From the NCBI GenBank assembly GCA_013112715.1, contig JABFGB010000001.1, positions 124,001 through 188,000 on the forward strand: a DNA stretch of 64,000 nucleotides. Direction: 5' to 3'. The translations under genes and the position numbers were made by a program. Below are positions 1-64,000 of this stretch, one piece after another (the first letter of the stretch is position 1; every line of letters starts with the position of its first letter). Under the pieces are notes generated by a model. That model saw only the letters and a list, made by a program, of their open reading frames with translations. It made no database searches and was not told the origin of the DNA. The DNA comes from Chloroflexota bacterium (GTDB lineage Bacteria > Chloroflexota > Anaerolineae > Aggregatilineales > J027).

Positions 1-2
1 GC

Positions 3-1277
3 GAGCCACGTGACCCCTATCAGATTTTTTATGACTATGGTGCAAATCTAGTGCGGATTCGCTTGTGGCATACCCCCACTTGGACGGATTACAACACCTT
101 CGACGATGTGGTGCGTTCGCTGCAACGGGCCAATGCGCTTGGTATGAATGTCCTGTTAGATTTCCATTACTCTGACACATGGGCCGACCCCGGTCATCAA
201 ACCATTCCGGCGGCGTGGGCCACTATCACGGATGTAAATGAATTGGGACAGGCACTCTATCAATATACCTACGACACTTTGATGCAGTTGGATGCTCTTG
301 GTCTCATGCCAGAAATGGTGCAGGTCGGCAATGAAATCAACACCGAAATTTTACGGGCCGAAGATGCCGCTGGTTATCCGATTGATTGGGATCGTAATGC
401 CATGCTGTTGAACCGCGCCATTCAAGCGGTGCGTGATGCCGATACCCAATCCGCCGAAACCCCGCGTGTCCTGCTGCACATCGCCAAGCCCGAATCGGTG
501 GAAGGCTGGTTATTGGCCGCGACCAATGCAGGGGTAACGGATTATGACATCATCGGGATTTCCTACTACCCCGGTTGGTCAACCCATACTGTTACCACTG
601 TCGGGAATGTGATTAGCCAACTGCGCTATAAATTTGGCAAAGAGGTCATGATCGTCGAGACGGCCTATCCTTGGACATTGGACGCTGCCCCTGATGCTTC
701 CAATATTCTCGGCAGAGATTTCCTCGCCCCTGATTACCCCGCCACCCCAGAGGGCCAAAAACAGTTCTTGACCGATCTAGCCCAAGCTGTTTTTGCTAAT
801 GGTGGGCTTGGCATCGTCTATTGGGAGCCAGCGTGGGTCTCAACCTCCTGCCGGACGCTGTGGGGACAGGGGTCACATTGGGAAAACGCCACCTTCTTCG
901 ATTTTCAAAACGGTAACGAGATTTTGGAAGGCATTGAATTCCTTCAACACTCCTATCAATATCCGGTCAATGTGACTCTGCAATTCAAGTTCGCGGATGA
1001 ATCTATACCTGATAAGATATTCTTTTGGGGGGATTTCACGGGGCTTGGCAAACGTCCAATGATGTTACCACTGGTAGATGGTGTATACAGTCTGGAAGCG
1101 CGTCTGATGCCGGGGACAGAAATTCATTATCAATTTTATGGCGTGACCCCAGCCTCATCGGAAAATGCCCTGCTGTCGCCAGACTGCATGGATGAAGAAG
1201 GCCATGCCACCCTCATTATCCCTAATGAGGACGCCCTGATCGAGCATACAACAGGGGCGTGCCCTATCCTTCCCTAG
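3..1277 (+). CDS. GH53 arabinogalactan endo-beta-1,4-galactanase, 5' partial
   Basis: The reading frame is open to the window edge, so the true start lies outside. The protein is a TIM-barrel glycoside hydrolase of family GH53, which cuts beta-1,4-galactan side chains of pectin. Family hallmarks are visible: RIRLWHTP near the N-terminus, VLLDFHYSDTWADPG, the acid/base glutamate in VGNEINTE (codon 333-335), and the nucleophile glutamate in MIVETAYPW (codon 657-659). After the barrel, from about base 970, come some 100 residues of beta-rich sequence (FKFADESIPDKIFFWGDF) that resemble a carbohydrate-binding or starch-binding-like fold; that second assignment is inference. Secretion cannot be judged because the N-terminus is missing. 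The next gene converges on it 76 bp away. Confidence 0.9.
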   Translation, partial: EPRDPYQIFYDYGANLVRIRLWHTPTWTDYNTFDDVVRSLQRANALGMNVLLDFHYSDTWADPGHQTIPAAWATITDVNELGQALYQYTYDTLMQLDALGLMPEMVQVGNEINTEILRAEDAAGYPIDWDRNAMLLNRAIQAVRDADTQSAETPRVLLHIAKPESVEGWLLAATNAGVTDYDIIGISYYPGWSTHTVTTVGNVISQLRYKFGKEVMIVETAYPWTLDAAPDASNILGRDFLAPDYPATPEGQKQFLTDLAQAVFANGGLGIVYWEPAWVSTSCRTLWGQGSHWENATFFDFQNGNEILEGIEFLQHSYQYPVNVTLQFKFADESIPDKIFFWGDFTGLGKRPMMLPLVDGVYSLEARLMPGTEIHYQFYGVTPASSENALLSPDCMDEEGHATLIIPNEDALIEHTTGACPILP

Positions 1278-1353
1278 AATTCAAACCGCCCATAACAACT
1301 TCATGCTCCGTTCACCCCATGTAGCGTTTTTCTGCTCAAGGTGGTGGACGTTT

Positions 1354-3573
1354 TTATTGCTTTAGGCTGGCGAAATAGTCAAGCAGCATCCGGTGGACAA
1401 AAATGTAACCCCCACCCACCTTACGTAGAAGAAATAGTTCTCTGGCCGCATAATCCAGAAAATGTGCATAATTACGAGGAATTGCGCCGTCCCGATGAAG
1501 GACATAGCGCAATACAGCATGGCGAATGATTGACCTAATCCCATAAGAAAGGGCTAGAAAAATCCCAAATCCTAAGCCAGAGATAATACCAACCGCAATT
1601 CCCGACCCAAGATTTAGAACGACGCCAATCACCACTAGGCTGATGAGGCCAATCGAGAGCGCAACCATAACACCTGCCCGTAGTGCATTCCAAAAACTGA
1701 TTCTTAGACCTTGATTCGGGTGACTCCGCATTTCGAGGCGTTCGGCGGATTTTAGGCCTGCCTCCATAAACCCGACTGTGCCAGCAGCGACGGCTACCAT
1801 ACCTCCCATCGTCAGCATTTCCATAAACCAAGCCACTACTGCAATTACCGCGCCAATTATGAGAGCATTGATGATTCCCCAGACAATATCGCCTTTTGAC
1901 CAGCGGAAATTGATGGTGTCACCGACTTCGATTTCGGTCATTTTGACTGGCAATCCAGCGGCGATCCCTAGAACAATGAGAATAATCAGTGTCACGACCA
2001 AGCCATAGAGAAGGCCATCGGTTAAATTGGTTGCCAAACTATAAGTAATTGCCGTCAGCACCCCATACATCAATCCAAAAATCAGCCCATACGTGGCTCC
2101 CATTGCCACTTTCACCAAAATACGATGGAGGCGCTGCTGGCTCGGGGTCTCTAACCAATAGGGCTGCATAGATTCGATATAAAAAATGGTTTGCTGGCGC
2201 TCCACCATCTTGCTCGCCAGAAAACTTAAGTAGTAGCGGGTCTCTCGCGGGGTATAGTCTCCAAGCCCAGTACCGGTTTTCAAGCGTTGTTTAATATAAC
2301 TATCAAAAAGATGATTGCGCCGTGCCGCTTCGTTATTTTCATTGATGGGTAGAACAAGATTGACACTCGACGCTTTGCGATAGGAGAACGCGATGGTATT
2401 GAGTAGAAAAGGGACACTTGCCATTTCGCGTAAGACAGCATCGCGCTCCATAAACGCCCGCAGATCAGCGAAATCTTCACCCTGAAGATAGCTCTCAATC
2501 TGCTGATGTGTCAGGGGTTGGAGCATGATGGCGCTTTCCAAATCGAGTTTATGCGCCAACAGGTTGTAATCAGCTGTCCGACTGCAAACGACCATATCTA
2601 CAGACTGATATTCACGCCGAAAATCGTTAATGGCTTCAACGCAGGCATCTCGATAAACATCCATCACCTCGTCGAGGCCATCCAACAGTAAAAGCAGTTG
2701 TTCGCTCTCGACCCAATTGGCAGCAACTTTCTTGGGTACTTGGTAGCGGGTGCGTAATTCCTCTTTCAGCCATTCTGTGAGTGGTTTGCGTTCAACGGCC
2801 CAAGAGGACAAATTAAATACCGCCGGGATGGGCTGTTTCTCATCCGCTTTGGCTTGCTGGATAAGCTCCCGTGTCAACTGCAACAGCAAAACGGTTTTTC
2901 CACTGCCGGGGACACCTAAGATGAGCAGTTCACGATTCATGTCCCGGAACAAATCCACAATGTTGGTGCTGCTTGGCAGTTTATAATCGCCATAATCTTT
3001 GTGCTTTAAAACCGCTTCTGGGCTAATAGCTAGGCCAAGATCGAACGCCCGATCTTCATGCAGGGCTTTTTCCAAGACGCCTGTAACCCAAAAACTGTGA
3101 ACCTTCTCCAACATCCGTTCACGATTACCCGCCGCCAGTTTAGTGGGGGCAAAATCAACAAGCGGTTCTGAATGTTTCGGTGCGAAGGATTTTTGGTAAG
3201 GCGCAAGCAGCGTTTCCCGCAATTCGTTAAATCCCTTTTGCTCGTCACGGGTGAAATCAATATATTGCAGCCCGGCAAGGTGATAGGGCAATTGGGCGTC
3301 CTGATATTTGATCAACAGCAGACGTCTTTGAGGGTTATTTAAGGCATAGTCCCATTCAGCCATCACTTCACGGGAGTCAATGGCTTCTGGTGTAACGACC
3401 CCGATAATAACCTGCGCGGTCTCCAATCCCTTTTGGATTTCATGGCGAAAATAGGCCCCTCGCGGGATATTGTCTTCATCAAGCCAAGTCTGGTGTCCCC
3501 AGTTTTGTAGGTAATCCCGTAGTTTTCGAGCAAAAGGGCGATATTCACTTTTATAGCTGATAAAGACTTCCAT
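1354..3573 (-). CDS. TIR-NACHT STAND NTPase with C-terminal membrane segments
   Basis: A 739-residue three-part protein. Residues 1-130 are a TIR domain starting MEVFISYKSE; the probable catalytic glutamate of TIR NADases is E73 in VMAEWDYAL. Residues 210-370 are a NACHT NTPase with Walker A GVPGSGKT (220-227) and a NACHT-type Walker B LLLLLDGLDE (293-302), plus CSRTADY at 330-336. From about residue 480 to 690 there are several hydrophobic segments, so the C-terminus is membrane-embedded rather than a repeat sensor. STAND ATPases of this kind act as stress or phage sensors that oligomerise, and TIR domains deplete NAD or make nucleotide signals; use in defence here is inference. It starts at ATG and stands alone, convergent with the galactanase gene. 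Confidence 0.85.
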   Translation of the reverse strand: MEVFISYKSEYRPFARKLRDYLQNWGHQTWLDEDNIPRGAYFRHEIQKGLETAQVIIGVVTPEAIDSREVMAEWDYALNNPQRRLLLIKYQDAQLPYHLAGLQYIDFTRDEQKGFNELRETLLAPYQKSFAPKHSEPLVDFAPTKLAAGNRERMLEKVHSFWVTGVLEKALHEDRAFDLGLAISPEAVLKHKDYGDYKLPSSTNIVDLFRDMNRELLILGVPGSGKTVLLLQLTRELIQQAKADEKQPIPAVFNLSSWAVERKPLTEWLKEELRTRYQVPKKVAANWVESEQLLLLLDGLDEVMDVYRDACVEAINDFRREYQSVDMVVCSRTADYNLLAHKLDLESAIMLQPLTHQQIESYLQGEDFADLRAFMERDAVLREMASVPFLLNTIAFSYRKASSVNLVLPINENNEAARRNHLFDSYIKQRLKTGTGLGDYTPRETRYYLSFLASKMVERQQTIFYIESMQPYWLETPSQQRLHRILVKVAMGATYGLIFGLMYGVLTAITYSLATNLTDGLLYGLVVTLIILIVLGIAAGLPVKMTEIEVGDTINFRWSKGDIVWGIINALIIGAVIAVVAWFMEMLTMGGMVAVAAGTVGFMEAGLKSAERLEMRSHPNQGLRISFWNALRAGVMVALSIGLISLVVIGVVLNLGSGIAVGIISGLGFGIFLALSYGIRSIIRHAVLRYVLHRDGAIPRNYAHFLDYAARELFLLRKVGGGYIFVHRMLLDYFASLKQ

Positions 3574-3681
3574 CGTCCAACGCCTTTAGTGCAAGTCTAG
3601 CAACCGGAGTAAACAAATTTTTCCTATTTTCGTTTTCGATAGGGTGTAGTTTATATCACATAACGGTACTTACAAAAGTGG

Positions 3682-3720
3682 AAAGGGAATACTTCCAAAA
3701 AGCACCAGTATCCCTTTTTT
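3682..3720 (-). terminator. hairpin terminator downstream of the P-type ATPase gene
   Basis: AAAGGGAATAC (3682-3692) pairs with GTATCCCTTT (3708-3717) with a single bulged A. Read on the minus strand it lies 20-60 bp past the ATPase stop codon; read on the plus strand it ends in a T run. It separates the ATPase gene from the TIR-NACHT gene, which therefore probably has its own promoter. Confidence 0.5.
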
Positions 3721-3739
3721 GTAGTATCGAAGTGCGTGT

Positions 3740-5920
3740 TTAGCGGATTCTGAGAGGGCGCATCCCGTTTAGCGTGACCAATAGCGAAACCCCCATATCG
3801 GCGGCGATGGCTAACCACAGCGATGTGACACCCAAAACCGCCAGCGCCATAAAGAGGAGTTTGGTGGCAAAGCTAAAGCCGATATTCTGGCTAATCAAGC
3901 GGCGGGCAAAGCGTGACAGGCGGATGGCCGAGGGTAGCTTCGCCAGTTCATCGCCCATCAAAACAATATCGGCGGTTTCCATTGCCTGTGCGCTACCTGC
4001 CCCACCCATCGCCACGCCAACCGTCGCCGTCGCCAGAGCCGGGGCATCGTTAATGCCGTCGCCAATCATCACCACGCCTTGATAGTTGGACATCAACTCG
4101 TGAATCGCACTGGCTTTGTCCTCTGGCAGTAGATTGGCCTTAATTTCCTGCACGCCAACCTGCCGACCCACTGCTTGCGCGACAGTGGCATTATCACCTG
4201 TGAGCATAATCGTGGTTAGACCGAGCGTATGCAGGTCTTGAACCGTCTTTTGGCTTTCGGGGCGAACGGTATCCGCCACGCCGATAAAACCGCGTACCTG
4301 ATCGCCTGCACTTACTAACAGGGTGGTTTGACCAGCCGCCTCCGCCGATTGCACCGTCACACAAAAATCGGGGTGATGGGTAAACTGTTCATCAAACAGG
4401 CGATGATTACCCAGCGTCACCATCTGCTCATTCACTCGACCCTGTACACCCCGTCCTGCTAAGGTAGCCACACCTTCAGCAGGCACATAGGTATTGGCAA
4501 GGCCGCGCTGTTGTGCCGCATTGACCACTGCCCGTGCCAACGGATGGGTACTGCGTTTTTCAACCGCCGCCGCCAATGCCAACACATCGTCACATAATTC
4601 GCAGTCATTACCCGTGACACAATCAATCGAACGGGCCGTCATCACGGTCGGTTGGCCCTGCGTCAGCGTACCCGTCTTATCAAATGCCACCGCCTTGACT
4701 TGCCCCAACGCTTCCAAATGTGATCCGCCTTTAATCAACACCCCTTGTCGGGCCGCTGCGGTAATGGAACTAATCACCGTCACGGGGGCACTAATCACCA
4801 ATGCACAGGGGCAGGAAATCACTAACAACGACAGAGCACGATAGAACCAGCCATGTCCGCCGTCTGCTGTGTTCCAAAATGGCCCACCCAACAACAGGGG
4901 CGGAATAGTTGCCACCAGCAAGGCCAAGATCACCACCGCCGGGGTGTACCAGCGCGAAAATTGGTCAATCAGGCGTTGACTGGGCGCACGAACGCCCTGT
5001 GCCTCCTCGACCAGTTGGATAATGCGATTGAGGGTATTATCCTGCGCCAGTCGGGTGACACGCACGTGCAGCAAGCCTTCACCATTAACCGTTCCGGCAA
5101 ACACTTCCGACCCCACCTCTTTAAAAACAGGCACACTCTCCCCCGTAATCGGTGCTTGGTTGACATGGCTTGTCCCATTCAACACTTCCCCATCCATCGC
5201 CACCCGTTCACCCGGTTTGATGAGAATAACATCACCGATTTTGAGCGCCTCCACAGGCACAACTTCTTCAAGGATGCCGAGGGTGCGGATGGCTTGTGGT
5301 GGCGTCAAATCCAATAAACTGCGGATGCTTTGGCGGGCACGATCCGTCGTATACCCTTCAAGAGCCTCGCCTATCGCAAACAGAAAGATAACGGTGGCAC
5401 TTTCCATATATTCGCCAATAATAACCGCCCCAATCGCGGCAAGGGTCATCAGCAAATTGATATTAAAGTCGCGGTTGATGATGAGGGTATTGAGGCCGCT
5501 GCGGGCAATCGGATAGGCAGCTATCGCCATCGCCACGATAAATAATCCATTCGTGAGGGTATCGGGCAAGCCGATGAGTGCCAACAATGCGGTTACAAGA
5601 ATTAGACCGCCCCCAATCAGCGATAGCTGGGTGGCCCGTCGGCTGACCAGATAATCCCAAAATCCCAGCACTCCCCCTCGATTTTGGGGGTTTTGGGTAG
5701 TCGCAGCTTCGACATCCGCCAATTCATAACCAAGCGACTTGACACGCTGTTCCAAAACGGGCTGAGGCACGACACCGGTTAAGTGAAGTTTGCCTGTTGC
5801 AAAATCTACTTGAACCGCTTGTACCCCTTCAAGTTGACCGACCCCTTTTTGCAGCTTTTCCGCACAGTGGGCACAATCCATCCCCTGTACTTTGTAGGTC
5901 TTCGATGCTAGTGTGGTCAT
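3740..5920 (-). CDS. heavy-metal P1B-type ATPase (Zn/Cd/Pb exporter type)
   Basis: A 726-residue membrane pump that expels soft divalent metals with ATP. It has an N-terminal heavy-metal-associated domain with GMDCAHC, transmembrane helices, the phosphatase-type loop GTSHVNQAPITGE, the intramembrane CPC metal site in SCPCALVIS, the phosphorylation motif DKTGTLTQG, the P1B-specific STHPLARAV histidine motif, TGDNATV and GDGINDAPAL. The plain CPC with this background fits the ZntA/CadA group; copper specificity is less likely. A small cysteine cluster (CVTGNDCELC) sits before the HP motif. I chose the ATG at 5920 because GGATGG lies just before it; an in-frame ATG at 5938 would put the start within 2 bp of the operator-like repeat and has no ribosome site. 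No metal regulator gene is adjacent. Confidence 0.9.
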   Translation of the reverse strand: MTTLASKTYKVQGMDCAHCAEKLQKGVGQLEGVQAVQVDFATGKLHLTGVVPQPVLEQRVKSLGYELADVEAATTQNPQNRGGVLGFWDYLVSRRATQLSLIGGGLILVTALLALIGLPDTLTNGLFIVAMAIAAYPIARSGLNTLIINRDFNINLLMTLAAIGAVIIGEYMESATVIFLFAIGEALEGYTTDRARQSIRSLLDLTPPQAIRTLGILEEVVPVEALKIGDVILIKPGERVAMDGEVLNGTSHVNQAPITGESVPVFKEVGSEVFAGTVNGEGLLHVRVTRLAQDNTLNRIIQLVEEAQGVRAPSQRLIDQFSRWYTPAVVILALLVATIPPLLLGGPFWNTADGGHGWFYRALSLLVISCPCALVISAPVTVISSITAAARQGVLIKGGSHLEALGQVKAVAFDKTGTLTQGQPTVMTARSIDCVTGNDCELCDDVLALAAAVEKRSTHPLARAVVNAAQQRGLANTYVPAEGVATLAGRGVQGRVNEQMVTLGNHRLFDEQFTHHPDFCVTVQSAEAAGQTTLLVSAGDQVRGFIGVADTVRPESQKTVQDLHTLGLTTIMLTGDNATVAQAVGRQVGVQEIKANLLPEDKASAIHELMSNYQGVVMIGDGINDAPALATATVGVAMGGAGSAQAMETADIVLMGDELAKLPSAIRLSRFARRLISQNIGFSFATKLLFMALAVLGVTSLWLAIAADMGVSLLVTLNGMRPLRIR

Positions 5921-5939
5921 GTTCCATCCAGCTTTCATT

Positions 5940-5980
5940 CTAATTGATACTTCATATCAAAGATACAACGTATCAATTAG
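5940..5980. promoter_or_regulatory. nested inverted repeats, likely operator of the metal ATPase gene
   Basis: CTAATTGATAC (5940-5950) is exactly repeated inverted at 5970-5980. Inside are further TATC/GATA pairs: TTGATA/TATCAA (5944-5949 with 5955-5960), TATC/GATA (5955-5958 with 5962-5965) and GATAC/GTATC (5962-5966 with 5970-5974). The site lies 20-60 bp upstream of the chosen start codon. ArsR/SmtB repressors bind AT-rich inverted repeats in this position, so a metal-sensing operator is likely; the regulator must be encoded elsewhere. Confidence 0.6.
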
Positions 5981-6142
5981 CAAAATATCTATCATGCTCT
6001 TATTCTAGCGCAGGATATTTCCTGACGCAACCTAGAATCGTCTATAATCAATTCAATGAATGACTTGCTCTATATAACAGACGCGCAACCCGCCCCGGAA
6101 TTCTACGTAATGATGGTTGAGAACAAGAGATGAATAGGGACT

Positions 6143-6430
6143 ATGCAAACCGGAGATCACAATCCCATGCAAACGACACATAACGTTCAACAACGAACCA
6201 GCAGCGGCTTCATCGGGCTGTTTTTGGCCGCCGTGATGGTCTGTTTTGTACTCATGCTCGGCCTGTTTCTGGTCGGCTTCCTGCTGAAGATCGCCCCTCT
6301 GCTTGGCTTCTTCGTCGCCATCGGGGGTGGAGTATGGTACTTCAATGCCAAGACCGAACATTTCAAACTACGCGCGATGACCACCGTTGCCTTTGGCTTG
6401 CTGTTGATGGTGCTTGGCTTCATCTTCTAA
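6143..6430 (+). CDS. small membrane protein of unknown function
   Basis: A 95-residue protein with a polar N-terminus of about 25 residues and three hydrophobic stretches (about 23-48, 50-66 and 76-95) ending LMVLGFIF. It is divergent from the metal ATPase gene. A TATAAT box at 6043-6048 could serve it, leaving a leader of about 85 nt. An internal ATG eight codons in (6167) is an alternative start. No family is recognised; the divergent placement suggests, but does not show, a link to metal or envelope stress. Confidence 0.55.
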   Translation: MQTGDHNPMQTTHNVQQRTSSGFIGLFLAAVMVCFVLMLGLFLVGFLLKIAPLLGFFVAIGGGVWYFNAKTEHFKLRAMTTVAFGLLLMVLGFIF

Positions 6431-6469
6431 GCTAACTCTAACCCCTCTCCGCTGGCAGGTGTTTGATGA

Positions 6470-6518
6470 ATAGGTTATGCTAATGTGTGGTAGCCTTCTT
6501 GGAACAAGCATAACCTAT
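6470..6518. promoter_or_regulatory. 12-bp inverted repeat covering the start codon of the GT1 gene
   Basis: ATAGGTTATGCT (6470-6481) is exactly inverted as AGCATAACCTAT (6507-6518), 25 bp apart, and the right arm includes the first two bases of the glycosyltransferase ATG at 6517. It can act as a dyad operator, or in RNA as a hairpin that hides the start codon. No regulator gene is adjacent. Confidence 0.55.
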
Positions 6519-7767
6519 GGCAAAATTTTGGTTCGTTTCCGCGCCCCTGTTTGGACACCTAGACTGGGGTGGTTTTCTCAAAACAGCCCTCACACTGCAA
6601 TCAGCGGGACACCAAGTCACTTGGATTAGCCAACCCGCGATTGGGGCATACCTAGCCGAAAAAGGCCTTGAATTTAGCCCTATTGCCACCACAGGCTGGT
6701 TATGGCCTCCACCCCCTCACCCTCACCCCAAATCCCTCACCCCACAGCAAGCCGTCTTTATCCGCTATAAACGCGCTTTGGATACATGGCTGAGTGAGGA
6801 ACTCATTCCAGCGGCGGTTCAGCACCTACTCGATCTTGCTGAGACCAATGGTGTACCGGATGTGCTCGTCACCGACCCCTTCTTAACAGCCTCCGCGATT
6901 GCCGCTGAAAAAATGGGCACCACGTTGGCGGTCTGTGGTTGGCCCGCTACTACCGATTTGGATGAAGATCATCTTTTTGCCGTACAGCGTGAACTCGCCG
7001 AAGACAGCCGGGGACGCATCCAGCGCCTCTGTCAGCAGTTCAACGTGCGTGGCGAGAACTTTTCGCAAGGGCCAACGCCATCCATTCAATCACCGCATCT
7101 GCATATCAGCTACTTCAACGACTATTGGCATCAAGGTGACCCGCCCTTTTTGCCGCAGACACATTTTGTGGGGGGCACAACAGACATCCCAACAACCCCA
7201 CCGCCGCAATGGATGGAACATGTGCCGGATGCTCCCATCGCTCTGATTACTTTAGGTAGTGTTTTCACAGGTGATCTCGGCTTTTTTGCGTGGGCCGCCC
7301 AAGCCGCGCATCGCCTCGATTGGGTTCCGGTGGTGGTGATTGGGCGTAATCCCATCGCGCCCGAAGAGAAAGCCCAGTTAAAAGCGGCGCTTCCCCCCGG
7401 GACATTTTTATTAAACTGGGTTGACTATGACCATATTTTCCCTCGCCTCAAGGTGATTGTCCATCATGGCGGGATGGGAACAACCCACGCGGCCATTTTG
7501 CACGGTGTTCCACAGGTGGTGGTGCCTCATGCAGCCGATCAGCGTGGACAGGCCAAGCGTGTTTCGCAAGCCAAAGTCGGGCTGCATCTGACGGCTCATG
7601 AGGTCAAAAATGGGCACCTGCTTCCGGCAATTCGAGCAGTCGGCACAGACGAAAAAGTGCGGCAGCAATGTCAGTGGTTAGCAAAGAGGTTCGCGGCGTT
7701 AGGAGGAGCAGCACAGGCCGGAAATTTACTGGTGGGGCTAGTAAATGAGTCAGGCATTGGTTCATAA
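6517..7767 (+). CDS. GT1-family glycosyltransferase (UDP-glucuronosyl/MGT type)
   Basis: A 416-residue GT-B fold enzyme that moves a sugar from a nucleotide donor to a small acceptor. The N-terminal half begins FWFVSAPLFGHLDWGG, the acceptor-side Rossmann start. The C-terminal half carries the family donor-binding signature HHGGMGTTHAAILHGVPQVV followed by HAADQRGQAKRV. The length is normal for YjiC/macrolide-glycosyltransferase relatives. The substrate cannot be told from sequence; the group includes antibiotic-, flavonoid- and sterol-modifying enzymes. The ribosome site is weak (GGAA 13 nt upstream) and the start lies inside an inverted repeat, which suggests regulated expression. Confidence 0.85.
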   Translation: MAKFWFVSAPLFGHLDWGGFLKTALTLQSAGHQVTWISQPAIGAYLAEKGLEFSPIATTGWLWPPPPHPHPKSLTPQQAVFIRYKRALDTWLSEELIPAAVQHLLDLAETNGVPDVLVTDPFLTASAIAAEKMGTTLAVCGWPATTDLDEDHLFAVQRELAEDSRGRIQRLCQQFNVRGENFSQGPTPSIQSPHLHISYFNDYWHQGDPPFLPQTHFVGGTTDIPTTPPPQWMEHVPDAPIALITLGSVFTGDLGFFAWAAQAAHRLDWVPVVVIGRNPIAPEEKAQLKAALPPGTFLLNWVDYDHIFPRLKVIVHHGGMGTTHAAILHGVPQVVVPHAADQRGQAKRVSQAKVGLHLTAHEVKNGHLLPAIRAVGTDEKVRQQCQWLAKRFAALGGAAQAGNLLVGLVNESGIGS

Positions 7768-7873
7768 ACGAATTTGAAACCGTTTTCAATCCATCTCTAA
7801 ACCCCACAAGTATTGATTCTCCATTAAGATTGTAAGTAGAAATCTCTTAACTTTAACGATAAGATCGAGCCAA

Positions 7874-8845
7874 ATGCACATTCGTTGGTACGAACCAGAG
7901 GACGAACCCTACTTAATGGAGTTGGAAAGGCTTTCGCCGCGCGGCGAACCCCGTCCCTTTGTGCATTTCCGCCGCCGTTTTATAGACCGCGCCGCCATGT
8001 ATGACAATTACTATCTATTCGTCGCCGAAGAAGATCATCGCCCTATCGGGGTTACTTCCATCACCATCAAAGATACATGGATCGGCAATGAACCCGTTCG
8101 CATCGCCTACAGCTTTGACACACGAGTACACCCCAATTATCGGCGGATCGGGGTTGCCAACGCGATGCAAGAAGCCAAGCTCGACTTTCTCTACCAAGAG
8201 GGCATACACGGCATGTATGCCTATGTCGTGGCGACCAATTATCCGGCTCTCAATATGCTGGAAAAAATCGGTCATCACCGCGCCCGTCTGGTTTTGCACC
8301 TGACCTACTCGCCCTACCCCCTCATTATCCCTCCTGTCCAAGCGCCCCACTTTTTGAATGGCATTTCCGATTCAGGCATTGTAGATGCCGTCTACAGCAG
8401 CCGCGATATGTATGTGCAAGATGTGGATGTTGCGGTATCGGAGTTCAACTTTGAGCGCCTCTTTTATGATTATGGGGGGCCAAACTTCGCGGGGTTGAGT
8501 ATTTTTGACCAGAGTTTGGTCTATCAACAAATTTCGGCGGACGAACCCTGGCCCACCGAAGAAGAAGTGATGAAACGCGCCCGGACACTGCGCCTGTTCG
8601 ACCCCACTGGGTTGCACAACAGTCTATCTTTGCGCAACATTTTTGATTATGTGCGCGACCTTGCGGTTACTTCGAATGTCGCCAAGTTAAGTATGATCTT
8701 AGATCGAAATGACACCGTACCGGGCTTCTTTTTTCAAGAAGCCACCAATCAAACGGATTATTGGTTAATGTTCCGTCCCTTGATTCCCGATTGGGAACCG
8801 CAGTGGAATGGTGGCCCGATCTACATAGACCCACGTGATTTTTGA
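7874..8845 (+). CDS. GNAT-family N-acetyltransferase
   Basis: A 323-residue protein whose first half is a GNAT domain: MHIRWYEPEDEP at the start, the strand-4/helix-3 region with the acetyl-CoA loop VHPNYRRIGVANAM, and the later VVATNYPALNMLEKIG, typical of motif B. The second half (about 165-323) is not a recognised domain and may be a second, degenerate GNAT fold, as in other double-GNAT proteins. The acceptor is unknown. Its stop codon directly abuts the stop of the convergent gene (8845/8846). Confidence 0.8.
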   Translation: MHIRWYEPEDEPYLMELERLSPRGEPRPFVHFRRRFIDRAAMYDNYYLFVAEEDHRPIGVTSITIKDTWIGNEPVRIAYSFDTRVHPNYRRIGVANAMQEAKLDFLYQEGIHGMYAYVVATNYPALNMLEKIGHHRARLVLHLTYSPYPLIIPPVQAPHFLNGISDSGIVDAVYSSRDMYVQDVDVAVSEFNFERLFYDYGGPNFAGLSIFDQSLVYQQISADEPWPTEEEVMKRARTLRLFDPTGLHNSLSLRNIFDYVRDLAVTSNVAKLSMILDRNDTVPGFFFQEATNQTDYWLMFRPLIPDWEPQWNGGPIYIDPRDF

Positions 8846-9952
8846 CTAGCGCCGCCGTTGACGCCGTTGGGCTTGGCGTTGACGCCGACGCTCGGCTCCG
8901 CGATTCACCCCTCGCTCAAACAAGAAACTGAAAATCTCACCCGCAAATGGCAATTGGCTCAACGCGCCCAGTACGCCTAGGACACCGCCTGCGATACTCA
9001 TATTCGGAATCGTCAATGGGCCGAGCACTTCTTGGACTTCAGTTTGAACGGACTGACCCCAAATTGGATACGGCCCAATGGGTGGGGCAGTATTGGGGTC
9101 ACGTGGTTGCCACAGCACTTCAATACCGAAAGTTATGACAAATGTGCCCGTGTCGGTAGGTTTTAATGTCCAGCGCCATGTCACCTCTTGCCCGCGTTCC
9201 ATTTGGAAGGTATCGGTTGAATTAGCGCTCTCAATCTCAAATTCCGGTGCAATCACCCGACCCGTCACTTGTGCAATATGGGTATTGTAGTTGTCGGTCA
9301 TGACAATCGGTGTTGCTAGTACAGTATTCGACTGAATTTCAGCGGCGGAGACTTGGAAACCACCACCCGCCAATGCTTTTAGGGTTACTTTGATGGTGCG
9401 CGATTCGCCATTGCGAAATTCTTGCGGCCATTCGAGTTCAACCACCCGCTGCTCGAGAGTGCCACCACCGGGGCCACCTTGACCGTCCCCGCCCGCGCTT
9501 CCACCTTCACCACCGCCGGCGAGACCTACCACTGAAACTTCAGTATCCGAGGTCAAAATTTGATTGTTTTGAACAGGGTTGCCTAATGAGGCATTCTGCT
9601 CGGCTTCAGTCGAAAATACATCATTGGCCTGCTGGGTGGCGTCACCAATAACTTCACCTTCAACGGTTGGGACTTCCCCTCCCATTGCGCCACCTTCAAC
9701 CATACCTTCAGCAACCACCCCACCTTGTACATTCGAGGAGGATGGCACACCATCGGCGGTCACAGCTAGGTCTAAATTACCCAAGTCATTCCCTGCCCGC
9801 GACACCGCATTCACGGCTAATTCGCTGGCTCCCCCAAGCGTCTGTTTCAATAGTTCAGGCTTGTCGAGGAAGGAGACATAGAGAAAATATCCGGCGGCGA
9901 TCAACAGCAGCCATCCAAAAAGTGAACTAAAGGTCGAAAAACAGCAACGCAT
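8846..9952 (-). CDS. membrane-anchored protein with Gly/Glu-rich linker and beta-sandwich
   Basis: A 368-residue protein I do not recognise. It has an N-terminal hydrophobic segment (about residues 10-28), a long linker rich in Gly, Glu and Val with GGGEGGSAGGDGQGGPGGG, then a beta-rich region (about 175-310) of the kind found in immunoglobulin-like or CARDB domains, a second weak hydrophobic segment near 325-345 and a very basic tail (RRRQRQAQRRQRRR). The ATG at 9952 is chosen because GGAGG lies 6 nt before it; an upstream TTG at 9967 has no such site. It is the last gene of a minus-strand series with the histidine kinase, SH3b protein and MFS exporter, spaced 85-100 bp apart. Confidence 0.6.
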   Translation of the reverse strand: MRCCFSTFSSLFGWLLLIAAGYFLYVSFLDKPELLKQTLGGASELAVNAVSRAGNDLGNLDLAVTADGVPSSSNVQGGVVAEGMVEGGAMGGEVPTVEGEVIGDATQQANDVFSTEAEQNASLGNPVQNNQILTSDTEVSVVGLAGGGEGGSAGGDGQGGPGGGTLEQRVVELEWPQEFRNGESRTIKVTLKALAGGGFQVSAAEIQSNTVLATPIVMTDNYNTHIAQVTGRVIAPEFEIESANSTDTFQMERGQEVTWRWTLKPTDTGTFVITFGIEVLWQPRDPNTAPPIGPYPIWGQSVQTEVQEVLGPLTIPNMSIAGGVLGVLGALSQLPFAGEIFSFLFERGVNRGAERRRQRQAQRRQRRR

Positions 9953-10041
9953 CGCACCCTCCGGCAATTAACGAAAATGTGTAAATTCACTATACCGTGA
10001 AACGCCAATAATGAGAAAGTCCCAAGTCGGGCATCACCCGC

Positions 10042-11070
10042 TTATCGCTCGTCAGCCAGCGGCAAAACGAACGTGAAGGTTGAGCCTTCATTCAATTTGC
10101 TTTCCACCGAGATGTTACCACCGTGTCGCTGAATAATCGTGCGAACATAGGTTAAACCAATTCCACCACCCGAAATCGCCCGCACACGATCATCTGGCGA
10201 ACGCCACATACGATCCCAAATCTGGATAAGGTCATCCGCCGAAATACCAAAGCCCCGGTCAATCACCGCACCAAAAACACGATCCTGCTGTTGCCATGCG
10301 TGAATACCCACATTCGAGCCGCTATGCGAATAGAGGATCGCGTTTTCTAGCAGGTGATGAATGGCCTGTTTCAAGCGCGCCGGGTCCCCCATAATCAAGG
10401 GCATGGGGTCTTGAGTGCTAATCACAATGGCGATTTGTTTACGTCGCGCCTCACTCCTGAGGGCGTCTACCGTCTGATGAATCAGCTTCGGCAAGTCAAT
10501 CGGTTGATATTCCAAAGGCATCCCCGCTTCAATCCATGCCAAATCTACCAAACTGGCAGTGAGTTCCCATAGTTTGGTGCTAGTCTGCTGGATACGGGTC
10601 AAAAAGAGCGTCTGTTTTTCATTCAGTGTGCCCTGCTTAGAAATTAAATCGGCATAGCCATTGAGAGCGCTAATCGGATTGCGCAAATCGTGGGAAATAG
10701 CTTTAATCAGGGCCTCTCGGCGCGATTCAAGTTGACGGCGTTCCGTCACATCATGCAGCAGAACAATTCGACCACCCTCTGGCAGGTCTTGGGCAATCCC
10801 CTGTGCCAAACGATCACGCGGGAGCTTAATATCCAACAAATCCGGGCCGGCGGGTTTGAGTAAGCGGATGAGATTGAGATTGCCCGTAAAAGCGTCTTTG
10901 GAGATTTGGCCCAGCACCTCCGCCGAGGAGAGTTGCAACATGGCGGCGGCGGCGGGATTGAACAAAACAATAGAATCAGCAGCATCGGTTTGAATGAGGG
11001 CTTCGGCAGCGCGGTGCAGCACGAAATCATAAATATTCTGCGAAAACGAATTGGCGTTTGTTTCAGTCAT
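10042..11070 (-). CDS. PAS-domain sensor histidine kinase
   Basis: A 342-residue soluble kinase with no membrane segment. Residues 12-110 form a PAS domain (IVLFNPAAAAMLQLSSAEVLG). The HisKA dimerisation helix carries the phospho-accepting H127 in AISHDLRNPISALNGY. The HATPase domain shows the N box HHLLENAILYSH, G1 DRGFGISADD and G2 GGGIGLTYV, all intact. It starts at ATG 11070; an upstream TTG at 11106 is less likely. No response regulator is adjacent; the OmpR-type regulator at 21807 is a possible but unproven partner. The signal sensed by PAS is unknown. Confidence 0.9.
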   Translation of the reverse strand: MTETNANSFSQNIYDFVLHRAAEALIQTDAADSIVLFNPAAAAMLQLSSAEVLGQISKDAFTGNLNLIRLLKPAGPDLLDIKLPRDRLAQGIAQDLPEGGRIVLLHDVTERRQLESRREALIKAISHDLRNPISALNGYADLISKQGTLNEKQTLFLTRIQQTSTKLWELTASLVDLAWIEAGMPLEYQPIDLPKLIHQTVDALRSEARRKQIAIVISTQDPMPLIMGDPARLKQAIHHLLENAILYSHSGSNVGIHAWQQQDRVFGAVIDRGFGISADDLIQIWDRMWRSPDDRVRAISGGGIGLTYVRTIIQRHGGNISVESKLNEGSTFTFVLPLADER

Positions 11071-11117
11071 GCCAATAATTTTGAACCCGGATTGCGATCC
11101 GGTCAATGAGAAGATTC

Positions 11118-11144
11118 GGTAGGGGCAGCAAATTTACCCCTACC
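11118..11144. terminator. perfect 8-bp hairpin between SH3b and kinase genes
   Basis: GGTAGGGG (11118-11125) pairs with CCCCTACC (11137-11144), 11-nt loop. It lies 12-38 bp past the stop of the minus-strand SH3b gene. There is no clear T run, so it may be a weak terminator or an mRNA-end hairpin. Confidence 0.4.
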
Positions 11145-11155
11145 ATCAAATCAGT

Positions 11156-11812
11156 CTATTTATAGGGTGGGAAGATCACCGGGATGTTGAAGAAATATCC
11201 CCGGAACGAACCCGCCGACGCAGGAATCCACACCAAGCCAAATTCATCGCTCAACAGCAGCAACCACGCGCCTGATAAAGTACGCCCGACTACCGGATAA
11301 TCATAACGACCCGGTAGATAGCCCAGTCGCTCGCCGTTCGGCTCGTCATAAACTGGCTGGAAGATATGCAGGAAAAATAGACCGCCCTGCAAATCACCAT
11401 AGAGTTCCGTTTCCTCATCGGGCAGCACCAATGGTACGTCTTCAAGCTCGCCGCGGAAGAGAGTGTATTTGCCGCGTACCCAGCCCACGCCAAATTCGGT
11501 ATCAATTAAGAACCAGATAGCATCAGGGGATTGCCCCAGCACTTCATAAGCATCGCCGCCTTCCAAAACTGCGATGATGGCATATTCCACACCCGGCCCG
11601 GTTCGCAAATTGAGCGCATAAATGTTGATAAATAAATATGGCTCTTCAGGAACAGGCGATGCTGTTGCTGTCGCGCGGGAACCAACCACGCGCGTCTCAT
11701 CAATCGCAATGGCAGAGGGTGTGCCGCTCACCAAAAGACTGGAAAAAACCATCACAAAAGCTAGTAAAGCAAAGACCGTAACTAATAACGCATTTCGACG
11801 GAATTTTTGCAT
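11156..11812 (-). CDS. secreted or anchored protein with bacterial SH3 domain
   Basis: A 218-residue protein with an N-terminal signal or anchor (RRNALLVTVFALLAFVMVFS) and a bacterial SH3b domain at about residues 60-125, seen as YALNLRTGPGVEYAIIAVL followed by the second SH3b strand pattern ending in VGWVRGKY. SH3b domains bind peptidoglycan peptides or other envelope ligands. The C-terminal 90 residues look like a second, degenerate repeat (GYLPGRYDYPVVGRTLSGAWL). The start at 11812 has GAAGGGGGC just upstream; longer upstream reading lacks a ribosome site. It lies 100 bp after the MFS gene. Confidence 0.75.
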   Translation of the reverse strand: MQKFRRNALLVTVFALLAFVMVFSSLLVSGTPSAIAIDETRVVGSRATATASPVPEEPYLFINIYALNLRTGPGVEYAIIAVLEGGDAYEVLGQSPDAIWFLIDTEFGVGWVRGKYTLFRGELEDVPLVLPDEETELYGDLQGGLFFLHIFQPVYDEPNGERLGYLPGRYDYPVVGRTLSGAWLLLLSDEFGLVWIPASAGSFRGYFFNIPVIFPPYK

Positions 11813-11912
11813 AAGAAGCCCCCTTCTAAGAGTGCTCGGATGGAGTATTGATGCTATTAAATTTAGCAGAGAGACCCCAACAACGCCAACGGGCCATTCT
11901 CCACTCAATTTT

Positions 11913-13154
11913 CTAATCCCCAGTGGATGGTGCAGGCTGAATTTCAGCCATTTGCCGTTGTCCAGTCGTGCGCGTTTGATTCCACATCACCACCACCATG
12001 ATAACTCCAAAAACAGGCAAAATCGCCATCACTTGCAAGGTTTCTTTTAATCCAATCGCATCTGACAGCACGCTGGCGGTAAATGTGCCGATGGTACTCG
12101 ACATAAACATCCACCCAAACGCCAAACCACTGGCCCCACTCGCGCCGCCGGGGAATACCTCTTGGCCCATCATCAACAAAAGGGGCAAGCTGGCTTTTAA
12201 CATCAATCCCAACAATGTCCCAAAAATGAAAATCCCTACCCCGTGTGATTCTAGCAATAAAAGCAGCAAGGGTGGAATCAGCGCCAGTGACACACCAATA
12301 ATCAATAAGCGTGAGACGGTATCCGAGAGGCGTGATCCTGCATATGACCCCACCGCCGAAGCAAATAAAACCGCCCCTGTCGCCACCCCTGCAAAAGATA
12401 ATGATCGCCCCGACTGCTCATAATAGGTCGGCAGATACGTGCCCAACACCTGATCTACTGTCCCACGCACCAAAACCATAACCAGATAGGCCAGCAGCAT
12501 CCATACCGCAACTTTGTTCCAGCGGGTGCTACGTTTAGCCTGCGTATTCTCTGGGAGATGCACCGTTTTTTCGGCAGCAATCAATTGCACAGCGAGTGCA
12601 GGCCGCAGTCGCCCCAAAATATAGGGGACAACCAAGAGGCTGACCAAAAATGGAATGACAATCCCACGTGGGCCGTTCGCTTCCAAAATGAACCCGACGA
12701 TAAACGGCGCAATGGCATAGCCGCTATTGCCCCCCAACATAAATAGGGCCACTGTTTTGCCTTTGCCAATATCCTGTCCCAGATGACGGGCCGTCGCCAA
12801 TCCTACTGGATGGAACATGGCACTCCCCAAGCCAGCAAAAAACGCCGCCAGCATAATCCACCCAAACGAGGGCGCGAAGCCACACAGAAAAATGCCTACT
12901 CCCGTCAAAAACGCCCCACTGACCATCAAAAACGCTCGCCCGGTGCGATCCACCAACCAGCCAAACGTCGGCTGCCCTAATGACAGCGCATAATACGCCG
13001 TCGAGATCAGCCCGATTTGCCCGTTGCTAAGATCAAGTTTTTCAGCCTGTGCCGCCAACAAAATACCGAGCGAACCAGCGAAAAAATCATTGGCGAAATG
13101 CACCAGCGATAACAGCCGTATCGCCAGCAGAGTATGAACTTTATGGGTAGACAT
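11913..13154 (-). CDS. MFS transporter, fosmidomycin-resistance (Fsr) type
   Basis: A 413-residue protein with about 12 hydrophobic segments. The first loop has FGWLVDRTGRAF, the MFS A-type motif. The stretch GLGSAMFHPVGLATARHLG followed by FMLGGNSGYAIAP is the signature of the Fsr-like branch, whose members export fosmidomycin or related small molecules; the actual substrate is unknown. The protein is of standard length. The ATG at 13154 is preceded in frame by a TTG at 13157, so the start could be one codon longer. It is divergent from dus, with 83 bp between them. Confidence 0.85.
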   Translation of the reverse strand: MSTHKVHTLLAIRLLSLVHFANDFFAGSLGILLAAQAEKLDLSNGQIGLISTAYYALSLGQPTFGWLVDRTGRAFLMVSGAFLTGVGIFLCGFAPSFGWIMLAAFFAGLGSAMFHPVGLATARHLGQDIGKGKTVALFMLGGNSGYAIAPFIVGFILEANGPRGIVIPFLVSLLVVPYILGRLRPALAVQLIAAEKTVHLPENTQAKRSTRWNKVAVWMLLAYLVMVLVRGTVDQVLGTYLPTYYEQSGRSLSFAGVATGAVLFASAVGSYAGSRLSDTVSRLLIIGVSLALIPPLLLLLLESHGVGIFIFGTLLGLMLKASLPLLLMMGQEVFPGGASGASGLAFGWMFMSSTIGTFTASVLSDAIGLKETLQVMAILPVFGVIMVVVMWNQTRTTGQRQMAEIQPAPSTGD

Positions 13155-13237
13155 CAAGGAAAACCAACCCGTTTCAACTTACTGAATTTTTGGTAGGATT
13201 ATTGCGAAAACCCAGATTAATGTAACGCCGAGCTATC

Positions 13238-14302
13238 ATGTTGACAAGTAACGCCGCCCATTTCAATGCCGAACCTCTGCTCAAGCCAATTCAAATTGGC
13301 CCCATTCAGATAGACACGCCGCTGACCCTCGCCCCGATGGACGGCATGACGAATTATGCCTTCCGCCGTCTAGTGCGCCAGCATTCTGGCAGCGATTGTG
13401 GGTTGGTCTGTACCGAACTCCTCAGCAGCAATATTTTGACGAGTGCCGACCCGCGTGCCCGCCATAAATTTGATTGGCAACCGCATGAGTACCCCTTTGC
13501 TGTGCAGATTTTTGGCAACGACCCACCCAAGATGGCCCAAGCCGCCAAAATTTTAGTGGATGCCGGAGCCGCGATTATTGACATCAATATGGGCTGCTGG
13601 GTTCCCAAAGTCGCACGCAAAGGCGGCGGGGCAGGCCTGCTGCGTGATATTTGCACCGCGACCAGTGTGGTAGAGGCGGTGGTCAAAGCGGTGGATGTGC
13701 CCGTCACCGTTAAAGTTCGGGCGGGCTACACCGAAGGCGAACCTACCGCGATTCCCTTTGCGCGGGCCGCCGAGGATGCTGGAGTCAAATTAATCGCCGT
13801 GCATTGGCGTTTCGCCTCGCAGGGATTTCGCCCTGACCCCCCGAACTGGAATGTGATCGCCGAAGTCAAAAACGCTGTCCATTCGATTCCGGTCTTGGGC
13901 AATGGAGATATTCGCACCGCTACTGATGCCCAACGCATGATGACCGAGACGGGCTGTGACGGGGTGATGATTGGTCGAGCCGCCACCGGACACCCTTGGC
14001 TGTTCCGCCATATTGCCCACCTGCTCCGCACGGGTGAAACATTACCCGAACCACCTATCCATATCCGTGCCCAAGCCGCCTTTGACCACGCACGGGTGAT
14101 GGTCGAAACCTCCGATTATGGCGAGGAACGTTCGGTCATGGAATTACGCGGACGCCTGCACCAATATTTTGATGAATTTATAGACACAGATCCCCTCTTG
14201 GCGGATTTACGCTATCAACTGGTACGTGTGACCCGCCTCGATCAAATTGAAGCACTGCTGCACCCTTTAATCACAATGCAATTTGAGGAGATGGCCTCTT
14301 GA
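13238..14302 (+). CDS. dus: tRNA-dihydrouridine synthase
   Basis: A 354-residue FMN enzyme that reduces specific uridines in tRNA. The barrel start LTLAPMDGMTNYAFRRL binds flavin; the catalytic cysteine is in DINMGCWVPKVARKGGG; further signatures are VTVKVRAGY, VHWRF and GNGDIRTATDAQRMM with GCDGVMIGRAATGHPWLF. The usual MGCP motif reads GCW here, with the proline two residues later, but the cysteine and the following lysine/arginine pattern remain. It is translationally coupled to the next gene, whose TTG start overlaps its stop. The subfamily (DusB-like) is probable, not certain. Confidence 0.92.
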   Translation: MLTSNAAHFNAEPLLKPIQIGPIQIDTPLTLAPMDGMTNYAFRRLVRQHSGSDCGLVCTELLSSNILTSADPRARHKFDWQPHEYPFAVQIFGNDPPKMAQAAKILVDAGAAIIDINMGCWVPKVARKGGGAGLLRDICTATSVVEAVVKAVDVPVTVKVRAGYTEGEPTAIPFARAAEDAGVKLIAVHWRFASQGFRPDPPNWNVIAEVKNAVHSIPVLGNGDIRTATDAQRMMTETGCDGVMIGRAATGHPWLFRHIAHLLRTGETLPEPPIHIRAQAAFDHARVMVETSDYGEERSVMELRGRLHQYFDEFIDTDPLLADLRYQLVRVTRLDQIEALLHPLITMQFEEMAS

Positions 14303-14895
14303 ACAATTGGCGCGAAATCGGCCCCGTCGTTTTATTACAAATCCAGCGTGAACCCATGAAAGAAGGCACGACCACCCGCGTTTATAAACCGGATCGTTTG
14401 GCCCAAGTCGAACGCATTTGGTTGACTCCCGCTGGTGTCACCGCAGAATTGAATGGCGAACGGGTCTTTGATGCTCATAATGCCCACCATCCGCGTACCC
14501 GCAACACTGGCGCTAATCCCTTGTCGTTTGGATTGACTGGCTATTATGCTCAAATGAAAGCCCGTTTTGGCGACCACATGACGTTCGGCATCGCTGGGGA
14601 AAACATCCTCATCAAAACCGATATATTGCTAACCGAAGACGATATACAAGGGGAAATAGCTTTGCGTGGCGCGGACGGACGGCTGACTGTTCTAAAGGAT
14701 ATTTTGGTCGCCCCACCCTGCAAACCCTTCTCGGCGTTTTGTTTGGGCAGCATCGAGGATAAGGTCGAGCCACATACCATTGCCGAAACCCTGCGCTTTT
14801 TGAATAACGGCACACGCGGTTTTTATGCCGCCCCTGCCTCTAGCGATGAAACCGAAATCCGCTTAGGGGATGTGATGCTGGTATCGGTTAATTAA
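14299..14895 (+). CDS. MOSC-domain protein
   Basis: A 198-residue protein with the MOSC (molybdenum cofactor sulfurase C-terminal) fold: GIAGENILI, then LVAPPCKPFSAFCLG, which holds the conserved domain cysteine, and LRFLNNGTRGFYA followed by IRLGDVMLV. MOSC domains bind or transfer Mo-cofactor-linked sulfur or reduce hydroxylated amines; the role here is unknown. It starts at TTG 14299, which overlaps the dus stop by 4 nt and is preceded by GAGGAG at 14285-14290, so the two are translationally coupled. Confidence 0.75.
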   Translation: MNNWREIGPVVLLQIQREPMKEGTTTRVYKPDRLAQVERIWLTPAGVTAELNGERVFDAHNAHHPRTRNTGANPLSFGLTGYYAQMKARFGDHMTFGIAGENILIKTDILLTEDDIQGEIALRGADGRLTVLKDILVAPPCKPFSAFCLGSIEDKVEPHTIAETLRFLNNGTRGFYAAPASSDETEIRLGDVMLVSVN

Positions 14896-14907
14896 GGGAG
14901 AATTCCT

Positions 14908-15141
14908 ATGACCATCAATATACGCCAAGAAATTCATAAGGCGGTGGATGATTTACCAGACCAACACTTGTCGGATGTTCTGCATCTGATTGAATTGTTG
15001 ATTCAACACGCCGACCAAGCCGATGTCGAACCCGAAGAAATGTGGCTCTTAACATCGGGCAATTTGAAAAAGATGGTAGATGAAATGGAATCTGCCCCCA
15101 TCCCAACAGAGGATTGGCGCAAACATCTCCATGACATCTAA
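14908..15141 (+). CDS. antitoxin-like protein paired with RelE-type toxin
   Basis: A 77-residue acidic helical protein (EEMWLLTSGNLKKMVDEME) with a clear GGGAG ribosome site. It resembles the short antitoxin-like partners of RelE/ParE toxins but has no recognisable DNA-binding fold, so the call rests on size, charge and context. It overlaps the next gene by 11 bp, a typical arrangement of toxin-antitoxin operons. Confidence 0.6.
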   Translation: MTINIRQEIHKAVDDLPDQHLSDVLHLIELLIQHADQADVEPEEMWLLTSGNLKKMVDEMESAPIPTEDWRKHLHDI

Positions 15142-15490
15142 ATTCGTCTTTACAACACAGTTCGAGCGTGGTATTAAACAACTCAAGAAGCATTACCGGA
15201 ACATTGCATCGGATATTGAATTAGCCCTCGAATCCCTTGAGAGCAACCCGGAATTGGGAGCAATAATCCCAGATGATTACCAAGTACGCAAACTTCGTGT
15301 CGCCAGCCGGGATATGAAACGCGGAAAAAGTGGCGGATTTAGGCTTTTATACAAATTAGAAATAACTAATGAGGACATTGTTCTGATTTACCTACTTTTT
15401 GTATACGCAAAGTCTGACCAAGAGGATATATCAATACATCAACTCAAAGATTTTATTGATGATTTGGAATCTGATTCAGACGAAGCGTAA
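15131..15490 (+). CDS. RelE/ParE-superfamily toxin
   Basis: A 119-residue protein starting MTSKFVFTTQFERGIKQL. It shows the RelE-fold pattern: an N-terminal helical hairpin, then YQVRKLRVASRDMKRGKSGG and FRLLYKLE before the last strand. Basic residues in this core are those that RelE-type toxins use on mRNA or the ribosome; the exact catalytic set is not assigned. The tail is unusually acidic (DDLESDSDEA). The ATG at 15131 lies inside the preceding gene and has no ribosome site of its own, consistent with coupling. Confidence 0.7.
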   Translation: MTSKFVFTTQFERGIKQLKKHYRNIASDIELALESLESNPELGAIIPDDYQVRKLRVASRDMKRGKSGGFRLLYKLEITNEDIVLIYLLFVYAKSDQEDISIHQLKDFIDDLESDSDEA

Positions 15491-15620
15491 TTTGAATCAG
15501 GCCTGCCCCCTTGACGGAAAAGCGACTTAGGGTTAGCTTTTTGACGTGCAATTTTTTACACGAAACCAAACGTCCCGGCGGACGATTTTTGATAGTTGAA
15601 CACCCATGAGGAGAATTTCA

Positions 15621-16199
15621 ATGCGTTATTTGCTGATCCTATTGACGCTGTTGGCGATGCTGTTTGTGGCAGGCTGCGGCGAACCCAAGATTGTGGCCGA
15701 AGTTTCACATGGCGAAGAAGCAGAAGGCGAACATGCCGAGGGCGAGGCCGTTGAAGGCGAGGATGCCCATGTTGAAGGTGAGACAGTCGAAGGCGAAGGC
15801 ACAACAGGGGAAGAAACTCACAATGAAGAAGGCTCTGCCGCTGAAGGTGAAGTTGCTACTCCATCCCTTGCTGAATCATTAACGGCTGCGGGTGTGGAAG
15901 TTGAAGAAGGCGAAACAGTAGCCGAACCCCTCTTTGAAGCCGAAGGTCATGTTTTGACAGTCAACGGTCAAGAAGTGCAGGTCTACGAATTTGCCGATGC
16001 CCCCGCCGCTGAAGAACAGGTTGCCCTTGTCGCCCCCGATGGCACATCCATTGGTACAACCCCGGTTTCCGTCGAAGCGACTCCCCATTTCTATCGCCAA
16101 GACAACACCATCGCCTTCTATGCTGGGGAAGATGCGGCTGTCTTGGCTGCTCTAGAAGTGGTGTTTGGTGCGCCATTCGCGGGTGGCACGGCTGAATAA
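15621..16199 (+). CDS. acidic EGE-repeat lipoprotein
   Basis: A 192-residue lipoprotein. The signal is MRYLLILLTLLAMLFVAGC with a lipobox ending in AGC. Residues 30-75 are a very acidic stretch of repeated E-G-E and H units (AEGEAVEGEDAHVEGETVEG) with little folded structure expected. The C-terminal 85 residues look globular (HVLTVNGQEVQVYEFADAP, then repeated P-D-G-T-S pattern) but match no family I recognise. AGGAG 8 nt before the ATG at 15621 decides the start over the in-frame ATG at 15606. Acidic His/Glu tracts can bind metal ions; that is speculation. Confidence 0.7.
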   Translation: MRYLLILLTLLAMLFVAGCGEPKIVAEVSHGEEAEGEHAEGEAVEGEDAHVEGETVEGEGTTGEETHNEEGSAAEGEVATPSLAESLTAAGVEVEEGETVAEPLFEAEGHVLTVNGQEVQVYEFADAPAAEEQVALVAPDGTSIGTTPVSVEATPHFYRQDNTIAFYAGEDAAVLAALEVVFGAPFAGGTAE

Positions 16200-16220
16200 T
16201 CGGCCCATTTAACCCAAAAT

Positions 16221-16254
16221 AAAAAGGACGGTCAACCATGCGCCGTCCTTTTTT
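16221..16254. terminator. bidirectional terminator between lipoprotein gene and miaB
   Basis: AAAAAGGACGG (16221-16231) pairs with CCGTCCTTTTT (16243-16253), 11-nt loop, with A and T runs on either side. It can end transcription of the lipoprotein gene on the plus strand and of miaB on the minus strand. Confidence 0.75.
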
Positions 16255-16279
16255 GATGTCTACAGCGATTTAAGCTAAA

Positions 16280-16306
16280 TTCAGCACGGTGGCTTTAGCC
16301 CCGTGT
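16280..16306. repeat. dispersed hairpin repeat, copy 1
   Basis: TTCAGCACGGTGGCTTTAGC and the following CCCGTGT fold as CACGG/CCGTG plus GGCT/AGCC with a 2-nt loop. Related copies are at 42966-42992 and 52926-52951. This copy is flanked by a 16-bp direct repeat (GCCGTCCTTTTTTGAT at 16242-16257 and 16315-16330) made from the terminator arm. Confidence 0.6.
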
Positions 16307-16351
16307 GCTTATCAGCCGTCCTTTTTTGATCTCTTTTGTCAGTCCATCCGC

Positions 16352-17803
16352 TTAAAACGAGGTCAGCGGAATAACCTCTCCGGCAAATTCACTGGCTGGA
16401 ATCACATCAGATTGAATCGGCTGCACATCCTGACCGGGCAGACGGGCCTGCATACTATATGGCCCTGTCCAGATAACCTCGACCTGCGCCAACTGCCCTC
16501 GCCAATCACGGCTGTCGTCCTCAAAAAAGACCAACTTGTTTTGGGGAATACGTCCGCGCCACTTGCCTTTGACCTTTTCCTCTACCAACACTTCCACTTT
16601 TTGACCGAGGAAGCGCGTGTTGACCTCTGCCATGACCTGTTCCTGCAAATTTTCGAGGGTGGTATGACGGCGTTTCTTCTCAGTTTTTGGCACATCATCT
16701 ACCATGCGCCGATCCGATACCGTGCCGGGGCGAGGGCTGTACATCGCCAGATGTGCCTTGTCGAGTTTTAATTCCGCCAGCACATCATAGGTCTGCTGGA
16801 ATTGGGCATCTGTCTCGCCGGGGAAGCCGACAATAATATCGGTGTGGATAGCAACCTCTGGAATCATCCGCCGAATCTTGTGAATCAAGTCGCGGTATTG
16901 TTGGGCCGTGTAGCCGCGTTTCATGTTTTGCAGCACTTCATCATCCCCGGCTTGAATCGGCACTTCGATATGCGGCATCAAACGTGGGAGTTCTGCCACC
17001 GTCTCCAACAATTCATCGGTCATCCAATTGGGGTGACTGGTCAAAAACCGGATGCGATAGAGGTCTTCTTCTTCGGCCACCTGATGAATCACCCGCAGTA
17101 ATTGAGCCAAATTCGGCCCGTCGGGAATATCTTTGCCATAGCGGTCTACGATCTGCCCCAACAAGGTAATTTCTTTAACCCCCTGTCGCGCCAGACTTCG
17201 CACTTCACGCACGATCTCACCTACCGGACGTGAACGTTCAATCCCGCGCCGGAAGGGGATAATGCAAAAGGTACAGGCGTGTGAGCAGCCATAAACCACT
17301 GGAATATGGGCGCTGACCAAACTCCCCTGCTCATGGACGGGCAGCACAATTTCGTTGTCTTCATGCGGCTGCATCTCATCCATGATCTGGTTGAGTTTGG
17401 CACGTTTGGCGACCTGTGCGGTAATCGCGTCGGCTTCAACGGTGCGATCCTGCAAAAAGGCGATGAGTGGCTCGGTTTCGCTGGGGGGGATAAACACATC
17501 CACAAACGGCACTTGTTTTCGCAGTCGCAGCGGGTCTTGCACACCGACCAAGCACCCCATCAAACTAATCACCATCTTGGGGTTTTTCTCTTTCAGCTTT
17601 TTCAACTGCTGCAAACGACCCCACGCCTTATCTTCGGCCTGTTGGCGCACCACACAGGTATTGATGACGTGAATATCCGCGCCATCGGGGTTAGCCTCAT
17701 CCGCTGCCCGATACCCCAACTGTTCAAGGGCCGAAGCCAAGCGTTGTGAATCCGCGACGTTCATTTGGCAGCCAAGTGTTTGAATGTTGTACTTCATCGT
17801 CAT
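16352..17803 (-). CDS. miaB: tRNA-2-methylthio-N6-dimethylallyladenosine synthase
   Basis: A 483-residue radical SAM methylthiotransferase that adds a methylthio group to i6A37 of tRNA. The N-terminal domain has the three cysteines of the auxiliary cluster (C12 in TLGCQMN, C50 in NTCVVR, C84 in LMGCLVG). The radical SAM cluster is C173, C177, C180 in YGCSHACTFC. The C-terminal TRAM domain follows (VEVLVEEKVKGKWRGR). The starting segment KYNIQTLGCQMN is typical of MiaB and not of RimO or MtaB. An ATG at the third codon is an alternative start. It follows the UPF0316 gene on the same strand. Confidence 0.93.
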   Translation of the reverse strand: MTMKYNIQTLGCQMNVADSQRLASALEQLGYRAADEANPDGADIHVINTCVVRQQAEDKAWGRLQQLKKLKEKNPKMVISLMGCLVGVQDPLRLRKQVPFVDVFIPPSETEPLIAFLQDRTVEADAITAQVAKRAKLNQIMDEMQPHEDNEIVLPVHEQGSLVSAHIPVVYGCSHACTFCIIPFRRGIERSRPVGEIVREVRSLARQGVKEITLLGQIVDRYGKDIPDGPNLAQLLRVIHQVAEEEDLYRIRFLTSHPNWMTDELLETVAELPRLMPHIEVPIQAGDDEVLQNMKRGYTAQQYRDLIHKIRRMIPEVAIHTDIIVGFPGETDAQFQQTYDVLAELKLDKAHLAMYSPRPGTVSDRRMVDDVPKTEKKRRHTTLENLQEQVMAEVNTRFLGQKVEVLVEEKVKGKWRGRIPQNKLVFFEDDSRDWRGQLAQVEVIWTGPYSMQARLPGQDVQPIQSDVIPASEFAGEVIPLTSF

Positions 17804-17909
17804 TGTGCTTCTACCCCATGCAGCAAAAAGTTCCGGTGGGATTGCTGGGAATTTTTCTAACCGATATGCAGTTTATTGTAGCGGGTTGCAAACAAACAGG
17901 TCAAGGTGG

Positions 17910-18461
17910 TTAATTAAACATGCGCGTCAAACTCGGCTGAGTAACAGGCACATAGCCGCGTTGGGTCGCCCGCAAATTTTGGATCGTCACAAATGAATCG
18001 GCATCAATAGATTGAATGATCTCATTACATTTTGCTAGATCATGCCGCTCGATAATGGATTCCACAATCGAGACCTCGCCTTCACCACCTCGCCCAGAGA
18101 CTTCCGTCGCCCCAAAGCCCGCCGCACGAATGGCCTTTGCAATTGCCTCACCTTTTTCCCGCTGACGGGTCACAACCATCACCATGATATAGCCGCGTGT
18201 CCATTTATCTTCCAACCACTGCCCAAAATATCCCCCAACCGCAAAGCCGCCACAGTAGGCTATCAAATTGACGATCGAATTAAGATTGTTAACCACCGCC
18301 CCCAACACCACCACAAAAATCAGGGATTCAAAAAAGGCCAAAATAGTCGAATATAGTTTATTGCCACGTGTGATTAAGATGAGGCGAATCGTGGTAATCG
18401 TGTTGCCCAGCACCCGTACCAAAAAAATGCCGACTGCGAAGGCGATTGCTTCTAACTCCAT
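17910..18461 (-). CDS. UPF0316 (DUF2179/DUF5698) membrane protein
   Basis: A 183-residue protein with three hydrophobic segments in the first 100 residues (FAVGIFLVRVLGNTITTIR, the segment around SLIFVVVLGAVVN, and YCGGFAVGGYFGQWLED) and a C-terminal cytosolic domain of the DUF2179 kind (GFGATEVSGRGGEGEVSIV). The pattern of R-x-x-I-I near I-E-R and the final Y-V-P-V-T fits the UPF0316 family, which has no assigned function. It is upstream of miaB on the same strand with a 106-bp gap. Confidence 0.75.
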   Translation of the reverse strand: MELEAIAFAVGIFLVRVLGNTITTIRLILITRGNKLYSTILAFFESLIFVVVLGAVVNNLNSIVNLIAYCGGFAVGGYFGQWLEDKWTRGYIMVMVVTRQREKGEAIAKAIRAAGFGATEVSGRGGEGEVSIVESIIERHDLAKCNEIIQSIDADSFVTIQNLRATQRGYVPVTQPSLTRMFN

Positions 18462-18558
18462 TAACTCTTACGCTCCATGAAATTTGAGTCTGACGCTTGC
18501 TTCCGTCCATCCGGCACAGGATAATACCACAAATCAGGGTAGTGCTACATGAACCCGG

Positions 18559-19209
18559 ATGTTTATCAGCCCGCTGAAAAGGACACGCACATCAATGCTC
18601 AAACGCTGGCGACTGCCACAGGATAATTTCCCCGATGACACCGAAACCCGTGCGTTTCAGCATTACAAAGACGGCAAACAACCCCCGCATTTTCATTTTC
18701 CGGGCTGGCGACTTGGCAATTGGAAGCCCATCGCAGCCGCGACCCTCTTTGTAGCTATTGTCATCATCACTGCCATCTTGGTATTTTTGTGGTCGGAACC
18801 ACGCGAACGGTTTGTAGTGGTCACGAGCGCCTCAACCGTGCCCGCTGATTTACCCTCTATTCCTGTGGGGGGCGATTTTCCAACCGACGCCGCCCAGCAG
18901 TTTATCCGCATCCCAGCACGCATTGAAGATACATTACAGTCGGGCCAACGGCGGGGGTACACATTCGTGGTTAAACCCGGCTTCACATGGCAAATTACTG
19001 CCGTCGCCAATGACAGCCTGCTTGACCCCGTACTCAGTCTTTACGGGCCAGATGGCATCATTATGGATTTTAATGATAATGCGACTGAAAATGAAACATC
19101 GGCTCAAATCACCTTGACGGTTCAACAAGAAGGGATTTATGCGGTACTGCTGGAGGGAGCGAATGGATCATCGGGAGATTACATATTGTATGTGCCCGTA
19201 CCCGATTAG
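18559..19209 (+). CDS. single-pass membrane protein with PPC-like domain
   Basis: A 216-residue protein with a cytosolic N-terminus, one membrane segment at about residues 58-78 (AAATLFVAIVIITAILVFLW) and an extracellular beta-sandwich that resembles the bacterial pre-peptidase C-terminal (PPC) domain: LQSGQRRGYTFVVKPGFTW, DPVLSLYGPDG and YAVLLEGANGSSGDYILYV. PPC domains are found in secreted proteins; no catalytic residues are seen. An ATG at 18595 (after AAGGA, 13 nt) is an alternative start. Its stop overlaps the convergent GT-C gene by 4 bp. Confidence 0.65.
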   Translation: MFISPLKRTRTSMLKRWRLPQDNFPDDTETRAFQHYKDGKQPPHFHFPGWRLGNWKPIAAATLFVAIVIITAILVFLWSEPRERFVVVTSASTVPADLPSIPVGGDFPTDAAQQFIRIPARIEDTLQSGQRRGYTFVVKPGFTWQITAVANDSLLDPVLSLYGPDGIIMDFNDNATENETSAQITLTVQQEGIYAVLLEGANGSSGDYILYVPVPD

Positions 19210-20561
19210 CCTGCTCCCGAAATGTGTAGGATACGGTCAGTCAAAATATCAACCATATCCACAATCAAAATCGCCAGCGTGATCAGATTAAACAGATTCA
19301 GCCACGCAAACGTTCGCCCAAATGCCTGCACGGTGGGTTGCCGCCGATGAAAATAGGTTAATAGCCCCCCAACCACAAACATAAATGGCAAGAACATCGC
19401 CAGCATAAACCGATGCCCCATCGCAATTGGCACGTACCACGCATAGAGCAGGGTATATGCACCAAAATAACTGAGACAAAACAGTGCCACCACCCAATAC
19501 TTCTTCAGGAGCGCTTTCAGATGGGTGTGCCAAAATACCGCACATGCCCATAACGCAAATACGCCATACAGTAGAATATATTTGGCATACCCATAGGCAC
19601 ATGGGCACAAAGTGTGGCGATCAAATGACTTGATCAGTCCTGAATTAATCCGATAAACAATGTCCTCCGCTGTATGTTCCCGCAGATATTTGCGCATCGA
19701 GGGGATTTCATCGGCAGGCATGTTGGGGTATTGTGTCACATCATGATACTTGCGTGTCCCATAGCGCACCTCATCCCACGAGTCATACCAAACATAAAAG
19801 GTGGTATTGACGTTATAGAACCAGTGCCCAAAATGGATCCGCATATAGATCAAAAATGGTGAAATCAGCAGCAAAAACACCACCCCCACGAGGAGGCCGT
19901 TTTTGAGGCGAGCAGGTACGGTGCGATACTTCCAAAATTCATAGCCCCATTGGACGACAAACCACCCTATAAATAGTACCAATGCAGGCAACACTGAGGC
20001 TTTGGCAAGATAGGCCAGCCCGGTTATCACCCCTGTCCAAATCGCCAATTTCTGCGTAGGGGCCACCAGCATCCGCAACATCAACAAGAAGCTAATAAAG
20101 GTGAGGAAATAATACAACACCTCGACCTGAAAATAGCCCGCCTTGAACATGAACACCGTGAACATGCTAATCAATTGCAGATTCAGGGCCAGCAGCGGTG
20201 GAAATCGGCGAAAAAATACCCACGCCACGCCCGCTAGTACCAGCACGGATAGCCCAATATTGAGCCAGCGCCCCCGCCGAAAAAATTCGAGGTCGCTGCC
20301 ATTTGGAGTGTAGTGCAGCGACTGTATAAGGGGATACAACGGCATTTGATTGCCATTGCGAAAATCGCTGAAAGCGGATTCACGGAGCTTCTTGGCATAA
20401 TCCATATAGGAGCTTTGGTCAATCAGGCGTGGTGAAGTGTTTTTTTCAACCGATTGGACTATCGCGCCATAGAGATAAAGACTCAACACCACCACTGTAA
20501 GAATGGCATATCCCATGCGGCGCTGTCGAGTCGAAAATTTTTGGAAGCGTGTTGGCATCAT
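19206..20561 (-). CDS. multi-pass membrane protein, GT-C glycosyltransferase-like
   Basis: A 451-residue protein with about ten hydrophobic segments and an acidic first loop (LIDQSSYMDYAKKLRES) that ends QMPLYPLIQSLH. This layout, a first helix followed by a D-x-x-x-Y-type loop, fits GT-C glycosyltransferases of the ArnT/PMT group that use lipid-linked sugars; the substrate is unknown. It starts 4 nt after the stop of the upstream permease-like gene, so the two form an operon. Confidence 0.6.
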   Translation of the reverse strand: MMPTRFQKFSTRQRRMGYAILTVVVLSLYLYGAIVQSVEKNTSPRLIDQSSYMDYAKKLRESAFSDFRNGNQMPLYPLIQSLHYTPNGSDLEFFRRGRWLNIGLSVLVLAGVAWVFFRRFPPLLALNLQLISMFTVFMFKAGYFQVEVLYYFLTFISFLLMLRMLVAPTQKLAIWTGVITGLAYLAKASVLPALVLFIGWFVVQWGYEFWKYRTVPARLKNGLLVGVVFLLLISPFLIYMRIHFGHWFYNVNTTFYVWYDSWDEVRYGTRKYHDVTQYPNMPADEIPSMRKYLREHTAEDIVYRINSGLIKSFDRHTLCPCAYGYAKYILLYGVFALWACAVFWHTHLKALLKKYWVVALFCLSYFGAYTLLYAWYVPIAMGHRFMLAMFLPFMFVVGGLLTYFHRRQPTVQAFGRTFAWLNLFNLITLAILIVDMVDILTDRILHISGAG

Positions 20562-20565
20562 TCAA

Positions 20566-21528
20566 CTAATGACGGGTCGGTTTGGTAGCACGCCACGCTG
20601 CAAACAGCACTAGACCGTTCGCAATCGCCGCCTCAACTAACACCATAGCAAGCAGGATACCCCCCACATAAACGGTGTAATCCACATCCGCCCAAACCTG
20701 ACCCAGCGTTTCCAAATGTAACAATTTAAGGGCCATGTCGCCTTCAAGCGCTGAAAAAAGCAAGCGTGCCCATGCCTCGGTGCGCTCCATATCCAACGCC
20801 CCTTCAAACAGGCGATCATCCAGTGATATGGCAAAGATGGTTTGCAAGATACGCAATCCGATCAAGGTCAGCAACCCCAAAATCACCACCGAACGCGCAC
20901 GGGTATAGACCGCCAGCACAATACCGATAGCTGCCGCCAACCCTACCGCGATAAATGGCATCATAATAAACGCGGTCATCAGAGCCGTCATCAACAAAAT
21001 GGCAACATTGAGTGAGATTTCGGGGGTGATGCCACTGATATACAAATCCAGCGCCCGCCCCTGAAAATCCACAATATCTTTCATCAGCAAGCCAATATAA
21101 ACCAATCGCCCTATCAGAATCGCCAGCAGTAGCCACTTCAGCCGGAAAAATACGGAAATCCAGCGTGCGCGTAGGCTTAAGGACGCCCCAACGGTTGTCA
21201 GCTTTAGGCTGTCCCACGTCTGTTTCTGCCGTTCAACCGCCACCACATTCGAGGTCATTGCCAGCGCCAATACAAGCGCTATCGTCTGCGCCCCAACCAA
21301 TGGGCCATAGAGCACGTCGCGTAGGGCAGGTTCATCGTCACCGGAATCCTGTTTCGCGGTCACATAACCCAGCCCAACCACCAACGCAATCAAGGCTACT
21401 CCAATCAGCAGTCGTAGGAACCCACGCAGGCGGCTGGATCGTTCTATCGGGCCAAGAATGCTCCGCATAATGGGGTGAGTAGGTCGCGCCCATTGGGGTA
21501 GCTGGCTATAAGCAATTTTTTCGATCAT
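20566..21528 (-). CDS. ABC-2-like permease subunit, no adjacent ATPase
   Basis: A 320-residue protein with six or so hydrophobic segments. The polar stretch VVAVERQKQTWDSLKLTT after helix 2 corresponds to the E-R-x-x-G-T-W/L-E-x-L pattern of ABC-2 permeases. A second gene of the same type (39752-40675) shares the N-terminal W-x-x-P-x-x-P pattern and the E-x-x-x-x-T-W-D sequence, so they are paralogues. No ABC ATPase is near either. The ATG at 21528 follows GGAG; the reading frame extends upstream but has no ribosome site. Confidence 0.6.
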   Translation of the reverse strand: MIEKIAYSQLPQWARPTHPIMRSILGPIERSSRLRGFLRLLIGVALIALVVGLGYVTAKQDSGDDEPALRDVLYGPLVGAQTIALVLALAMTSNVVAVERQKQTWDSLKLTTVGASLSLRARWISVFFRLKWLLLAILIGRLVYIGLLMKDIVDFQGRALDLYISGITPEISLNVAILLMTALMTAFIMMPFIAVGLAAAIGIVLAVYTRARSVVILGLLTLIGLRILQTIFAISLDDRLFEGALDMERTEAWARLLFSALEGDMALKLLHLETLGQVWADVDYTVYVGGILLAMVLVEAAIANGLVLFAAWRATKPTRH

Positions 21529-21739
21529 GCAACACGCTCCACTAAAAATTGATCTAAACACCTTGAGGAGAATTGCTAGTATTTTAAAACATTTGTCAAA
21601 GATGCAAATTGTCAAAAAATTAAAGTCTGGGCATGATTGCCCACCGACATTCTGACTCTATCGTAAGTTCTTTTATGCTAATTTCATGGAGAATTCACAA
21701 AAATCTTTATAAGAGCACTATCTAACCGCTCCAAAAATG

Positions 21740-21768
21740 TTGCATTAGTAGATTCATTCATCTATAAT
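21740..21768 (+). promoter_or_regulatory. sigma70-type promoter of the response regulator gene
   Basis: TTGCAT (21740-21745), a 17-bp spacer and TATAAT (21763-21768) lie 39 bp before the start codon. The -10 is perfect, the -35 is 3 of 6. A second TATAGT at 21772-21777 overlaps. Confidence 0.5.
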
Positions 21769-21806
21769 TGTTATAGTGTAAATTCTCGAAATGGATAAAC
21801 AATACT

Positions 21807-22679
21807 ATGTCAACCAATCCTGAGGATGCCTTAATCCTTGTCGTGGATGATGAGGGTGCTATTCGCTACTCGGTAACTAAAACTTTGGAAAGAGTAGGTT
21901 ATCAAGTAATGACCGCCTCGAGCGGTGAAGAAGCACTCGATATTATGGCACAACACGACTTTGACGTTGTCGTGACTGATATTCGGATGCCGGGTATCAG
22001 CGGGGTTGACCTATTGGCACGTATCAAAGAACAATCGCCGGATGCCATCGTCATTCTGATGACAGGTTATGCCAGCTTAGGAACAGCAGTGGAAAGTTTG
22101 CGGCTGGGTGCCCACGATTATCTTATCAAACCCAGCACCAGTGAAGACATCCGTGATAGCGTTTCACGTGGGGTCGAACGCGCCCGTAATCTGCGCCGCC
22201 GCCGTGAACTGCTGACGACTATTAAATCGAACGTTTCTGCCCTCAGCGAAGAAAAAGCCGCGCCTCGTAATATCATGGTCCCGCCTGCCGCCAAACCTCG
22301 GATTGACTACAGCCCCACCGCCATGCCTACCCCGGCTGCACCTGCTATTTCCACCACCATGACGGCGATGAATCTTGGCCCGCTAACCATCTATCCCGGT
22401 CGTTATCAAATTGAGGTCGAGGGGACAATGATTGACCTGACCCCCACCGAATTTGACCTGCTACTGTATCTAGCCGCACATCGGGGACGGGTCGTGCCCT
22501 GCTCCGAACTGGTCCGTGAAGTGCGGGGATATGGGGTGGAAGAACGTGAAGCGCGTGAGGTCATCCGTCCGCATGTCAGCAATTTACGCCGCAAATTGAA
22601 GAATGCTTCGCAAAACCCCAACATTTTGGTAAATGTGCGCGGCATTGGTTACCGCTTAAATGATGTAGAGTTGTCCTAG
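21807..22679 (+). CDS. OmpR/PhoB-type response regulator
   Basis: A 290-residue regulator. The receiver domain has the acidic pair D14/D15, phospho-acceptor D58 in VVVTDIRMPG, T86 and K108 in YLIKPS. A linker of about 55 residues, rich in Pro and Ala (VPPAAKPRIDYSPTAMPTPA), joins it to a C-terminal winged helix (LTPTEFDLLLYLAAHRGRV, then HVSNLRRKL and VRGIGYRL). The long linker is unusual for the family. No histidine kinase is adjacent; the PAS kinase at 10042 is a possible partner. It has its own promoter and terminator. Confidence 0.9.
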   Translation: MSTNPEDALILVVDDEGAIRYSVTKTLERVGYQVMTASSGEEALDIMAQHDFDVVVTDIRMPGISGVDLLARIKEQSPDAIVILMTGYASLGTAVESLRLGAHDYLIKPSTSEDIRDSVSRGVERARNLRRRRELLTTIKSNVSALSEEKAAPRNIMVPPAAKPRIDYSPTAMPTPAAPAISTTMTAMNLGPLTIYPGRYQIEVEGTMIDLTPTEFDLLLYLAAHRGRVVPCSELVREVRGYGVEEREAREVIRPHVSNLRRKLKNASQNPNILVNVRGIGYRLNDVELS

Positions 22680-22694
22680 TTTATAAATTAGCAT

Positions 22695-22726
22695 AAGGGG
22701 GAATTTACGATCTGTTCCCCCTTTTT
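22695..22726 (+). terminator. intrinsic terminator after the response regulator gene
   Basis: AAGGGGGAA (22695-22703) pairs with TTCCCCCTT (22715-22723), 11-nt loop, followed by TTT. Confidence 0.8.
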
Positions 22727-22887
22727 GCATCTTAATGCAAACTCCCCATTGTAATTCCACATGATTTATGTCCTCATTTTCAGTTATTTAGCTCATTAAC
22801 TAATATTTCCATCATAGCCAAATTTTGGTAGGCAGGTTACACTGAAGTAAAATTAGGTTTTTTTTGGGAAACGGTTAAAAGTTGGTA
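22727..22887. other. AT-rich intergenic stretch with no gene
   Basis: The 305-bp gap between the response regulator and the WD40-TIR gene holds the terminator at its left end and an extended -10 promoter at its right end. The middle is AT-rich; I see no coding frame, tRNA or strong repeat in it. Confidence 0.6.
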
Positions 22888-22896
22888 TGATATAAT
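22888..22896 (+). promoter_or_regulatory. extended -10 promoter of the WD40-TIR gene
   Basis: TGATATAAT is a perfect extended -10 element (TGn-TATAAT), 88 bp upstream of the start codon. No good -35 is visible at 16-18 bp, which extended -10 promoters do not need. Confidence 0.45.
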
Positions 22897-22984
22897 GTAA
22901 GGGTGTGTGCTCACTTAATAACAAAAAGGTCATTTTGGGGAGATTTTGTCTAAATATACGAATTGAAGGTGTTTTTTAGTCATC

Positions 22985-25957
22985 ATGGAACTAGAAAAAC
23001 AGGGTCTAGGATTTTCGCTCAAAACAGTTCTGCGTGGTCACACCAACGAAATCTATCAACTAGACTGGGCTACCAATCCCCAACTATTGGCAAGCCCATC
23101 TTCTGATGGCACAATTCGTATTTGGAATCCGCTGGAAGGGCGTATCCAAACGGTTCTCGCTGACCAAATGCAGATTGTTTACAGCGCGTCTTGGTCACCT
23201 GATAGCAAGCGGCTCGTCTCGGTCTCCAACGATGGTCTGCTCCGCATTTGGAATGTGGCAAGTGGAACTGTTCAACAGCGGATTGAAACAAACGAAAAAT
23301 CGCTTACCTACGCTGTATGGTCGCCATTGGGAGACCGGATTGCGACGGCACCCCATCACCACTCCGTTTGGCTTTGGGATGCTGAATCCGGCGAAGTCCG
23401 CCTGAAATTAACCGAACATACCGATGCCGTAAGCAGCCTCGCGTGGTCACCCGACAGCCGTATATTGGCCTCCGGTGGACACGACACGGCAATTGTGTTG
23501 TGGGATACCGTCTCTGGCAAGTGCCTGCGAAAATTGGAGGGGCATCAAGGTCGAATTTATACCCTCGCTTTTTCACCTGATGGCAAGACACTCGTTTCTG
23601 GTTCAGAGGACAAAACCATCCGTGTCTGGGAAATTGAAACGAGTAAGCAGCGATTTTTGATTGAGGCGCATACTCGCGCGGTACATGGTGTTGCCTATTC
23701 ACCCGACGGTACACTGCTGGCCTCCAAATCTGCCGACAATACGACCCGCTTGTGGCGTACAGACACATGGGAAACCTTTGCCTTTTTGGAAACTACCCGC
23801 AACACACCAAGTTCCCATCTGGGTGGGATTACCTTTCACCCTACTCAGTCTATGCTGGCGCTCCCCTGCGAGGAGGATACGGTTGTGCAAATTTGGGAGT
23901 TAGATACCAAGAGCCTCCTCTCCAAACCCACCGTCACTCCGGCGGTTCGATATACCAATGCCAAAGTGGTCTTAGTGGGCGATACCGGGGTTGGCAAGTC
24001 GGCCCTCACGCTGGTGCTAACGGGCAATCGTTACCAAGAAACCGAATCCACTCACAGCCGCCAAGTTCACGTCCTCGATAGCCAAACCATCCGGGTTTCT
24101 TCCAATGTGGAGGAAATTCATGAGGTATTACTGTGGGACTTGGCTGGACAACCCGGCTATCGCCTTATTCACCAACTGCATCTACACGAGGTCACCGTCG
24201 CGCTCGTCGTATTTGATGCCCGCAATGAAGTAGACCCCTTCAGTGGTGTCCTCCACTGGGTTCGCGCTTTACGACAGGCCCAGCAATTTAACCGGAACGG
24301 TAAATCTCAGCCGATGAAGATTTATCTCGTGGCAGCCCGCGTAGATCGCGGTGGAATCGGCATTACACAAGGCCGCATCAAACAGATGATGGATACCTTC
24401 AAACTGGATGGCTATTTTGAAACCAGCGCCCGTGAAGGTTTCCGTATTGATGATGTTCGCAAGGCCGTCCTAAAAGCGATTGATTGGGACGCATTACCCA
24501 AAGTCAGTTCAAGCCATCTCTTTAAAGCGATCAAAGAATATCTGGATTCTGAAAGTGATGCGGGCCATCAACTCTCCGGCGTAGATGACCTGTATTTCGG
24601 CTTCCTCCGTACCATCGGCGCACCCGAAGCCTCCGACGAAGTCCGCGCCCAATTTGACACGTGTATTGGCCTATTGGAGTCCAAGGGCCTCATCAAGCGC
24701 CTCAGTTTTGGCGATATGGTGCTGCTGAAGCCAGAGATGTTGGATTCCTATGCGTCGGCACTTGTCAATGCTGCCCGCAACGAACCTGACGGCATGGGCG
24801 TGATTAGTGAAGAAGACGCCCGCAGTGGCAACTTCGCCGTGCCTCAAGGGGAGCGCCTTAAGAACCGCGAACGCGAAAATATCCTGCTCATTGCCACCAT
24901 TGAAACCCTGCTGCGGCATGAAATTGCCCTGCGTACCCCGGCTGCCGAGGGAACGTATCTTGTTTTCCCGTCGCAAATCACCCGTGATATGACCAACCCA
25001 CCCGAACTGGACGGGCCAAGCGTGGTCTTCCAGTTTGAAGGCCCCATCGCCAACATCTATGCCATGCTGGTCGTGCGTCTATCCCGTAGTGGGTTCTTTA
25101 AGTTAAAAGAAACATGGCGCAATGTCGCTACCTTTGCGCCCTTAATCGGCGGCACTTGCGGCATCAGCTTAGAAAATCTAGGTGAGGGACAAGCCAAACT
25201 AAGTGTATTTTTCGACAGAACCACCACCGAATACAGCCGCATCCAGTTTGAGGAGTTCATCAACACCCATCTCTACAAACACGCCTTGCCTGATACCCTC
25301 AAGCGCGAAGTCATGCTCGTCTGCCCGGAATGCGGCTATCATGTACCGCAGGATGTTTTGCACAAGCGCAAAGCCCGTAAAGATGAATCCATGCCCTGCC
25401 CCATCTGCACAACCCTCCTGATTTTCCCGGATGTCAAGAAACTCTCGGTGACGCAGACGTTGGATGTGGTGTCCGGTATGGATAAAAACGCCAACACCTA
25501 TCGGGACTTGGCAACAGCCAGCGCGATTGTGAATGGCAAGACCGAATTGGGCGAATTTGACGTCTTTATGTGCCACAACAACCAAAATAAAGCCGAGGTG
25601 ATCCGCATTGCCACCAAGCTCAAGGAAAAAGGCATTCGTCCTTGGCTTGATGAATGGGAACTCCGTCCGGGTCTGCCTTGGCAGCGCCTTTTGGAACAAC
25701 AAATAGAAAATATCAAGTCCGTAGCGATATTTGTCGGCAAAAATGGGATCGGCCCTTGGCAAGACTTGGAATTAGGGGCGTTTATTCGAGAATTTATTAA
25801 GCGTTCCATGCCCGTAATTCCCGTCATTCTGCCAGATTGCCAACAACCGCCAGCACTGCCCATTTTTCTTACGAGTATGACATGGGTAGATTTTCGGAAG
25901 GAATCCCCCGATCCTTTTGAACATCTCATATGGGGAATTACAGGCAAACGCGAATAG
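22985..25957 (+). CDS. WD40 - Ras-like GTPase - zinc ribbon - TIR protein
   Basis: A 990-residue multi-domain protein. Residues 10-320 hold about seven WD40 repeats (VLRGHTNEIYQLDW, LASPSSDGTIRIWN and so on), a propeller sensor. Residues 325-500 are a small GTPase of the Roc/Rab-like group: P-loop GDTGVGKS at 332-339, switch II DLAGQPGY, and VAARVDRGG in place of NKxD, a changed G4. Residues 510-770 are a helical/winged region as in COR-like linkers. A zinc ribbon has C780, C783, C805 and C808. Residues 857-985 are a TIR domain (FDVFMCHNNQNKAEVIRIA, WLDEWELRPGLPWQ) with candidate catalytic E929 in PWQDLELGAF. The layout sensor-NTPase-TIR is that of an NLR-like receptor; a role in defence is inference. 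Confidence 0.88.
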   Translation: MELEKQGLGFSLKTVLRGHTNEIYQLDWATNPQLLASPSSDGTIRIWNPLEGRIQTVLADQMQIVYSASWSPDSKRLVSVSNDGLLRIWNVASGTVQQRIETNEKSLTYAVWSPLGDRIATAPHHHSVWLWDAESGEVRLKLTEHTDAVSSLAWSPDSRILASGGHDTAIVLWDTVSGKCLRKLEGHQGRIYTLAFSPDGKTLVSGSEDKTIRVWEIETSKQRFLIEAHTRAVHGVAYSPDGTLLASKSADNTTRLWRTDTWETFAFLETTRNTPSSHLGGITFHPTQSMLALPCEEDTVVQIWELDTKSLLSKPTVTPAVRYTNAKVVLVGDTGVGKSALTLVLTGNRYQETESTHSRQVHVLDSQTIRVSSNVEEIHEVLLWDLAGQPGYRLIHQLHLHEVTVALVVFDARNEVDPFSGVLHWVRALRQAQQFNRNGKSQPMKIYLVAARVDRGGIGITQGRIKQMMDTFKLDGYFETSAREGFRIDDVRKAVLKAIDWDALPKVSSSHLFKAIKEYLDSESDAGHQLSGVDDLYFGFLRTIGAPEASDEVRAQFDTCIGLLESKGLIKRLSFGDMVLLKPEMLDSYASALVNAARNEPDGMGVISEEDARSGNFAVPQGERLKNRERENILLIATIETLLRHEIALRTPAAEGTYLVFPSQITRDMTNPPELDGPSVVFQFEGPIANIYAMLVVRLSRSGFFKLKETWRNVATFAPLIGGTCGISLENLGEGQAKLSVFFDRTTTEYSRIQFEEFINTHLYKHALPDTLKREVMLVCPECGYHVPQDVLHKRKARKDESMPCPICTTLLIFPDVKKLSVTQTLDVVSGMDKNANTYRDLATASAIVNGKTELGEFDVFMCHNNQNKAEVIRIATKLKEKGIRPWLDEWELRPGLPWQRLLEQQIENIKSVAIFVGKNGIGPWQDLELGAFIREFIKRSMPVIPVILPDCQQPPALPIFLTSMTWVDFRKESPDPFEHLIWGITGKRE

Positions 25958-26089
25958 GGATAACCGTTTTAGTGTAATCTTCAAAATCCAGTTTTGGGTG
26001 GGACATGAATCAGAGGCCATCATCACTGTAATCGAGCAGGGAGGGATGAATGTTAACGCCTGTGCGGACGTAAGAAAGAGGCATGTACA

Positions 26090-27589
26090 ATGGAAAGCTC
26101 ATCAGATGGCAAAGGAAAATCCCGCCTTCAGGGGCGCAAAAGGGGGCGCTCTGCCGACCGTGCCCGCGAAAGGATTGCGAACACCCAGTTTGACAATGAG
26201 CCAGCGGCCATTGACCACCTGCTTGATTTATTGAATGACCTCGACCCCAAAGCACGCTATCGAGCGGTGACAGCCCTCGGTCGAATGCGTGCCGTCCAAG
26301 CCGTTCCTAAGCTGATGGACATGCTCGACGACCCCGTTCCACAGGTAGCCCAAGTCTGTATACAAGCACTTGGTATGATTGGTGATACCCAAGCAATTCC
26401 TGCACTTATTCCCTTGATAGTTCATCCAGAATTGGGTATGTTTGCGCTAAATTCGCTCCGCAAACTGGGCTACGAACCCAACGAAAACCCGGCTCCCCAA
26501 TTAGACACTTTTTTCGGGGCATCTCGACCACAAGAACCAGTACGGAACGGCATGAACGGCAATAATAACCACTACGGACGCTCTCAAAACCCAAATAATC
26601 ATAATCATAACTCTCGTTCGCGTCAGCCAACCCCGGAAGAAAACGAAATGGATTGGCTGATCACGTCGCTGCGCAGTGATGATCCTGTCGAACGGGCACG
26701 GGCCGCAAAAGCACTTGGCAAACGCGGGGATTGGCGTGCAACAGAACCGCTGATTCGCGCCCTACATGAATCAAAATATGACCCTGATCAAGAAGACCCA
26801 CTTGACCAACTGGGTGATCCGGCGGTTGAGCCACTCATTGAATCGTTGCAAGACGCTGACGCCAGTGTACGTGTATTGGCGGTGATGGCCCTTGCGAAAA
26901 TCGGTGATGGTCGTGCTGCCGAACCACTGGTTGCCGCCCTCAAAGATAGCGATGAATTAGTGCAAATGGCGGTCTGGACAGCCTTGGTAGATATGGGTAA
27001 GCCCGCCGTTGAGCCACTAATTTCGGCCCTCCGCGATAACAACCCAGACGTACAGCGCAGTGCGGCCCTTGCGCTTGGCGAACTGGGTGATGACTTGGCC
27101 GTTGAATCCCTGATCGAAGTGCTGACCGATCTTGACTATCGTGCCCGCAGTGCCGCCGCCAAAGCCCTCGGTCAAATTGGCGATTATCGAGGTGTCCAAG
27201 CCTTGACCATCGCCCTGCGCGACAAAGATGTCACCGTGCGCCGCCGTGCGGCCACCGCACTAGGCGATATTGGTGATCCGCGTGCCATTGAAGCCCTTGT
27301 TTGGGCTATGGACGACCAAGATCATATCGTCGGTCACAGTTCCATTATCGCCCTGCACAATATCATGCGAAAACAAGTGGACCGCTCAATGGAGCGCTTG
27401 ATTAATGATTTGTATCAAGCCAATATGAAAGTCCGGGCTAGTGCCATTGTTGCACTTGGTTCATTGGGTGACAAACGCGCCCTCCAACCCTTAATCGAAA
27501 CGTTGAGTGATCCCAGCACCGAACCCAAGCTGCAATCCCTCATCATTGAATCCATGCGTAAACTACGCCAAGGCCCCGATGCAAGCTAA
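26090..27589 (+). CDS. HEAT-repeat (PBS-lyase type) protein
   Basis: A 499-residue protein of about ten HEAT-like repeats of 31 residues, each close to D-x-x-V-R-x-x-A-A-x-A-L-G-x-I-G-D (RRRAATALGDIGDPRAIEAL is one). A basic N-terminus of about 30 residues (GKGKSRLQGRKRGRSADRAR) and an Asn/His-rich linker at 153-185 (NGNNNHYGRSQNPNNHNHN) split the repeats into two blocks. Such proteins are scaffolds; no enzyme motif is seen. AAAGAGG precedes the ATG. It follows the WD40-TIR gene by 132 bp on the same strand, so co-expression is possible. Confidence 0.85.
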   Translation: MESSSDGKGKSRLQGRKRGRSADRARERIANTQFDNEPAAIDHLLDLLNDLDPKARYRAVTALGRMRAVQAVPKLMDMLDDPVPQVAQVCIQALGMIGDTQAIPALIPLIVHPELGMFALNSLRKLGYEPNENPAPQLDTFFGASRPQEPVRNGMNGNNNHYGRSQNPNNHNHNSRSRQPTPEENEMDWLITSLRSDDPVERARAAKALGKRGDWRATEPLIRALHESKYDPDQEDPLDQLGDPAVEPLIESLQDADASVRVLAVMALAKIGDGRAAEPLVAALKDSDELVQMAVWTALVDMGKPAVEPLISALRDNNPDVQRSAALALGELGDDLAVESLIEVLTDLDYRARSAAAKALGQIGDYRGVQALTIALRDKDVTVRRRAATALGDIGDPRAIEALVWAMDDQDHIVGHSSIIALHNIMRKQVDRSMERLINDLYQANMKVRASAIVALGSLGDKRALQPLIETLSDPSTEPKLQSLIIESMRKLRQGPDAS

Positions 27590-27600
27590 TAGACTCCTCC

Positions 27601-27638
27601 GGTGAAGCGATTCCAAACCACCACATCATCGCTTCACC
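27601..27638. terminator. 11-bp perfect hairpin after the HEAT gene
   Basis: GGTGAAGCGAT (27601-27611) pairs exactly with ATCGCTTCACC (27628-27638), 16-nt loop. No T run follows, so it is a weak or factor-dependent terminator. Confidence 0.5.
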
Positions 27639-27679
27639 CTAACTCATACAATTCTTACCCAACTCGCCTGTTTTCTATC

Positions 27680-27709
27680 TTGACTCCGACCTGTTAACGG
27701 GAGTACAAT
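27680..27709 (+). promoter_or_regulatory. uvrA promoter with a palindrome in the spacer
   Basis: TTGACT (27680-27685), an 18-bp spacer and TACAAT (27704-27709) lie about 98 bp before uvrA. The spacer holds the near-perfect palindrome CCTGTTAACGGG (27690-27701), a good place for a repressor such as a LexA-type SOS regulator. Confidence 0.6.
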
Positions 27710-27806
27710 CGCACATCTGTTCGCTGTCAGGTCAAAGGGTCAACCTGAGGGTGAAATGTTGTCTCCCCTGCCCATCACTACCTTATGATGAACCACAAGA
27801 GGAATC

Positions 27807-30707
27807 ATGCAAGACAAGATTATTGTGCGCGGTGCGCGGGAACACAATCTGAAAAATATTGATGTCGAGATTCCGCGTGATAAGCTGGTTGTGATTACCG
27901 GTCTGTCTGGAAGTGGTAAAAGTTCACTAGCGTTTGACACCATCTTTGCCGAGGGTCAGCGCCGCTATGTTGAAAGCCTCTCCGCCTATGCCCGTCAATT
28001 TTTGGGTCAGATGGAAAAACCCGACGTAGATCAGATTGAGGGTCTCAGTCCCGCCGTCTCGATTGACCAAAAAGGGGTCAGCCACAACCCCCGGTCAACG
28101 GTTGGGACGGTAACAGAAATATACGACTATCTCCGTTTGCTCTACGCGCGTGTCGGCAAACCCCACTGCCCGACCTGTGGCACACCGCTAGAGGCCCAAT
28201 CTGCCCAGCAAATTGTAGATACCGTCGCCGCCTTGCCGGATGGGACTCGTATCCAAGTGCTTGCCCCGATTATCAAAGATCGTAAGGGTAAACATGAAAA
28301 AGTCTTCAAAGATATTCAAGAAGCGGGATTCGTCCGAGCACGGGTCAATGGTGAGGTTTATGAAGTAGATAATCCGCCCGACCTTGACCGTTACAAGATG
28401 CATACGGTTGAAATTGTAGTAGACCGTCTGGTAGTGCGCCATTATGATGACCCCACCAGCGAAGAAGCTCGTAGCGCTATCACCCGCCTGACCGACTCCA
28501 TTGAGACCTCGCTTGAACTAGGCGACGGCTTTGTCATCATCAATGATCTCACCGACAGCAGCAACCCGGTAGATCATGTTTTTAGTGAGCAGTTGGCCTG
28601 CCCGTTTGGGCATGGCAGCTTCCCCGAAGTCGAGCCGCGCACCTTCTCATTTAACAGTCCACATGGCGCGTGTACGGCTTGTCAGGGGTTAGGCGTCAAG
28701 CTCGAAATTGATCCCATACTGGTCATTCCCGATCCTGAATTGAGCCTTGCCGAAGGGGCGATTCAAGCCCAAGCGTGGCCGCAGGGCAAAGATAGCTATA
28801 CCATGCAGATTATCGCCAGCGTGTGTAAGCAGTACGGGATCAACTACAACGCCGCATGGAGCAAACTCACCCCCGACCAGCAGCAGATTATTTTGTATGG
28901 CACCGATTCAGAAAAGGTCGCGGTTGAATATGTTAGCCATGAAGGAGATCGGCGAGTCTATAAGACTCAATTTGAAGGCATCATCCCCAATCTCGCCCGG
29001 CGTTACAACGAAACCACCTCAGATTGGATGCGTGCCCGTATTGAAGAAGTCATGTCGGAACGGCCCTGCCCCACTTGCAATGGCCGCCGCCTCAATCCTT
29101 GGGCGCTCGCCGTCACGATTGCTGGCTTGTCCATCAACGATGTCACGGCCCTGCCCGTCAAACGGCTGGCCGAATGGGTTCATTCATTGTCAGGTGAAAA
29201 TAATGGGCATGTCGCTATCCTCAGTGCCCGCGATGCTGAAATCGCCAAGCAGGTCTTAAAAGAAATCAGCAGTCGCGTCAGTTTTATGGTCAATGTCGGC
29301 CTCGACTATCTAACCCTCAACCGTTCGGCAGGCACGCTCTCCGGTGGTGAGGCCCAGCGTATCCGACTGGCGACACAAATTGGCTCACGGTTGACGGGCG
29401 TCCTATACGTCTTGGATGAACCCTCCATCGGTCTGCATCAGCGGGACAACGAACGCCTGATTAACACCCTCAAAGGGATGCGTGATCTCGGTAACACCCT
29501 CTTGGTCGTCGAACACGACGATGAGACCATGCGGGCCGCCGATTGGCTAATTGATATGGGGCCGGGGGCAGGTGAACATGGTGGTCAGATTATCTCAACT
29601 GGCACGCCCGAACAAGTGATGGATGACCCCAATAGTATCACGGGCGCATTTCTGAGTGGGCGCCGCCGCATCGCCATCCCGCCAACCCGTCGTCCGGGCA
29701 ATGGGCGCAACATCGTCATTCGGGGCGCACGCGAGAACAACCTCAAAAATGTAGATGCCGAGATTCCATTGGGCAAGTTGGTTGTGATTACGGGTGTCAG
29801 CGGGTCGGGCAAATCCTCCTTGATGGTGGACGTGCTGTATAGAAAATTGGCCCAACGGCTCTATGGTAGCCGTGAACGCCCCGGCGACCACGACACGATT
29901 GATGGCATCGAGACGATTGATAAGGTCATCAATATTGACCAAAGCCCGATTGGTCGCACCCCACGTTCCAACCCCGCCACCTATACCAAGATGTTCGATG
30001 ACATCCGCAAGCTGTTTGCTGACCTGCCCGAAAGCAATATTCGGGGCTATTCACAGGGCCGCTTCTCCTTTAATGTAAAGGGTGGGCGCTGTGAAAACTG
30101 CGAAGGTCAAGGGATGCTGCAAATTGAGATGCAGTTTTTGCCGGATGTCTATGTCGTCTGTGATGTCTGTCACGGCAAACGCTATAACCGCGAAACCTTG
30201 CAGGTCAAATATAAGGGCAAGAGCATCGCCGATGTCTTGGATATGACCGTCACCGAGGGCTTGGAATATTTCGAGAATATCCCAACCATCTTCCGTCGCC
30301 TCGAAACTTTAGAGTCAGTCGGGTTGGGTTATATCCGCATTGGGCAACCTGCGACCACCCTCTCCGGCGGGGAGGCCCAGCGTGTCAAACTTAGCCGTGA
30401 ACTCTCGAAAAAAGGGACAGGTGACACTCTGTATGTCCTCGACGAACCCAGCACGGGTCTGCACGCCGCCGACGTGGAACGCCTGATTAATGTGTTGCAA
30501 ACGCTGGTAGATCGTGGCAACAGCGTGCTCATCATCGAACACAACCCCGACATCATCAAGGTTGCCGATTGGCTGATTGATATGGGACCAGAGGGCGGCG
30601 AAGACGGCGGTGAAGTGATCGCAGTCGGCACACCCGAAGAAATTGTCGCCTGTGAACACAGCTACACCGGGCAGTATATCAAGCCCTATCTGATGGGCGA
30701 ACGTTAG
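27807..30707 (+). CDS. uvrA: excinuclease ABC subunit A
   Basis: A 966-residue damage-recognition ATPase of nucleotide excision repair. It has two ABC ATPase modules: Walker A GLSGSGKSSLAF and GVSGSGKSSL, two LSGGEAQR signatures, and Walker B LYVLDEPSIGLHQRDN and LYVLDEPSTGLHAADV. The first zinc module reads ACPFGHGSF followed by HGACTACQG, so one ligand position is shifted; the second is standard (CENCEGQG with CDVCHG). The length is normal. A GAGGA site precedes the ATG. It has its own promoter and is followed by pfkA. Confidence 0.97.
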   Translation: MQDKIIVRGAREHNLKNIDVEIPRDKLVVITGLSGSGKSSLAFDTIFAEGQRRYVESLSAYARQFLGQMEKPDVDQIEGLSPAVSIDQKGVSHNPRSTVGTVTEIYDYLRLLYARVGKPHCPTCGTPLEAQSAQQIVDTVAALPDGTRIQVLAPIIKDRKGKHEKVFKDIQEAGFVRARVNGEVYEVDNPPDLDRYKMHTVEIVVDRLVVRHYDDPTSEEARSAITRLTDSIETSLELGDGFVIINDLTDSSNPVDHVFSEQLACPFGHGSFPEVEPRTFSFNSPHGACTACQGLGVKLEIDPILVIPDPELSLAEGAIQAQAWPQGKDSYTMQIIASVCKQYGINYNAAWSKLTPDQQQIILYGTDSEKVAVEYVSHEGDRRVYKTQFEGIIPNLARRYNETTSDWMRARIEEVMSERPCPTCNGRRLNPWALAVTIAGLSINDVTALPVKRLAEWVHSLSGENNGHVAILSARDAEIAKQVLKEISSRVSFMVNVGLDYLTLNRSAGTLSGGEAQRIRLATQIGSRLTGVLYVLDEPSIGLHQRDNERLINTLKGMRDLGNTLLVVEHDDETMRAADWLIDMGPGAGEHGGQIISTGTPEQVMDDPNSITGAFLSGRRRIAIPPTRRPGNGRNIVIRGARENNLKNVDAEIPLGKLVVITGVSGSGKSSLMVDVLYRKLAQRLYGSRERPGDHDTIDGIETIDKVINIDQSPIGRTPRSNPATYTKMFDDIRKLFADLPESNIRGYSQGRFSFNVKGGRCENCEGQGMLQIEMQFLPDVYVVCDVCHGKRYNRETLQVKYKGKSIADVLDMTVTEGLEYFENIPTIFRRLETLESVGLGYIRIGQPATTLSGGEAQRVKLSRELSKKGTGDTLYVLDEPSTGLHAADVERLINVLQTLVDRGNSVLIIEHNPDIIKVADWLIDMGPEGGEDGGEVIAVGTPEEIVACEHSYTGQYIKPYLMGER

Positions 30708-30715
30708 GTCAATCG

Positions 30716-30743
30716 GCACAAAGTTTATTAGCCCCTTTTGTGC
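30716..30743. repeat. inverted repeat between uvrA and pfkA
   Basis: GCACAAA (30716-30722) pairs with TTTGTGC (30737-30743). The same GGCACAAA is repeated directly at 30792-30799, just before the pfkA ribosome site. It may be a weak uvrA terminator or a regulator site for pfkA. Confidence 0.35.
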
Positions 30744-30810
30744 TGACTGGCGCTAAAATTCGTCCGATGATTAAATAAATTGCGTAAAGTTGGCACAAAA
30801 GAGTTCGATC

Positions 30811-31776
30811 ATGAAAAAAATCGCAGTCCTCACCAGCGGTGGTGATGCCCCCGGCATGAACGCTGCCATTCGCGCTGTCGTCCGTACTGCGCTGGATATG
30901 GGTATGGAAGTTTACGGCATCCGTCGTGGGTATACCGGGATGCTGGCAGGTGATTTTGAACGCATGACCAATCGTGAAGTCAGCGGTATTTTGCAGCGCG
31001 GCGGCACGATCCTTCAAACAGCCCGTAACGAACAATTCAAAACCCCCGAAGGTCAAAAACGCGGCCTCCGTCGGCTCAATGAAGTCGGTGTAGACGGCCT
31101 AGTGGTCATTGGCGGTGATGGCAGCCTCCGGGGTGCCCAAGCCCTTCATAGTCTCAATTTTCCAGTCGTGGGTATCCCCGGCAGCATTGACAATGACATC
31201 TGGGGCACCAACATGAGCATCGGAGTGGATACCGCCCTCAATACCATCTTGGATGCGATTGACAAACTGCGCGACACCGCCACCAGTCACGAACGCGCTT
31301 TCTTGGTCGAGGCAATGGGGCGCAATTGTGGTTATCTGGCCCTGATGAGCGGCATCTTGGGTGGAGCGGAATTAGTCGTCACCCCTGAAAAACCACTGGA
31401 GCTAGAAGAGATCGCCAAAGCCCTCGACGATGCGTATACACGCGGCAAATCCCACGCCATCGGCGTCATCGCCGAAGGTGCAAAATATAACATCACGGAA
31501 GTCGCCAAATATCTTGAAGACCGCACAGTTGGTTTTGAAGTCCGCATGACCATTTTGGGCCATGTCCAGCGTGGAGGCAGCCCATCGGCTTTTGACCGTC
31601 TACTCGCCACCCGGTTAGGTGTAGCTGCTGTTGAACAACTGGCCGCAGGGAATTCGGGAGTTATGGTCGGCCTCGATGGACGCGATATTAGCTGCGCGCA
31701 GATTTCCGATGTCATCAGCAAACAGCGTGGCATCAGTGACCACTATTTTAAGATGGCTGAGGTCTTATCCCGTTGA
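30811..31776 (+). CDS. pfkA: ATP-dependent 6-phosphofructokinase
   Basis: A 321-residue enzyme that phosphorylates fructose 6-phosphate, the committed step of glycolysis. Motifs: TSGGDAPGMNAAIRA, GGDGSLRGA (Gly after GGD favours ATP over pyrophosphate), the catalytic aspartates in PGSIDNDIWGT (with Ser for the usual Thr), EAMGRNCGYLAL and GHVQRGGSPSAFDR. The ATG at 30811 follows AAAAGAG and gives the usual N-terminus MKKIAVLTSGG; a TTG 21 bp upstream is unlikely. It overlaps the next gene by one base (TGATG). Confidence 0.95.
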   Translation: MKKIAVLTSGGDAPGMNAAIRAVVRTALDMGMEVYGIRRGYTGMLAGDFERMTNREVSGILQRGGTILQTARNEQFKTPEGQKRGLRRLNEVGVDGLVVIGGDGSLRGAQALHSLNFPVVGIPGSIDNDIWGTNMSIGVDTALNTILDAIDKLRDTATSHERAFLVEAMGRNCGYLALMSGILGGAELVVTPEKPLELEEIAKALDDAYTRGKSHAIGVIAEGAKYNITEVAKYLEDRTVGFEVRMTILGHVQRGGSPSAFDRLLATRLGVAAVEQLAAGNSGVMVGLDGRDISCAQISDVISKQRGISDHYFKMAEVLSR

Positions 31777-33002
31777 TGCGTCGGATCACATTCGCCCTTG
31801 TACTGGTAAGCCTGTTCATCCTATTGGCAGGCATCCACCACCCCACCCTTGCCCGTCAGAATACCGACGAGGTAGTGCTGGCCTATGTCCACGAAAACAC
31901 CGTGAAATTAGCGGATGCACAGGGTAATCCCATCACCATCGTTGGGCCAGAATTTCAAACAGGCCAAGCGGCCAATTTGCTCTGGACACCCGACGGTGAA
32001 CGGCTCTATATTGCGCGGCGTGATGGCCTCTATGAAACCAGTGCCGAAGGTGGGGCGGCGGTGCGTCTCCCCGGTGATTTCAGCATCACGATGACGCTAG
32101 ATCGGGGTGGCAAATCCATCTACTACATCGAATCCAGCAACCCCGCCGACGCCGATGAACCCGGTTTTATCACCTTCCCTCTGCGTGAAACCAGTTTGCT
32201 CAACATGGGGGGAACGGGGCGCTTGGTGAATTACATTGGCAACTATTCGCTCGGTTCGTCCGATGTGGCGTTGGGCGGGGCGGCTTTTCAATATGCCCGG
32301 GATGGTGGCATTTTGGGAGGTGGTCGTCCACGTTTAATCCCCACCTATGGCACAACCCTATTTTATTCCTGCTGTTTTCCTGATGCGGGCTTAAACGCGA
32401 TTGATATTGCATCCGGCGAGATTCGCGCCTATGACAGCACATTTATCCCCGGCCCATCCGCCATTAATTCCAGCCTATCCCGCTTGGCAGGCCCGACCAT
32501 CAATGGCACGATTCGCGTCATTGACCTGATTACCGCCGGCACGCGCGATTATCCCATCAATTTTGGCGACGTGGAACGTATCGCGTGGGCATTGGATGAC
32601 AGCGCCCTCTATTTAGCGGTGCGGGGCACTCCTAAAGACCCCCTACCCCTCAGTCCGTTAGTGACCTCACCGATTGATGACCGCGAGGCCGATATTTTTG
32701 TCTGGCGCTTGGATTTGGTGACAGGTGGGTTGGTGCAATTGGCGGAACTAGGAGATTTTTACGGGGTGTCTTCGATTGCCGCCACCGATGAGTATGTATT
32801 TTTGACCGTCGTCGAACGCAATGTCGCCCTGATTAACGACCTCAATTCAGGTCGCCTCCCCGCTGACCTCAGCCCCGCCGACCCCCGTCTAACGAGTGAT
32901 TATCTGACAGGCAGCATCTTGTTTCGTGTCCGCACCGATGGCAGCGAAGCCCTCTCGATTTTGGCGGATGTGTGGGGTGTCGTCGCCAAACCGAGGCATT
33001 AA
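31776..33002 (+). CDS. secreted beta-propeller-like protein
   Basis: A 408-residue protein with a signal peptide (FALVLVSLFILLAGIHH) and repeats of the TolB/PD40 propeller type, such as NLLWTPDGERLYIARRDGLY and RIAWALDDSALYLAVRG. No catalytic motif is visible. It probably displays a six- or seven-bladed propeller outside the membrane; its ligand is unknown. Its ATG overlaps the pfkA stop (TGATG), so translation is coupled, although no functional link to glycolysis is evident. Confidence 0.7.
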   Translation: MRRITFALVLVSLFILLAGIHHPTLARQNTDEVVLAYVHENTVKLADAQGNPITIVGPEFQTGQAANLLWTPDGERLYIARRDGLYETSAEGGAAVRLPGDFSITMTLDRGGKSIYYIESSNPADADEPGFITFPLRETSLLNMGGTGRLVNYIGNYSLGSSDVALGGAAFQYARDGGILGGGRPRLIPTYGTTLFYSCCFPDAGLNAIDIASGEIRAYDSTFIPGPSAINSSLSRLAGPTINGTIRVIDLITAGTRDYPINFGDVERIAWALDDSALYLAVRGTPKDPLPLSPLVTSPIDDREADIFVWRLDLVTGGLVQLAELGDFYGVSSIAATDEYVFLTVVERNVALINDLNSGRLPADLSPADPRLTSDYLTGSILFRVRTDGSEALSILADVWGVVAKPRH

Positions 33003-33028
33003 CAAGGCCTTATTCATCCCAAACGTTG

Positions 33029-33190
33029 CTATTTAAAACGCCTTCCTGAATAAGCCGATTTTATGCGTGTCGGGGGCGGAGTTTCCCGGCGCATGATAAT
33101 GTGACTACCCCTTTGACGATCTACTACAAAACCTACCGCTTCGAGAGCTTTCACACATTCTCTTGCCGAAAGTAATGGAGGCTTGGTCAC
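33029..33190 (-). pseudogene. truncated hicA-like toxin gene
   Basis: A 53-codon frame starting GTG at 33190. The first 35 residues are a good HicA N-terminus (LLSARECVKALEAVGFVVDR then QRGSHIIMRRE), including the G-S-H with the catalytic histidine of these mRNA interferases. After this the family pattern (V-P-x-H-x-x-x-x-G-T-L) is lost; the rest is proline/arginine-rich and stops early. No frame restores a normal end, so the toxin is probably inactive. Its GTG overlaps the hicB stop (GTGA). Confidence 0.7.
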
Positions 33191-33396
33191 ACTATCACAA
33201 CAAAAGAATCGTGGGTTTCTTCTGGTATAGGATCGCCATGTGCTTCTAGGGACTCTATATATAGCGCAATCGCCTCTTTGATATTCTCAATCGCCTCTTC
33301 GCGTGTTTTGCCTTGACTGACACATCCCGGCAAACTGGGGCATTCAATCACCCAATACCCATCTTCACCGGGATAAAGAATCACTCGTCTTTCCAT
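33187..33396 (-). CDS. HicB-family antitoxin
   Basis: A 69-residue protein of the HicB type: VILYPGEDGYWVIECPSLPG, then GKTREEAIENIKEAIALYIE. This is the partial RNase-H fold of HicB antitoxins without an added DNA-binding domain. The gene order is antitoxin first, toxin second, with a 4-bp overlap. Since the toxin next to it is truncated, this is probably a relic or may control other HicA proteins. Confidence 0.85.
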   Translation of the reverse strand: MERRVILYPGEDGYWVIECPSLPGCVSQGKTREEAIENIKEAIALYIESLEAHGDPIPEETHDSFVVIV

Positions 33397-33429
33397 TGTT
33401 TTATCCTCAATGACCTATCAATTGAAATA

Positions 33430-33843
33430 CTATTTACAGGGATAGCGCCGAGACTTTATGAGTAATTCTCGCTCGTCTAGAATTTCATCATTATTCAAAT
33501 CAAGCAAAAATACAGTAACACGGCCTTGTGGAGTTAATGGGATTATTCTTGCACCTTCAAGTCGAAAATGGTCGTTCCATTTATCACGACGCGGATTGAA
33601 AAGAAAAGCAACTTCGTCGGTCTCAGGGTCGAAGGAAGCAAAATCACTTCCTTTGTGGCGATTGCAGTTTAAACAGCTATAACAGAGATTCTCTTCGGAG
33701 GTCTTGCCGCGATGTTTCTCGGCAATGATATGGTCAACCTCATGTCCCCAAATATAATCTTCCTGACCAATTAAACAATATTCGCAGCAATAACTCGCCC
33801 GTTCCATAACAAAGCGGCGTAATTGCTCAGGAATGTAGCTCAT
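33430..33843 (-). CDS. HNH endonuclease
   Basis: A 137-residue HNH nuclease. The domain has CEYC at the start, the catalytic EVDHIIAEKHRG with histidine at the metal site, and CLNCNRHKGSDFASFDP, so zinc-binding cysteines and the HNH residues are present. The C-terminal third (VTVFLLDLNNDEILDERELL) is predicted helical. Such single-domain proteins occur near restriction or mobile systems, but many are orphan. Its start overlaps the preceding gene by 17 bp, so they are co-translated. Confidence 0.85.
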   Translation of the reverse strand: MSYIPEQLRRFVMERASYCCEYCLIGQEDYIWGHEVDHIIAEKHRGKTSEENLCYSCLNCNRHKGSDFASFDPETDEVAFLFNPRRDKWNDHFRLEGARIIPLTPQGRVTVFLLDLNNDEILDERELLIKSRRYPCK

Positions 33844-34096
33844 TCTGCTCTTCCATCATTTTGATACGTACCCGTGCTTTGAGCATCGCCATAAAGTGAT
33901 TCATATGCTGCATTTCATCTAGCTCGGAGCTTTCTTGGGGAGTCAGAACTCCTTCGCGGTTTTGCTCTAGCAGGTAACGCAGACGCTCCTGCAAAATATC
34001 GGAAGCGCGAAATTCAATGATTTGTTGAGGGGTCGGATTTGTCGCCAAAAAATCTAACACCTCGTCAGTTATGGTCGAAGTTCGTAGTGTTGCCAT
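33827..34096 (-). CDS. small helical protein coupled to the HNH nuclease
   Basis: An 89-residue, mostly helical, acidic protein (TPQQIIEFRASDILQERLRY, EESSELDEMQHMNHFM-like pattern). It has a very strong ribosome site (AGGAGGT) 6 nt before the ATG and overlaps the HNH gene by 17 bp. I recognise no family; size, charge and coupling suggest a partner or antitoxin-like control protein for the nuclease, which is inference. Confidence 0.6.
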   Translation of the reverse strand: MATLRTSTITDEVLDFLATNPTPQQIIEFRASDILQERLRYLLEQNREGVLTPQESSELDEMQHMNHFMAMLKARVRIKMMEEQNELHS

Positions 34097-34125
34097 CAGA
34101 CACCTCCTAAACTTCTATTCTATCA

Positions 34126-35187
34126 TCAATGCTGGGTCGAGCCGCGCTCCAAACCGGCCAGTAGACTACGCAAGTTGTCGTAATCTTCCAACACACGCCC
34201 TGCCCCACGCGCCACACAGGTCATGGCATCTTCCGCCAGCCACACCCGCACGTTGACTTCATCGGCCACGCGCTCGGTCAACCCTTTCAATTGCGAACCA
34301 CCCCCGGCAAGACAAATTCCGGATTCCATCAGGTCGGCGACCAATTCTGGCGGGGTTTCATCGAGGGCATCCCGAATCGTATCCACCAAAATACCCACTG
34401 ACCCAGAGAGAGCCTCGCGGATTTCAATCGAGGATACTTCCCGCGCTTCCGGCAAGCCACTAATCAGATTACGACCTCGCACCAGCATGGTACGTTCCTC
34501 CAACAGCGGAAAGGCCGAGCCGATTTCGATTTTGACTTTTTCGGCGGTGCGCTCCCCAATCAGCAGGTTATATTTGGAGCGCATATATTGGACAATATCT
34601 TCGTCCATTTCATCGCCCGCCACGCGAATACTGCGACTGATGACGATACCTCCCAACGAAAACACCGCCACTTCGGTTGTCCCACCGCCGATGTCTACAA
34701 TCATGCTGCCGCGTGTCTCTTGAATCGGCAGTCCGGCCCCAATTGCCGCCGCGACGGGTTCTTCAATCAAGAAGGCTTCGCGTGCCCCGGCGCTCATGGT
34801 GGCGTCATACACGGCCCGTTTTTCCACTTCGGTCACGCCAGAGGGAATCCCGACCACCACACGTGGACGCGGAATGGGCACCCAGCTTTGTTGGTGGGCC
34901 TTACCAATAAAATATTCAAGCATCCCCTCAGTAATTTCAAATTCGCTAATGACGCCATCTCGCAAAGGACGCACCACCAAGATTTTATTGGGCACTTTAC
35001 CGGACATTTCTTTGGCTTCCTGCCCAAATGAAAGGGGTCGCCGCGTTTTCTTTTCAATGGCGACATATGAGGGTTCGTTAATCACAATCCCTTTACCGCG
35101 CACACTCACCAATGTGTTCGCCGTGCCGAGATCAATGCCAATGTCTAGGGAAAACAGGCCAAGCAGCCAGTCTAAAGGACTAACCAC
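34126..35187 (-). CDS. mreB: rod-shape-determining protein MreB
   Basis: A 353-residue actin-like ATPase that forms membrane-bound filaments and directs side-wall synthesis. Motifs: phosphate 1 DIGIDLGTANTLV, phosphate 2 VDIGGGTTEVAV, EEPVAAAIGAGLP, and adenosine LAGGGSQLKGL. The start is GTG at 35187 with AGGAGG 10 nt before it. It sits alone, about 22 kb from mreC and mreD, instead of heading the usual mreBCD operon. Confidence 0.95.
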   Translation of the reverse strand: MVSPLDWLLGLFSLDIGIDLGTANTLVSVRGKGIVINEPSYVAIEKKTRRPLSFGQEAKEMSGKVPNKILVVRPLRDGVISEFEITEGMLEYFIGKAHQQSWVPIPRPRVVVGIPSGVTEVEKRAVYDATMSAGAREAFLIEEPVAAAIGAGLPIQETRGSMIVDIGGGTTEVAVFSLGGIVISRSIRVAGDEMDEDIVQYMRSKYNLLIGERTAEKVKIEIGSAFPLLEERTMLVRGRNLISGLPEAREVSSIEIREALSGSVGILVDTIRDALDETPPELVADLMESGICLAGGGSQLKGLTERVADEVNVRVWLAEDAMTCVARGAGRVLEDYDNLRSLLAGLERGSTQH

Positions 35188-35283
35188 GCTGTTTGCGCCT
35201 CCTTATTTCAGGGTTTATAGTCTTAAGAGCGCGGCTATTGTACAGCCGAGCCGTTGTTTATCCAAGAAAGAAATGTACGAGAG

Positions 35284-35844
35284 ATGAATCCTACCCAAAA
35301 TCCAAAAGACGACCACTCCTATCACTACACGCCATCCTCACAAATGGCTGAAAAATTAGCGACGAATCGGCAAGGTAAATTGACCAAATTGCAGCGATCC
35401 CCCATCGTGATAGCAGGCCTTATCTCAAGCATCGGCTTCATCTGCCCCGCCACCATGCTGGCAACCGGGGTTGGCCTCATTTTGCGTGGGCCTAGCGGCG
35501 GAATCCTGAGTTACTTCTTCTATTTCATGATGTTTCTCAGTTTCTTTTTCCTCGCCGGGGTCTTATGGACAAATGCCAGCATGTTTTTGCCCGAAGCATT
35601 CTCCAAAAAGCCCGTCCGGTGGCAGCGCGGCCCGTTGGAAATCAAAATGGCATCCCGGAATCGGCCCGAAATGCCATTCTCATTCATCATCGGTAGCTAC
35701 AGTTTTGCGCCATTTGTCGTCCCATCGGAAGTCCCTATGAACACAGGCCGCGAATACATCGTCTATTATTCTGCCCGCAGCCGTTTATTGTTGAGCATCG
35801 CCCCCACCGACCAGCCCGAATCCAAAAATTGGCTACCTAACTGA
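35284..35844 (+). CDS. membrane protein of unknown function
   Basis: A 186-residue protein with a polar N-terminus of about 35 residues and two hydrophobic hairpin segments (IVIAGLISSIGFICPATM and LSYFFYFMMFLSFFFLAGVL). The soluble C-terminal half is beta-rich (PFSFIIGSYSFAPFVVPSEV) with no recognised motif. The ATG at 35284 is chosen; an in-frame TTG at 35254 is less likely. It is divergent from mreB and overlaps the convergent HEAT-like gene by 8 bp. Confidence 0.5.
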   Translation: MNPTQNPKDDHSYHYTPSSQMAEKLATNRQGKLTKLQRSPIVIAGLISSIGFICPATMLATGVGLILRGPSGGILSYFFYFMMFLSFFFLAGVLWTNASMFLPEAFSKKPVRWQRGPLEIKMASRNRPEMPFSFIIGSYSFAPFVVPSEVPMNTGREYIVYYSARSRLLLSIAPTDQPESKNWLPN

Positions 35845-36814
35845 CCTCGGGGGTGGGCCATTGTGGTTGAATTTTCTGCCATTCAAACAGCAATAAATCA
35901 AATGCCTGTTGGACGGCAGCAAGCGTACTGGTCACTTGGGCCTGTGCGTCCCCAATGGCCCAATCTGTATTATTTAGTTGATCTTTCCCGGAACACGCCA
36001 TCTCAATTTGACCGCGTGTGTTATATAAACCCTCTTCGATCTCTTCCATCAAGTTAAAAAATGGGTCTAGCCCTTCTTGATGATACTCGTTGACATCGCC
36101 AACCCATTTCGGGCGCTCCGGCACAGTATACGCCTCTGCCGAGGGTACTGTCTTACAATCAAGCGTCGCCGCATTTAAAGCGGTTTGATACGCCAGCGCG
36201 GTTTGAGCATGGTCTTGCGCCCATTCATTTAACTTATACAGTGCATCCGCCCGATTGATGGCCGCATCTTCGGGGGTATTGATTTCGTTATAGGCCACAA
36301 TGGTCGCACCGAGCAGCGCAAAACACGCCGCCATCCACATAAATACACGAAAACAGCCGGATACCCGACCACGTGAACGTTCGCGCCGAGCAGCTTTCTG
36401 TTGCGCTTTTTTGGCCCGTCTACCTTCTTTTTCAGGCGCGGGGGCTGGTGCTTCATCCGGTTCTGGGGGCAGATCTAAAATATCTTCATCATCCCATTTA
36501 ATTTCTGTGACCACTGGCCCCGCTTGTCGGCTAATATCGCCGGAAAGCATCTGCCATTCATAATCATCATCGGCGGCTTTCATCAATTTCTGGCGGGCTT
36601 CGGCCTCTTGACGCTGTCGCAACACCGACAGGGCACGTACCGCTTTATAGGCAAGATCACGCACCTTGGGGTTTTGATCCAGCGTAGCGACCTTATCTAA
36701 TTCATCAATCAACGAAATATCACCGGTTTTGCCAAGTGCCATGACTGCGTTATAGCGCACTTTCGGGTCGGCGTCAGCGAGTTTCTGAATGAGTTTTTTG
36801 GTTTGCTTATCCAC
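35837..36814 (-). CDS. HEAT-repeat membrane protein
   Basis: A 325-residue protein. Residues 1-65 hold two HEAT-like repeats (DADPKVRYNAVMALGKTGD, then NPKVRDLAYKAVRAL). A charged linker rich in Pro, Ala, Lys and Arg (PEPDEAPAPAPEKEGRRAKK) leads to one membrane segment (about 158-178) and an outside helical domain of about 140 residues. It starts at GTG 36814 with GGAG 10 nt upstream. Function unknown; the first part resembles the HEAT protein at 26090. Confidence 0.6.
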   Translation of the reverse strand: MDKQTKKLIQKLADADPKVRYNAVMALGKTGDISLIDELDKVATLDQNPKVRDLAYKAVRALSVLRQRQEAEARQKLMKAADDDYEWQMLSGDISRQAGPVVTEIKWDDEDILDLPPEPDEAPAPAPEKEGRRAKKAQQKAARRERSRGRVSGCFRVFMWMAACFALLGATIVAYNEINTPEDAAINRADALYKLNEWAQDHAQTALAYQTALNAATLDCKTVPSAEAYTVPERPKWVGDVNEYHQEGLDPFFNLMEEIEEGLYNTRGQIEMACSGKDQLNNTDWAIGDAQAQVTSTLAAVQQAFDLLLFEWQKIQPQWPTPEVS

Positions 36815-36907
36815 GACACGACTCCGGATTGAGAGAATGTCAAAATCAATTTTCTATGCGAAGATTGTAGACATTATCACCCCACCCTGAGTACAGGTCA
36901 AATCGTC

Positions 36908-37792
36908 ATGGGAACGCCGCTCGTGTTTATTGGTATGCTGGTTTCAATCGGGTTAGTCGGACTACTCCTTTGGTGGCTCATCAACGCGACGGAAGGTGTC
37001 TATTTAGGTCGCCGCGTGGTCATTTGGCTGTATGATCGTTATGCCCATCGGTATGACCGCACCAAAGAATTTGAAACCGCCTATGAAACCGCCTATCTGG
37101 GTCGCCCCCTACTGCAAGCCCTCGATACCCCCAATGCCCTCATTTTAGATATTGCGACAGGTACAGGCCGCCTACCCGTCACATTATTTCAGCGTCCTGC
37201 CTTCACTGGCAAAATCGTCGCCATTGACCTCAGCCGTCAGATGTTGACCCGTGCCGCCGCCAAGTTGCAATACGAACTCCACGCCAACCGCGCCTATCTC
37301 CTGCATTGCCCTGCCGACCACCTCCCTTTCCCCGATAACACCTTCGAGGCCGTCACCATCTTAGAAGCCCTTGAATTTATGCCCTCTCCCGAAGCCGTCC
37401 TACGTGAAATCCAACGGGTCACTCGCCCCGGCGGCGTAGTCTTGATGTCCAATCGGCAGGGACGTGAAGCCAAACTTTTGCCGGGTAAAACCATGACCAA
37501 CTCACGCTTTGAACACTATTTAATCGAAACACTCGGCTTTGAATTTGTCGAGATTCAACGCTGGCAGGTCGGGTATGCGCTGGTCTGGGCCTTTAAAGCA
37601 GGCGATTCCCCACCCGCCACGGCCAAACCGCTAGGGGAAATTTGGTGCTGCCCTGCCTGTGACCAAACCGATCTCATGCCTCAAGCCAATCAATGGGTCT
37701 GCGAAAATTGCGGACAGATCATCGTGGTTGGATCAGATGGCATCATTGAACTTTTTTCGGCAAAAGTGGACAGACCAATGGCAAAATATTAA
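36908..37792 (+). CDS. SAM-dependent methyltransferase with zinc-ribbon tail
   Basis: A 294-residue protein. It has a membrane segment at residues 4-24, then a class I methyltransferase domain with motif I ILDIATGTGRLPVTL, a post-I acidic residue in VAIDLSRQM, and motif-IV-like DNTFEAVTILEALEFM, as in UbiE-type enzymes. The C-terminus has two CxxC pairs (CCPACDQTDL and CENCGQI), a small zinc ribbon. The substrate is unknown; the membrane anchor suggests a lipid or quinone. Confidence 0.8.
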   Translation: MGTPLVFIGMLVSIGLVGLLLWWLINATEGVYLGRRVVIWLYDRYAHRYDRTKEFETAYETAYLGRPLLQALDTPNALILDIATGTGRLPVTLFQRPAFTGKIVAIDLSRQMLTRAAAKLQYELHANRAYLLHCPADHLPFPDNTFEAVTILEALEFMPSPEAVLREIQRVTRPGGVVLMSNRQGREAKLLPGKTMTNSRFEHYLIETLGFEFVEIQRWQVGYALVWAFKAGDSPPATAKPLGEIWCCPACDQTDLMPQANQWVCENCGQIIVVGSDGIIELFSAKVDRPMAKY

Positions 37793-37896
37793 ACTTTCCA
37801 TCACTTTTTCGCCTTAACCCTATAGGCTAGAACACTCTCTCAAAGCGTTGGGAGAGGGGTCGGGGGTAGGGCTTCACAATGGATTGGAGCAACTTT

Positions 37897-38667
37897 ATGG
37901 CGACGGCCCTTCTCCGGTATTACACCAGCAACGGCATTCAGCTTGGCATGATTCAAAACGGCATCGTCTATCGTGTCGAAGGCGATCTACAGGGCAATTA
38001 TCGCGCCGGAGCGGAAATCAGCGCACTGGATGATATTCAACTTGCCCCGCCCATCCAACCCAGCAAAATTGTGTGTGTGGCCCGCAACTATGCCGCCCAT
38101 GCTGCCGAACACGCCGTTGACGTGCCCAAAACGCCAATGCTGTTCCTCAAACCGCCTAGCTCCTTGATTGCCTATGGCGAAAATATCGAACTGCCCCCCG
38201 ATATTGGACGGGTGGATTTGGAAGCCGAACTCGCCGTTATCATCGGCAAACGCGCCAAACGGATCAAAAAAGAGGATGCCCTCGATTACGTACTGGGTTA
38301 TACCTGTGCCAACGATGTCTCGGCGCGTGTTTTGCAAAAGGCCGATGGGCAATGGGGGCGGGCCAAAGGCTTTGACACCTTCTGTCCGCTTGGCCCTTTC
38401 ATCGTAACCGACATTGAAAATCCCGGCAATCTCGGCATCAAAGCGCGGCTGAATGGCGAGGAGATCATCAATTCCAATACCTCCTACATGGTCTTTGATG
38501 TCGCCACGCTGATTGAATTTATTTCACAGGCGATGACCCTCGAACCCGGTGACGTGATTTTGACAGGCACTCCCGAAGGTGTCACCGAGATTAAACCCGG
38601 TGATACTGTTGAAATCGAAATTGAGGGGGTCGGCAGCTTGAGTAATCCGGTGGTCGCGGTGGAATGA
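37897..38667 (+). CDS. fumarylacetoacetate hydrolase (FAH) family protein
   Basis: A 256-residue enzyme of the FAH fold (hydrolases, decarboxylases and isomerases of dioxo acids). Conserved elements: KIVCVARNYAAHAAE, metal ligands in VDLEAELAVIIGKRAKRI, GYTCANDVSAR, KGFDTFCPLGP and LTGTPEGV. The exact substrate is not fixed by sequence. GGAG 7 nt before the ATG at 37897 decides the start over an ATG at 37879. It overlaps the NUDIX gene by 4 bp (ATGA). Confidence 0.88.
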   Translation: MATALLRYYTSNGIQLGMIQNGIVYRVEGDLQGNYRAGAEISALDDIQLAPPIQPSKIVCVARNYAAHAAEHAVDVPKTPMLFLKPPSSLIAYGENIELPPDIGRVDLEAELAVIIGKRAKRIKKEDALDYVLGYTCANDVSARVLQKADGQWGRAKGFDTFCPLGPFIVTDIENPGNLGIKARLNGEEIINSNTSYMVFDVATLIEFISQAMTLEPGDVILTGTPEGVTEIKPGDTVEIEIEGVGSLSNPVVAVE

Positions 38668-39110
38668 TGATTCGACGCAAAGCCTTCGCCTATATCACCC
38701 ATCAAAATCGCCTGTTGGTCTTTGAACACGCCGATTATCCCGATGCGGGGATTCAAGTTCCGGCTGGCTCAATTGAACCAGATGAGACTCCCGAACAGGG
38801 TGTTATGCGCGAAGCCTTTGAGGAAACAGGCTTAGAGGGCCTTGTTATGGTGGAATTTCTAGGCATGATTGAACATGACCTTGCTATCTATGGTCGTGAG
38901 GAAATCCACCATCGCTATTTTTTCCACCTGACTTGTGACCATAAACCACCCGAAACATGGTCACACATGGAAACCAATCGCAGTGATGGCAACTCTGAGC
39001 CACTTGAATTTTGCTTTTACTGGGCCGCCCTACCTGATGATGTCCCGCCACTTGTCGCCGATCACGATATTTTGGTAGGTGAACTCTGTCGGCATCTTGG
39101 CCTGAAATAA
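38664..39110 (+). CDS. NUDIX hydrolase
   Basis: A 148-residue enzyme that hydrolyses nucleoside diphosphates linked to another group. The Nudix box is complete (GSIEPDETPEQGVMREAF then EETGL). The start overlaps the FAH stop by 4 bp, so the two are translationally coupled. The substrate is unknown. Confidence 0.88.
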   Translation: MMIRRKAFAYITHQNRLLVFEHADYPDAGIQVPAGSIEPDETPEQGVMREAFEETGLEGLVMVEFLGMIEHDLAIYGREEIHHRYFFHLTCDHKPPETWSHMETNRSDGNSEPLEFCFYWAALPDDVPPLVADHDILVGELCRHLGLK

Positions 39111-39141
39111 TGCCCCTGCCCATTTATTGGATATTGATTTT

Positions 39142-39170
39142 GTAGCCGAGGAATCAAATTCCCCGGCTAC
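39142..39170. terminator. hairpin between NUDIX gene and kptA
   Basis: GTAGCCG and GGAA (39142-39148, 39150-39153) pair with TTCC and CGGCTAC (39159-39162, 39164-39170) with one mismatch. It lies between two convergent genes, and its right arm overlaps the kptA stop codon. Confidence 0.45.
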
Positions 39171-39718
39171 TCCTCGGCCCGAATAAACTCTGGCGGCACA
39201 TAATCCGCCAGCCACACATTTTCATTTCCCACATAAAACGCCACCCCATTACGATAGGCGTCACCCGCCAAAATCTCTAAAATGACGACCTTGCCCCCTT
39301 TCCGACTTGCCACCTCTGTTGCCATCTTGCGGTCTGTCGCAAAATGCACATATTGGCGTTTCATCGGCCTGAGACCCTTTTTCAAAATCACATCCAGCAC
39401 CGAATGGATTGTGCCATGATACAAAATTTGTGACGGGGCAGAGGGTGTTTTTTTGATTTTCTGCTTGGTGGAATGCCCATAGAGCGCCCGAATCCGCCCA
39501 TCCACGATTTCGTAGCGTTTTTTGCTGGCCTGTTCGTTCATTTTTACAACATCGGCCTCGGTGAGATGTTCCCATTCCGGCCTCAGTTTGCGAAGGGCCT
39601 GCAACAAATCTTCCACCGCAACCCAACCATGTTCGTCCAATGTGAGTGAATATAGTTTAGGTCGGTGTCGCAAGGCTAAAGAAACGGTACGGCTCAAATG
39701 GGTATAATTAAGACTCAA
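39167..39718 (-). CDS. kptA: RNA 2'-phosphotransferase, Tpt1/KptA family
   Basis: A 183-residue enzyme that moves a 2'-phosphate from RNA to NAD, releasing ADP-ribose 1'',2''-cyclic phosphate. Family residues: SLALRHRP near the start, YHGTIHSVLDVIL, KRQYVHFATDRKMA and NVWLADYVPPEF. In eukaryotes it finishes tRNA splicing; bacteria lack that pathway and the bacterial role is unclear. I chose the TTG at 39718 because GAGGA lies 8 nt before it and this gives the usual family N-terminus; a frame extension to GTG 39793 would overlap the permease gene's coding start. Confidence 0.88.
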   Translation of the reverse strand: MSLNYTHLSRTVSLALRHRPKLYSLTLDEHGWVAVEDLLQALRKLRPEWEHLTEADVVKMNEQASKKRYEIVDGRIRALYGHSTKQKIKKTPSAPSQILYHGTIHSVLDVILKKGLRPMKRQYVHFATDRKMATEVASRKGGKVVILEILAGDAYRNGVAFYVGNENVWLADYVPPEFIRAEE

Positions 39719-39751
39719 TTGAAAAATCCTCTCACTATAGGGGTTCAAGGG

Positions 39752-40675
39752 ATGTATAACCGGATTCCCGATTGGCTGCCGGGATGGGCGCACCCGCGTT
39801 TCCCGCTTGTGGCAAATGAACTACGCAAATTGAACATTTTTGATTACCGGATCGCTGCCACCAGCCGTCGCTTGGTTCGGCTGTTTTCGATCCTCAATCC
39901 CGTCCTATTGATTATATCGTTCATCCTGCTGATTTCGCATGAAGTCACTGTCGGTTTCATGGTTTATATCCCCCTACTCTTTATTGCCCCCCTATTGATG
40001 CTCCTTTCCGAAAGTTTTTACCTGCGCCTATTGACCAATGCCCGCTGGATGGCGGCCCATGCCATTGCCGGCGAGGTCGAACACGGCACATGGGACATCA
40101 TCTGCACCGTGCCCCTGCCGCGCTATCAATTGATTTTTAGCAAATTTGCCGCCTTGTTATGGACAGCCCACCCCGTGCTGCTGCAAATTTTCGTCTCCCG
40201 CTTGGTGATTGCACTATTTATCGGTCTGCTACGCTACAACCTCAATAACGTCACCCTCTCGTTCGCCGACGCCCTCCCCCTAGGCGCATTAGGTATTATG
40301 ATCGTGTTGATGCCCCTATTGGAATTATTTGTCACCATGAGCGGCGGATTGTTGATTTCCGCCACCACGCCCAACATCCGCCAAGCGAACTTGTGGATGT
40401 TGATTATGCAAGGGCTGTTCCGGCTGCTGTCCGGGATGCTCTTTTTTGTGCTGCATTACGCCGCCGCCGATTTCAGCCTGATCCGCTTTTTCCCCCTGCT
40501 GATTTTTCCGCACTGGGAGTTGATGCTGCTGTGGATGTGGCTGCCTGTGCCCTTATCCGAAGCCGATCAACTCAACCATTTCGCTGCACCGCTGATACTG
40601 GCCTATATACTGCTGCCTTTGATTGTGGGGGGGTTATCGCTGTGGAGTAGTATTCGCCGTGTGCAAAATACCTGA
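39752..40675 (+). CDS. ABC-2-like permease subunit, paralogue of 20566-21528
   Basis: A 307-residue membrane protein with six or more hydrophobic segments. The N-terminus (PDWLPGWAHPRFPLVANEL) and the loop AGEVEHGTWDIICTVPL match the paralogue at 20566. The E-x-x-x-G-T-W-D pattern is that of ABC-2 permeases. No ATPase gene is adjacent. The ATG at 39752 follows AAGGG; a TATAAT at 39703-39708, within the start of divergent kptA, may be its -10. Confidence 0.6.
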   Translation: MYNRIPDWLPGWAHPRFPLVANELRKLNIFDYRIAATSRRLVRLFSILNPVLLIISFILLISHEVTVGFMVYIPLLFIAPLLMLLSESFYLRLLTNARWMAAHAIAGEVEHGTWDIICTVPLPRYQLIFSKFAALLWTAHPVLLQIFVSRLVIALFIGLLRYNLNNVTLSFADALPLGALGIMIVLMPLLELFVTMSGGLLISATTPNIRQANLWMLIMQGLFRLLSGMLFFVLHYAAADFSLIRFFPLLIFPHWELMLLWMWLPVPLSEADQLNHFAAPLILAYILLPLIVGGLSLWSSIRRVQNT

Positions 40676-40688
40676 ATCGGCCTCACTA

Positions 40689-40697
40689 TGCTACAAT
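40689..40697 (+). promoter_or_regulatory. extended -10 promoter of argS
   Basis: TGCTACAAT (TGn plus TACAAT), 42 bp before the TTG start of argS and just after the permease stop. No clear -35. Confidence 0.45.
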
Positions 40698-40738
40698 AAA
40701 AAACTCAATTTCTATGACTGACATTAGGAGTTACCGCG

Positions 40739-42460
40739 TTGACCTTTACGCCCATTCCCCAACGCATTGAAGGCTTTGTCCGCGATGCCATTGCCGCCGC
40801 GCAACAAGCCGGAAAACTGCCCACTGCCGATGCCATTGCCGTCCCTATCAATCGTCCCAAAAAAGCCGATCAGGGTGATTATGCCTGCCCCGCGCCGATG
40901 GCCCTTGCCAAAACCTTTGGCCTCAAGCCACTGGATATTGCCCAAACCATCGCTGACCACATGCCCAAAAACGACCTATTGCGCGAGGTGATTGTTGCCC
41001 CACCCGGATTCCTTAATTTTTGGCTCAATCGGGAGTGGGTGCGTGAACAAATCCACACCATCATCAAGGCTGATGACAGGATTTTTCAGCAGGATATTGG
41101 CAAGAACCGTCGTGCCAACGTGGAATTTGTCAGTGCCAACCCAACCGGCCCGCTGCATGTCGGACGCACACGCGGGGCAGTCGTAGGGGATGGCATTGCC
41201 CGTTTGATGGAAATGTGCGGCTGGAATGTTCACCGCGAATACTATTTCAACAACGGGGGTCGCCAAATGACCCTGTTGGGTCAAAGTTTGCAGGCCCGTT
41301 ATTTGCAGGCATTGGGTATTGAGGCCGAACTGCCCAAAGGTGGCTATGAAGGTGATTATCACCGCGACATGGGCCAAAAGTTGGCAGGTGAAAAAGGCGG
41401 TGAGTGGAAAGATGCCGATTGGTCGGTCTTTAAGGAATATGCCGAGCAGGAAATCTTCCGCAGCATCGAGCATACCCTTGATCGTATCGGTATCCGCTTT
41501 GATCTATTTTTCCCAGAATTGAGCCTCTATGGTGAACCGATTGAGCAGGTACGTGCCGAGTTGGAAAAACGGGGCTATCTCTATTATTCGCCAACCCGTC
41601 ATGGTGCATCGGAAGAAGATGTAGCAGCGGCTAAAGCTAAAAACCTTGCCCCGGCTCTGTGGTTCAAGAGTACCGAATTTGGCGACGATGAAGACCGTAT
41701 CATCATCCGCAGCAACGGTGAGCCGACTTATGTACTGCCCGACATCGCCTATCATGTCAACAAGCTAGGGCGCGGCTTCGACCTGTGTATTGATATTTTT
41801 GGCTCTGACCACTTCACCGAAGCCCAAACTGTCAATCGTGGTCTGCAAGCACTAGGCTACGATGCCACTAAGGTGAAGGTTGTCCTAACCCAGTGGGTAC
41901 ACCTTATGCGTGAGGGTGAGGCTGTCGGCATGAGTACCCGTAAAGGTGAAATTGTGGCGCTCGATGATTTGATTGATGAGATCGGGCCGGACGCCGTGCG
42001 CTATTTCATGCTCAACCGCAGCACCGACGCCACCATCAATTTTGACCTCGATTTGGCGGTCAAGGCATCGAATGAAAATCCGGTGTTTTATATCCAAAAT
42101 GCCCATGTGCGCTGCGCCGGGATTTTGCGCCAAGTCGAGGAGCGTGGCTATCCCAATGACTGGGACAAGGACGCCGATTTATCGCTGTTGGGGGAATCCG
42201 AAACGGCCTTCATTTTGAAGATGTTGGAATTTCCCGATCAATTGGTCTTTGCCCATGACAACCTCGCCCCCCATCAAATAGCGTTTTGGGCATTGGATTT
42301 GGCGCGGGCCTTCCACCCGCTTTACGATGAAATCCGCGTGCTGCACAGCGAAGTGCCGGAAGATGTCGCCAAAGCCCGACTAAAAATGTATCGCGCCGCC
42401 AAGATTGTCTTTAAGCGTGTCCTAACCCTCATGGGCATGACCGCCCCCGAACGTATGTAG
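40739..42460 (+). CDS. argS: arginyl-tRNA synthetase
   Basis: A 573-residue class I synthetase that charges tRNA-Arg. It has the N-terminal Add1 domain, VSANPTGPLHVGRTRGAVVG with the HIGH-type sequence HVGR, the GMSTRKGEIVALDDL loop in the KMSKS position (the canonical lysine is missing, as in most ArgRS), and the C-terminal anticodon-binding helices (KMYRAAKIVFKRVL). The start is TTG at 40739, with TAGGAG 8 nt upstream. Length is normal. Confidence 0.96.
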   Translation: MTFTPIPQRIEGFVRDAIAAAQQAGKLPTADAIAVPINRPKKADQGDYACPAPMALAKTFGLKPLDIAQTIADHMPKNDLLREVIVAPPGFLNFWLNREWVREQIHTIIKADDRIFQQDIGKNRRANVEFVSANPTGPLHVGRTRGAVVGDGIARLMEMCGWNVHREYYFNNGGRQMTLLGQSLQARYLQALGIEAELPKGGYEGDYHRDMGQKLAGEKGGEWKDADWSVFKEYAEQEIFRSIEHTLDRIGIRFDLFFPELSLYGEPIEQVRAELEKRGYLYYSPTRHGASEEDVAAAKAKNLAPALWFKSTEFGDDEDRIIIRSNGEPTYVLPDIAYHVNKLGRGFDLCIDIFGSDHFTEAQTVNRGLQALGYDATKVKVVLTQWVHLMREGEAVGMSTRKGEIVALDDLIDEIGPDAVRYFMLNRSTDATINFDLDLAVKASNENPVFYIQNAHVRCAGILRQVEERGYPNDWDKDADLSLLGESETAFILKMLEFPDQLVFAHDNLAPHQIAFWALDLARAFHPLYDEIRVLHSEVPEDVAKARLKMYRAAKIVFKRVLTLMGMTAPERM

Positions 42461-42468
42461 CCAATAAA

Positions 42469-42498
42469 AAAGGGCGATTCACAAACGGGTCGCCCTTT
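42469..42498. terminator. bidirectional terminator between argS and cupin gene
   Basis: AAAGGGCGA (42469-42477) pairs with TCGCCCTTT (42490-42498), 12-nt loop. The preceding A run gives a U run on the minus strand, so it best serves the cupin gene; it may end argS as well. Confidence 0.75.
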
Positions 42499-42515
42499 AT
42501 GGAATCTTAGAAACC

Positions 42516-42881
42516 TTAAACCCAAAGTTGGTCTTCAACCGCTACTGTGCGTTCGGTTTCCACATCGCCTGTATGGGTAGTTTGTTTGGGTTCAATCAGC
42601 ATGATGTGGGTTTCCACAGGCGCATAGGGGTTATGCTCAACACCTTTGGGCACTACGAACAATTCCCCCGGATTCAGTTCGACAGTGCGATCCCGCATCT
42701 GAATAATCAGCTTACCGCTGACGACAAAAAATATCTCATCCTCGTGTTCATGGGCGTGCCAAACAAATTCGCCCTCGACCTTCGCTAATTTGACATACTG
42801 CCCATTCGCCTCGGCAATGATGCGTGGCGACCAGTGGTCGTTAAACAATGTGAATTTTTCTACCAGATTGGCTTTGTCCAT
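42516..42881 (-). CDS. small cupin-domain protein
   Basis: A 121-residue single-domain cupin. The metal-binding motif 1 is WHAHEHEDEIFFVVSGKL with the G(x)5HxH(x)3-4E-type spacing (H-x-H, then E), and motif 2 is PGELFVVPKGVEHNPYA. It can bind a metal and a small molecule; function unknown. AAAGGA lies about 10 nt before the ATG. It is a stand-alone gene. Confidence 0.85.
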   Translation of the reverse strand: MDKANLVEKFTLFNDHWSPRIIAEANGQYVKLAKVEGEFVWHAHEHEDEIFFVVSGKLIIQMRDRTVELNPGELFVVPKGVEHNPYAPVETHIMLIEPKQTTHTGDVETERTVAVEDQLWV

Positions 42882-42965
42882 TGATGGGATATCCTTTGTT
42901 GATTAAGCCGTCTTGGAGATTCAACTTCGCAAATTCTAGCTTGATGGTTTGTCTTTCACCCTAGA

Positions 42966-42992
42966 TTCAGCACAGCGGCTTTAGCCCCGTGT
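42966..42992. repeat. dispersed hairpin repeat, copy 2
   Basis: TTCAGCACAGCGGCTTTAGC followed by CCCGTGT. It matches copy 1 at 24 of 27 bases, with one mismatched pair in the lower stem; the GGCT/AGCC upper stem is intact. It lies between the cupin gene and the secreted-paralogue gene. Confidence 0.6.
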
Positions 42993-43016
42993 AATCCGAA
43001 TGGTATTCCTTATCGT

Positions 43017-44021
43017 CTACCGCGCCGCGCCGGGGTCGTTAATCGTCACCGCTTCGTTAATCGCAAAATACAACACGGAACTTTCAAAACTCAGCGCCAA
43101 GGTAAACTCGGCGGATGTGCCACGTGTCACATTGAGACCATCCGTCTCCGAAAGGCTGATTTCTACCTCTAATACCAACTGCTCCCCCACCAACCCTCCA
43201 TCTTCCGCGTCCAAAAAGACAGTGATGGTCAGGCTGCTGTCAGTAGCCAGATGGTCAAAAAACGCCGCCCGGTCAAGATTTGCCAAATGAGGATTGGCGA
43301 GAATGCTTTCAACATCAATATCCAACACTTCAATCCCCACCAGCGGGTCAACCGTGATCGTATAAACCTGCACGGGATTGGGATATTGTCGCAGGGTGAC
43401 TTCACCCAAATCTTCGACAGCCGTCGCCGTTTCCAACAATTCATTGGTGGCCCGCAGCGCAATCAATTCTTTGGCATCCACATGTGATTCCAAATTCGCT
43501 ACTTCCGCCGAGGCCAAATCTGCCGTCACCGCTGCGTTAATCGGGGTGAAATCATTGAGTTCAAGATTGCGCCCATCATCTGGGGAGGATATGCGATCCC
43601 CCTGTACATACACAATGCCGCTAATCCCCACGATCTGAAAATCGGCCTGCACCGTGACGTTGTTAATGGTCTGGCGGCCTTCCAATTCGCGGATGGTGCG
43701 GGTCTGGCCCAATTCCGTTTGCACGGCGCTGTTGGGCACATCATAAACCGAATCTACAGTACGACGTGTGTTGTCGTTCAACGTATACGGGTCGGCATCC
43801 CCCACCGCCAAACTGAGAGCCAATTGACTGTTTTCACCCGACTGCGCCGAATAAGTATTCCAATTGCGGGTCCGCTCATACGCCGCCAAAATTTCACGCA
43901 GGGCCGCCTGTTCTTGCCGAGAAAGACCGTCGTCTTGTGCCAGCCCGATCATATGTGGTGTATTCAACAAACCGAGTGCAACTAGGGCTAGAATGAGAGG
44001 GCGAATGAACTTGTACAGCAT
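43017..44021 (-). CDS. secreted protein, second of two tandem paralogues
   Basis: A 334-residue protein with a signal peptide (FIRPLILALVALGLLN). It resembles the neighbour at 44023 in the motif LxAYxxT-x-x-x-x-x-Y-x-A-Q after the signal and in alternating beta strands, as in LppX/LprAFG-like lipid-carrying or DUF-type proteins. No lipobox cysteine is seen. The ATG at 44021 follows AAGGAG and lies 1 nt after the stop of the upstream gene, so translation is coupled. Confidence 0.65.
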   Translation of the reverse strand: MLYKFIRPLILALVALGLLNTPHMIGLAQDDGLSRQEQAALREILAAYERTRNWNTYSAQSGENSQLALSLAVGDADPYTLNDNTRRTVDSVYDVPNSAVQTELGQTRTIRELEGRQTINNVTVQADFQIVGISGIVYVQGDRISSPDDGRNLELNDFTPINAAVTADLASAEVANLESHVDAKELIALRATNELLETATAVEDLGEVTLRQYPNPVQVYTITVDPLVGIEVLDIDVESILANPHLANLDRAAFFDHLATDSSLTITVFLDAEDGGLVGEQLVLEVEISLSETDGLNVTRGTSAEFTLALSFESSVLYFAINEAVTINDPGAAR

Positions 44022-44022
44022 G

Positions 44023-45003
44023 TTAACCCACTCCTTCTTCGACGAGCGGCATTTCAATGTCGAATTCAGCATTTAGATCACTCAGCGTCAGCGTCTCTGA
44101 CTGATAATGCGTAATCGTGACTGCCGCCCCACCCAAATCGCTGCCAAAGGTTTTGCTGTCCAACGCGCTTTCGAGACTAAGGGTCATCGTTTGGCGATAC
44201 ACCGTCTGGTCATCCGCGCCGACCCATACTTCCAACTTATAGACCGCACCTTCAAGCAAGGCACTTACTGCCTCCTCGGATAATTCCAAATCGCCTAGCA
44301 GTGCCGAGGCGTCTTGCCCCAACGCTGCCATTGCTTCCGCCGCATTGAGCGTTAGCAAATAATGGTTCATAGTCTGGCCTTCTAATTCATCATCAGGTAG
44401 CAATTCCGCCGACTTGACGACTGTTGAATTGAGCAGTGCGGATATACTATTGAGGCGAACATGGCTTATCGAGGTCGCCACATCAGTCAGCGACACCGTG
44501 CCGTTACCTCCCAATGCCATCCCATCCAAAACTTCTTGCCACCCCTCCGGCAACCCAGCCCGATACTCTGGTGCGGTCTTATCCAAATTGATAAATACGT
44601 CGCCATCAATCGAAACTACGGACGCCGCCAATTCTAGCTGGGGTGTCAACTCCATGTCAGGCAGGGGTGCTCCCGATCCCAGCGGTTCGGTCAAAACGAT
44701 CTGGCCTTGTGTGATGACCTGAGTCAGCGAGGAACTTGTACTTGCTCCATCAATTTGTGCCGTTTGGGACTCTACGATTTCCGTCGAGATGATATAGACC
44801 GTATCACCTTGCACCAATTGGGTACTTTGCGAGGTCAGACTGTCCCACTGCGCCATATAGCTGGACACCGCCGCCGTGTTTTGGTAAGCCGTCGTCAGCG
44901 CATCCAACCTCACCTGCGTATCATCCTGAGCCTGTACCTGAAACTTTGGAATCACAATAGCAAGCAAAGCAATGATTACCCAAATGAACTGTTTTTTACC
45001 CAT
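44023..45003 (-). CDS. secreted protein, first of two tandem paralogues
   Basis: A 326-residue protein with a signal peptide (FIWVIIALLAIVIPKFQ followed by VQAQ). The mature part starts LTTAYQNTAAVSSYMAQWD and continues with many beta strands (YKLEVWVGADDQTVYRQTM near the end), a fold that may bind hydrophobic ligands as LolA/LppX do. That fold call is inference. It is followed directly by its paralogue. Confidence 0.65.
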   Translation of the reverse strand: MGKKQFIWVIIALLAIVIPKFQVQAQDDTQVRLDALTTAYQNTAAVSSYMAQWDSLTSQSTQLVQGDTVYIISTEIVESQTAQIDGASTSSSLTQVITQGQIVLTEPLGSGAPLPDMELTPQLELAASVVSIDGDVFINLDKTAPEYRAGLPEGWQEVLDGMALGGNGTVSLTDVATSISHVRLNSISALLNSTVVKSAELLPDDELEGQTMNHYLLTLNAAEAMAALGQDASALLGDLELSEEAVSALLEGAVYKLEVWVGADDQTVYRQTMTLSLESALDSKTFGSDLGGAAVTITHYQSETLTLSDLNAEFDIEMPLVEEGVG

Positions 45004-45026
45004 TAGAAGATTTGCTCCACCAAAAT

Positions 45027-45668
45027 TCAGGGTTGTTGGCCGGGGGGAAGTTGTTCATGAAAATATTCAACCAGCGCCAGTTGAATCGTGTTAAAAATCT
45101 GGTTGATCTTGCGCAATAGTCGAATCTGGGCCTCGTGGTCAAGTTGGGCCACCTGTGGCATTTGCATTGCGGCTTCGGTCAAGCTGTCACGGAAAAACAT
45201 GACGATTTCCAAGCCATCACGCACCGAAAGGTGATTGGCGATACTATTTTGGGCATAACGCACCGCGATACTTTGGGCCTCAATCAGCAGGCTGTCATCA
45301 TCCGTCGGCATGGCGATATGCTGCATGATGAGACCCAGTAGGCGTTTGCCCAGTTCGCGTTGTTCTTCGCGCTGTTCGCCATCAAACGCCGTCAGCCCGG
45401 AGGGGGGTAAGCTGGTTTGCAGGCGATGACGAGTTTCAACCAACGCATAACTCACCCATGCTTGTTGGTTATTGGGTGTAATCTGTTGTTCCTGATGTTT
45501 GACAAACACCACTACATCCGATTCCAAAAATCGGCGATGTCCACCGGGGGTAATATAAACCGGGATGCTGCCATTATCAGCCCAACGCCGCAGGGTCGTC
45601 GGATGGATGCCGAGTACCTCTGCCGCCTGTGCCAATGTCAGCCATTTTTTTGCCGTCGCGTCTGTCAT
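45027..45668 (-). CDS. MerR/excisionase-type DNA-binding protein
   Basis: A 213-residue protein. The N-terminus has a winged-helix domain (WLTLAQAAEVLGIHPTTLRR then WADNGSIPVYITPGGHRRF), the excisionase/MerR pattern. The rest is a helical domain of about 130 residues with no recognised ligand motif, similar to sensor parts of B12-like or heat-sensing MerR relatives. The ATG at 45668 follows AGGG. It lies 23 bp upstream of the two secreted paralogues and may control them. Confidence 0.75.
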   Translation of the reverse strand: MTDATAKKWLTLAQAAEVLGIHPTTLRRWADNGSIPVYITPGGHRRFLESDVVVFVKHQEQQITPNNQQAWVSYALVETRHRLQTSLPPSGLTAFDGEQREEQRELGKRLLGLIMQHIAMPTDDDSLLIEAQSIAVRYAQNSIANHLSVRDGLEIVMFFRDSLTEAAMQMPQVAQLDHEAQIRLLRKINQIFNTIQLALVEYFHEQLPPGQQP

Positions 45669-45755
45669 GAACCCTGACCGTGTATCATTCAATAATACCC
45701 TGATTCTAACAGGTGTTCGTCAATGCTGAAAGTTGGCAGCCATCCCGATACCTGA

Positions 45756-47144
45756 CTAAGCCTTACTCGCTTTCACCCGAACACGCGGCCCTTGGGCGGT
45801 ATCCTCAATTTCGTACCCTGCCCCCGTTACCGCATCACGTAGGGCATCGGCGTCTTTCCAGCGTTTTTCAGCGCGGGCTATTTGACGTTGTTCGACCATC
45901 ACCAAAATTTCATCAGGGATGACTTCAACCGTCGGTTGCCATGTCGCTAATTGCAGGCCCATCACGCGGTCAAAGTCGAGCAATGTGGCTTTTTTGATTT
46001 GGGGTGGCAAGTCGCTTTTGACCATTTCCCACACCAGCGCCAGCACACGCGGCATATTCAAATCATTGTTGATATGCTCCAAAAACCGCGCCTGATAGTC
46101 GGGGTCAACCGTGTCGCCGGGTTCGCCCCATTCATACGACGCTTGGCGCAACCGCTGCAAAGCCGTCACCGCCGCATCAAGGCTATCCCAACTAAACGTC
46201 AATTTGGCCCGATAGTGAGCGCCGAGGCAGAAAAATCGGTAGGCCAGTGGATCATAGCCCTTATCAATCAGGGTCTGAATCCGCAAAAATTCGCCGCTGG
46301 ATTTCGACATTTTGCTGTCATCTAGTTGCAGGAAATAGCCGTGCATCCAAAAATTAGCCAGACGGGTATTAAAACACGCCTCCGATTGAGCAATCTCGTT
46401 GGGATGATGAACCGTGATATGGTCTTCACCCCCGCAGTGAATGTCAAAATATTCACCGAGGTACTTCGCCGCCATCGCCGTACATTCAATATGCCATCCG
46501 GGGAAACCCACCCCCCATGGACTGTCCCATTCCATCTGGCGTCTGACATCCGGCGTGCTAAATTTCCACAGGGCGAAGTCGGTGGGGTTGCGCTTTTCGC
46601 CCATATCCACCCGTGCCCCGGCTTTTTGCCCCTCAATATCCAACCGCCCGATATAGCCATAATCCGGCAGCTTGGAGGTGTCAAAATAGATGCCATCCGA
46701 GGTGCGATAGGTATAGCCATTGGCGGCAATTGTCTCAATCGCCTCAATCTGTTCTTCAATATGGTCAGTGGCCCGGCACCAAATCGTGGGATCTTCGATA
46801 TTGAGGTGATTCAAATCGCTCTGAAAAGCGCGAGTATATTCGGCAGCGATGTCCCACGCGGTTTTGCCCGTGCGCCGTGAGCCTTTTTCCATCTTGTCCT
46901 CGCCCGTATCCGCATCCGAGGTCAGATGGCCCACGTCGGTAATGTTCATCACATGCCGCACGCGATAGCCGTTATATTCCAATACCCGCTTGAGAATATC
47001 CTCGAAGATATAGGTGCGGAGATTGCCGATATGGGCATAGTCGTACACCGTTGGGCCGCATGTATACAGACCCACTTCTGGCGGATGCAGAGGTTCAAAA
47101 GGGCGTACCGTGCGGGTATAGGTATCAAAGAGTTGCAGTTCCAT
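45756..47144 (-). CDS. cysS: cysteinyl-tRNA synthetase
   Basis: A 462-residue class I synthetase that charges tRNA-Cys. Motifs: zinc cysteine in [19 protein letters not shown] with HIGH-type HIGN, zinc ligands in WHIECTAMA and [15 protein letters not shown], and KMSKSSGEF. Length is normal. It precedes the MerR-type gene on the minus strand, with an 87-bp gap. Confidence 0.97.
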
Positions 47145-47331
47145 ATGTTGTCCTAAGCGTCAAGCCGTTTCCCAAATTGCTGATTTCTTAAATACACCGA
47201 ATCAAAGCCATATGTTGAAGATTCTAACCTATCGCTGTTTACTTCCATGTTACCTTAGCGCACGCCAATCGTCTATCGGGCAATCCTCCCAACGGAAGCA
47301 CTACCTTCCTTTGACGCCATGAGGATTTGGG

Positions 47332-47360
47332 TTGACCCAAGCGCCTGCCTACGTCATAAT
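47332..47360 (+). promoter_or_regulatory. promoter of the lytic transglycosylase gene, near-leaderless
   Basis: TTGACC (47332-47337), a 17-bp spacer and CATAAT (47355-47360). A start of transcription 6-8 bp after the -10 would fall at about 47367, 0-3 bp before the ATG at 47369; no ribosome site exists there. Confidence 0.55.
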
Positions 47361-47368
47361 CTGCCACC

Positions 47369-49801
47369 ATGCGACTGAAAACACCTTCCCCCTACCCACT
47401 GATTTTGATCGCCCTTGCCGCGGCTTTGGGATGCAACCTTACCGGTACACCTGAACCGATTATTGTCACTGCCACCCCGGAAGGCACAGGCGGGCCAATC
47501 TACATCACCGCCACACCCGATTTCACGCCGACCCCCGAACCCGTTGCCCTGCCCACCCTACCGCCGGAAGACGCCATTACCGCCGCCGAAAGCGCCCTGT
47601 TTAATGGCAACTATGAGGAAGCGGTCAAGCAGTACCAAACGGTGGTCAATCAGGAATTTGTTACCAGCGACCTTCGTGCCTCGGCCTATTATGGGTTGGG
47701 GCAGGCCAATTTGCGGGAAGGCTATTTCGACCAAGCCTTTATCGCCTTCAGCGAATTTATTCAGCAGTTCCCCGACGACTCCCGTATCGCCCAAGCCTAT
47801 TTCCAGCGTGGGGATGCCAATTTGGGCATCGGCAGTTGGGAAGCTGCCATCACCGATTTTCAAAAATACTTGTCCCTGCGCCCCGGCCTAATTGACAGCT
47901 ACGCCTATGAACGTATTGGCGATGCCTATCTTGCCCTAAATCTCCCCACCCAAGCCTTTGAAAATTACCTCGCTGCCGCCGATGCCACGCGCACTCTTGT
48001 ACCCCTCTTGGTTTTGCGCGAACGCATCGCCGCGACGTATGTGAATCAAGGTTTATTGACCGAGGCCGTTGCCCAATACGACGAAATCTTGCAAATCGCC
48101 CAAAACGGCGGATATCGGGCCAGCATTGAATCGCAAGCCGCCGCGTTGGAATTGCAGGCGGGCAATACAGTGGCCGCTTACACTCGGTTACAGCGCATTT
48201 TTAACGACTACCCCTCGACCATCTACGGCTATCAAGCTATGCAGACCCTTTTGGCAGCAGGTTATGAAATTGACCCGCTTGAACGTGCCCAGATCAGCTT
48301 TGCCGCCGAAGATTATGGGGATGTGATCACCGTCCTCAATGATTACAGCACGACGGTTTACACCATGCCCACCGATGCCCTGTTATTGTTGGGGCAGGCC
48401 TATCGTGGTTTGGGTAATTTCGACGCCGCCTTTACGACCCTACAAACCATTACCACCAACTATCCCACTGACCCACTCTTTGGGGTGGCGTGGTTGGAAC
48501 AAGGCCGCACGCTGTTTTTGCAGGGCAATTTTATCGGCGCGGCATCGCATTACAGTCAGCTACCCACCGTCAGCCCGGCCAGCCCGCAAGCCCCCGAAGC
48601 CCTGTGGCGATCCGGCTATATTTACGCCACCCAACTCAATGATAATCAGCGTGCCCTGCAAATGTTTGACCAATTGGGCAAAACCTACCCCGGTGACGAA
48701 TGGGCACAAGACGGCCTTTTAATTGCTGCCTCACTCGCCTTAAACTTAGGTCAGACCCAACAAGCCCAAGCCCTCTATACCCAGTTGGCAAATACGGGGA
48801 CAGGCGAAAATAAAGCATTGGCCTTTTTGTGGTTGGGGCGGCTCTACCGCGATCAGGGCCAAGCCGACCTCGCTGAACAATCATTTTTAGGCGCATCCCA
48901 AGCCGACCCCGGTGGTTATTACAGCCTGCGTGCCCAAGACATCCTCGCAGGCAAAGAACCCTTTACCCCACCTACCAGCTATCAATTTGAGTTTGATGAG
49001 GCACAGGAAATTGCCAAAGCCGAAGATTGGATGCGAACGACATTTGGCATTCAGCAAGAAGGGCCGCTCTACCCCCTTAGCCAAGTCCTTGAAAACGACC
49101 CGCATATGATTCGAGGGCGTGAATTGTGGGCATTGGCGGTGTTTGATGATGCGCGTACCGAATTTGATACCCTGCGTGAAAGCTACGAAGCCGACCCGCT
49201 GGCGACCTATCAATTGGCCCATTATTTTGCGGAAATCGGCCTCTATCGCTCCTCGATTGAAGCCGCCGCCATTTTGCTGATTAACGCCGGGGTGGATACG
49301 TTAGACGCCCCCGGTTATATCGCCCGTCTGCGCTACCCCATCCACTATGCTGATTTAGTGCTGCCTGCCACCGAAAAGTATAATCTTGACCCACTCTTGG
49401 TTTTCAGTCTGATTCGTCAAGAAAGCCTGTTCCAAAGTTTCGCTACCAGCACCGCCGCCGCACAGGGTCTCATGCAGATTATTCCCGACACTGGCGCTGA
49501 CATCGCTGCCCAACTCAACTGGCCCAATTACACCAACAGCGATGTCTATCGGCCCTATGTCAATGTCGAGTTTGGCACCTACTATTTGGATTGGACGCTC
49601 GGCTTGGTAGACAATGTGCCCTACGCGGCACTGGCAGGCTATAACGGCGGCCCCGGCAATGCTCAAGAATGGCTGTCCATCGCCGGCCCGGATTTAGACA
49701 AATTTGTGCAGACTATCACCTTTGATGAGACGCGCACCTATGTCACGCGCATCTATGAACAATACGACACCTACCGTGCCCTCTATGGCGTCAGCAACTA
49801 A
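47369..49801 (+). CDS. TPR lipoprotein with lytic transglycosylase (SLT) domain
   Basis: An 810-residue lipoprotein (signal LILIALAAALGC with lipobox AALGC). Residues 30-60 are a Thr/Pro linker. From 65 to 560 are TPR repeats (YYGLGQANLREGYFDQAFIAF). The C-terminal domain is a Slt70-type lytic transglycosylase: SLIRQESLFQ with catalytic E685, AAAQGLMQIIPDTG, and LAGYNGGPGNA. It cleaves peptidoglycan glycan strands to 1,6-anhydro ends. Next to cell-elongation genes further on, it fits wall turnover. It overlaps the next gene by 17 bp. Confidence 0.92.
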   Translation: MRLKTPSPYPLILIALAAALGCNLTGTPEPIIVTATPEGTGGPIYITATPDFTPTPEPVALPTLPPEDAITAAESALFNGNYEEAVKQYQTVVNQEFVTSDLRASAYYGLGQANLREGYFDQAFIAFSEFIQQFPDDSRIAQAYFQRGDANLGIGSWEAAITDFQKYLSLRPGLIDSYAYERIGDAYLALNLPTQAFENYLAAADATRTLVPLLVLRERIAATYVNQGLLTEAVAQYDEILQIAQNGGYRASIESQAAALELQAGNTVAAYTRLQRIFNDYPSTIYGYQAMQTLLAAGYEIDPLERAQISFAAEDYGDVITVLNDYSTTVYTMPTDALLLLGQAYRGLGNFDAAFTTLQTITTNYPTDPLFGVAWLEQGRTLFLQGNFIGAASHYSQLPTVSPASPQAPEALWRSGYIYATQLNDNQRALQMFDQLGKTYPGDEWAQDGLLIAASLALNLGQTQQAQALYTQLANTGTGENKALAFLWLGRLYRDQGQADLAEQSFLGASQADPGGYYSLRAQDILAGKEPFTPPTSYQFEFDEAQEIAKAEDWMRTTFGIQQEGPLYPLSQVLENDPHMIRGRELWALAVFDDARTEFDTLRESYEADPLATYQLAHYFAEIGLYRSSIEAAAILLINAGVDTLDAPGYIARLRYPIHYADLVLPATEKYNLDPLLVFSLIRQESLFQSFATSTAAAQGLMQIIPDTGADIAAQLNWPNYTNSDVYRPYVNVEFGTYYLDWTLGLVDNVPYAALAGYNGGPGNAQEWLSIAGPDLDKFVQTITFDETRTYVTRIYEQYDTYRALYGVSN

Positions 49802-51785
49802 ACGGCTCGCCCACCTCCTCTTAGAATCCGTCGCCCCGCTGCTGATTATGGTAGTGGGGTTTCTGCTCTATCGCCCTGCCCTCAATTTGATGCTGTTCTG
49901 GGACGACATCCCCCACATGCTTTGGCTGGATACCCATTTGGGCGGTGAATATTGGCTGAGCTCGAGCGGTTTCCCGTTCTATCGCCCCGCCGCCTTTACC
50001 GCGTGGGAAATCTTGGGGCACAACGCCACCGCCCTACACGCCCTTTCCGTTGGGCTGCATCTCATCAACGCCGTTTTAGTGTCTGCACTTGCCCATCGTC
50101 TCAGCCATTCGCGCCAAGCTGGATTTTTTGCCGGACTGCTGTTTGTCACTTTCCCCTTTAGCTATCAAACGGTCATCCCCACCCCGGCCCAATTTCACCT
50201 CTGGCTGACGTTTGGTTTTTTAGCATCGGCCTATCTCATTTTGGCATGGCTCGACCATCCCCAACATTGGAAATTAATTTTGGCATGGGTTGTGGCGTTT
50301 TGGGCCATCTTCAGTCATGAAAACGGCATTGTCGCCCCAGCGCTGATTGGTCTCATCGTCTTGACCGCCCATCCCGATATGCTGCCCATCCGCCGCGCCG
50401 ATTTTCAAATATCTCGGTTGCGCCAGAATCGTTTATGGATCGCCCTTGCCCCGATTGTTCTTTTCGCTCTGCTCTACGGTTTCATCTGGCAAATCATTCC
50501 ACTCGATAACGACTCAACCGGAATCAAAACCGCCGCGCTGGATGTCAAAATCGGCCAGACCTTACAGGCAATTGGTTTTCCGCTGGCGGCCCTATTTCGC
50601 ATGTTTCTCGACCCCCAAAGCGGCACGGCATTAGCATGGGTCAGTGGATGTGTCGCCCTTGCGATTTTTGGCCTATGGTTTTATATGCAGCATCGTTGGC
50701 CCGTCCACGACGGCGATGATGATACCCCACCACCCGCGTCCGTTGAACCAACCCACCTTGCCCGTCTTGGCCTCGTCTGGATTCCGCTGGCGATGCTGCC
50801 CGCATGGTTATTTTTGGATGTCAGCTACCTTTTGAGTAACCCCCGCCTGCATTATCTGGCGTCGGTAGGCATCGCATGGGCATGGGCCGGATTATTAACC
50901 ACCCCCCTCCCGCGTATTGCCCCACGTTTGCTGCAACCCATTGTTGGCATAACCGGAATAGCCATCGCATTGATGATCGCCCTACCCTTTATCCAAAATC
51001 GGCTTGATGAACACCACCTACTGAATGACTACTATCAGGAAATCGCCGATACCGCCGCCGTCGAAAATCAATCGTTATTGGTGGTCAATCCACCCGCCTA
51101 TCTCGCCCCGCGCAAGCCGACCTTTTTGTTAGGTGCAGAAGGCAGTGTCTATCTGCCCGATTTCGTGAGCCTGACCGACTTTTTGCGCCTGAATGATGCT
51201 CATTTCCCGACCAGCGCCATCGCGCATGTCGCCCGTGCCGATGACATCATCCCTGCCACCACACGGATTTATCAGGTCGAGGCTGCTGGATTAGATCGCA
51301 CCAGTCTTTCTACCTATGATCGTGTGCTGGTCAGTCGGCAAATCGGCGGGGAACTATTCGCGCCCCTCGCAGGCATCCATCTGGAAAATGCGCCGCTTCC
51401 AACCACCCCGGCAGCGGATTTTGGCAACGGTGTCATTTTGGAATCACTGCAAATCGGGCCAGACGAGATATTGAGCGAGGCCACCGACAAGAATATTTTC
51501 CGCTTGGAACTGGTCTGGCAAGTACAAATACCCCCCACCGAACCGCTGGAAATTTTTGTACATCTGATGTGTGATGAGCGCCTTGCCACCGATGCCGATG
51601 GCCCGCCCGTGGGTCGTTTGTATCCGCTGGCAATGTGGCAATCCGGCGAACGCTGGCAGGACTTCCGCTATTTTATTATCCCCGATGGCATCTACCCGCC
51701 GGAATGTTTATCGGTGCTGGTCGGTCTATATAATCCAACGACGGGGGATCGTCTGCCTGTCACCGCGACCATACCCGTTAATTAG
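49785..51785 (+). CDS. GT-C-like multi-pass membrane protein
   Basis: A 666-residue protein with about ten or more hydrophobic segments in the first 420 residues; the first loop LFWDDIPHMLWLDTHLGGEY carries acidic residues as in GT-C glycosyltransferases. The C-terminal 200 residues are a soluble beta-rich domain (LRLNDAHFPTSAIAHVARAD). The ATG at 49785 lies inside the end of the transglycosylase gene; earlier in-frame starts (49755) are possible. Its stop overlaps the convergent radical SAM gene by 4 bp. Confidence 0.6.
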   Translation: MASATKRLAHLLLESVAPLLIMVVGFLLYRPALNLMLFWDDIPHMLWLDTHLGGEYWLSSSGFPFYRPAAFTAWEILGHNATALHALSVGLHLINAVLVSALAHRLSHSRQAGFFAGLLFVTFPFSYQTVIPTPAQFHLWLTFGFLASAYLILAWLDHPQHWKLILAWVVAFWAIFSHENGIVAPALIGLIVLTAHPDMLPIRRADFQISRLRQNRLWIALAPIVLFALLYGFIWQIIPLDNDSTGIKTAALDVKIGQTLQAIGFPLAALFRMFLDPQSGTALAWVSGCVALAIFGLWFYMQHRWPVHDGDDDTPPPASVEPTHLARLGLVWIPLAMLPAWLFLDVSYLLSNPRLHYLASVGIAWAWAGLLTTPLPRIAPRLLQPIVGITGIAIALMIALPFIQNRLDEHHLLNDYYQEIADTAAVENQSLLVVNPPAYLAPRKPTFLLGAEGSVYLPDFVSLTDFLRLNDAHFPTSAIAHVARADDIIPATTRIYQVEAAGLDRTSLSTYDRVLVSRQIGGELFAPLAGIHLENAPLPTTPAADFGNGVILESLQIGPDEILSEATDKNIFRLELVWQVQIPPTEPLEIFVHLMCDERLATDADGPPVGRLYPLAMWQSGERWQDFRYFIIPDGIYPPECLSVLVGLYNPTTGDRLPVTATIPVN

Positions 51786-52831
51786 AACCCGCGTAACAGC
51801 GCCCTCGGCCCACGATACAAGGGGCAGACACACCGCGCACATTCGGCCCGTTCGCCAGTCCGATAAGCCATCCGCAGGGCCACCGCCGTTGGATCGTTGA
51901 GGGCATCCTCTAGTTCAACGCCATCGCCATTCAATTTGCCCCATGACGGCAAAAAATAGCAGGGCTGCAGGCGTCCATCCCAATTGACTACCGCCGAAAT
52001 ATGCGGAGCATTACAGCGCGGCCCTTCAAATTCGCCCAACCCCAACGGCTCGGCAAAATAATCATACAAGCGGCGCAGCTTGGCAGGGCTTTCGGCAATG
52101 CGACCATCGGCAAAATGGGCAGCATGGGTACGCTCCAATTCATCCAATATCGCCGCGAATTCGGGCAAATCTTCCGCCGTCAATCCACCAAATTCGTTGA
52201 CGGGCATATTCAGCGGGATGACATCCTCAAAACGTGGGCCAAAGGCATAGGGGTTGACCGTATCCACCGCCAAAAAACTGACCTGTCGCACCCCGGCCCC
52301 CAATGCTATATCCACAATCTGAGGCATCTGGCGGAAATTGGCCCGCATCAAGGTCGTGCGGGTACTGATCGGGATGCCCGCCTTGCTCACAATTTGCATC
52401 CCCTCCAAGATGAGATTCAGCCCATCCACCCCGCGTATTTTTTCATACAGGTCGGGGGTCGCCGCGTCCAAACTGACTGTCAGCATGTCCACATGAGCGA
52501 TGACCTCCTCGGCTTGTTTCCGCAGCAAAAGGCCGTTCGTCAGTAGCCAAATTTTTGACCCCGCCGCTCGAAATTGTTGGGCAATCGCGGGCCATTCGGG
52601 ATGCTGCATGGCTTCCCCACCCGACAGCAAAATCAACTGTGCGCCTAATTTTTGGCTAGATATTGCCAAGCGTTCGACCAACCCCATATCCATGTTGCGG
52701 CGCGGCGCTTTCCAAATATCACACATGGCGCATTTGCTGTTACACCCGTCCGTCAAATACAGCACCAACAGTGGCAGGGTACGCAGATGGTCGGATAACA
52801 AATTAGGTAGGCTGCGGAGGTGTTTCATCAT
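51782..52831 (-). CDS. radical SAM protein with SPASM-like C-terminus
   Basis: A 349-residue enzyme. The radical SAM cluster is C30, C34 and C37 in DGCNSKCAMC, followed by LLSGGEAMQHPEW, which fits the SAM-binding region. The C-terminal part has CNAPHISAVVNWDGRLQPC and CARCVC, cysteines of an auxiliary cluster (SPASM/twitch type). Such enzymes modify peptides, sugars or lipids; the substrate is unknown. It lies between two membrane genes for surface polysaccharide. Confidence 0.8.
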   Translation of the reverse strand: MMKHLRSLPNLLSDHLRTLPLLVLYLTDGCNSKCAMCDIWKAPRRNMDMGLVERLAISSQKLGAQLILLSGGEAMQHPEWPAIAQQFRAAGSKIWLLTNGLLLRKQAEEVIAHVDMLTVSLDAATPDLYEKIRGVDGLNLILEGMQIVSKAGIPISTRTTLMRANFRQMPQIVDIALGAGVRQVSFLAVDTVNPYAFGPRFEDVIPLNMPVNEFGGLTAEDLPEFAAILDELERTHAAHFADGRIAESPAKLRRLYDYFAEPLGLGEFEGPRCNAPHISAVVNWDGRLQPCYFLPSWGKLNGDGVELEDALNDPTAVALRMAYRTGERAECARCVCPLYRGPRALLRGF

Positions 52832-52925
52832 GGCGTCTACGATTTCTCATGTTGCGGCAAACAATTCAACTCCAAAGTATACTTGCCTCCAATGTGATTA
52901 GCGACAAATTTTCATTCAACCCAGT

Positions 52926-52951
52926 TTCAGCGCGGCGGATTTATCCCCGCG
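52926..52951. repeat. dispersed hairpin repeat, copy 3, with compensatory changes
   Basis: TTCAGCGCGGCGGATTTATC and CCCGCG fold as CGCGG/CCGCG plus GGAT/ATCC. Compared with copy 1, two pairs change on both sides (A-T to G-C in the lower stem; C-G to A-T in the upper), so the hairpin is conserved while the sequence drifts. Confidence 0.6.
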
Positions 52952-52986
52952 ATTTTATATTGAGTAATCATCGTAAATCATTCTCA

Positions 52987-54456
52987 ATGAACCCATCATC
53001 CACACCCCTTCTCTGGCAACGTTGGACGCAATATTTGACCTATGCCATGCACGGTCTGATTTTGTTTATCTTTTTCAGCGCGACATGGTGGTGGCGGCCC
53101 CGTTGGGCCTATGCCAAATGGGTACCTGACTTTTTCCGCGAACGACTAAGCTATCCCTCCAATACCCAAGAATATCTGTCGGTCTACTACATCCGCTTTA
53201 CGCTGGTGTACTTGGTCGCCATCTTGGCTTGTCTATGGGTTTTGACGATGTTCAAGGGCCTGCGTGAACTGGTTTTGGATGGGCGCATTTGGTGGGCGGC
53301 AGGGTTGGTACTGCTTTCGTTGTATATCCGTCTGTCGGTTGGGTGGGCCGACCAAAAAGGGATTGCCAATTCGCAGGCGATTCAATGGATGTTGGTGACG
53401 ATTTTTGCCCTGATTGTGACGTGTAATGGCCCCCAACCGCGTTGGGTGGCGACAGCCCTTGTCGGAGGGACAATCTTCCATGCCGCTATCGCCATAACCC
53501 AATCAGCTTTGCAGCATGAGGTCAATCTGGGATGGTTGGATCAACATTGGCTCAAAATCGGCCTCGATTTGGTGGAATATCGCCGCAGCCCTGATGCCTC
53601 TGGTGTACCTGTGGTGCAAGCCGATGGGGTGCGCTTCCTACGGGCCTATGGTCTCACCTCCCACCCCAATCCACTAGCCGGGGGGTTGGCGGTTGGCATC
53701 ATCGCGGGCCTGTGGATGTGGCTGAAACCCGAAATGCGCCGCACCGCCGCATGGGTGACAACGATTGGTGTTTGGGGGCTGCTGCTGACCTTCAGCCGTT
53801 CGGGAATAGGCAGTCTTGCAGTGGGTTTAATTGTTACCATCGGCCTATTTTTCATCAACCGTAATCTCAAGGGAGACGGCTGGCGGGGTATCGTGGCGCT
53901 GGCAATTATGTTGGCCCTCGTCGTCGGGGTGTTTTACATCGGCTACCGTCCGCTCATCGAATCTCGCGCAGGCGACGGCGAAGAAGGCTTGCCTTCTGTC
54001 GAAGACATCAGCATTGCTGCCCGTGAGATTTTGACTGAGCAGGCGCGTGAGATTTTCCGTGACCATCGCTGGACAGGCATTGGCATTGGCAACTTCCCGT
54101 GGGAAAGCCAAAAGTTGATTGACCAAGACCCACGCAATTTGGACATGCAGGGCACGAACGTCCATAATATCTATCATCTGATCCTCGCCGAACTGGGAAT
54201 CGTTGGGGTAGCCTTCACTAGTTGGGTTTTCATCTTCGCAGTGGGCCTGCTGTGGATTCAATGGCGCGAAGGCAAGCTCAGTCCCGAAGCCGCCTGTTTA
54301 TGGGGAGCAGTTGGCGCATGGCTGGCGGTTGGGTGGTATGATTATTATCATTGGGTCATCTTTACGCATCAAATTATTTTTTGGGGCGTCATGGCAGCGG
54401 CGCTCACCCCTAGTAACCGTAGGTCGGGAGACATAGAAGCTGATGAAACCGATTGA
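52987..54456 (+). CDS. O-antigen ligase/polymerase-like membrane protein
   Basis: A 489-residue protein with ten or more hydrophobic segments. The pattern of YGLTSHPNPLAGGLAVGI, LLTFSRSGIGSLAVG, and GIGIGNFPWESQKL followed by VHNIYHLILAELGIVG is that of the Wzy/WaaL superfamily (O-antigen polymerase or ligase), which joins lipid-linked glycans. The ATG at 52987 is taken; in-frame sequence upstream would run through repeat copy 3. It overlaps the next small gene by 14 bp. Confidence 0.8.
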   Translation: MNPSSTPLLWQRWTQYLTYAMHGLILFIFFSATWWWRPRWAYAKWVPDFFRERLSYPSNTQEYLSVYYIRFTLVYLVAILACLWVLTMFKGLRELVLDGRIWWAAGLVLLSLYIRLSVGWADQKGIANSQAIQWMLVTIFALIVTCNGPQPRWVATALVGGTIFHAAIAITQSALQHEVNLGWLDQHWLKIGLDLVEYRRSPDASGVPVVQADGVRFLRAYGLTSHPNPLAGGLAVGIIAGLWMWLKPEMRRTAAWVTTIGVWGLLLTFSRSGIGSLAVGLIVTIGLFFINRNLKGDGWRGIVALAIMLALVVGVFYIGYRPLIESRAGDGEEGLPSVEDISIAAREILTEQAREIFRDHRWTGIGIGNFPWESQKLIDQDPRNLDMQGTNVHNIYHLILAELGIVGVAFTSWVFIFAVGLLWIQWREGKLSPEAACLWGAVGAWLAVGWYDYYHWVIFTHQIIFWGVMAAALTPSNRRSGDIEADETD

Positions 54457-54859
54457 ACTCAACGACCAGTGGCGTTTTATGCGACAGGACGTGCCCGGTA
54501 GTGCCGATTACAGCCAAGTATCGGTGCATGACCATCTGTGGCCTACTTTGAGCATCCTTAAAGGGGAAGCCCTCAAAGAATTGGTTAGCGATGAGGGCTG
54601 TGTCTGGCTGCGACAAACCTTTGACATGCCCGCTAATGATGAATGCAGTACATGGTGGTTAGAATTTGCCGAACCTCTGCAAGGCAAGGCGTGGGTGAAT
54701 GGCAAGCCGCTGGGGGGAGATAATAAACAGCGCTTTAATGTCACCGCCGAGGTTTCAATGGGCAGCAATCTGGTCGTGCTGTGTCTTGACTGTCCACTCT
54801 ATCCCGATGATGACCATACATGGCGTAAAGCCTCGTGTGTGCCCTATCCGTGTGAATAG
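54443..54859 (+). CDS. stand-alone GH2-type sugar-binding jelly-roll protein
   Basis: A 138-residue protein: ELNDQWRFMRQDVPGSADYS, GCVWLRQTFDMPANDECSTW, and LEFAEPLQGKAWVNGKPLGG. This is the pattern of the N-terminal galactose-binding-like domain of beta-galactosidases and glucuronidases, yet no catalytic domain follows. It starts within the ligase gene (14-bp overlap), so it may be co-translated. Function as a stand-alone carbohydrate-binding protein is inference. No signal peptide. Confidence 0.6.
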   Translation: MKPIELNDQWRFMRQDVPGSADYSQVSVHDHLWPTLSILKGEALKELVSDEGCVWLRQTFDMPANDECSTWWLEFAEPLQGKAWVNGKPLGGDNKQRFNVTAEVSMGSNLVVLCLDCPLYPDDDHTWRKASCVPYPCE

Positions 54860-55408
54860 TTAGAGTTCGTCTCGGTAGCCAAGACAGCGTTTTGCTTCGG
54901 CGGGTGCGCCTTGCCGAAGCCACGTTACACAACCTTCGCCTTCGATTGTTGGGTTTATCCATACAATATGCTCAAGGTCATCAAGCACTTGGGCCACATT
55001 CATCAAATGCTGCCTAACCCGATTATCACATGAGGCAATTGTGAAATCTGCTGCCAAAGCTGCCTCAATCAGCCGAATATCTTTCATAATGATTTTGAGA
55101 ATGGCCTCATCGGTGACGGTTTCCTCAATTGCCTGCCGCAAATCCTCGTTTAGCACATCCTCAGCCTTGCGATGAATGATTTTCCCGCGTCGTGCCATAT
55201 TGACGCGCCAAGTTGAAACATAGCGTGATTGATGTTTGTCCCATTCCACAGTAATTTCAGGCGTCAAAATCATGCTGTGGCATAATTTCAACACTTCAAG
55301 TAAAAACTCCCGGCAGAGTTTTGAATCAGGATGCAGCTTTTCTGTTCCACCAGCGGCCCGTGCAACCGAGGCATCAATGACCAACCGTTTTCGATTTTTG
55401 ACGGTCAC
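54860..55408 (-). CDS. PIN-like domain protein
   Basis: A 182-residue protein. An early aspartate in LVIDASVARAAGG, a glutamate in MILTPEITVEW and later acidic residues in EAALAADFTIASCDNRVRQ fit a PIN-like metal-dependent ribonuclease. It starts with GTG at 55408, 1 nt after the ATPase stop, with GGAG 7 nt upstream, so the two are translationally coupled. The pair may be a nuclease-ATPase conflict module; this is inference. Confidence 0.65.
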   Translation of the reverse strand: MTVKNRKRLVIDASVARAAGGTEKLHPDSKLCREFLLEVLKLCHSMILTPEITVEWDKHQSRYVSTWRVNMARRGKIIHRKAEDVLNEDLRQAIEETVTDEAILKIIMKDIRLIEAALAADFTIASCDNRVRQHLMNVAQVLDDLEHIVWINPTIEGEGCVTWLRQGAPAEAKRCLGYRDEL

Positions 55409-55409
55409 A

Positions 55410-56750
55410 CTAATTCTCCGGTTGGTGTGCTTCCGCCGCGTCCATAAAATGACTTTGGGCCGTTAGGGTGGTTTCGCCAAAATCTTCGGGCCAGTCGCCA
55501 TAACTCCCAGTTTCATCCAAATCCCGGCTTGAAATGGTGGTTGCACCATCATCCCCGCGTGAGAACCAGTGCAATTTCACTTTTTCGGGCGCTAGCTTGC
55601 CCTCGGCAACCAATGTCTGCACACCGAGCAGCAACAAGTCACTGTGGGTTTCAGCAACTACCCGAACCCCCCGATTAGCAGCGTCGGCTAAAACTTGGGC
55701 AAGGGCGACTTGAGCACGGGGATGTAAGTGAATTTCGGGCTGTTCCAAATAAACCAATTGGCCCGGCTCGGCTGCCAACAATGCAACCAGTACAGGCAAA
55801 ACTTGGGACACCCCAAAACCGACATCGGCAATACTGACCATATCTCGTGGGCCACCCTTTGCGCCAAGTGGCAGTCGTCCAACCTGCAATTCGACTTGGG
55901 TATCATCAATACGTTTGGCACTGACTCTATTGGTTAAACCCAGTATTTCCAACAGGCTGCCTAATTTATCAAGCCTGTTGTCTTGGTCAATTTGCCATCG
56001 GCTGATAATACTAGCAACATATGGCTCAAACGTACCGGGAAACATTGGCCCAGTCGCTGCTGTCGTTTTATAGGTCCGCTCTGGATTACCTCTTAAACCC
56101 GGCACATGAATAACTAAACGAATACATTCTTCTAGAGGTGTCTCTGGCATGGGAGAAATAGTGAAAATTTTGTCACCTTTGTCATTCACTAGCTCCAGTT
56201 TGAAAAAGCATCTCTCTTGAGCAACATGCCAACTGAGAATGTTCTCAAAACCTCTCCTACGGTAAAACATATCAGCATTAATAACATATGAAATGGGCTG
56301 TTGTGAAATTTCATCGGAAGTTAAGTCGGGCTTCAAGGGCATAAATCGCGGTTTATCTGGGTTATCTGGGTTGACTTCCTCATAAATCGTTTCTATCAGT
56401 TCTATTTCTCTTCTTTGAACATTTTTAGGGAAACGAAACAGGTTTGAAATGTTTTTATTCTGCTCAAGCTCAATCCAAAACTCAATATTACCGAAATTGG
56501 ATCTGCCAGATTTCCAAATTAGTTGTCGAACACCTGTAAATCGCACATTGGGGCCGTTAATTAGCAACGCGCCGGGGTCATATGTCGCCTCAAGGGTCTG
56601 TTTCAGCAACAACAATGGTTGTATAATACTTGACTTACCAGAACTATTCGCCCCTGCTAAAATCGTCAATGGGCGTATTTCAATCCGCGATTCATCCCGC
56701 AGTGATTTAAAATTCGTTGCCCCTAGTGCCGTAATGCCCTGCTCGGTCAT
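55410..56750 (-). CDS. AAA ATPase, DUF3696/OLD-like
   Basis: A 446-residue SMC/ABC-type ATPase. Walker A is LAGANSSGKSSIIQPLLLLK, the middle helical insert follows, and the Walker B region is YLEQPEIHLHPRAQVALA with the D-loop and H-switch ETHSDLLLL. The C-terminal extension fits DUF3696 ATPases. No TOPRIM nuclease is fused, so nuclease activity would come from the coupled PIN-like protein. The ATG at 56750 has GAGGA 7 nt before it. Confidence 0.8.
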   Translation of the reverse strand: MTEQGITALGATNFKSLRDESRIEIRPLTILAGANSSGKSSIIQPLLLLKQTLEATYDPGALLINGPNVRFTGVRQLIWKSGRSNFGNIEFWIELEQNKNISNLFRFPKNVQRREIELIETIYEEVNPDNPDKPRFMPLKPDLTSDEISQQPISYVINADMFYRRRGFENILSWHVAQERCFFKLELVNDKGDKIFTISPMPETPLEECIRLVIHVPGLRGNPERTYKTTAATGPMFPGTFEPYVASIISRWQIDQDNRLDKLGSLLEILGLTNRVSAKRIDDTQVELQVGRLPLGAKGGPRDMVSIADVGFGVSQVLPVLVALLAAEPGQLVYLEQPEIHLHPRAQVALAQVLADAANRGVRVVAETHSDLLLLGVQTLVAEGKLAPEKVKLHWFSRGDDGATTISSRDLDETGSYGDWPEDFGETTLTAQSHFMDAAEAHQPEN

Positions 56751-56873
56751 ATCCAATTCCTCACCAAAATTGCATACCAAGCCTGAGAGTAAAACAATCC
56801 GCCTGATTTGGCAACTATGACCGCGAATTGCCACCTCTTGGCTGACAGCCGCATCGCCCTTTACACGATGGGG

Positions 56874-56879
56874 TATAAT
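56874..56879 (+). promoter_or_regulatory. -10 element of the mreC operon
   Basis: TATAAT, 36 bp before the TTG start of mreC; no convincing -35 at a proper distance. Confidence 0.35.
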
Positions 56880-56914
56880 TCCTCTCCGAATTCGGTGGAA
56901 AAGGAATTATTGGG

Positions 56915-57772
56915 TTGATCGGGAATCGTTCGCCGCGCACAGTGGCTATTGGCAGCGCCCTGTTTATTTCAATTACATTGGTCATTCTCAGTTTGTTGGG
57001 GACTCTCTCACCAGCCGAAAGCTTGGGTCGTGCGCCGCTCACTTTTTTGGAAAATATCTTAGGGGGCTTCAGTGGGTCAATTGACAGTGCCGCTGACGAC
57101 ATCGCCGAAATTCGTTCACTGCGTACCCGCAACCGAGAACTTGAAGAAGCCCTTGCTGATTATCAGGCCGAACTCGCCGAACTGCGCGAAATCCGCAGTG
57201 ATTATGACCGCCTAGTCGCTCTGCTCAACTACACCACCCAAACGCCTGAAGATTTTCGGTATGTCACCGCCGATGTGATAGGGCGCGATACTGCTGGCGT
57301 TGTCCGCACTCTTCATTTAGATAAAGGCACACGTGACGGGGTCGCTGCTGGCGATCCGGTTGTCACCGAATTGGGGCTTGTGGGGCGTGTGGTCAAGGTC
57401 AGTGCGACAGGCTGTGAAGTGCTGCTCATCACCGATGCCAACAGCGCCGTCAATGCCCGTATCCAAAATCCAAACCGGGATGTCGGCACAGTGCGCGGGT
57501 CACTCTCCGGTGATCTTGTGCTGACGTTTGTTGACCCCGATGCCCAAATCGGCGTCGGCAACCTTATATTGACCTCCGGTGAGGGCCAAAATTTTCCGGC
57601 TGACCTCATCGTCGGGCAGGTGACAGGGGTCAGCCTTAGCGACGATGAGTTATTCCAACAAGCCTCGATTCGCAGCTTGGTGGATTTTTCGCGGCTTGAA
57701 TTTGTCTTGATTATCACCAACTGGGAGCCGGTTGACCTCTCGGTTTTTGACGACACGACGGGAGCCAATTAA
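56915..57772 (+). CDS. mreC: rod-shape-determining protein MreC
   Basis: A 285-residue single-pass protein: one N-terminal membrane segment (VAIGSALFISITLVILSLL), a coiled coil (TRNRELEEALADYQAELAEL), then the MreC beta domains (VIGRDTAGVVRTLHLDKGTR, LGLVGRVV, and DLIVGQVTGV). It links MreB to wall synthases. It starts at TTG 56915, with AAAAGGAA 10 nt upstream, and is 3 bp from mreD. Confidence 0.92.
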   Translation: MIGNRSPRTVAIGSALFISITLVILSLLGTLSPAESLGRAPLTFLENILGGFSGSIDSAADDIAEIRSLRTRNRELEEALADYQAELAELREIRSDYDRLVALLNYTTQTPEDFRYVTADVIGRDTAGVVRTLHLDKGTRDGVAAGDPVVTELGLVGRVVKVSATGCEVLLITDANSAVNARIQNPNRDVGTVRGSLSGDLVLTFVDPDAQIGVGNLILTSGEGQNFPADLIVGQVTGVSLSDDELFQQASIRSLVDFSRLEFVLIITNWEPVDLSVFDDTTGAN

Positions 57773-57775
57773 TTC

Positions 57776-58285
57776 ATGGCGATTTATTATATTGGCTTTC
57801 CGGTTCTCATGATCGTGGCCGTCATAGATGCGACCTTTATGCAGTTATTTCGGTTGTGGGGTGGGGCACCCAGCCTGATGTTGATGGTAATTGTCTCGTG
57901 GGCACTAGTGGCCGATCTCGAAGATGCGCTTCCTTGGGCAGTCATTGGTGGCGTGATGCGCGATCTGCTATCCATCACGCCAACAGGCAGTTCCGCTGTG
58001 GCCTTTGTGCTGATCGTGATTGCGATTGACCGCATTTTTCCCAAACTCAATTGGCACAACATCGCCATTCCTCCCCCCACCGTTTTGGTGGCAAGTTATG
58101 TCTATGGTCTGATGAGTTTTGGTTTTCACCGACTGGCGGGTTGGGATGTGCCTTTTTTGAACGGCTTGTGGTACATCATCCTACCCGGCGCAGTGATGAA
58201 CTTTGCCGGGATTTTAATTGTCTTTCGGCTGATTGGCGGGATCAATAATTTCCTACGTCCACAGCGCGGCTCGATGTTGCGATAG
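57776..58285 (+). CDS. mreD: rod-shape-determining protein MreD
   Basis: A 169-residue membrane protein with five or so hydrophobic segments (the pattern GGVMRDLLSITPTGSSAVAF is typical of MreD). It starts 3 bp after the mreC stop and precedes mrdA, from which it is parted by the IsrB element. Confidence 0.82.
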   Translation: MAIYYIGFPVLMIVAVIDATFMQLFRLWGGAPSLMLMVIVSWALVADLEDALPWAVIGGVMRDLLSITPTGSSAVAFVLIVIAIDRIFPKLNWHNIAIPPPTVLVASYVYGLMSFGFHRLAGWDVPFLNGLWYIILPGAVMNFAGILIVFRLIGGINNFLRPQRGSMLR

Positions 58286-58289
58286 ACAA

Positions 58290-58543
58290 AAAATGGTTGG
58301 GGGCTAAAGTGAGGTAGTGGTGTCAACAACCCGATGCCTAAAGGCAGGGGCTTGTGGTGAGCGAAGACCAATCGGCAACCCACAACGCAAGTGTTGACTA
58401 GCCAGTCAGTAACTAGCCGTCTGAGCGTGGTAGCTCACAACAGAGGGCGGATGCCTCCCTAGTCTGCCTTTCCTGTGACGGTCAGTGGCGAAGGGATCAG
58501 TTGTTTTGTCTGTAGAGACGTTAAATACTGTAAGGAGTCCTAA
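58290..58543 (+). ncRNA. candidate omega RNA of the IsrB element
   Basis: The 258 bp between mreD and isrB hold no gene but much potential structure: GTCAACA/TGTTGAC (58322-58328 with 58392-58398), TGCC/GGCA in the end hairpin, TTGTGG/CCACAA around 58352-58386, GACT/AGTC at 58396-58407, TGAGC/GCTCA (58422-58426 with 58433-58437) and a hairpin near 58443-58460. Known IscB and IsrB omega RNAs lie in this position and have about this length, with the guide at the 5' end read from the flank. The exact ends are not known. Confidence 0.6.
58330..58350. repeat. left-end hairpin of the IsrB element
   Basis: CCC (58330-58332) pairs with GGG, and TGCC (58335-58338) with GGCA (58343-58346), loop TAAA and a 2-nt bulge. 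The same design occurs at the right end. Confidence 0.6.
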
Positions 58544-59587
58544 ATGTCCCAACAATTTGTCCCAGTGGTAGGTAGTACAGGAAAACCCCTGATGCCCACG
58601 ACCCACAAGCGAGCCAACAAACTCATTGCCAAAGGACGAGCCGTGCGGCGTTTTGATCGAGGTTTGTTCTACATCAAATTGCTTGACCGTGAGGAGGGTT
58701 ACACCCAACCGATTGCTGTCGGGATTGACCCCGGTTCCAAGAAAGAGGCGCTGACGGTCAAATCAGCCTCCCATACCTACCTCAATATCCAAGCCGATGC
58801 CGTAACTTGGGTCAAAGAGGTTGAGCAAACCAGTACCCAGATGCGGCGTTCACGGCGTAATCGCAAGACCCGGTATCGTGCCTGTCGTCCTAATCGTCGG
58901 CAAGGGCAGTTTCAACTCCCTTCTAGCACCCGCGCACGTTGGGGCTGGAAGTTGCGCTTGTGTCGTTGGTTAGCCCGCTATTATCCCATTCAAGTGTTTG
59001 TGGTGGAGAACATTAAAGCCACGACCAAACAAGGCCAACGTCGCTGGAACAGCAGTTTTTCGCCGCTGGAAGTGGGCAAGCAGTGGTTCTATGCTGAACT
59101 GGGGCAAATCGCGGAAGTACAAACCGTGCAAGGCTACGAAACTAAACAACTGCGGGATAAGTTGGGCTTGAAAAAGTCTAAAAACAAAATGTCCGATCAA
59201 TTTGAAGCCCATTGTGTGGATAGTTGGGTTTTGGCAAATTCGGCTGTCGGCGGTCACACTGACGTAGACAATCCCGCCATACTCTGCATCATTCCGCTAC
59301 GCTTCCATCGGCGGCAACTTCATGCCCTCCAATTTGCCAAAGGCGGAGAACGACGTCCTTATGGTGGCACGTTGAGCATGGGCATCAAACGCGGGACATG
59401 GATCAAACATCCCAAGTACGGTCTGTGTTATGTGGGTGGGTCAAACAAGAGCCGTATTAGCCTGCACGATATGGATTCGGGTCAGCGTGTGTGTCAAAAA
59501 GCTAAACCTGAAGACTGCATTATCTTAACCACCGCCAGTTGGCGCATAAAATCAGAAAGGAGTAAGGCGCTTCCTCCCCATGCCTAA
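58544..59587 (+). CDS. isrB: IsrB-type RNA-guided nickase (IscB family without HNH)
   Basis: A 347-residue protein. The PLMP domain opens it (STGKPLMPTTHKRANKLIAK, residues 11-30). RuvC-I is GIDPGSK with D62; the arginine-rich bridge has RRSRRNRKTRYR from 101; RuvC-II is VFVVENIKA with E155; RuvC-III is EAHCVDSWVLA with H223/D226. The 67 residues between II and III contain no CxxC or HNH, which separates IsrB (about 350 residues) from IscB (400-500). The tail (IKRGTWIKHPKYGLCYVGGS) matches the target-side domain of the family. IsrB nicks the non-target DNA strand guided by its omega RNA. AAGGAG precedes the ATG by 6 nt. All catalytic residues are intact. Confidence 0.88.
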   Translation: MSQQFVPVVGSTGKPLMPTTHKRANKLIAKGRAVRRFDRGLFYIKLLDREEGYTQPIAVGIDPGSKKEALTVKSASHTYLNIQADAVTWVKEVEQTSTQMRRSRRNRKTRYRACRPNRRQGQFQLPSSTRARWGWKLRLCRWLARYYPIQVFVVENIKATTKQGQRRWNSSFSPLEVGKQWFYAELGQIAEVQTVQGYETKQLRDKLGLKKSKNKMSDQFEAHCVDSWVLANSAVGGHTDVDNPAILCIIPLRFHRRQLHALQFAKGGERRPYGGTLSMGIKRGTWIKHPKYGLCYVGGSNKSRISLHDMDSGQRVCQKAKPEDCIILTTASWRIKSERSKALPPHA

Positions 59588-59596
59588 ATGCAGGGG
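59576..59596. repeat. right-end hairpin of the IsrB element
   Basis: CCCC (59576-59579), bulged A, TGC (59581-59583) pair with GCA and GGGG (59590-59596); loop CTAAAT. It overlaps the isrB stop codon. Confidence 0.6.
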
Positions 59597-59616
59597 TATC
59601 CACGCCTGAAATTTCG

Positions 59617-61983
59617 ATGAATCGAGTTCTTTTGCCCTTTCAAGGTTGGCGACTGCACTTCTTTCGGGGTGCGGTGGTGGCTATGCTCATTGTGCTCGTG
59701 CTGCGGACATGGCAACTGCAGTTTATTCAAGGGGCCTCCTTCCGGGCCGATGCTGACGAAAATCGTTTCCAGACCCTGCCCCTTGCAGCACCGCGTGGCA
59801 AAATTTATGACCGCAACGGTCAACCATTGGCCCTTAACGACGCCGCCTTTTTGGTCACCGTTACCCCGGCTCTGCTGCCCGACGATCTGGACGAGGTGCT
59901 GCAAATTTACAATCGTCTATCTGCATTGGTAGATGTGCCTGCTACCCGTGCCATTGCTGATGCTTCAGGGCGGGTAGACGAGATTAGTATTGATGAAAAA
60001 GTGCGCGAGGGCGAAGGTATTGCGCCCTTCCGTGCGGTGGTGATTGCTTCCGACGTGGATGAAAATGTGGCCCGTGAAATTTTGGAAAGCCGCCAATCAC
60101 TCCCCGGTGTCGCCGTTGAAGTCCGCTCAGTGCGGCGCTATCCATCCGGCGAAAAAACCTCCCAGATTATCGGTTATCTTGGCCCAATTTCTGAAGAGCA
60201 AGCCCTAGAGCTTATTGAGCTTGGTTATGATCCGGCCTATGACCGCGTAGGGTATGCGGGCATTGAGGCCTATTTTGAGACCGAACTGAAGGGCATCAAT
60301 GGCAGCGAAACCACCGAGATTGATGTGGCAGGTCAGCCGCTCCGCCTTGTAGACCGTACGGCACCACAACCCGGTGTCAGCATCCAACTCACGATTGACC
60401 TTGAACTGCAAGAAGCCGCCCAGCGTTTCCTTGTGGAAGGCATCAACCAACTCAATGCCCGTGAGCGCCGCCTTGTCTCCCAGTCCGGGGTGGTGATTGC
60501 CATGAACCCCAAAACGGGCGAAATTTTGGCGATGGTCTCATGGCCGACCTATGATAACAGCCGTTTCGCCCGCAGCATTGACGCCGAATATTATTTTGAC
60601 CTTGCCGAAAACCCCCTCACGCCATTGGTCAATCACGCCATTGGGTCGCTCTATCCCCCCGGCTCAGTCTGGAAGATGCTGACTTCAGTCGCCGTGCAAG
60701 AAGAAGATGTGATTGACCCAGCAACACCCTTGTTTGACGGTGGCAGCTTGGTCTTACCCAACGCCTACGCTCCCAACGACATCGCACGCGGTCAAACGTT
60801 TGTCTGCTGGCTCGATCAAGGGCATGGCACACAAAATCTGATTGACGCCATAGCCAACAGTTGTGACGTGTATTTTTATCAAGTCGGCGGCGGCAATCCA
60901 GCCGTCAGTGAGGCTACTCTAAAACGGGATGGTCTCGGCGTGGATAATCTCTATCGTTGGGCCACCACCTTTGGCATCGGGTCTGATCTTGGGGTCGAGA
61001 TTTTTGGCGAAACCGCAGGTCGAATGCCGGATCGTGACTGGAAACGCCGTGTTTATGGCGAAAGCTGGTCAACTGGGGACACCTATAACGCGGCCTTTGG
61101 TCAGGGCTATGTCACGCTGACCCCCTTACAGCAGTTGGCAATCATTTCGGCCATCATCAACGATGGGGTGTTTATGCAGCCAACGCTTCTCAAAAATTTC
61201 CAAGACGCCAGCGGCAACATTTTGCAAGAATTTCCTCCACAGGTCATGCGTACCATTGTTCCACCCGCCGACGGGAGTCCGATGATTCTCAATATCCGCG
61301 AAGATATGCTGGTGCAGGGAGCCAATAGTTTGTCATGCCGTTGTGAGTCGGATTCACCCTACTATGCGCCAGAGCGCTGCAATCCCGACACCTATACAGG
61401 CCAATTTGACAGCGACCCCGCCGCCGAAGTTGAGAGTTTTATTCAATATAGAGTCCACGTCCCCTATCAATATCGCTGGAACGCTGGATTGTGCGACCCA
61501 TTGGCAATTCAGGACTGGCAGGGATATACCCCCCCAATAGCCTCTATCGAGAGTTTCCGCATTGCCCAACAAGGGATGCTCGAAGTCGTTACACGCGGGA
61601 CATCCTCGGCAGCAGCCAACCCAGCCGCCCCGCCGTTGGGATATGTGACGGAAGGCGGAAAAACAGGCACGGCGGAATATTGTGACGACATCGCCCGACC
61701 ACAGGGCTTGTGTATTCCCGGACGCTGGCCCTCCCACGCATGGTATGTGGGATACGCCCCCGCTGACGACCCGGAAATCGCCGTCGTCGCTTTTATCTAT
61801 AATGGGGGTGAAGGGTCGCAGAACGCCATGCCGATTGTGCGCCGCGTACTGGATTATTATTTCCGTCGGCCCGCGCCCGAACCTGAGACCGAGACAACCA
61901 CCACCGTTGAACCGACTGACGAAACCGATGCAACAGCCACACCCGAAAGCGCTGCCCCAACGGAGACCCCGGCAGTGCAATAG
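59617..61983 (+). CDS. mrdA: penicillin-binding protein 2, elongation transpeptidase
   Basis: A 788-residue class B PBP, the transpeptidase of the rod complex. It has one N-terminal membrane segment (FFRGAVVAMLIVLVLRTW), the PBP dimer domain (APRGKIYDRNGQPLALND), and the transpeptidase with S350-V-W-K353 in PPGSVWK, the second motif in IANSCDVYFYQVG and K682-T-G in GGKTGTAEY. A Thr/Glu/Pro-rich tail follows. There is a 130-residue insert before the KTG motif containing several cysteines (CRCESDSPYYAPERC). No clear ribosome site precedes the ATG, possibly because the IsrB element inserted 20 bp upstream. Confidence 0.93.
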   Translation: MNRVLLPFQGWRLHFFRGAVVAMLIVLVLRTWQLQFIQGASFRADADENRFQTLPLAAPRGKIYDRNGQPLALNDAAFLVTVTPALLPDDLDEVLQIYNRLSALVDVPATRAIADASGRVDEISIDEKVREGEGIAPFRAVVIASDVDENVAREILESRQSLPGVAVEVRSVRRYPSGEKTSQIIGYLGPISEEQALELIELGYDPAYDRVGYAGIEAYFETELKGINGSETTEIDVAGQPLRLVDRTAPQPGVSIQLTIDLELQEAAQRFLVEGINQLNARERRLVSQSGVVIAMNPKTGEILAMVSWPTYDNSRFARSIDAEYYFDLAENPLTPLVNHAIGSLYPPGSVWKMLTSVAVQEEDVIDPATPLFDGGSLVLPNAYAPNDIARGQTFVCWLDQGHGTQNLIDAIANSCDVYFYQVGGGNPAVSEATLKRDGLGVDNLYRWATTFGIGSDLGVEIFGETAGRMPDRDWKRRVYGESWSTGDTYNAAFGQGYVTLTPLQQLAIISAIINDGVFMQPTLLKNFQDASGNILQEFPPQVMRTIVPPADGSPMILNIREDMLVQGANSLSCRCESDSPYYAPERCNPDTYTGQFDSDPAAEVESFIQYRVHVPYQYRWNAGLCDPLAIQDWQGYTPPIASIESFRIAQQGMLEVVTRGTSSAAANPAAPPLGYVTEGGKTGTAEYCDDIARPQGLCIPGRWPSHAWYVGYAPADDPEIAVVAFIYNGGEGSQNAMPIVRRVLDYYFRRPAPEPETETTTTVEPTDETDATATPESAAPTETPAVQ

Positions 61984-62104
61984 ACATACATGAAAAGGGG
62001 TAGATTTAGGCTTTTGCTAGGTCTGCCCCGCAAGTTTGTATGTTATATATAATCTCAGGCCTGAAATTGCATCAATAAGCCTTAATCCCTACTCAAAAAT
62101 ACTC

Positions 62105-62140
62105 TCAAAATCTCTCAAAACGAAACCTGAGAGATTTTGA
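62105..62140. promoter_or_regulatory. 13-bp perfect inverted repeat in the DUF35 leader
   Basis: TCAAAATCTCTCA (62105-62117) pairs exactly with TGAGAGATTTTGA (62128-62140), 10-nt loop. A TATAAT at 62048-62053 could start a transcript that carries it as a leader hairpin before the gene at 62212. No T run follows, so it is an operator or RNA structure more than a terminator. Confidence 0.45.
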
Positions 62141-62211
62141 TAGGCACACCGCGCTATTGTATGAACAACTTGATGGATCGGAAAGAACAACTCCAAAGGG
62201 GTAGAATTACA

Positions 62212-62406
62212 ATGAACATTTCTCAAAACTGGCGGCTAAATCCCCAACGGTATACCCTCGAAGGGTCGTCCAATGAACAGGGTGAGGTCACTTTTCCGCC
62301 ACGTCCCAATATCGAAAACCGCTCGCCCGAACACTACGAATTTGAACTCGATAGTGATGTCGAGACCGAAGTAACTGAAGCCGTAGCGATTCAGCGAGTT
62401 GCCTAA
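62212..62406 (+). CDS. DUF35 zinc-ribbon-like N-terminal half, cysteines lost
   Basis: A 64-residue protein. It matches the N-terminal rubredoxin-like part of DUF35 OB-fold proteins (NWRLNPQRYTLEG, then GEVTFPPRP), but the four zinc cysteines are absent: the first CxxC position reads SNEQ and the second NIEN. AAAGGGG precedes the ATG at 62212. It is 5 bp from the next gene, which supplies the OB fold, so the two together equal one DUF35 protein. The missing metal site suggests a purely structural role. Confidence 0.65.
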   Translation: MNISQNWRLNPQRYTLEGSSNEQGEVTFPPRPNIENRSPEHYEFELDSDVETEVTEAVAIQRVA

Positions 62407-62411
62407 TTATT

Positions 62412-62714
62412 ATGAGCGTCCAAACGTCGCCAACGACCTCTCCTACCCCTGTCAAACTCGGCGGCAAAGGTGAGGTCTACAGCTTTACCATTGTGACCGA
62501 CCCCCCGGCGGGTTTTGAAGAGCAAGCGCCCTATGTTTTGGCGTTGGTGCGCCTAGCCGAAGGGCCATTGGTAACGGCCCAACTGACCGACCTCGATAGC
62601 CCACCACAGATCGGAATGCAGGTCGAAATGGTCACACGCAAACTGAGCACTGAAGGCCCTGAGGGGATTATTATCTACGGCTATAAATTCCGCCCTCTGT
62701 TAAATCCAGCTTGA
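62412..62714 (+). CDS. DUF35 OB-fold protein
   Basis: A 100-residue protein of the DUF35 OB-fold kind: KGEVYSFTIVTDPPAGFEEQ, YVLALVRLAEGPLVTAQLTD and PQIGMQVEMVTRKL. DUF35 OB folds with a zinc ribbon usually join thiolases or acyl-CoA enzymes (as ChsH2 or HMG-CoA-linked proteins) and guide substrate. No thiolase is near here. It is translated directly after the zinc-ribbon-like half. Confidence 0.78.
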   Translation: MSVQTSPTTSPTPVKLGGKGEVYSFTIVTDPPAGFEEQAPYVLALVRLAEGPLVTAQLTDLDSPPQIGMQVEMVTRKLSTEGPEGIIIYGYKFRPLLNPA

Positions 62715-62737
62715 TTCAAAATCACCCTGAACATTTT

Positions 62738-62784
62738 AAAACTCCGACGTGTATATATTTTGAAGAACACGCCGGAGTTTTTGG
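62738..62784 (+). terminator. intrinsic terminator after the DUF35 pair
   Basis: ACTCCG-A-CGTGT (62741-62752) pairs with ACACG-C-CGGAGT (62767-62778), one mismatch, 14-nt loop, ending in TTTTT. Confidence 0.8.
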
Positions 62785-62861
62785 TTATGCCCCTTTTACC
62801 TTTGCGGTTCTTACGGTATCATATTGACGCGAATAGCTTATTTTTGGGAGATAATTTGCTA

Positions 62862-63272
62862 ATGAAACGTGCTGTTTTGATGATAGTTCCCCTGCTGGTG
62901 ATCTTGAGTCTCTCAGCGTGCAGCGGTGATGTTTATAGCCTCGCCTATACCGCCTCCGGGGATGGCACAAACCCCAATGCACTTGTTGAAAATAGTGGAC
63001 AATTTTTGGTCACCGATGACTTAAACGTGGTTGTTCGATTGAACAAACATAACGATGATGTTGAAGTCGAAGCCCGTTTCTATCTACCAGAAGACGTGCC
63101 GTTAGGTGATCCGCTGAAGATAACGGCCAGCAAAGATGTCGGCACGGTGGTACTTGGCTTGGATTATGAAACCCGCCCCGATCAAACTACTGACTGGCCG
63201 CGTGGCACCTATAAAGTAGATATTTTTGTAGATGGCGAGAAATCCGAGACGATCTCTTTTAAAGTCGGTTAA
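62862..63272 (+). CDS. small lipoprotein
   Basis: A 136-residue lipoprotein: signal MKRAVLMIVPLLVILSLSAC with lipobox SAC. The mature part is beta-rich (NNDDVEVEARFYL-like pattern and GTYKVDIFVDGEKSETISF), which resembles an immunoglobulin-like fold. Function unknown. GGGAG precedes the ATG at 62862; upstream in-frame codons lie in the terminator. Confidence 0.7.
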   Translation: MKRAVLMIVPLLVILSLSACSGDVYSLAYTASGDGTNPNALVENSGQFLVTDDLNVVVRLNKHNDDVEVEARFYLPEDVPLGDPLKITASKDVGTVVLGLDYETRPDQTTDWPRGTYKVDIFVDGEKSETISFKVG

Positions 63273-63303
63273 AGGATTCGCCGTTTCATATGCCCAAATG
63301 TTG

Positions 63304-63328
63304 AAAGCCCATAAAAATTGGGCTTTTT
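63304..63328 (+). terminator. intrinsic terminator after the lipoprotein gene
   Basis: AAAGCCCA (63304-63311) pairs with TGGGCTTT (63319-63326), 7-nt loop, followed by TT. Confidence 0.8.
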
Positions 63329-63519
63329 GCATCTAAATTTTAGGATAAAACTCTCACCCACGAATAAAGTTCTTTAAGGTATACTAGAAGATAAATGGCG
63401 ACCTTTGCATGTATAGCCCCATCTAGCTGTGGAGGTCATATCGAAAACGAAAAAAGGCATTATTTGTTCTATCCCCATTGTTCAGTTTCAAGTCTAACCT
63501 TGTGAGAGGAGTTTTTCGC

Positions 63520-64000
63520 ATGGCTGTTATACAGTCAGCCCCTATTACCGCCCCCAATGAGGCCTATCAGACCGCAATGGCGCAGTATGACCGGGCCGTA
63601 TCGTATCTGAATTTACATGATGGTCTAGTCGAGTTCATGCGTCACCCCAAACGGGAATATACGTTCCATTTCCCGGTACGGATGGACAACGACGAAGTAC
63701 AGATGTTCACCGGCTATCGTGTCCATCACAACACTGTCCTCGGCCCTTCCAAAGGTGGTATTCGCTACGCACCGTATGTCAACATTGATGAAGTACGCGC
63801 TCTCGCCATGTGGATGACATGGAAATGTGCATTGGTTGGCCTTCCCTATGGGGGAGCTAAAGGTGGCGTCATCTGCGACCCCAAAGTGCTTTCTAGACGT
63901 GAAAATGAAGCCCTTACCCGCCGTTTTGCCTCAGAGTTAGCCCCCGTCATTAGTCCCTACAGTGATATTCCCGCTCCCGATATGGGTACCAACGCCCAAA
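63520..64000 (+). CDS. Glu/Leu/Phe/Val dehydrogenase, 3' partial
   Basis: The first 160 residues are visible. They match the glutamate dehydrogenase dimerisation domain: VRMDNDEVQMFTGYRVHHN, GPSKGGIRYAP, MTWKCALVGLPYGGAKGG with the catalytic-site lysines, and ELAPVISPYSDIPAPDMGTN. The enzyme interconverts glutamate and 2-oxoglutarate with NAD(P). GAGAGGAG lies 8 nt before the ATG. A TATACT at 63380-63385 may be part of its promoter. The gene runs off the window. Confidence 0.93.
   Translation, partial: MAVIQSAPITAPNEAYQTAMAQYDRAVSYLNLHDGLVEFMRHPKREYTFHFPVRMDNDEVQMFTGYRVHHNTVLGPSKGGIRYAPYVNIDEVRALAMWMTWKCALVGLPYGGAKGGVICDPKVLSRRENEALTRRFASELAPVISPYSDIPAPDMGTNAQ

What the first reader, a model, noticed from the sequence alone, without database searches (positions are those of the whole stretch)
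58286..59616. IsrB element with candidate omega RNA inserted between mreD and mrdA
Seen: a 347-residue protein with PLMP domain, intact RuvC D62/E155/H223-D226, no HNH, preceded by about 250 nt of structured non-coding DNA and bounded by matching bulged hairpins. Known: IsrB proteins are RNA-guided nickases related to IscB, and their omega RNA is encoded just upstream. Inferred: this copy is functional, and its guide is the host sequence just left of the element. A guide-dependent nickase lodged inside a cell-elongation operon is unusual.
Basis: partly seen in the sequence, partly recalled or inferred. Interest (0 to 1): 0.88.

Follow-up and report, generated by a model that had tools for sequence, protein, structure and literature searches.

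The report
IsrB element docked on mrdA start
A small mobile element that encodes an RNA-guided DNA-nicking enzyme (IsrB) and its guide RNA sits exactly between the ribosome-binding site and the start codon of a cell-wall gene; the enzyme type is known, but its relatives turn out to share this start-codon habit, which may explain how they spread without harming the host and still get their guide RNA made.

Summary
58544-59587 encodes a 347-aa IsrB (best solved match DtIsrB, E=2.8e-40), preceded by a 222-nt structured RNA that covaries across 21 relatives and matches Rfam HEARO/omega RNA weakly (E=3e-4, below the curated cut-off). Empty sites in four congeneric genomes fix the element at 58322-59616 (1,295 nt); 58286-58321 is host DNA. 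The element lies between the Shine-Dalgarno of mrdA (GAGG) and its ATG. The following ATGA is both start codon plus A and an NTGA target-adjacent motif; the 17 nt left of the element exactly match the empty allele of a sister species. The protein is under purifying selection (dN/dS about 0.1), yet no Y1 TnpA was found in the genome. So: a new member of a known kind. That the operon is special is not supported: other IsrB copies, in Chloroflexota and cyanobacterial plasmids, also sit at the start codon of the next gene (19/29 by a mechanical test against 14% of background ATGA, p=4e-10), often splitting a Shine-Dalgarno from its ATG and carrying a purine-rich motif near their own right end. I found no description of that habit in papers I could read, but key papers were not held.

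The parts
57776..58285 (+). mreD, host gene upstream
   Evidence: Pfam MreD, NCBIfam TIGR03426 above cut-off
58298..58321 (+). Host leader of mrdA that would form the guide of the omega RNA; the 17 nt next to the element match the empty site of G003 exactly
58311..58314 (+). Native Shine-Dalgarno GAGG of mrdA, now 1.3 kb from its start codon
   Evidence: sequence; conserved next to the ATG in empty sites L040-L043
58322..59616 (+). Whole inserted element, 1295 nt, no target duplication
   Evidence: empty sites in G001-G004; nine more copies of the closest clades start GTCAA-like and end before ATGA, a tenth (decayed) before ATGG
58322..58543 (+). omega RNA scaffold region; HEARO match covers 58322-58503
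   Evidence: Rfam RF02033 31.2 bits, E=3e-4, below gathering 83; covariation
58330..58350 (+). Left-end hairpin, alike to the right-end hairpin
   Evidence: direct repeat D3
58544..59587 (+). isrB, 347 aa, PLMP domain, bridge helix, RuvC, C-terminal beta domain, no HNH
59556..59562 (+). AAAGGAG, candidate substitute Shine-Dalgarno for mrdA at the right end (inferred)
   Evidence: sequence; kept in most copies of the close clades; anti-Shine-Dalgarno duplex -8.2 kcal/mol against -9.1 for the native leader
59565..59607 (+). Right-end hairpin with outer stem AGGCG/CGCCT; leaving it out puts AAAGGAG 11 nt from the ATG; the isrB stop codon (59585-59587) is in its loop
   Evidence: sequence, RNA fold, other copies
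59617..59620 (+). ATGA: mrdA start codon plus A, and at once the NTGA-type target-adjacent motif
   Evidence: DtIsrB motif NTGA in PMC9581776
59617..61983 (+). mrdA (penicillin-binding protein 2), host gene downstream, intact
   Evidence: NCBIfam TIGR03423 E=3.5e-158

Best explanation
This is an IsrB-type OMEGA insertion element of the IS200/IS605 kind, probably non-autonomous here, inserted between the Shine-Dalgarno and the ATG of mrdA. Shown by comparison: its borders, its single-copy status, the covarying RNA, the selected protein, and a match of the adjoining host 17-mer to the empty allele beside ATGA. Inferred: transcription of the mre operon runs through the element and makes one RNA holding the host leader (guide), the omega RNA scaffold and the isrB message. 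[quoted passage not shown] Repair from the occupied copy would restore or spread the element. Landing on ATGA start codons, in the sense orientation, guarantees transcription of the guide and spares the coding sequence; an AAAGGAG bridged by the right-end hairpin, or coupling to the isrB stop codon 29 nt upstream, may keep mrdA translated.
For: DtIsrB is the best solved relative by sequence (E=2.8e-40) and by fold (Foldseek rank 1, E=2.3e-23). Catalytic D62/E155/H223/D226 are invariant and dN/dS is 0.07-0.11 between close intact copies. RNA: HEARO hit begins at the very base found as the border from empty sites; 20 of 31 pairs compensated, shuffles 0/500. Borders and empty sites. Guide match. 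Motif: DtIsrB NTGA and nick 8-11 nt upstream (PMC9581776). Start-codon habit: 19/29 copies against 445/3136 background ATGA, p=3.6e-10; 15/20 against 33% among non-coding ATGA, p=1.7e-4; profile N-termini agree for NifS, GguA-type ATPase, ThyD-type epimerase, prephenate dehydrogenase; two cyanobacterial plasmid copies end at deposited start codons.
Against: No transcript or activity data. Rfam score is far below the gathering cut-off (31.2 against 83). No Y1 transposase in the genome, so current mobility is doubtful. How a nick, rather than a double-strand break, would drive copying is not established for IsrB. Some copies are not at start codons (L008 lies inside a cupin gene; L056, L060/L061, L064, L097 have no clear downstream start). 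The substitute ribosome-binding site is a sequence reading only.
Confidence: 0.85

Rival explanations
1. The element is a dead or domesticated remnant: IsrB and its RNA no longer move but have been kept as a host regulator, for example controlling mrdA translation or binding the mrdA leader.
For: Single copy, no Y1 TnpA in the genome or in G002 and G004; dS between copies (0.72-0.83) exceeds mrdA dS to G001, G003 and G004 (0.33-0.45), so copies are old.
Against: All four same-genus genomes lack the element at this site, so it is not a fixed host function; RuvC catalytic residues are kept, unlike nuclease-dead TnpB-derived regulators; ends and hairpins are intact.
Confidence: 0.12
2. The start-codon position is only the by-product of purifying selection: ATGA insertions inside genes are lost, and start codons are simply the commonest harmless ATGA sites; the element has no means of sparing or replacing the ribosome-binding site.
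For: Start codons make up about one third of non-coding ATGA in these genomes by the crude gene caller.
Against: Observed 15/20 exceeds that third (p=1.7e-4), and the caller misfiled several true starts as genic (L007, L055, L073). Splitting the Shine-Dalgarno from the ATG of mrdA should not be harmless without a replacement. Right ends of separate clades carry GGAG-like motifs in suitable positions.
Confidence: 0.4
3. It is an IscB that lost its HNH domain recently, not a member of the IsrB line.
For: The IscB NCBIfam model matches the N-terminal half.
Against: Score 89 against a cut-off of 175; best solved relative is IsrB, far ahead of any IscB; 20 relatives without HNH from two phyla align end to end, while IscB copies in the same genomes are separate and match only about residues 2-165.
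Confidence: 0.03

Closest known systems
DtIsrB, Desulfovirgula thermocuniculi OMEGA nickase (PDB 8DMB; PMC9581776)
   Same: About 350 aa, PLMP, bridge helix, split RuvC, no HNH, C-terminal domain, upstream omega RNA, NTGA motif
   Different: Only about a third identical over the aligned length; omega RNA here is about 222 nt plus guide rather than about 300 nt; activity not tested
HEARO RNA (Rfam RF02033) and IscB elements
   Same: RNA starts at the element border with GTCAAC-like sequence and shares several helices; IscB copies in G005, G010, G219 and G737 have the same kind of ends and many also sit before start codons
   Different: Scores 31 bits here against 89-134 for IscB copies of G005 and G010; no HNH nuclease
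TnpB/ISDra2 of IS200/IS605 (PMC8612924)
   Same: Guide taken from the flank, motif equal to the insertion target, proposed role in keeping the element at the donor site
   Different: Guide lies on the other side; TnpB cuts both strands; ISDra2 carries TnpA
Phage T4 gene 25 and 38 split ribosome-binding sites (PMC3014915)
   Same: A hairpin between Shine-Dalgarno and AUG cuts the effective spacing (27 to 11 nt for gene 25); here leaving out the hairpin cuts 54 to 11 nt
   Different: Tested in T4, only inferred here

Membership tests
IsrB | N-terminal PLMP domain | tested here: met
   PLMP at residues 15-18; L16, M17, P18 invariant in 20 copies
IsrB | Split RuvC with intact catalytic residues | tested here: met
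   D62, E155, H223, D226 invariant, aligned to DtIsrB
IsrB | No HNH domain | tested here: met
   Only RRXRR in Pfam; 347 aa
IsrB | Arginine-rich bridge helix | tested here: met
   Helix 89-105 in the model, followed by an arginine-rich stretch; R101, R104, R105, R107 invariant
IsrB | C-terminal motif-reading (TI) domain | tested here: inconclusive
   Beta strands 286-336 modelled at moderate confidence; fold match spans the chain
IsrB | omega RNA directly upstream | tested here: met
   Covarying structure and weak HEARO match; transcript not seen
IsrB | NTGA-type motif next to the natural target | tested here: met
   ATGA in all empty sites
IsrB | RNA-guided nicking | not testable with these tools
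   needs biochemistry
Rfam HEARO (RF02033) | Score at or above gathering cut-off | tested here: not met
   31.2 bits against 83; 89-134 bits in IscB controls
IS200/IS605 element | Terminal hairpins, insertion beside a fixed short target, no duplication | tested here: met
IS200/IS605 element | TnpA (Y1 transposase) in the element or genome | tested here: not met
   No PF01797 match in G000; the assembly is 96% complete

The most novel reading that the evidence does not exclude
IsrB and related IscB elements are specialised start-codon residents: their target motif is the start codon plus A, their natural guides are host ribosome-binding sites, host transcription always supplies the guide, and their right end brings a replacement ribosome-binding site (directly or bridged by a hairpin) so that the downstream gene, even an essential one such as mrdA, stays on. 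Guides made of Shine-Dalgarno-like sequence might also help them find new start codons.
Probability: 0.3. Interest if true: 0.7.

Novelty: new member of a known kind. Interest (0 to 1): 0.48.

Why it matters
The locus offers a natural pair of occupied and empty sites with a matching guide, which makes the open question of what a nickase does for a transposon testable. The start-codon habit, if general, explains how these elements are transcribed without a promoter of their own and why they are tolerated, and it gives a simple rule for finding their borders and natural guides in any genome.

Tried and rejected
Viral contigs hold no close relative. A first multiple alignment of flanks mixed strands and was discarded. 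An automatic test of the outer stem of the right end failed because it picked the wrong inner hairpin; the stem claim rests on reading the sequences. The idea that a cell-wall operon is the target was rejected, since other copies precede unrelated genes, although one distant copy (L062) also precedes a penicillin-binding protein gene. Own promoter inside the element: three weak sigma-70-like matches on the + strand in the region scanned, within what shuffles give. Literature searches for a start-codon habit found nothing, but the original HEARO, ISC, OMEGA and IscB retention papers were not held. From memory, unverified, the 2009 HEARO paper noted insertion before ATGA or GTGA, so part of the pattern may be known.

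Full report
Check of the observation. The ORF at 58544-59587 is real and open. Its best solved relative is DtIsrB, E=2.8e-40, ahead of every IscB; Pfam gives RRXRR only and the NCBIfam IscB model matches the front half below its cut-off. An AlphaFold model built on 18 relatives (mean pLDDT 74) has DtIsrB as its first Foldseek match, E=2.3e-23. D62, E155, H223 and D226 are invariant among 20 relatives from Chloroflexota and cyanobacterial plasmids, and dN/dS between the close intact copies is 0.07-0.11.

Borders. The window lies in a 5.55-Mb genome of unnamed species (a same-genus relative, G004, appears to be a Chloroflexi MAG). All four same-genus genomes searched have mreD directly followed by mrdA. 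Reading the occupied site against them gives AGTGGT | GTCAACAACC ... ATTTCG | ATGAATCG, so the element is 58322-59616, 1,295 nt, with no target duplication.

The RNA. No Rfam family reached its gathering score in the window. With relaxed settings HEARO (RF02033) matches 58322-58503 at 31.2 bits, E=3e-4, beginning at exactly the base that the empty sites give as border. IscB copies in G005 and G010 score 89-134 bits in the same kind of search. An alignment of 21 IsrB upstream regions folds into seven helices; 96.8% of cells pair, 20 of 31 pairs show double-sided changes, against 29-36% pairing when partners are slid. So the strand and place of an omega RNA are well supported, while the formal Rfam membership is not met.

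Guide and motif. The 17 nt left of the element (TAAAGTGAGGTAGTGGT) match the empty site of G003 without mismatch and those of G001 and G004 with one mismatch each. The next four bases are ATGA. [quoted passage not shown] by inference the nick here would fall in GAGG, the native Shine-Dalgarno.

Where other copies sit. From G001, G004, G005, G219, G631, G737, G747, G752 and cyanobacterial plasmids I read the ends of about 30 copies. Nearly all start GTCA-like and end immediately before ATGA (one decayed copy, L015, before ATGG). In most, the ATG is the start codon of the next gene, in the same orientation: cysteine desulfurase, sugar ABC ATPase, prephenate dehydrogenase, response regulator, epimerase, lipoprotein, solute-binding protein, penicillin-binding protein and others. 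Profile N-termini start at residue 1-5 for several of them, and two plasmid copies end at start codons annotated by the depositors. A mechanical test on the rejoined flanks (open for 50 or more codons downstream, in-frame stop within 40 codons upstream) is passed by 19 of 29 copies, against 445 of 3,136 ATGA in background stretches of the same genomes, p=3.6e-10. Against ATGA outside genes only, it is 15 of 20 against one third, p=1.7e-4. These p-values treat copies as independent; L060 and L061 share one site. Seventeen of 29 left flanks carry four or more bases of Shine-Dalgarno within 20 nt of the join, against 23% of background ATGA, for example ACGGAGGAATGCT, CGGGAGAATATTTT, GATAGGAGAACAATTCCA. 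IscB copies in G005, G010, G219 and G737 often show the same, by reading only. Exceptions exist: L008 interrupts a cupin gene.

The right end. Insertion takes the native Shine-Dalgarno 1.3 kb away from mrdA. The element's last 60 nt hold AAAGGAG (59556-59562), then a hairpin whose outer stem is AGGCG/CGCCT (59565-59607), then 9 nt and the ATG; leaving out the hairpin the spacing is 11 nt, the value reported for the split site of T4 gene 25 (PMC3014915). Other clades keep the outer stem with different bases (GCCGCA/TGCGGC, GCGGCA/TGCCGC, GGCTTTGTG/CACAAAGCT, CGCCTGT/ACAGGCG, GTGTT/AACAC), and some place AGGAG, GGAG or GGAGG 4-10 nt before the ATG instead. In some G219 copies the AGGAG is itself in the stem, so this reading is tentative. 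Coupling to the isrB stop codon, 29 nt upstream of the ATG, is another way to keep mrdA translated.

Mobility. No Y1 transposase was found in this genome or in G002 and G004; G003 has several but no IsrB copy. Copies within G004 differ as much from each other (dS 0.77) as from the window copy (0.72-0.83), more than mrdA differs between the species (0.33). So the copies are old and the family is maintained by selection on the protein in hosts without an obvious transposase. How it moves here is unexplained.

Verdict. The element is an ordinary IsrB by anatomy and a new member of a known kind. The position in the mre operon is not special in itself; the shared position at start codons is the part worth following.

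Noticed in passing
54860-56834 (-): A pair of minus-strand genes just upstream of mreC: an AAA_21/DUF3696-like ATPase (474 aa) and a 182-aa protein without Pfam match that reads like a PIN-type nuclease; possibly a defence or toxin-antitoxin-like pair.
   Followed up: no
L062 (G747), element end next to locus position 1413: A distant IsrB copy (44% identity) also sits at the start codon of a penicillin-binding protein transpeptidase gene; two such cases may be chance.
   Followed up: partly
L053, L073, L054 (G219): A short recurring insert, roughly GCCAACAGTAGGCGCTTTAGGCGAAG, lies inside some elements (omega RNA hairpin loop, omega RNA 3' end, shortened form near the right end).
   Followed up: no
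G000, G002, G004 against G003, G005: IsrB copies occur in G000 and G004 without a detectable Y1 transposase, while G003 has Y1 transposases but no IsrB copy.
   Followed up: partly
L010, L015/L016, L053, L058: Decaying copies with a stop codon or frameshift; L015 also ends before ATGG instead of ATGA.
   Followed up: partly
L071 (G219): Insertion at an ATGA where the stop codon of what reads like a histidine kinase gene overlaps the start codon of a response regulator gene, so the upstream gene loses its stop.
   Followed up: no
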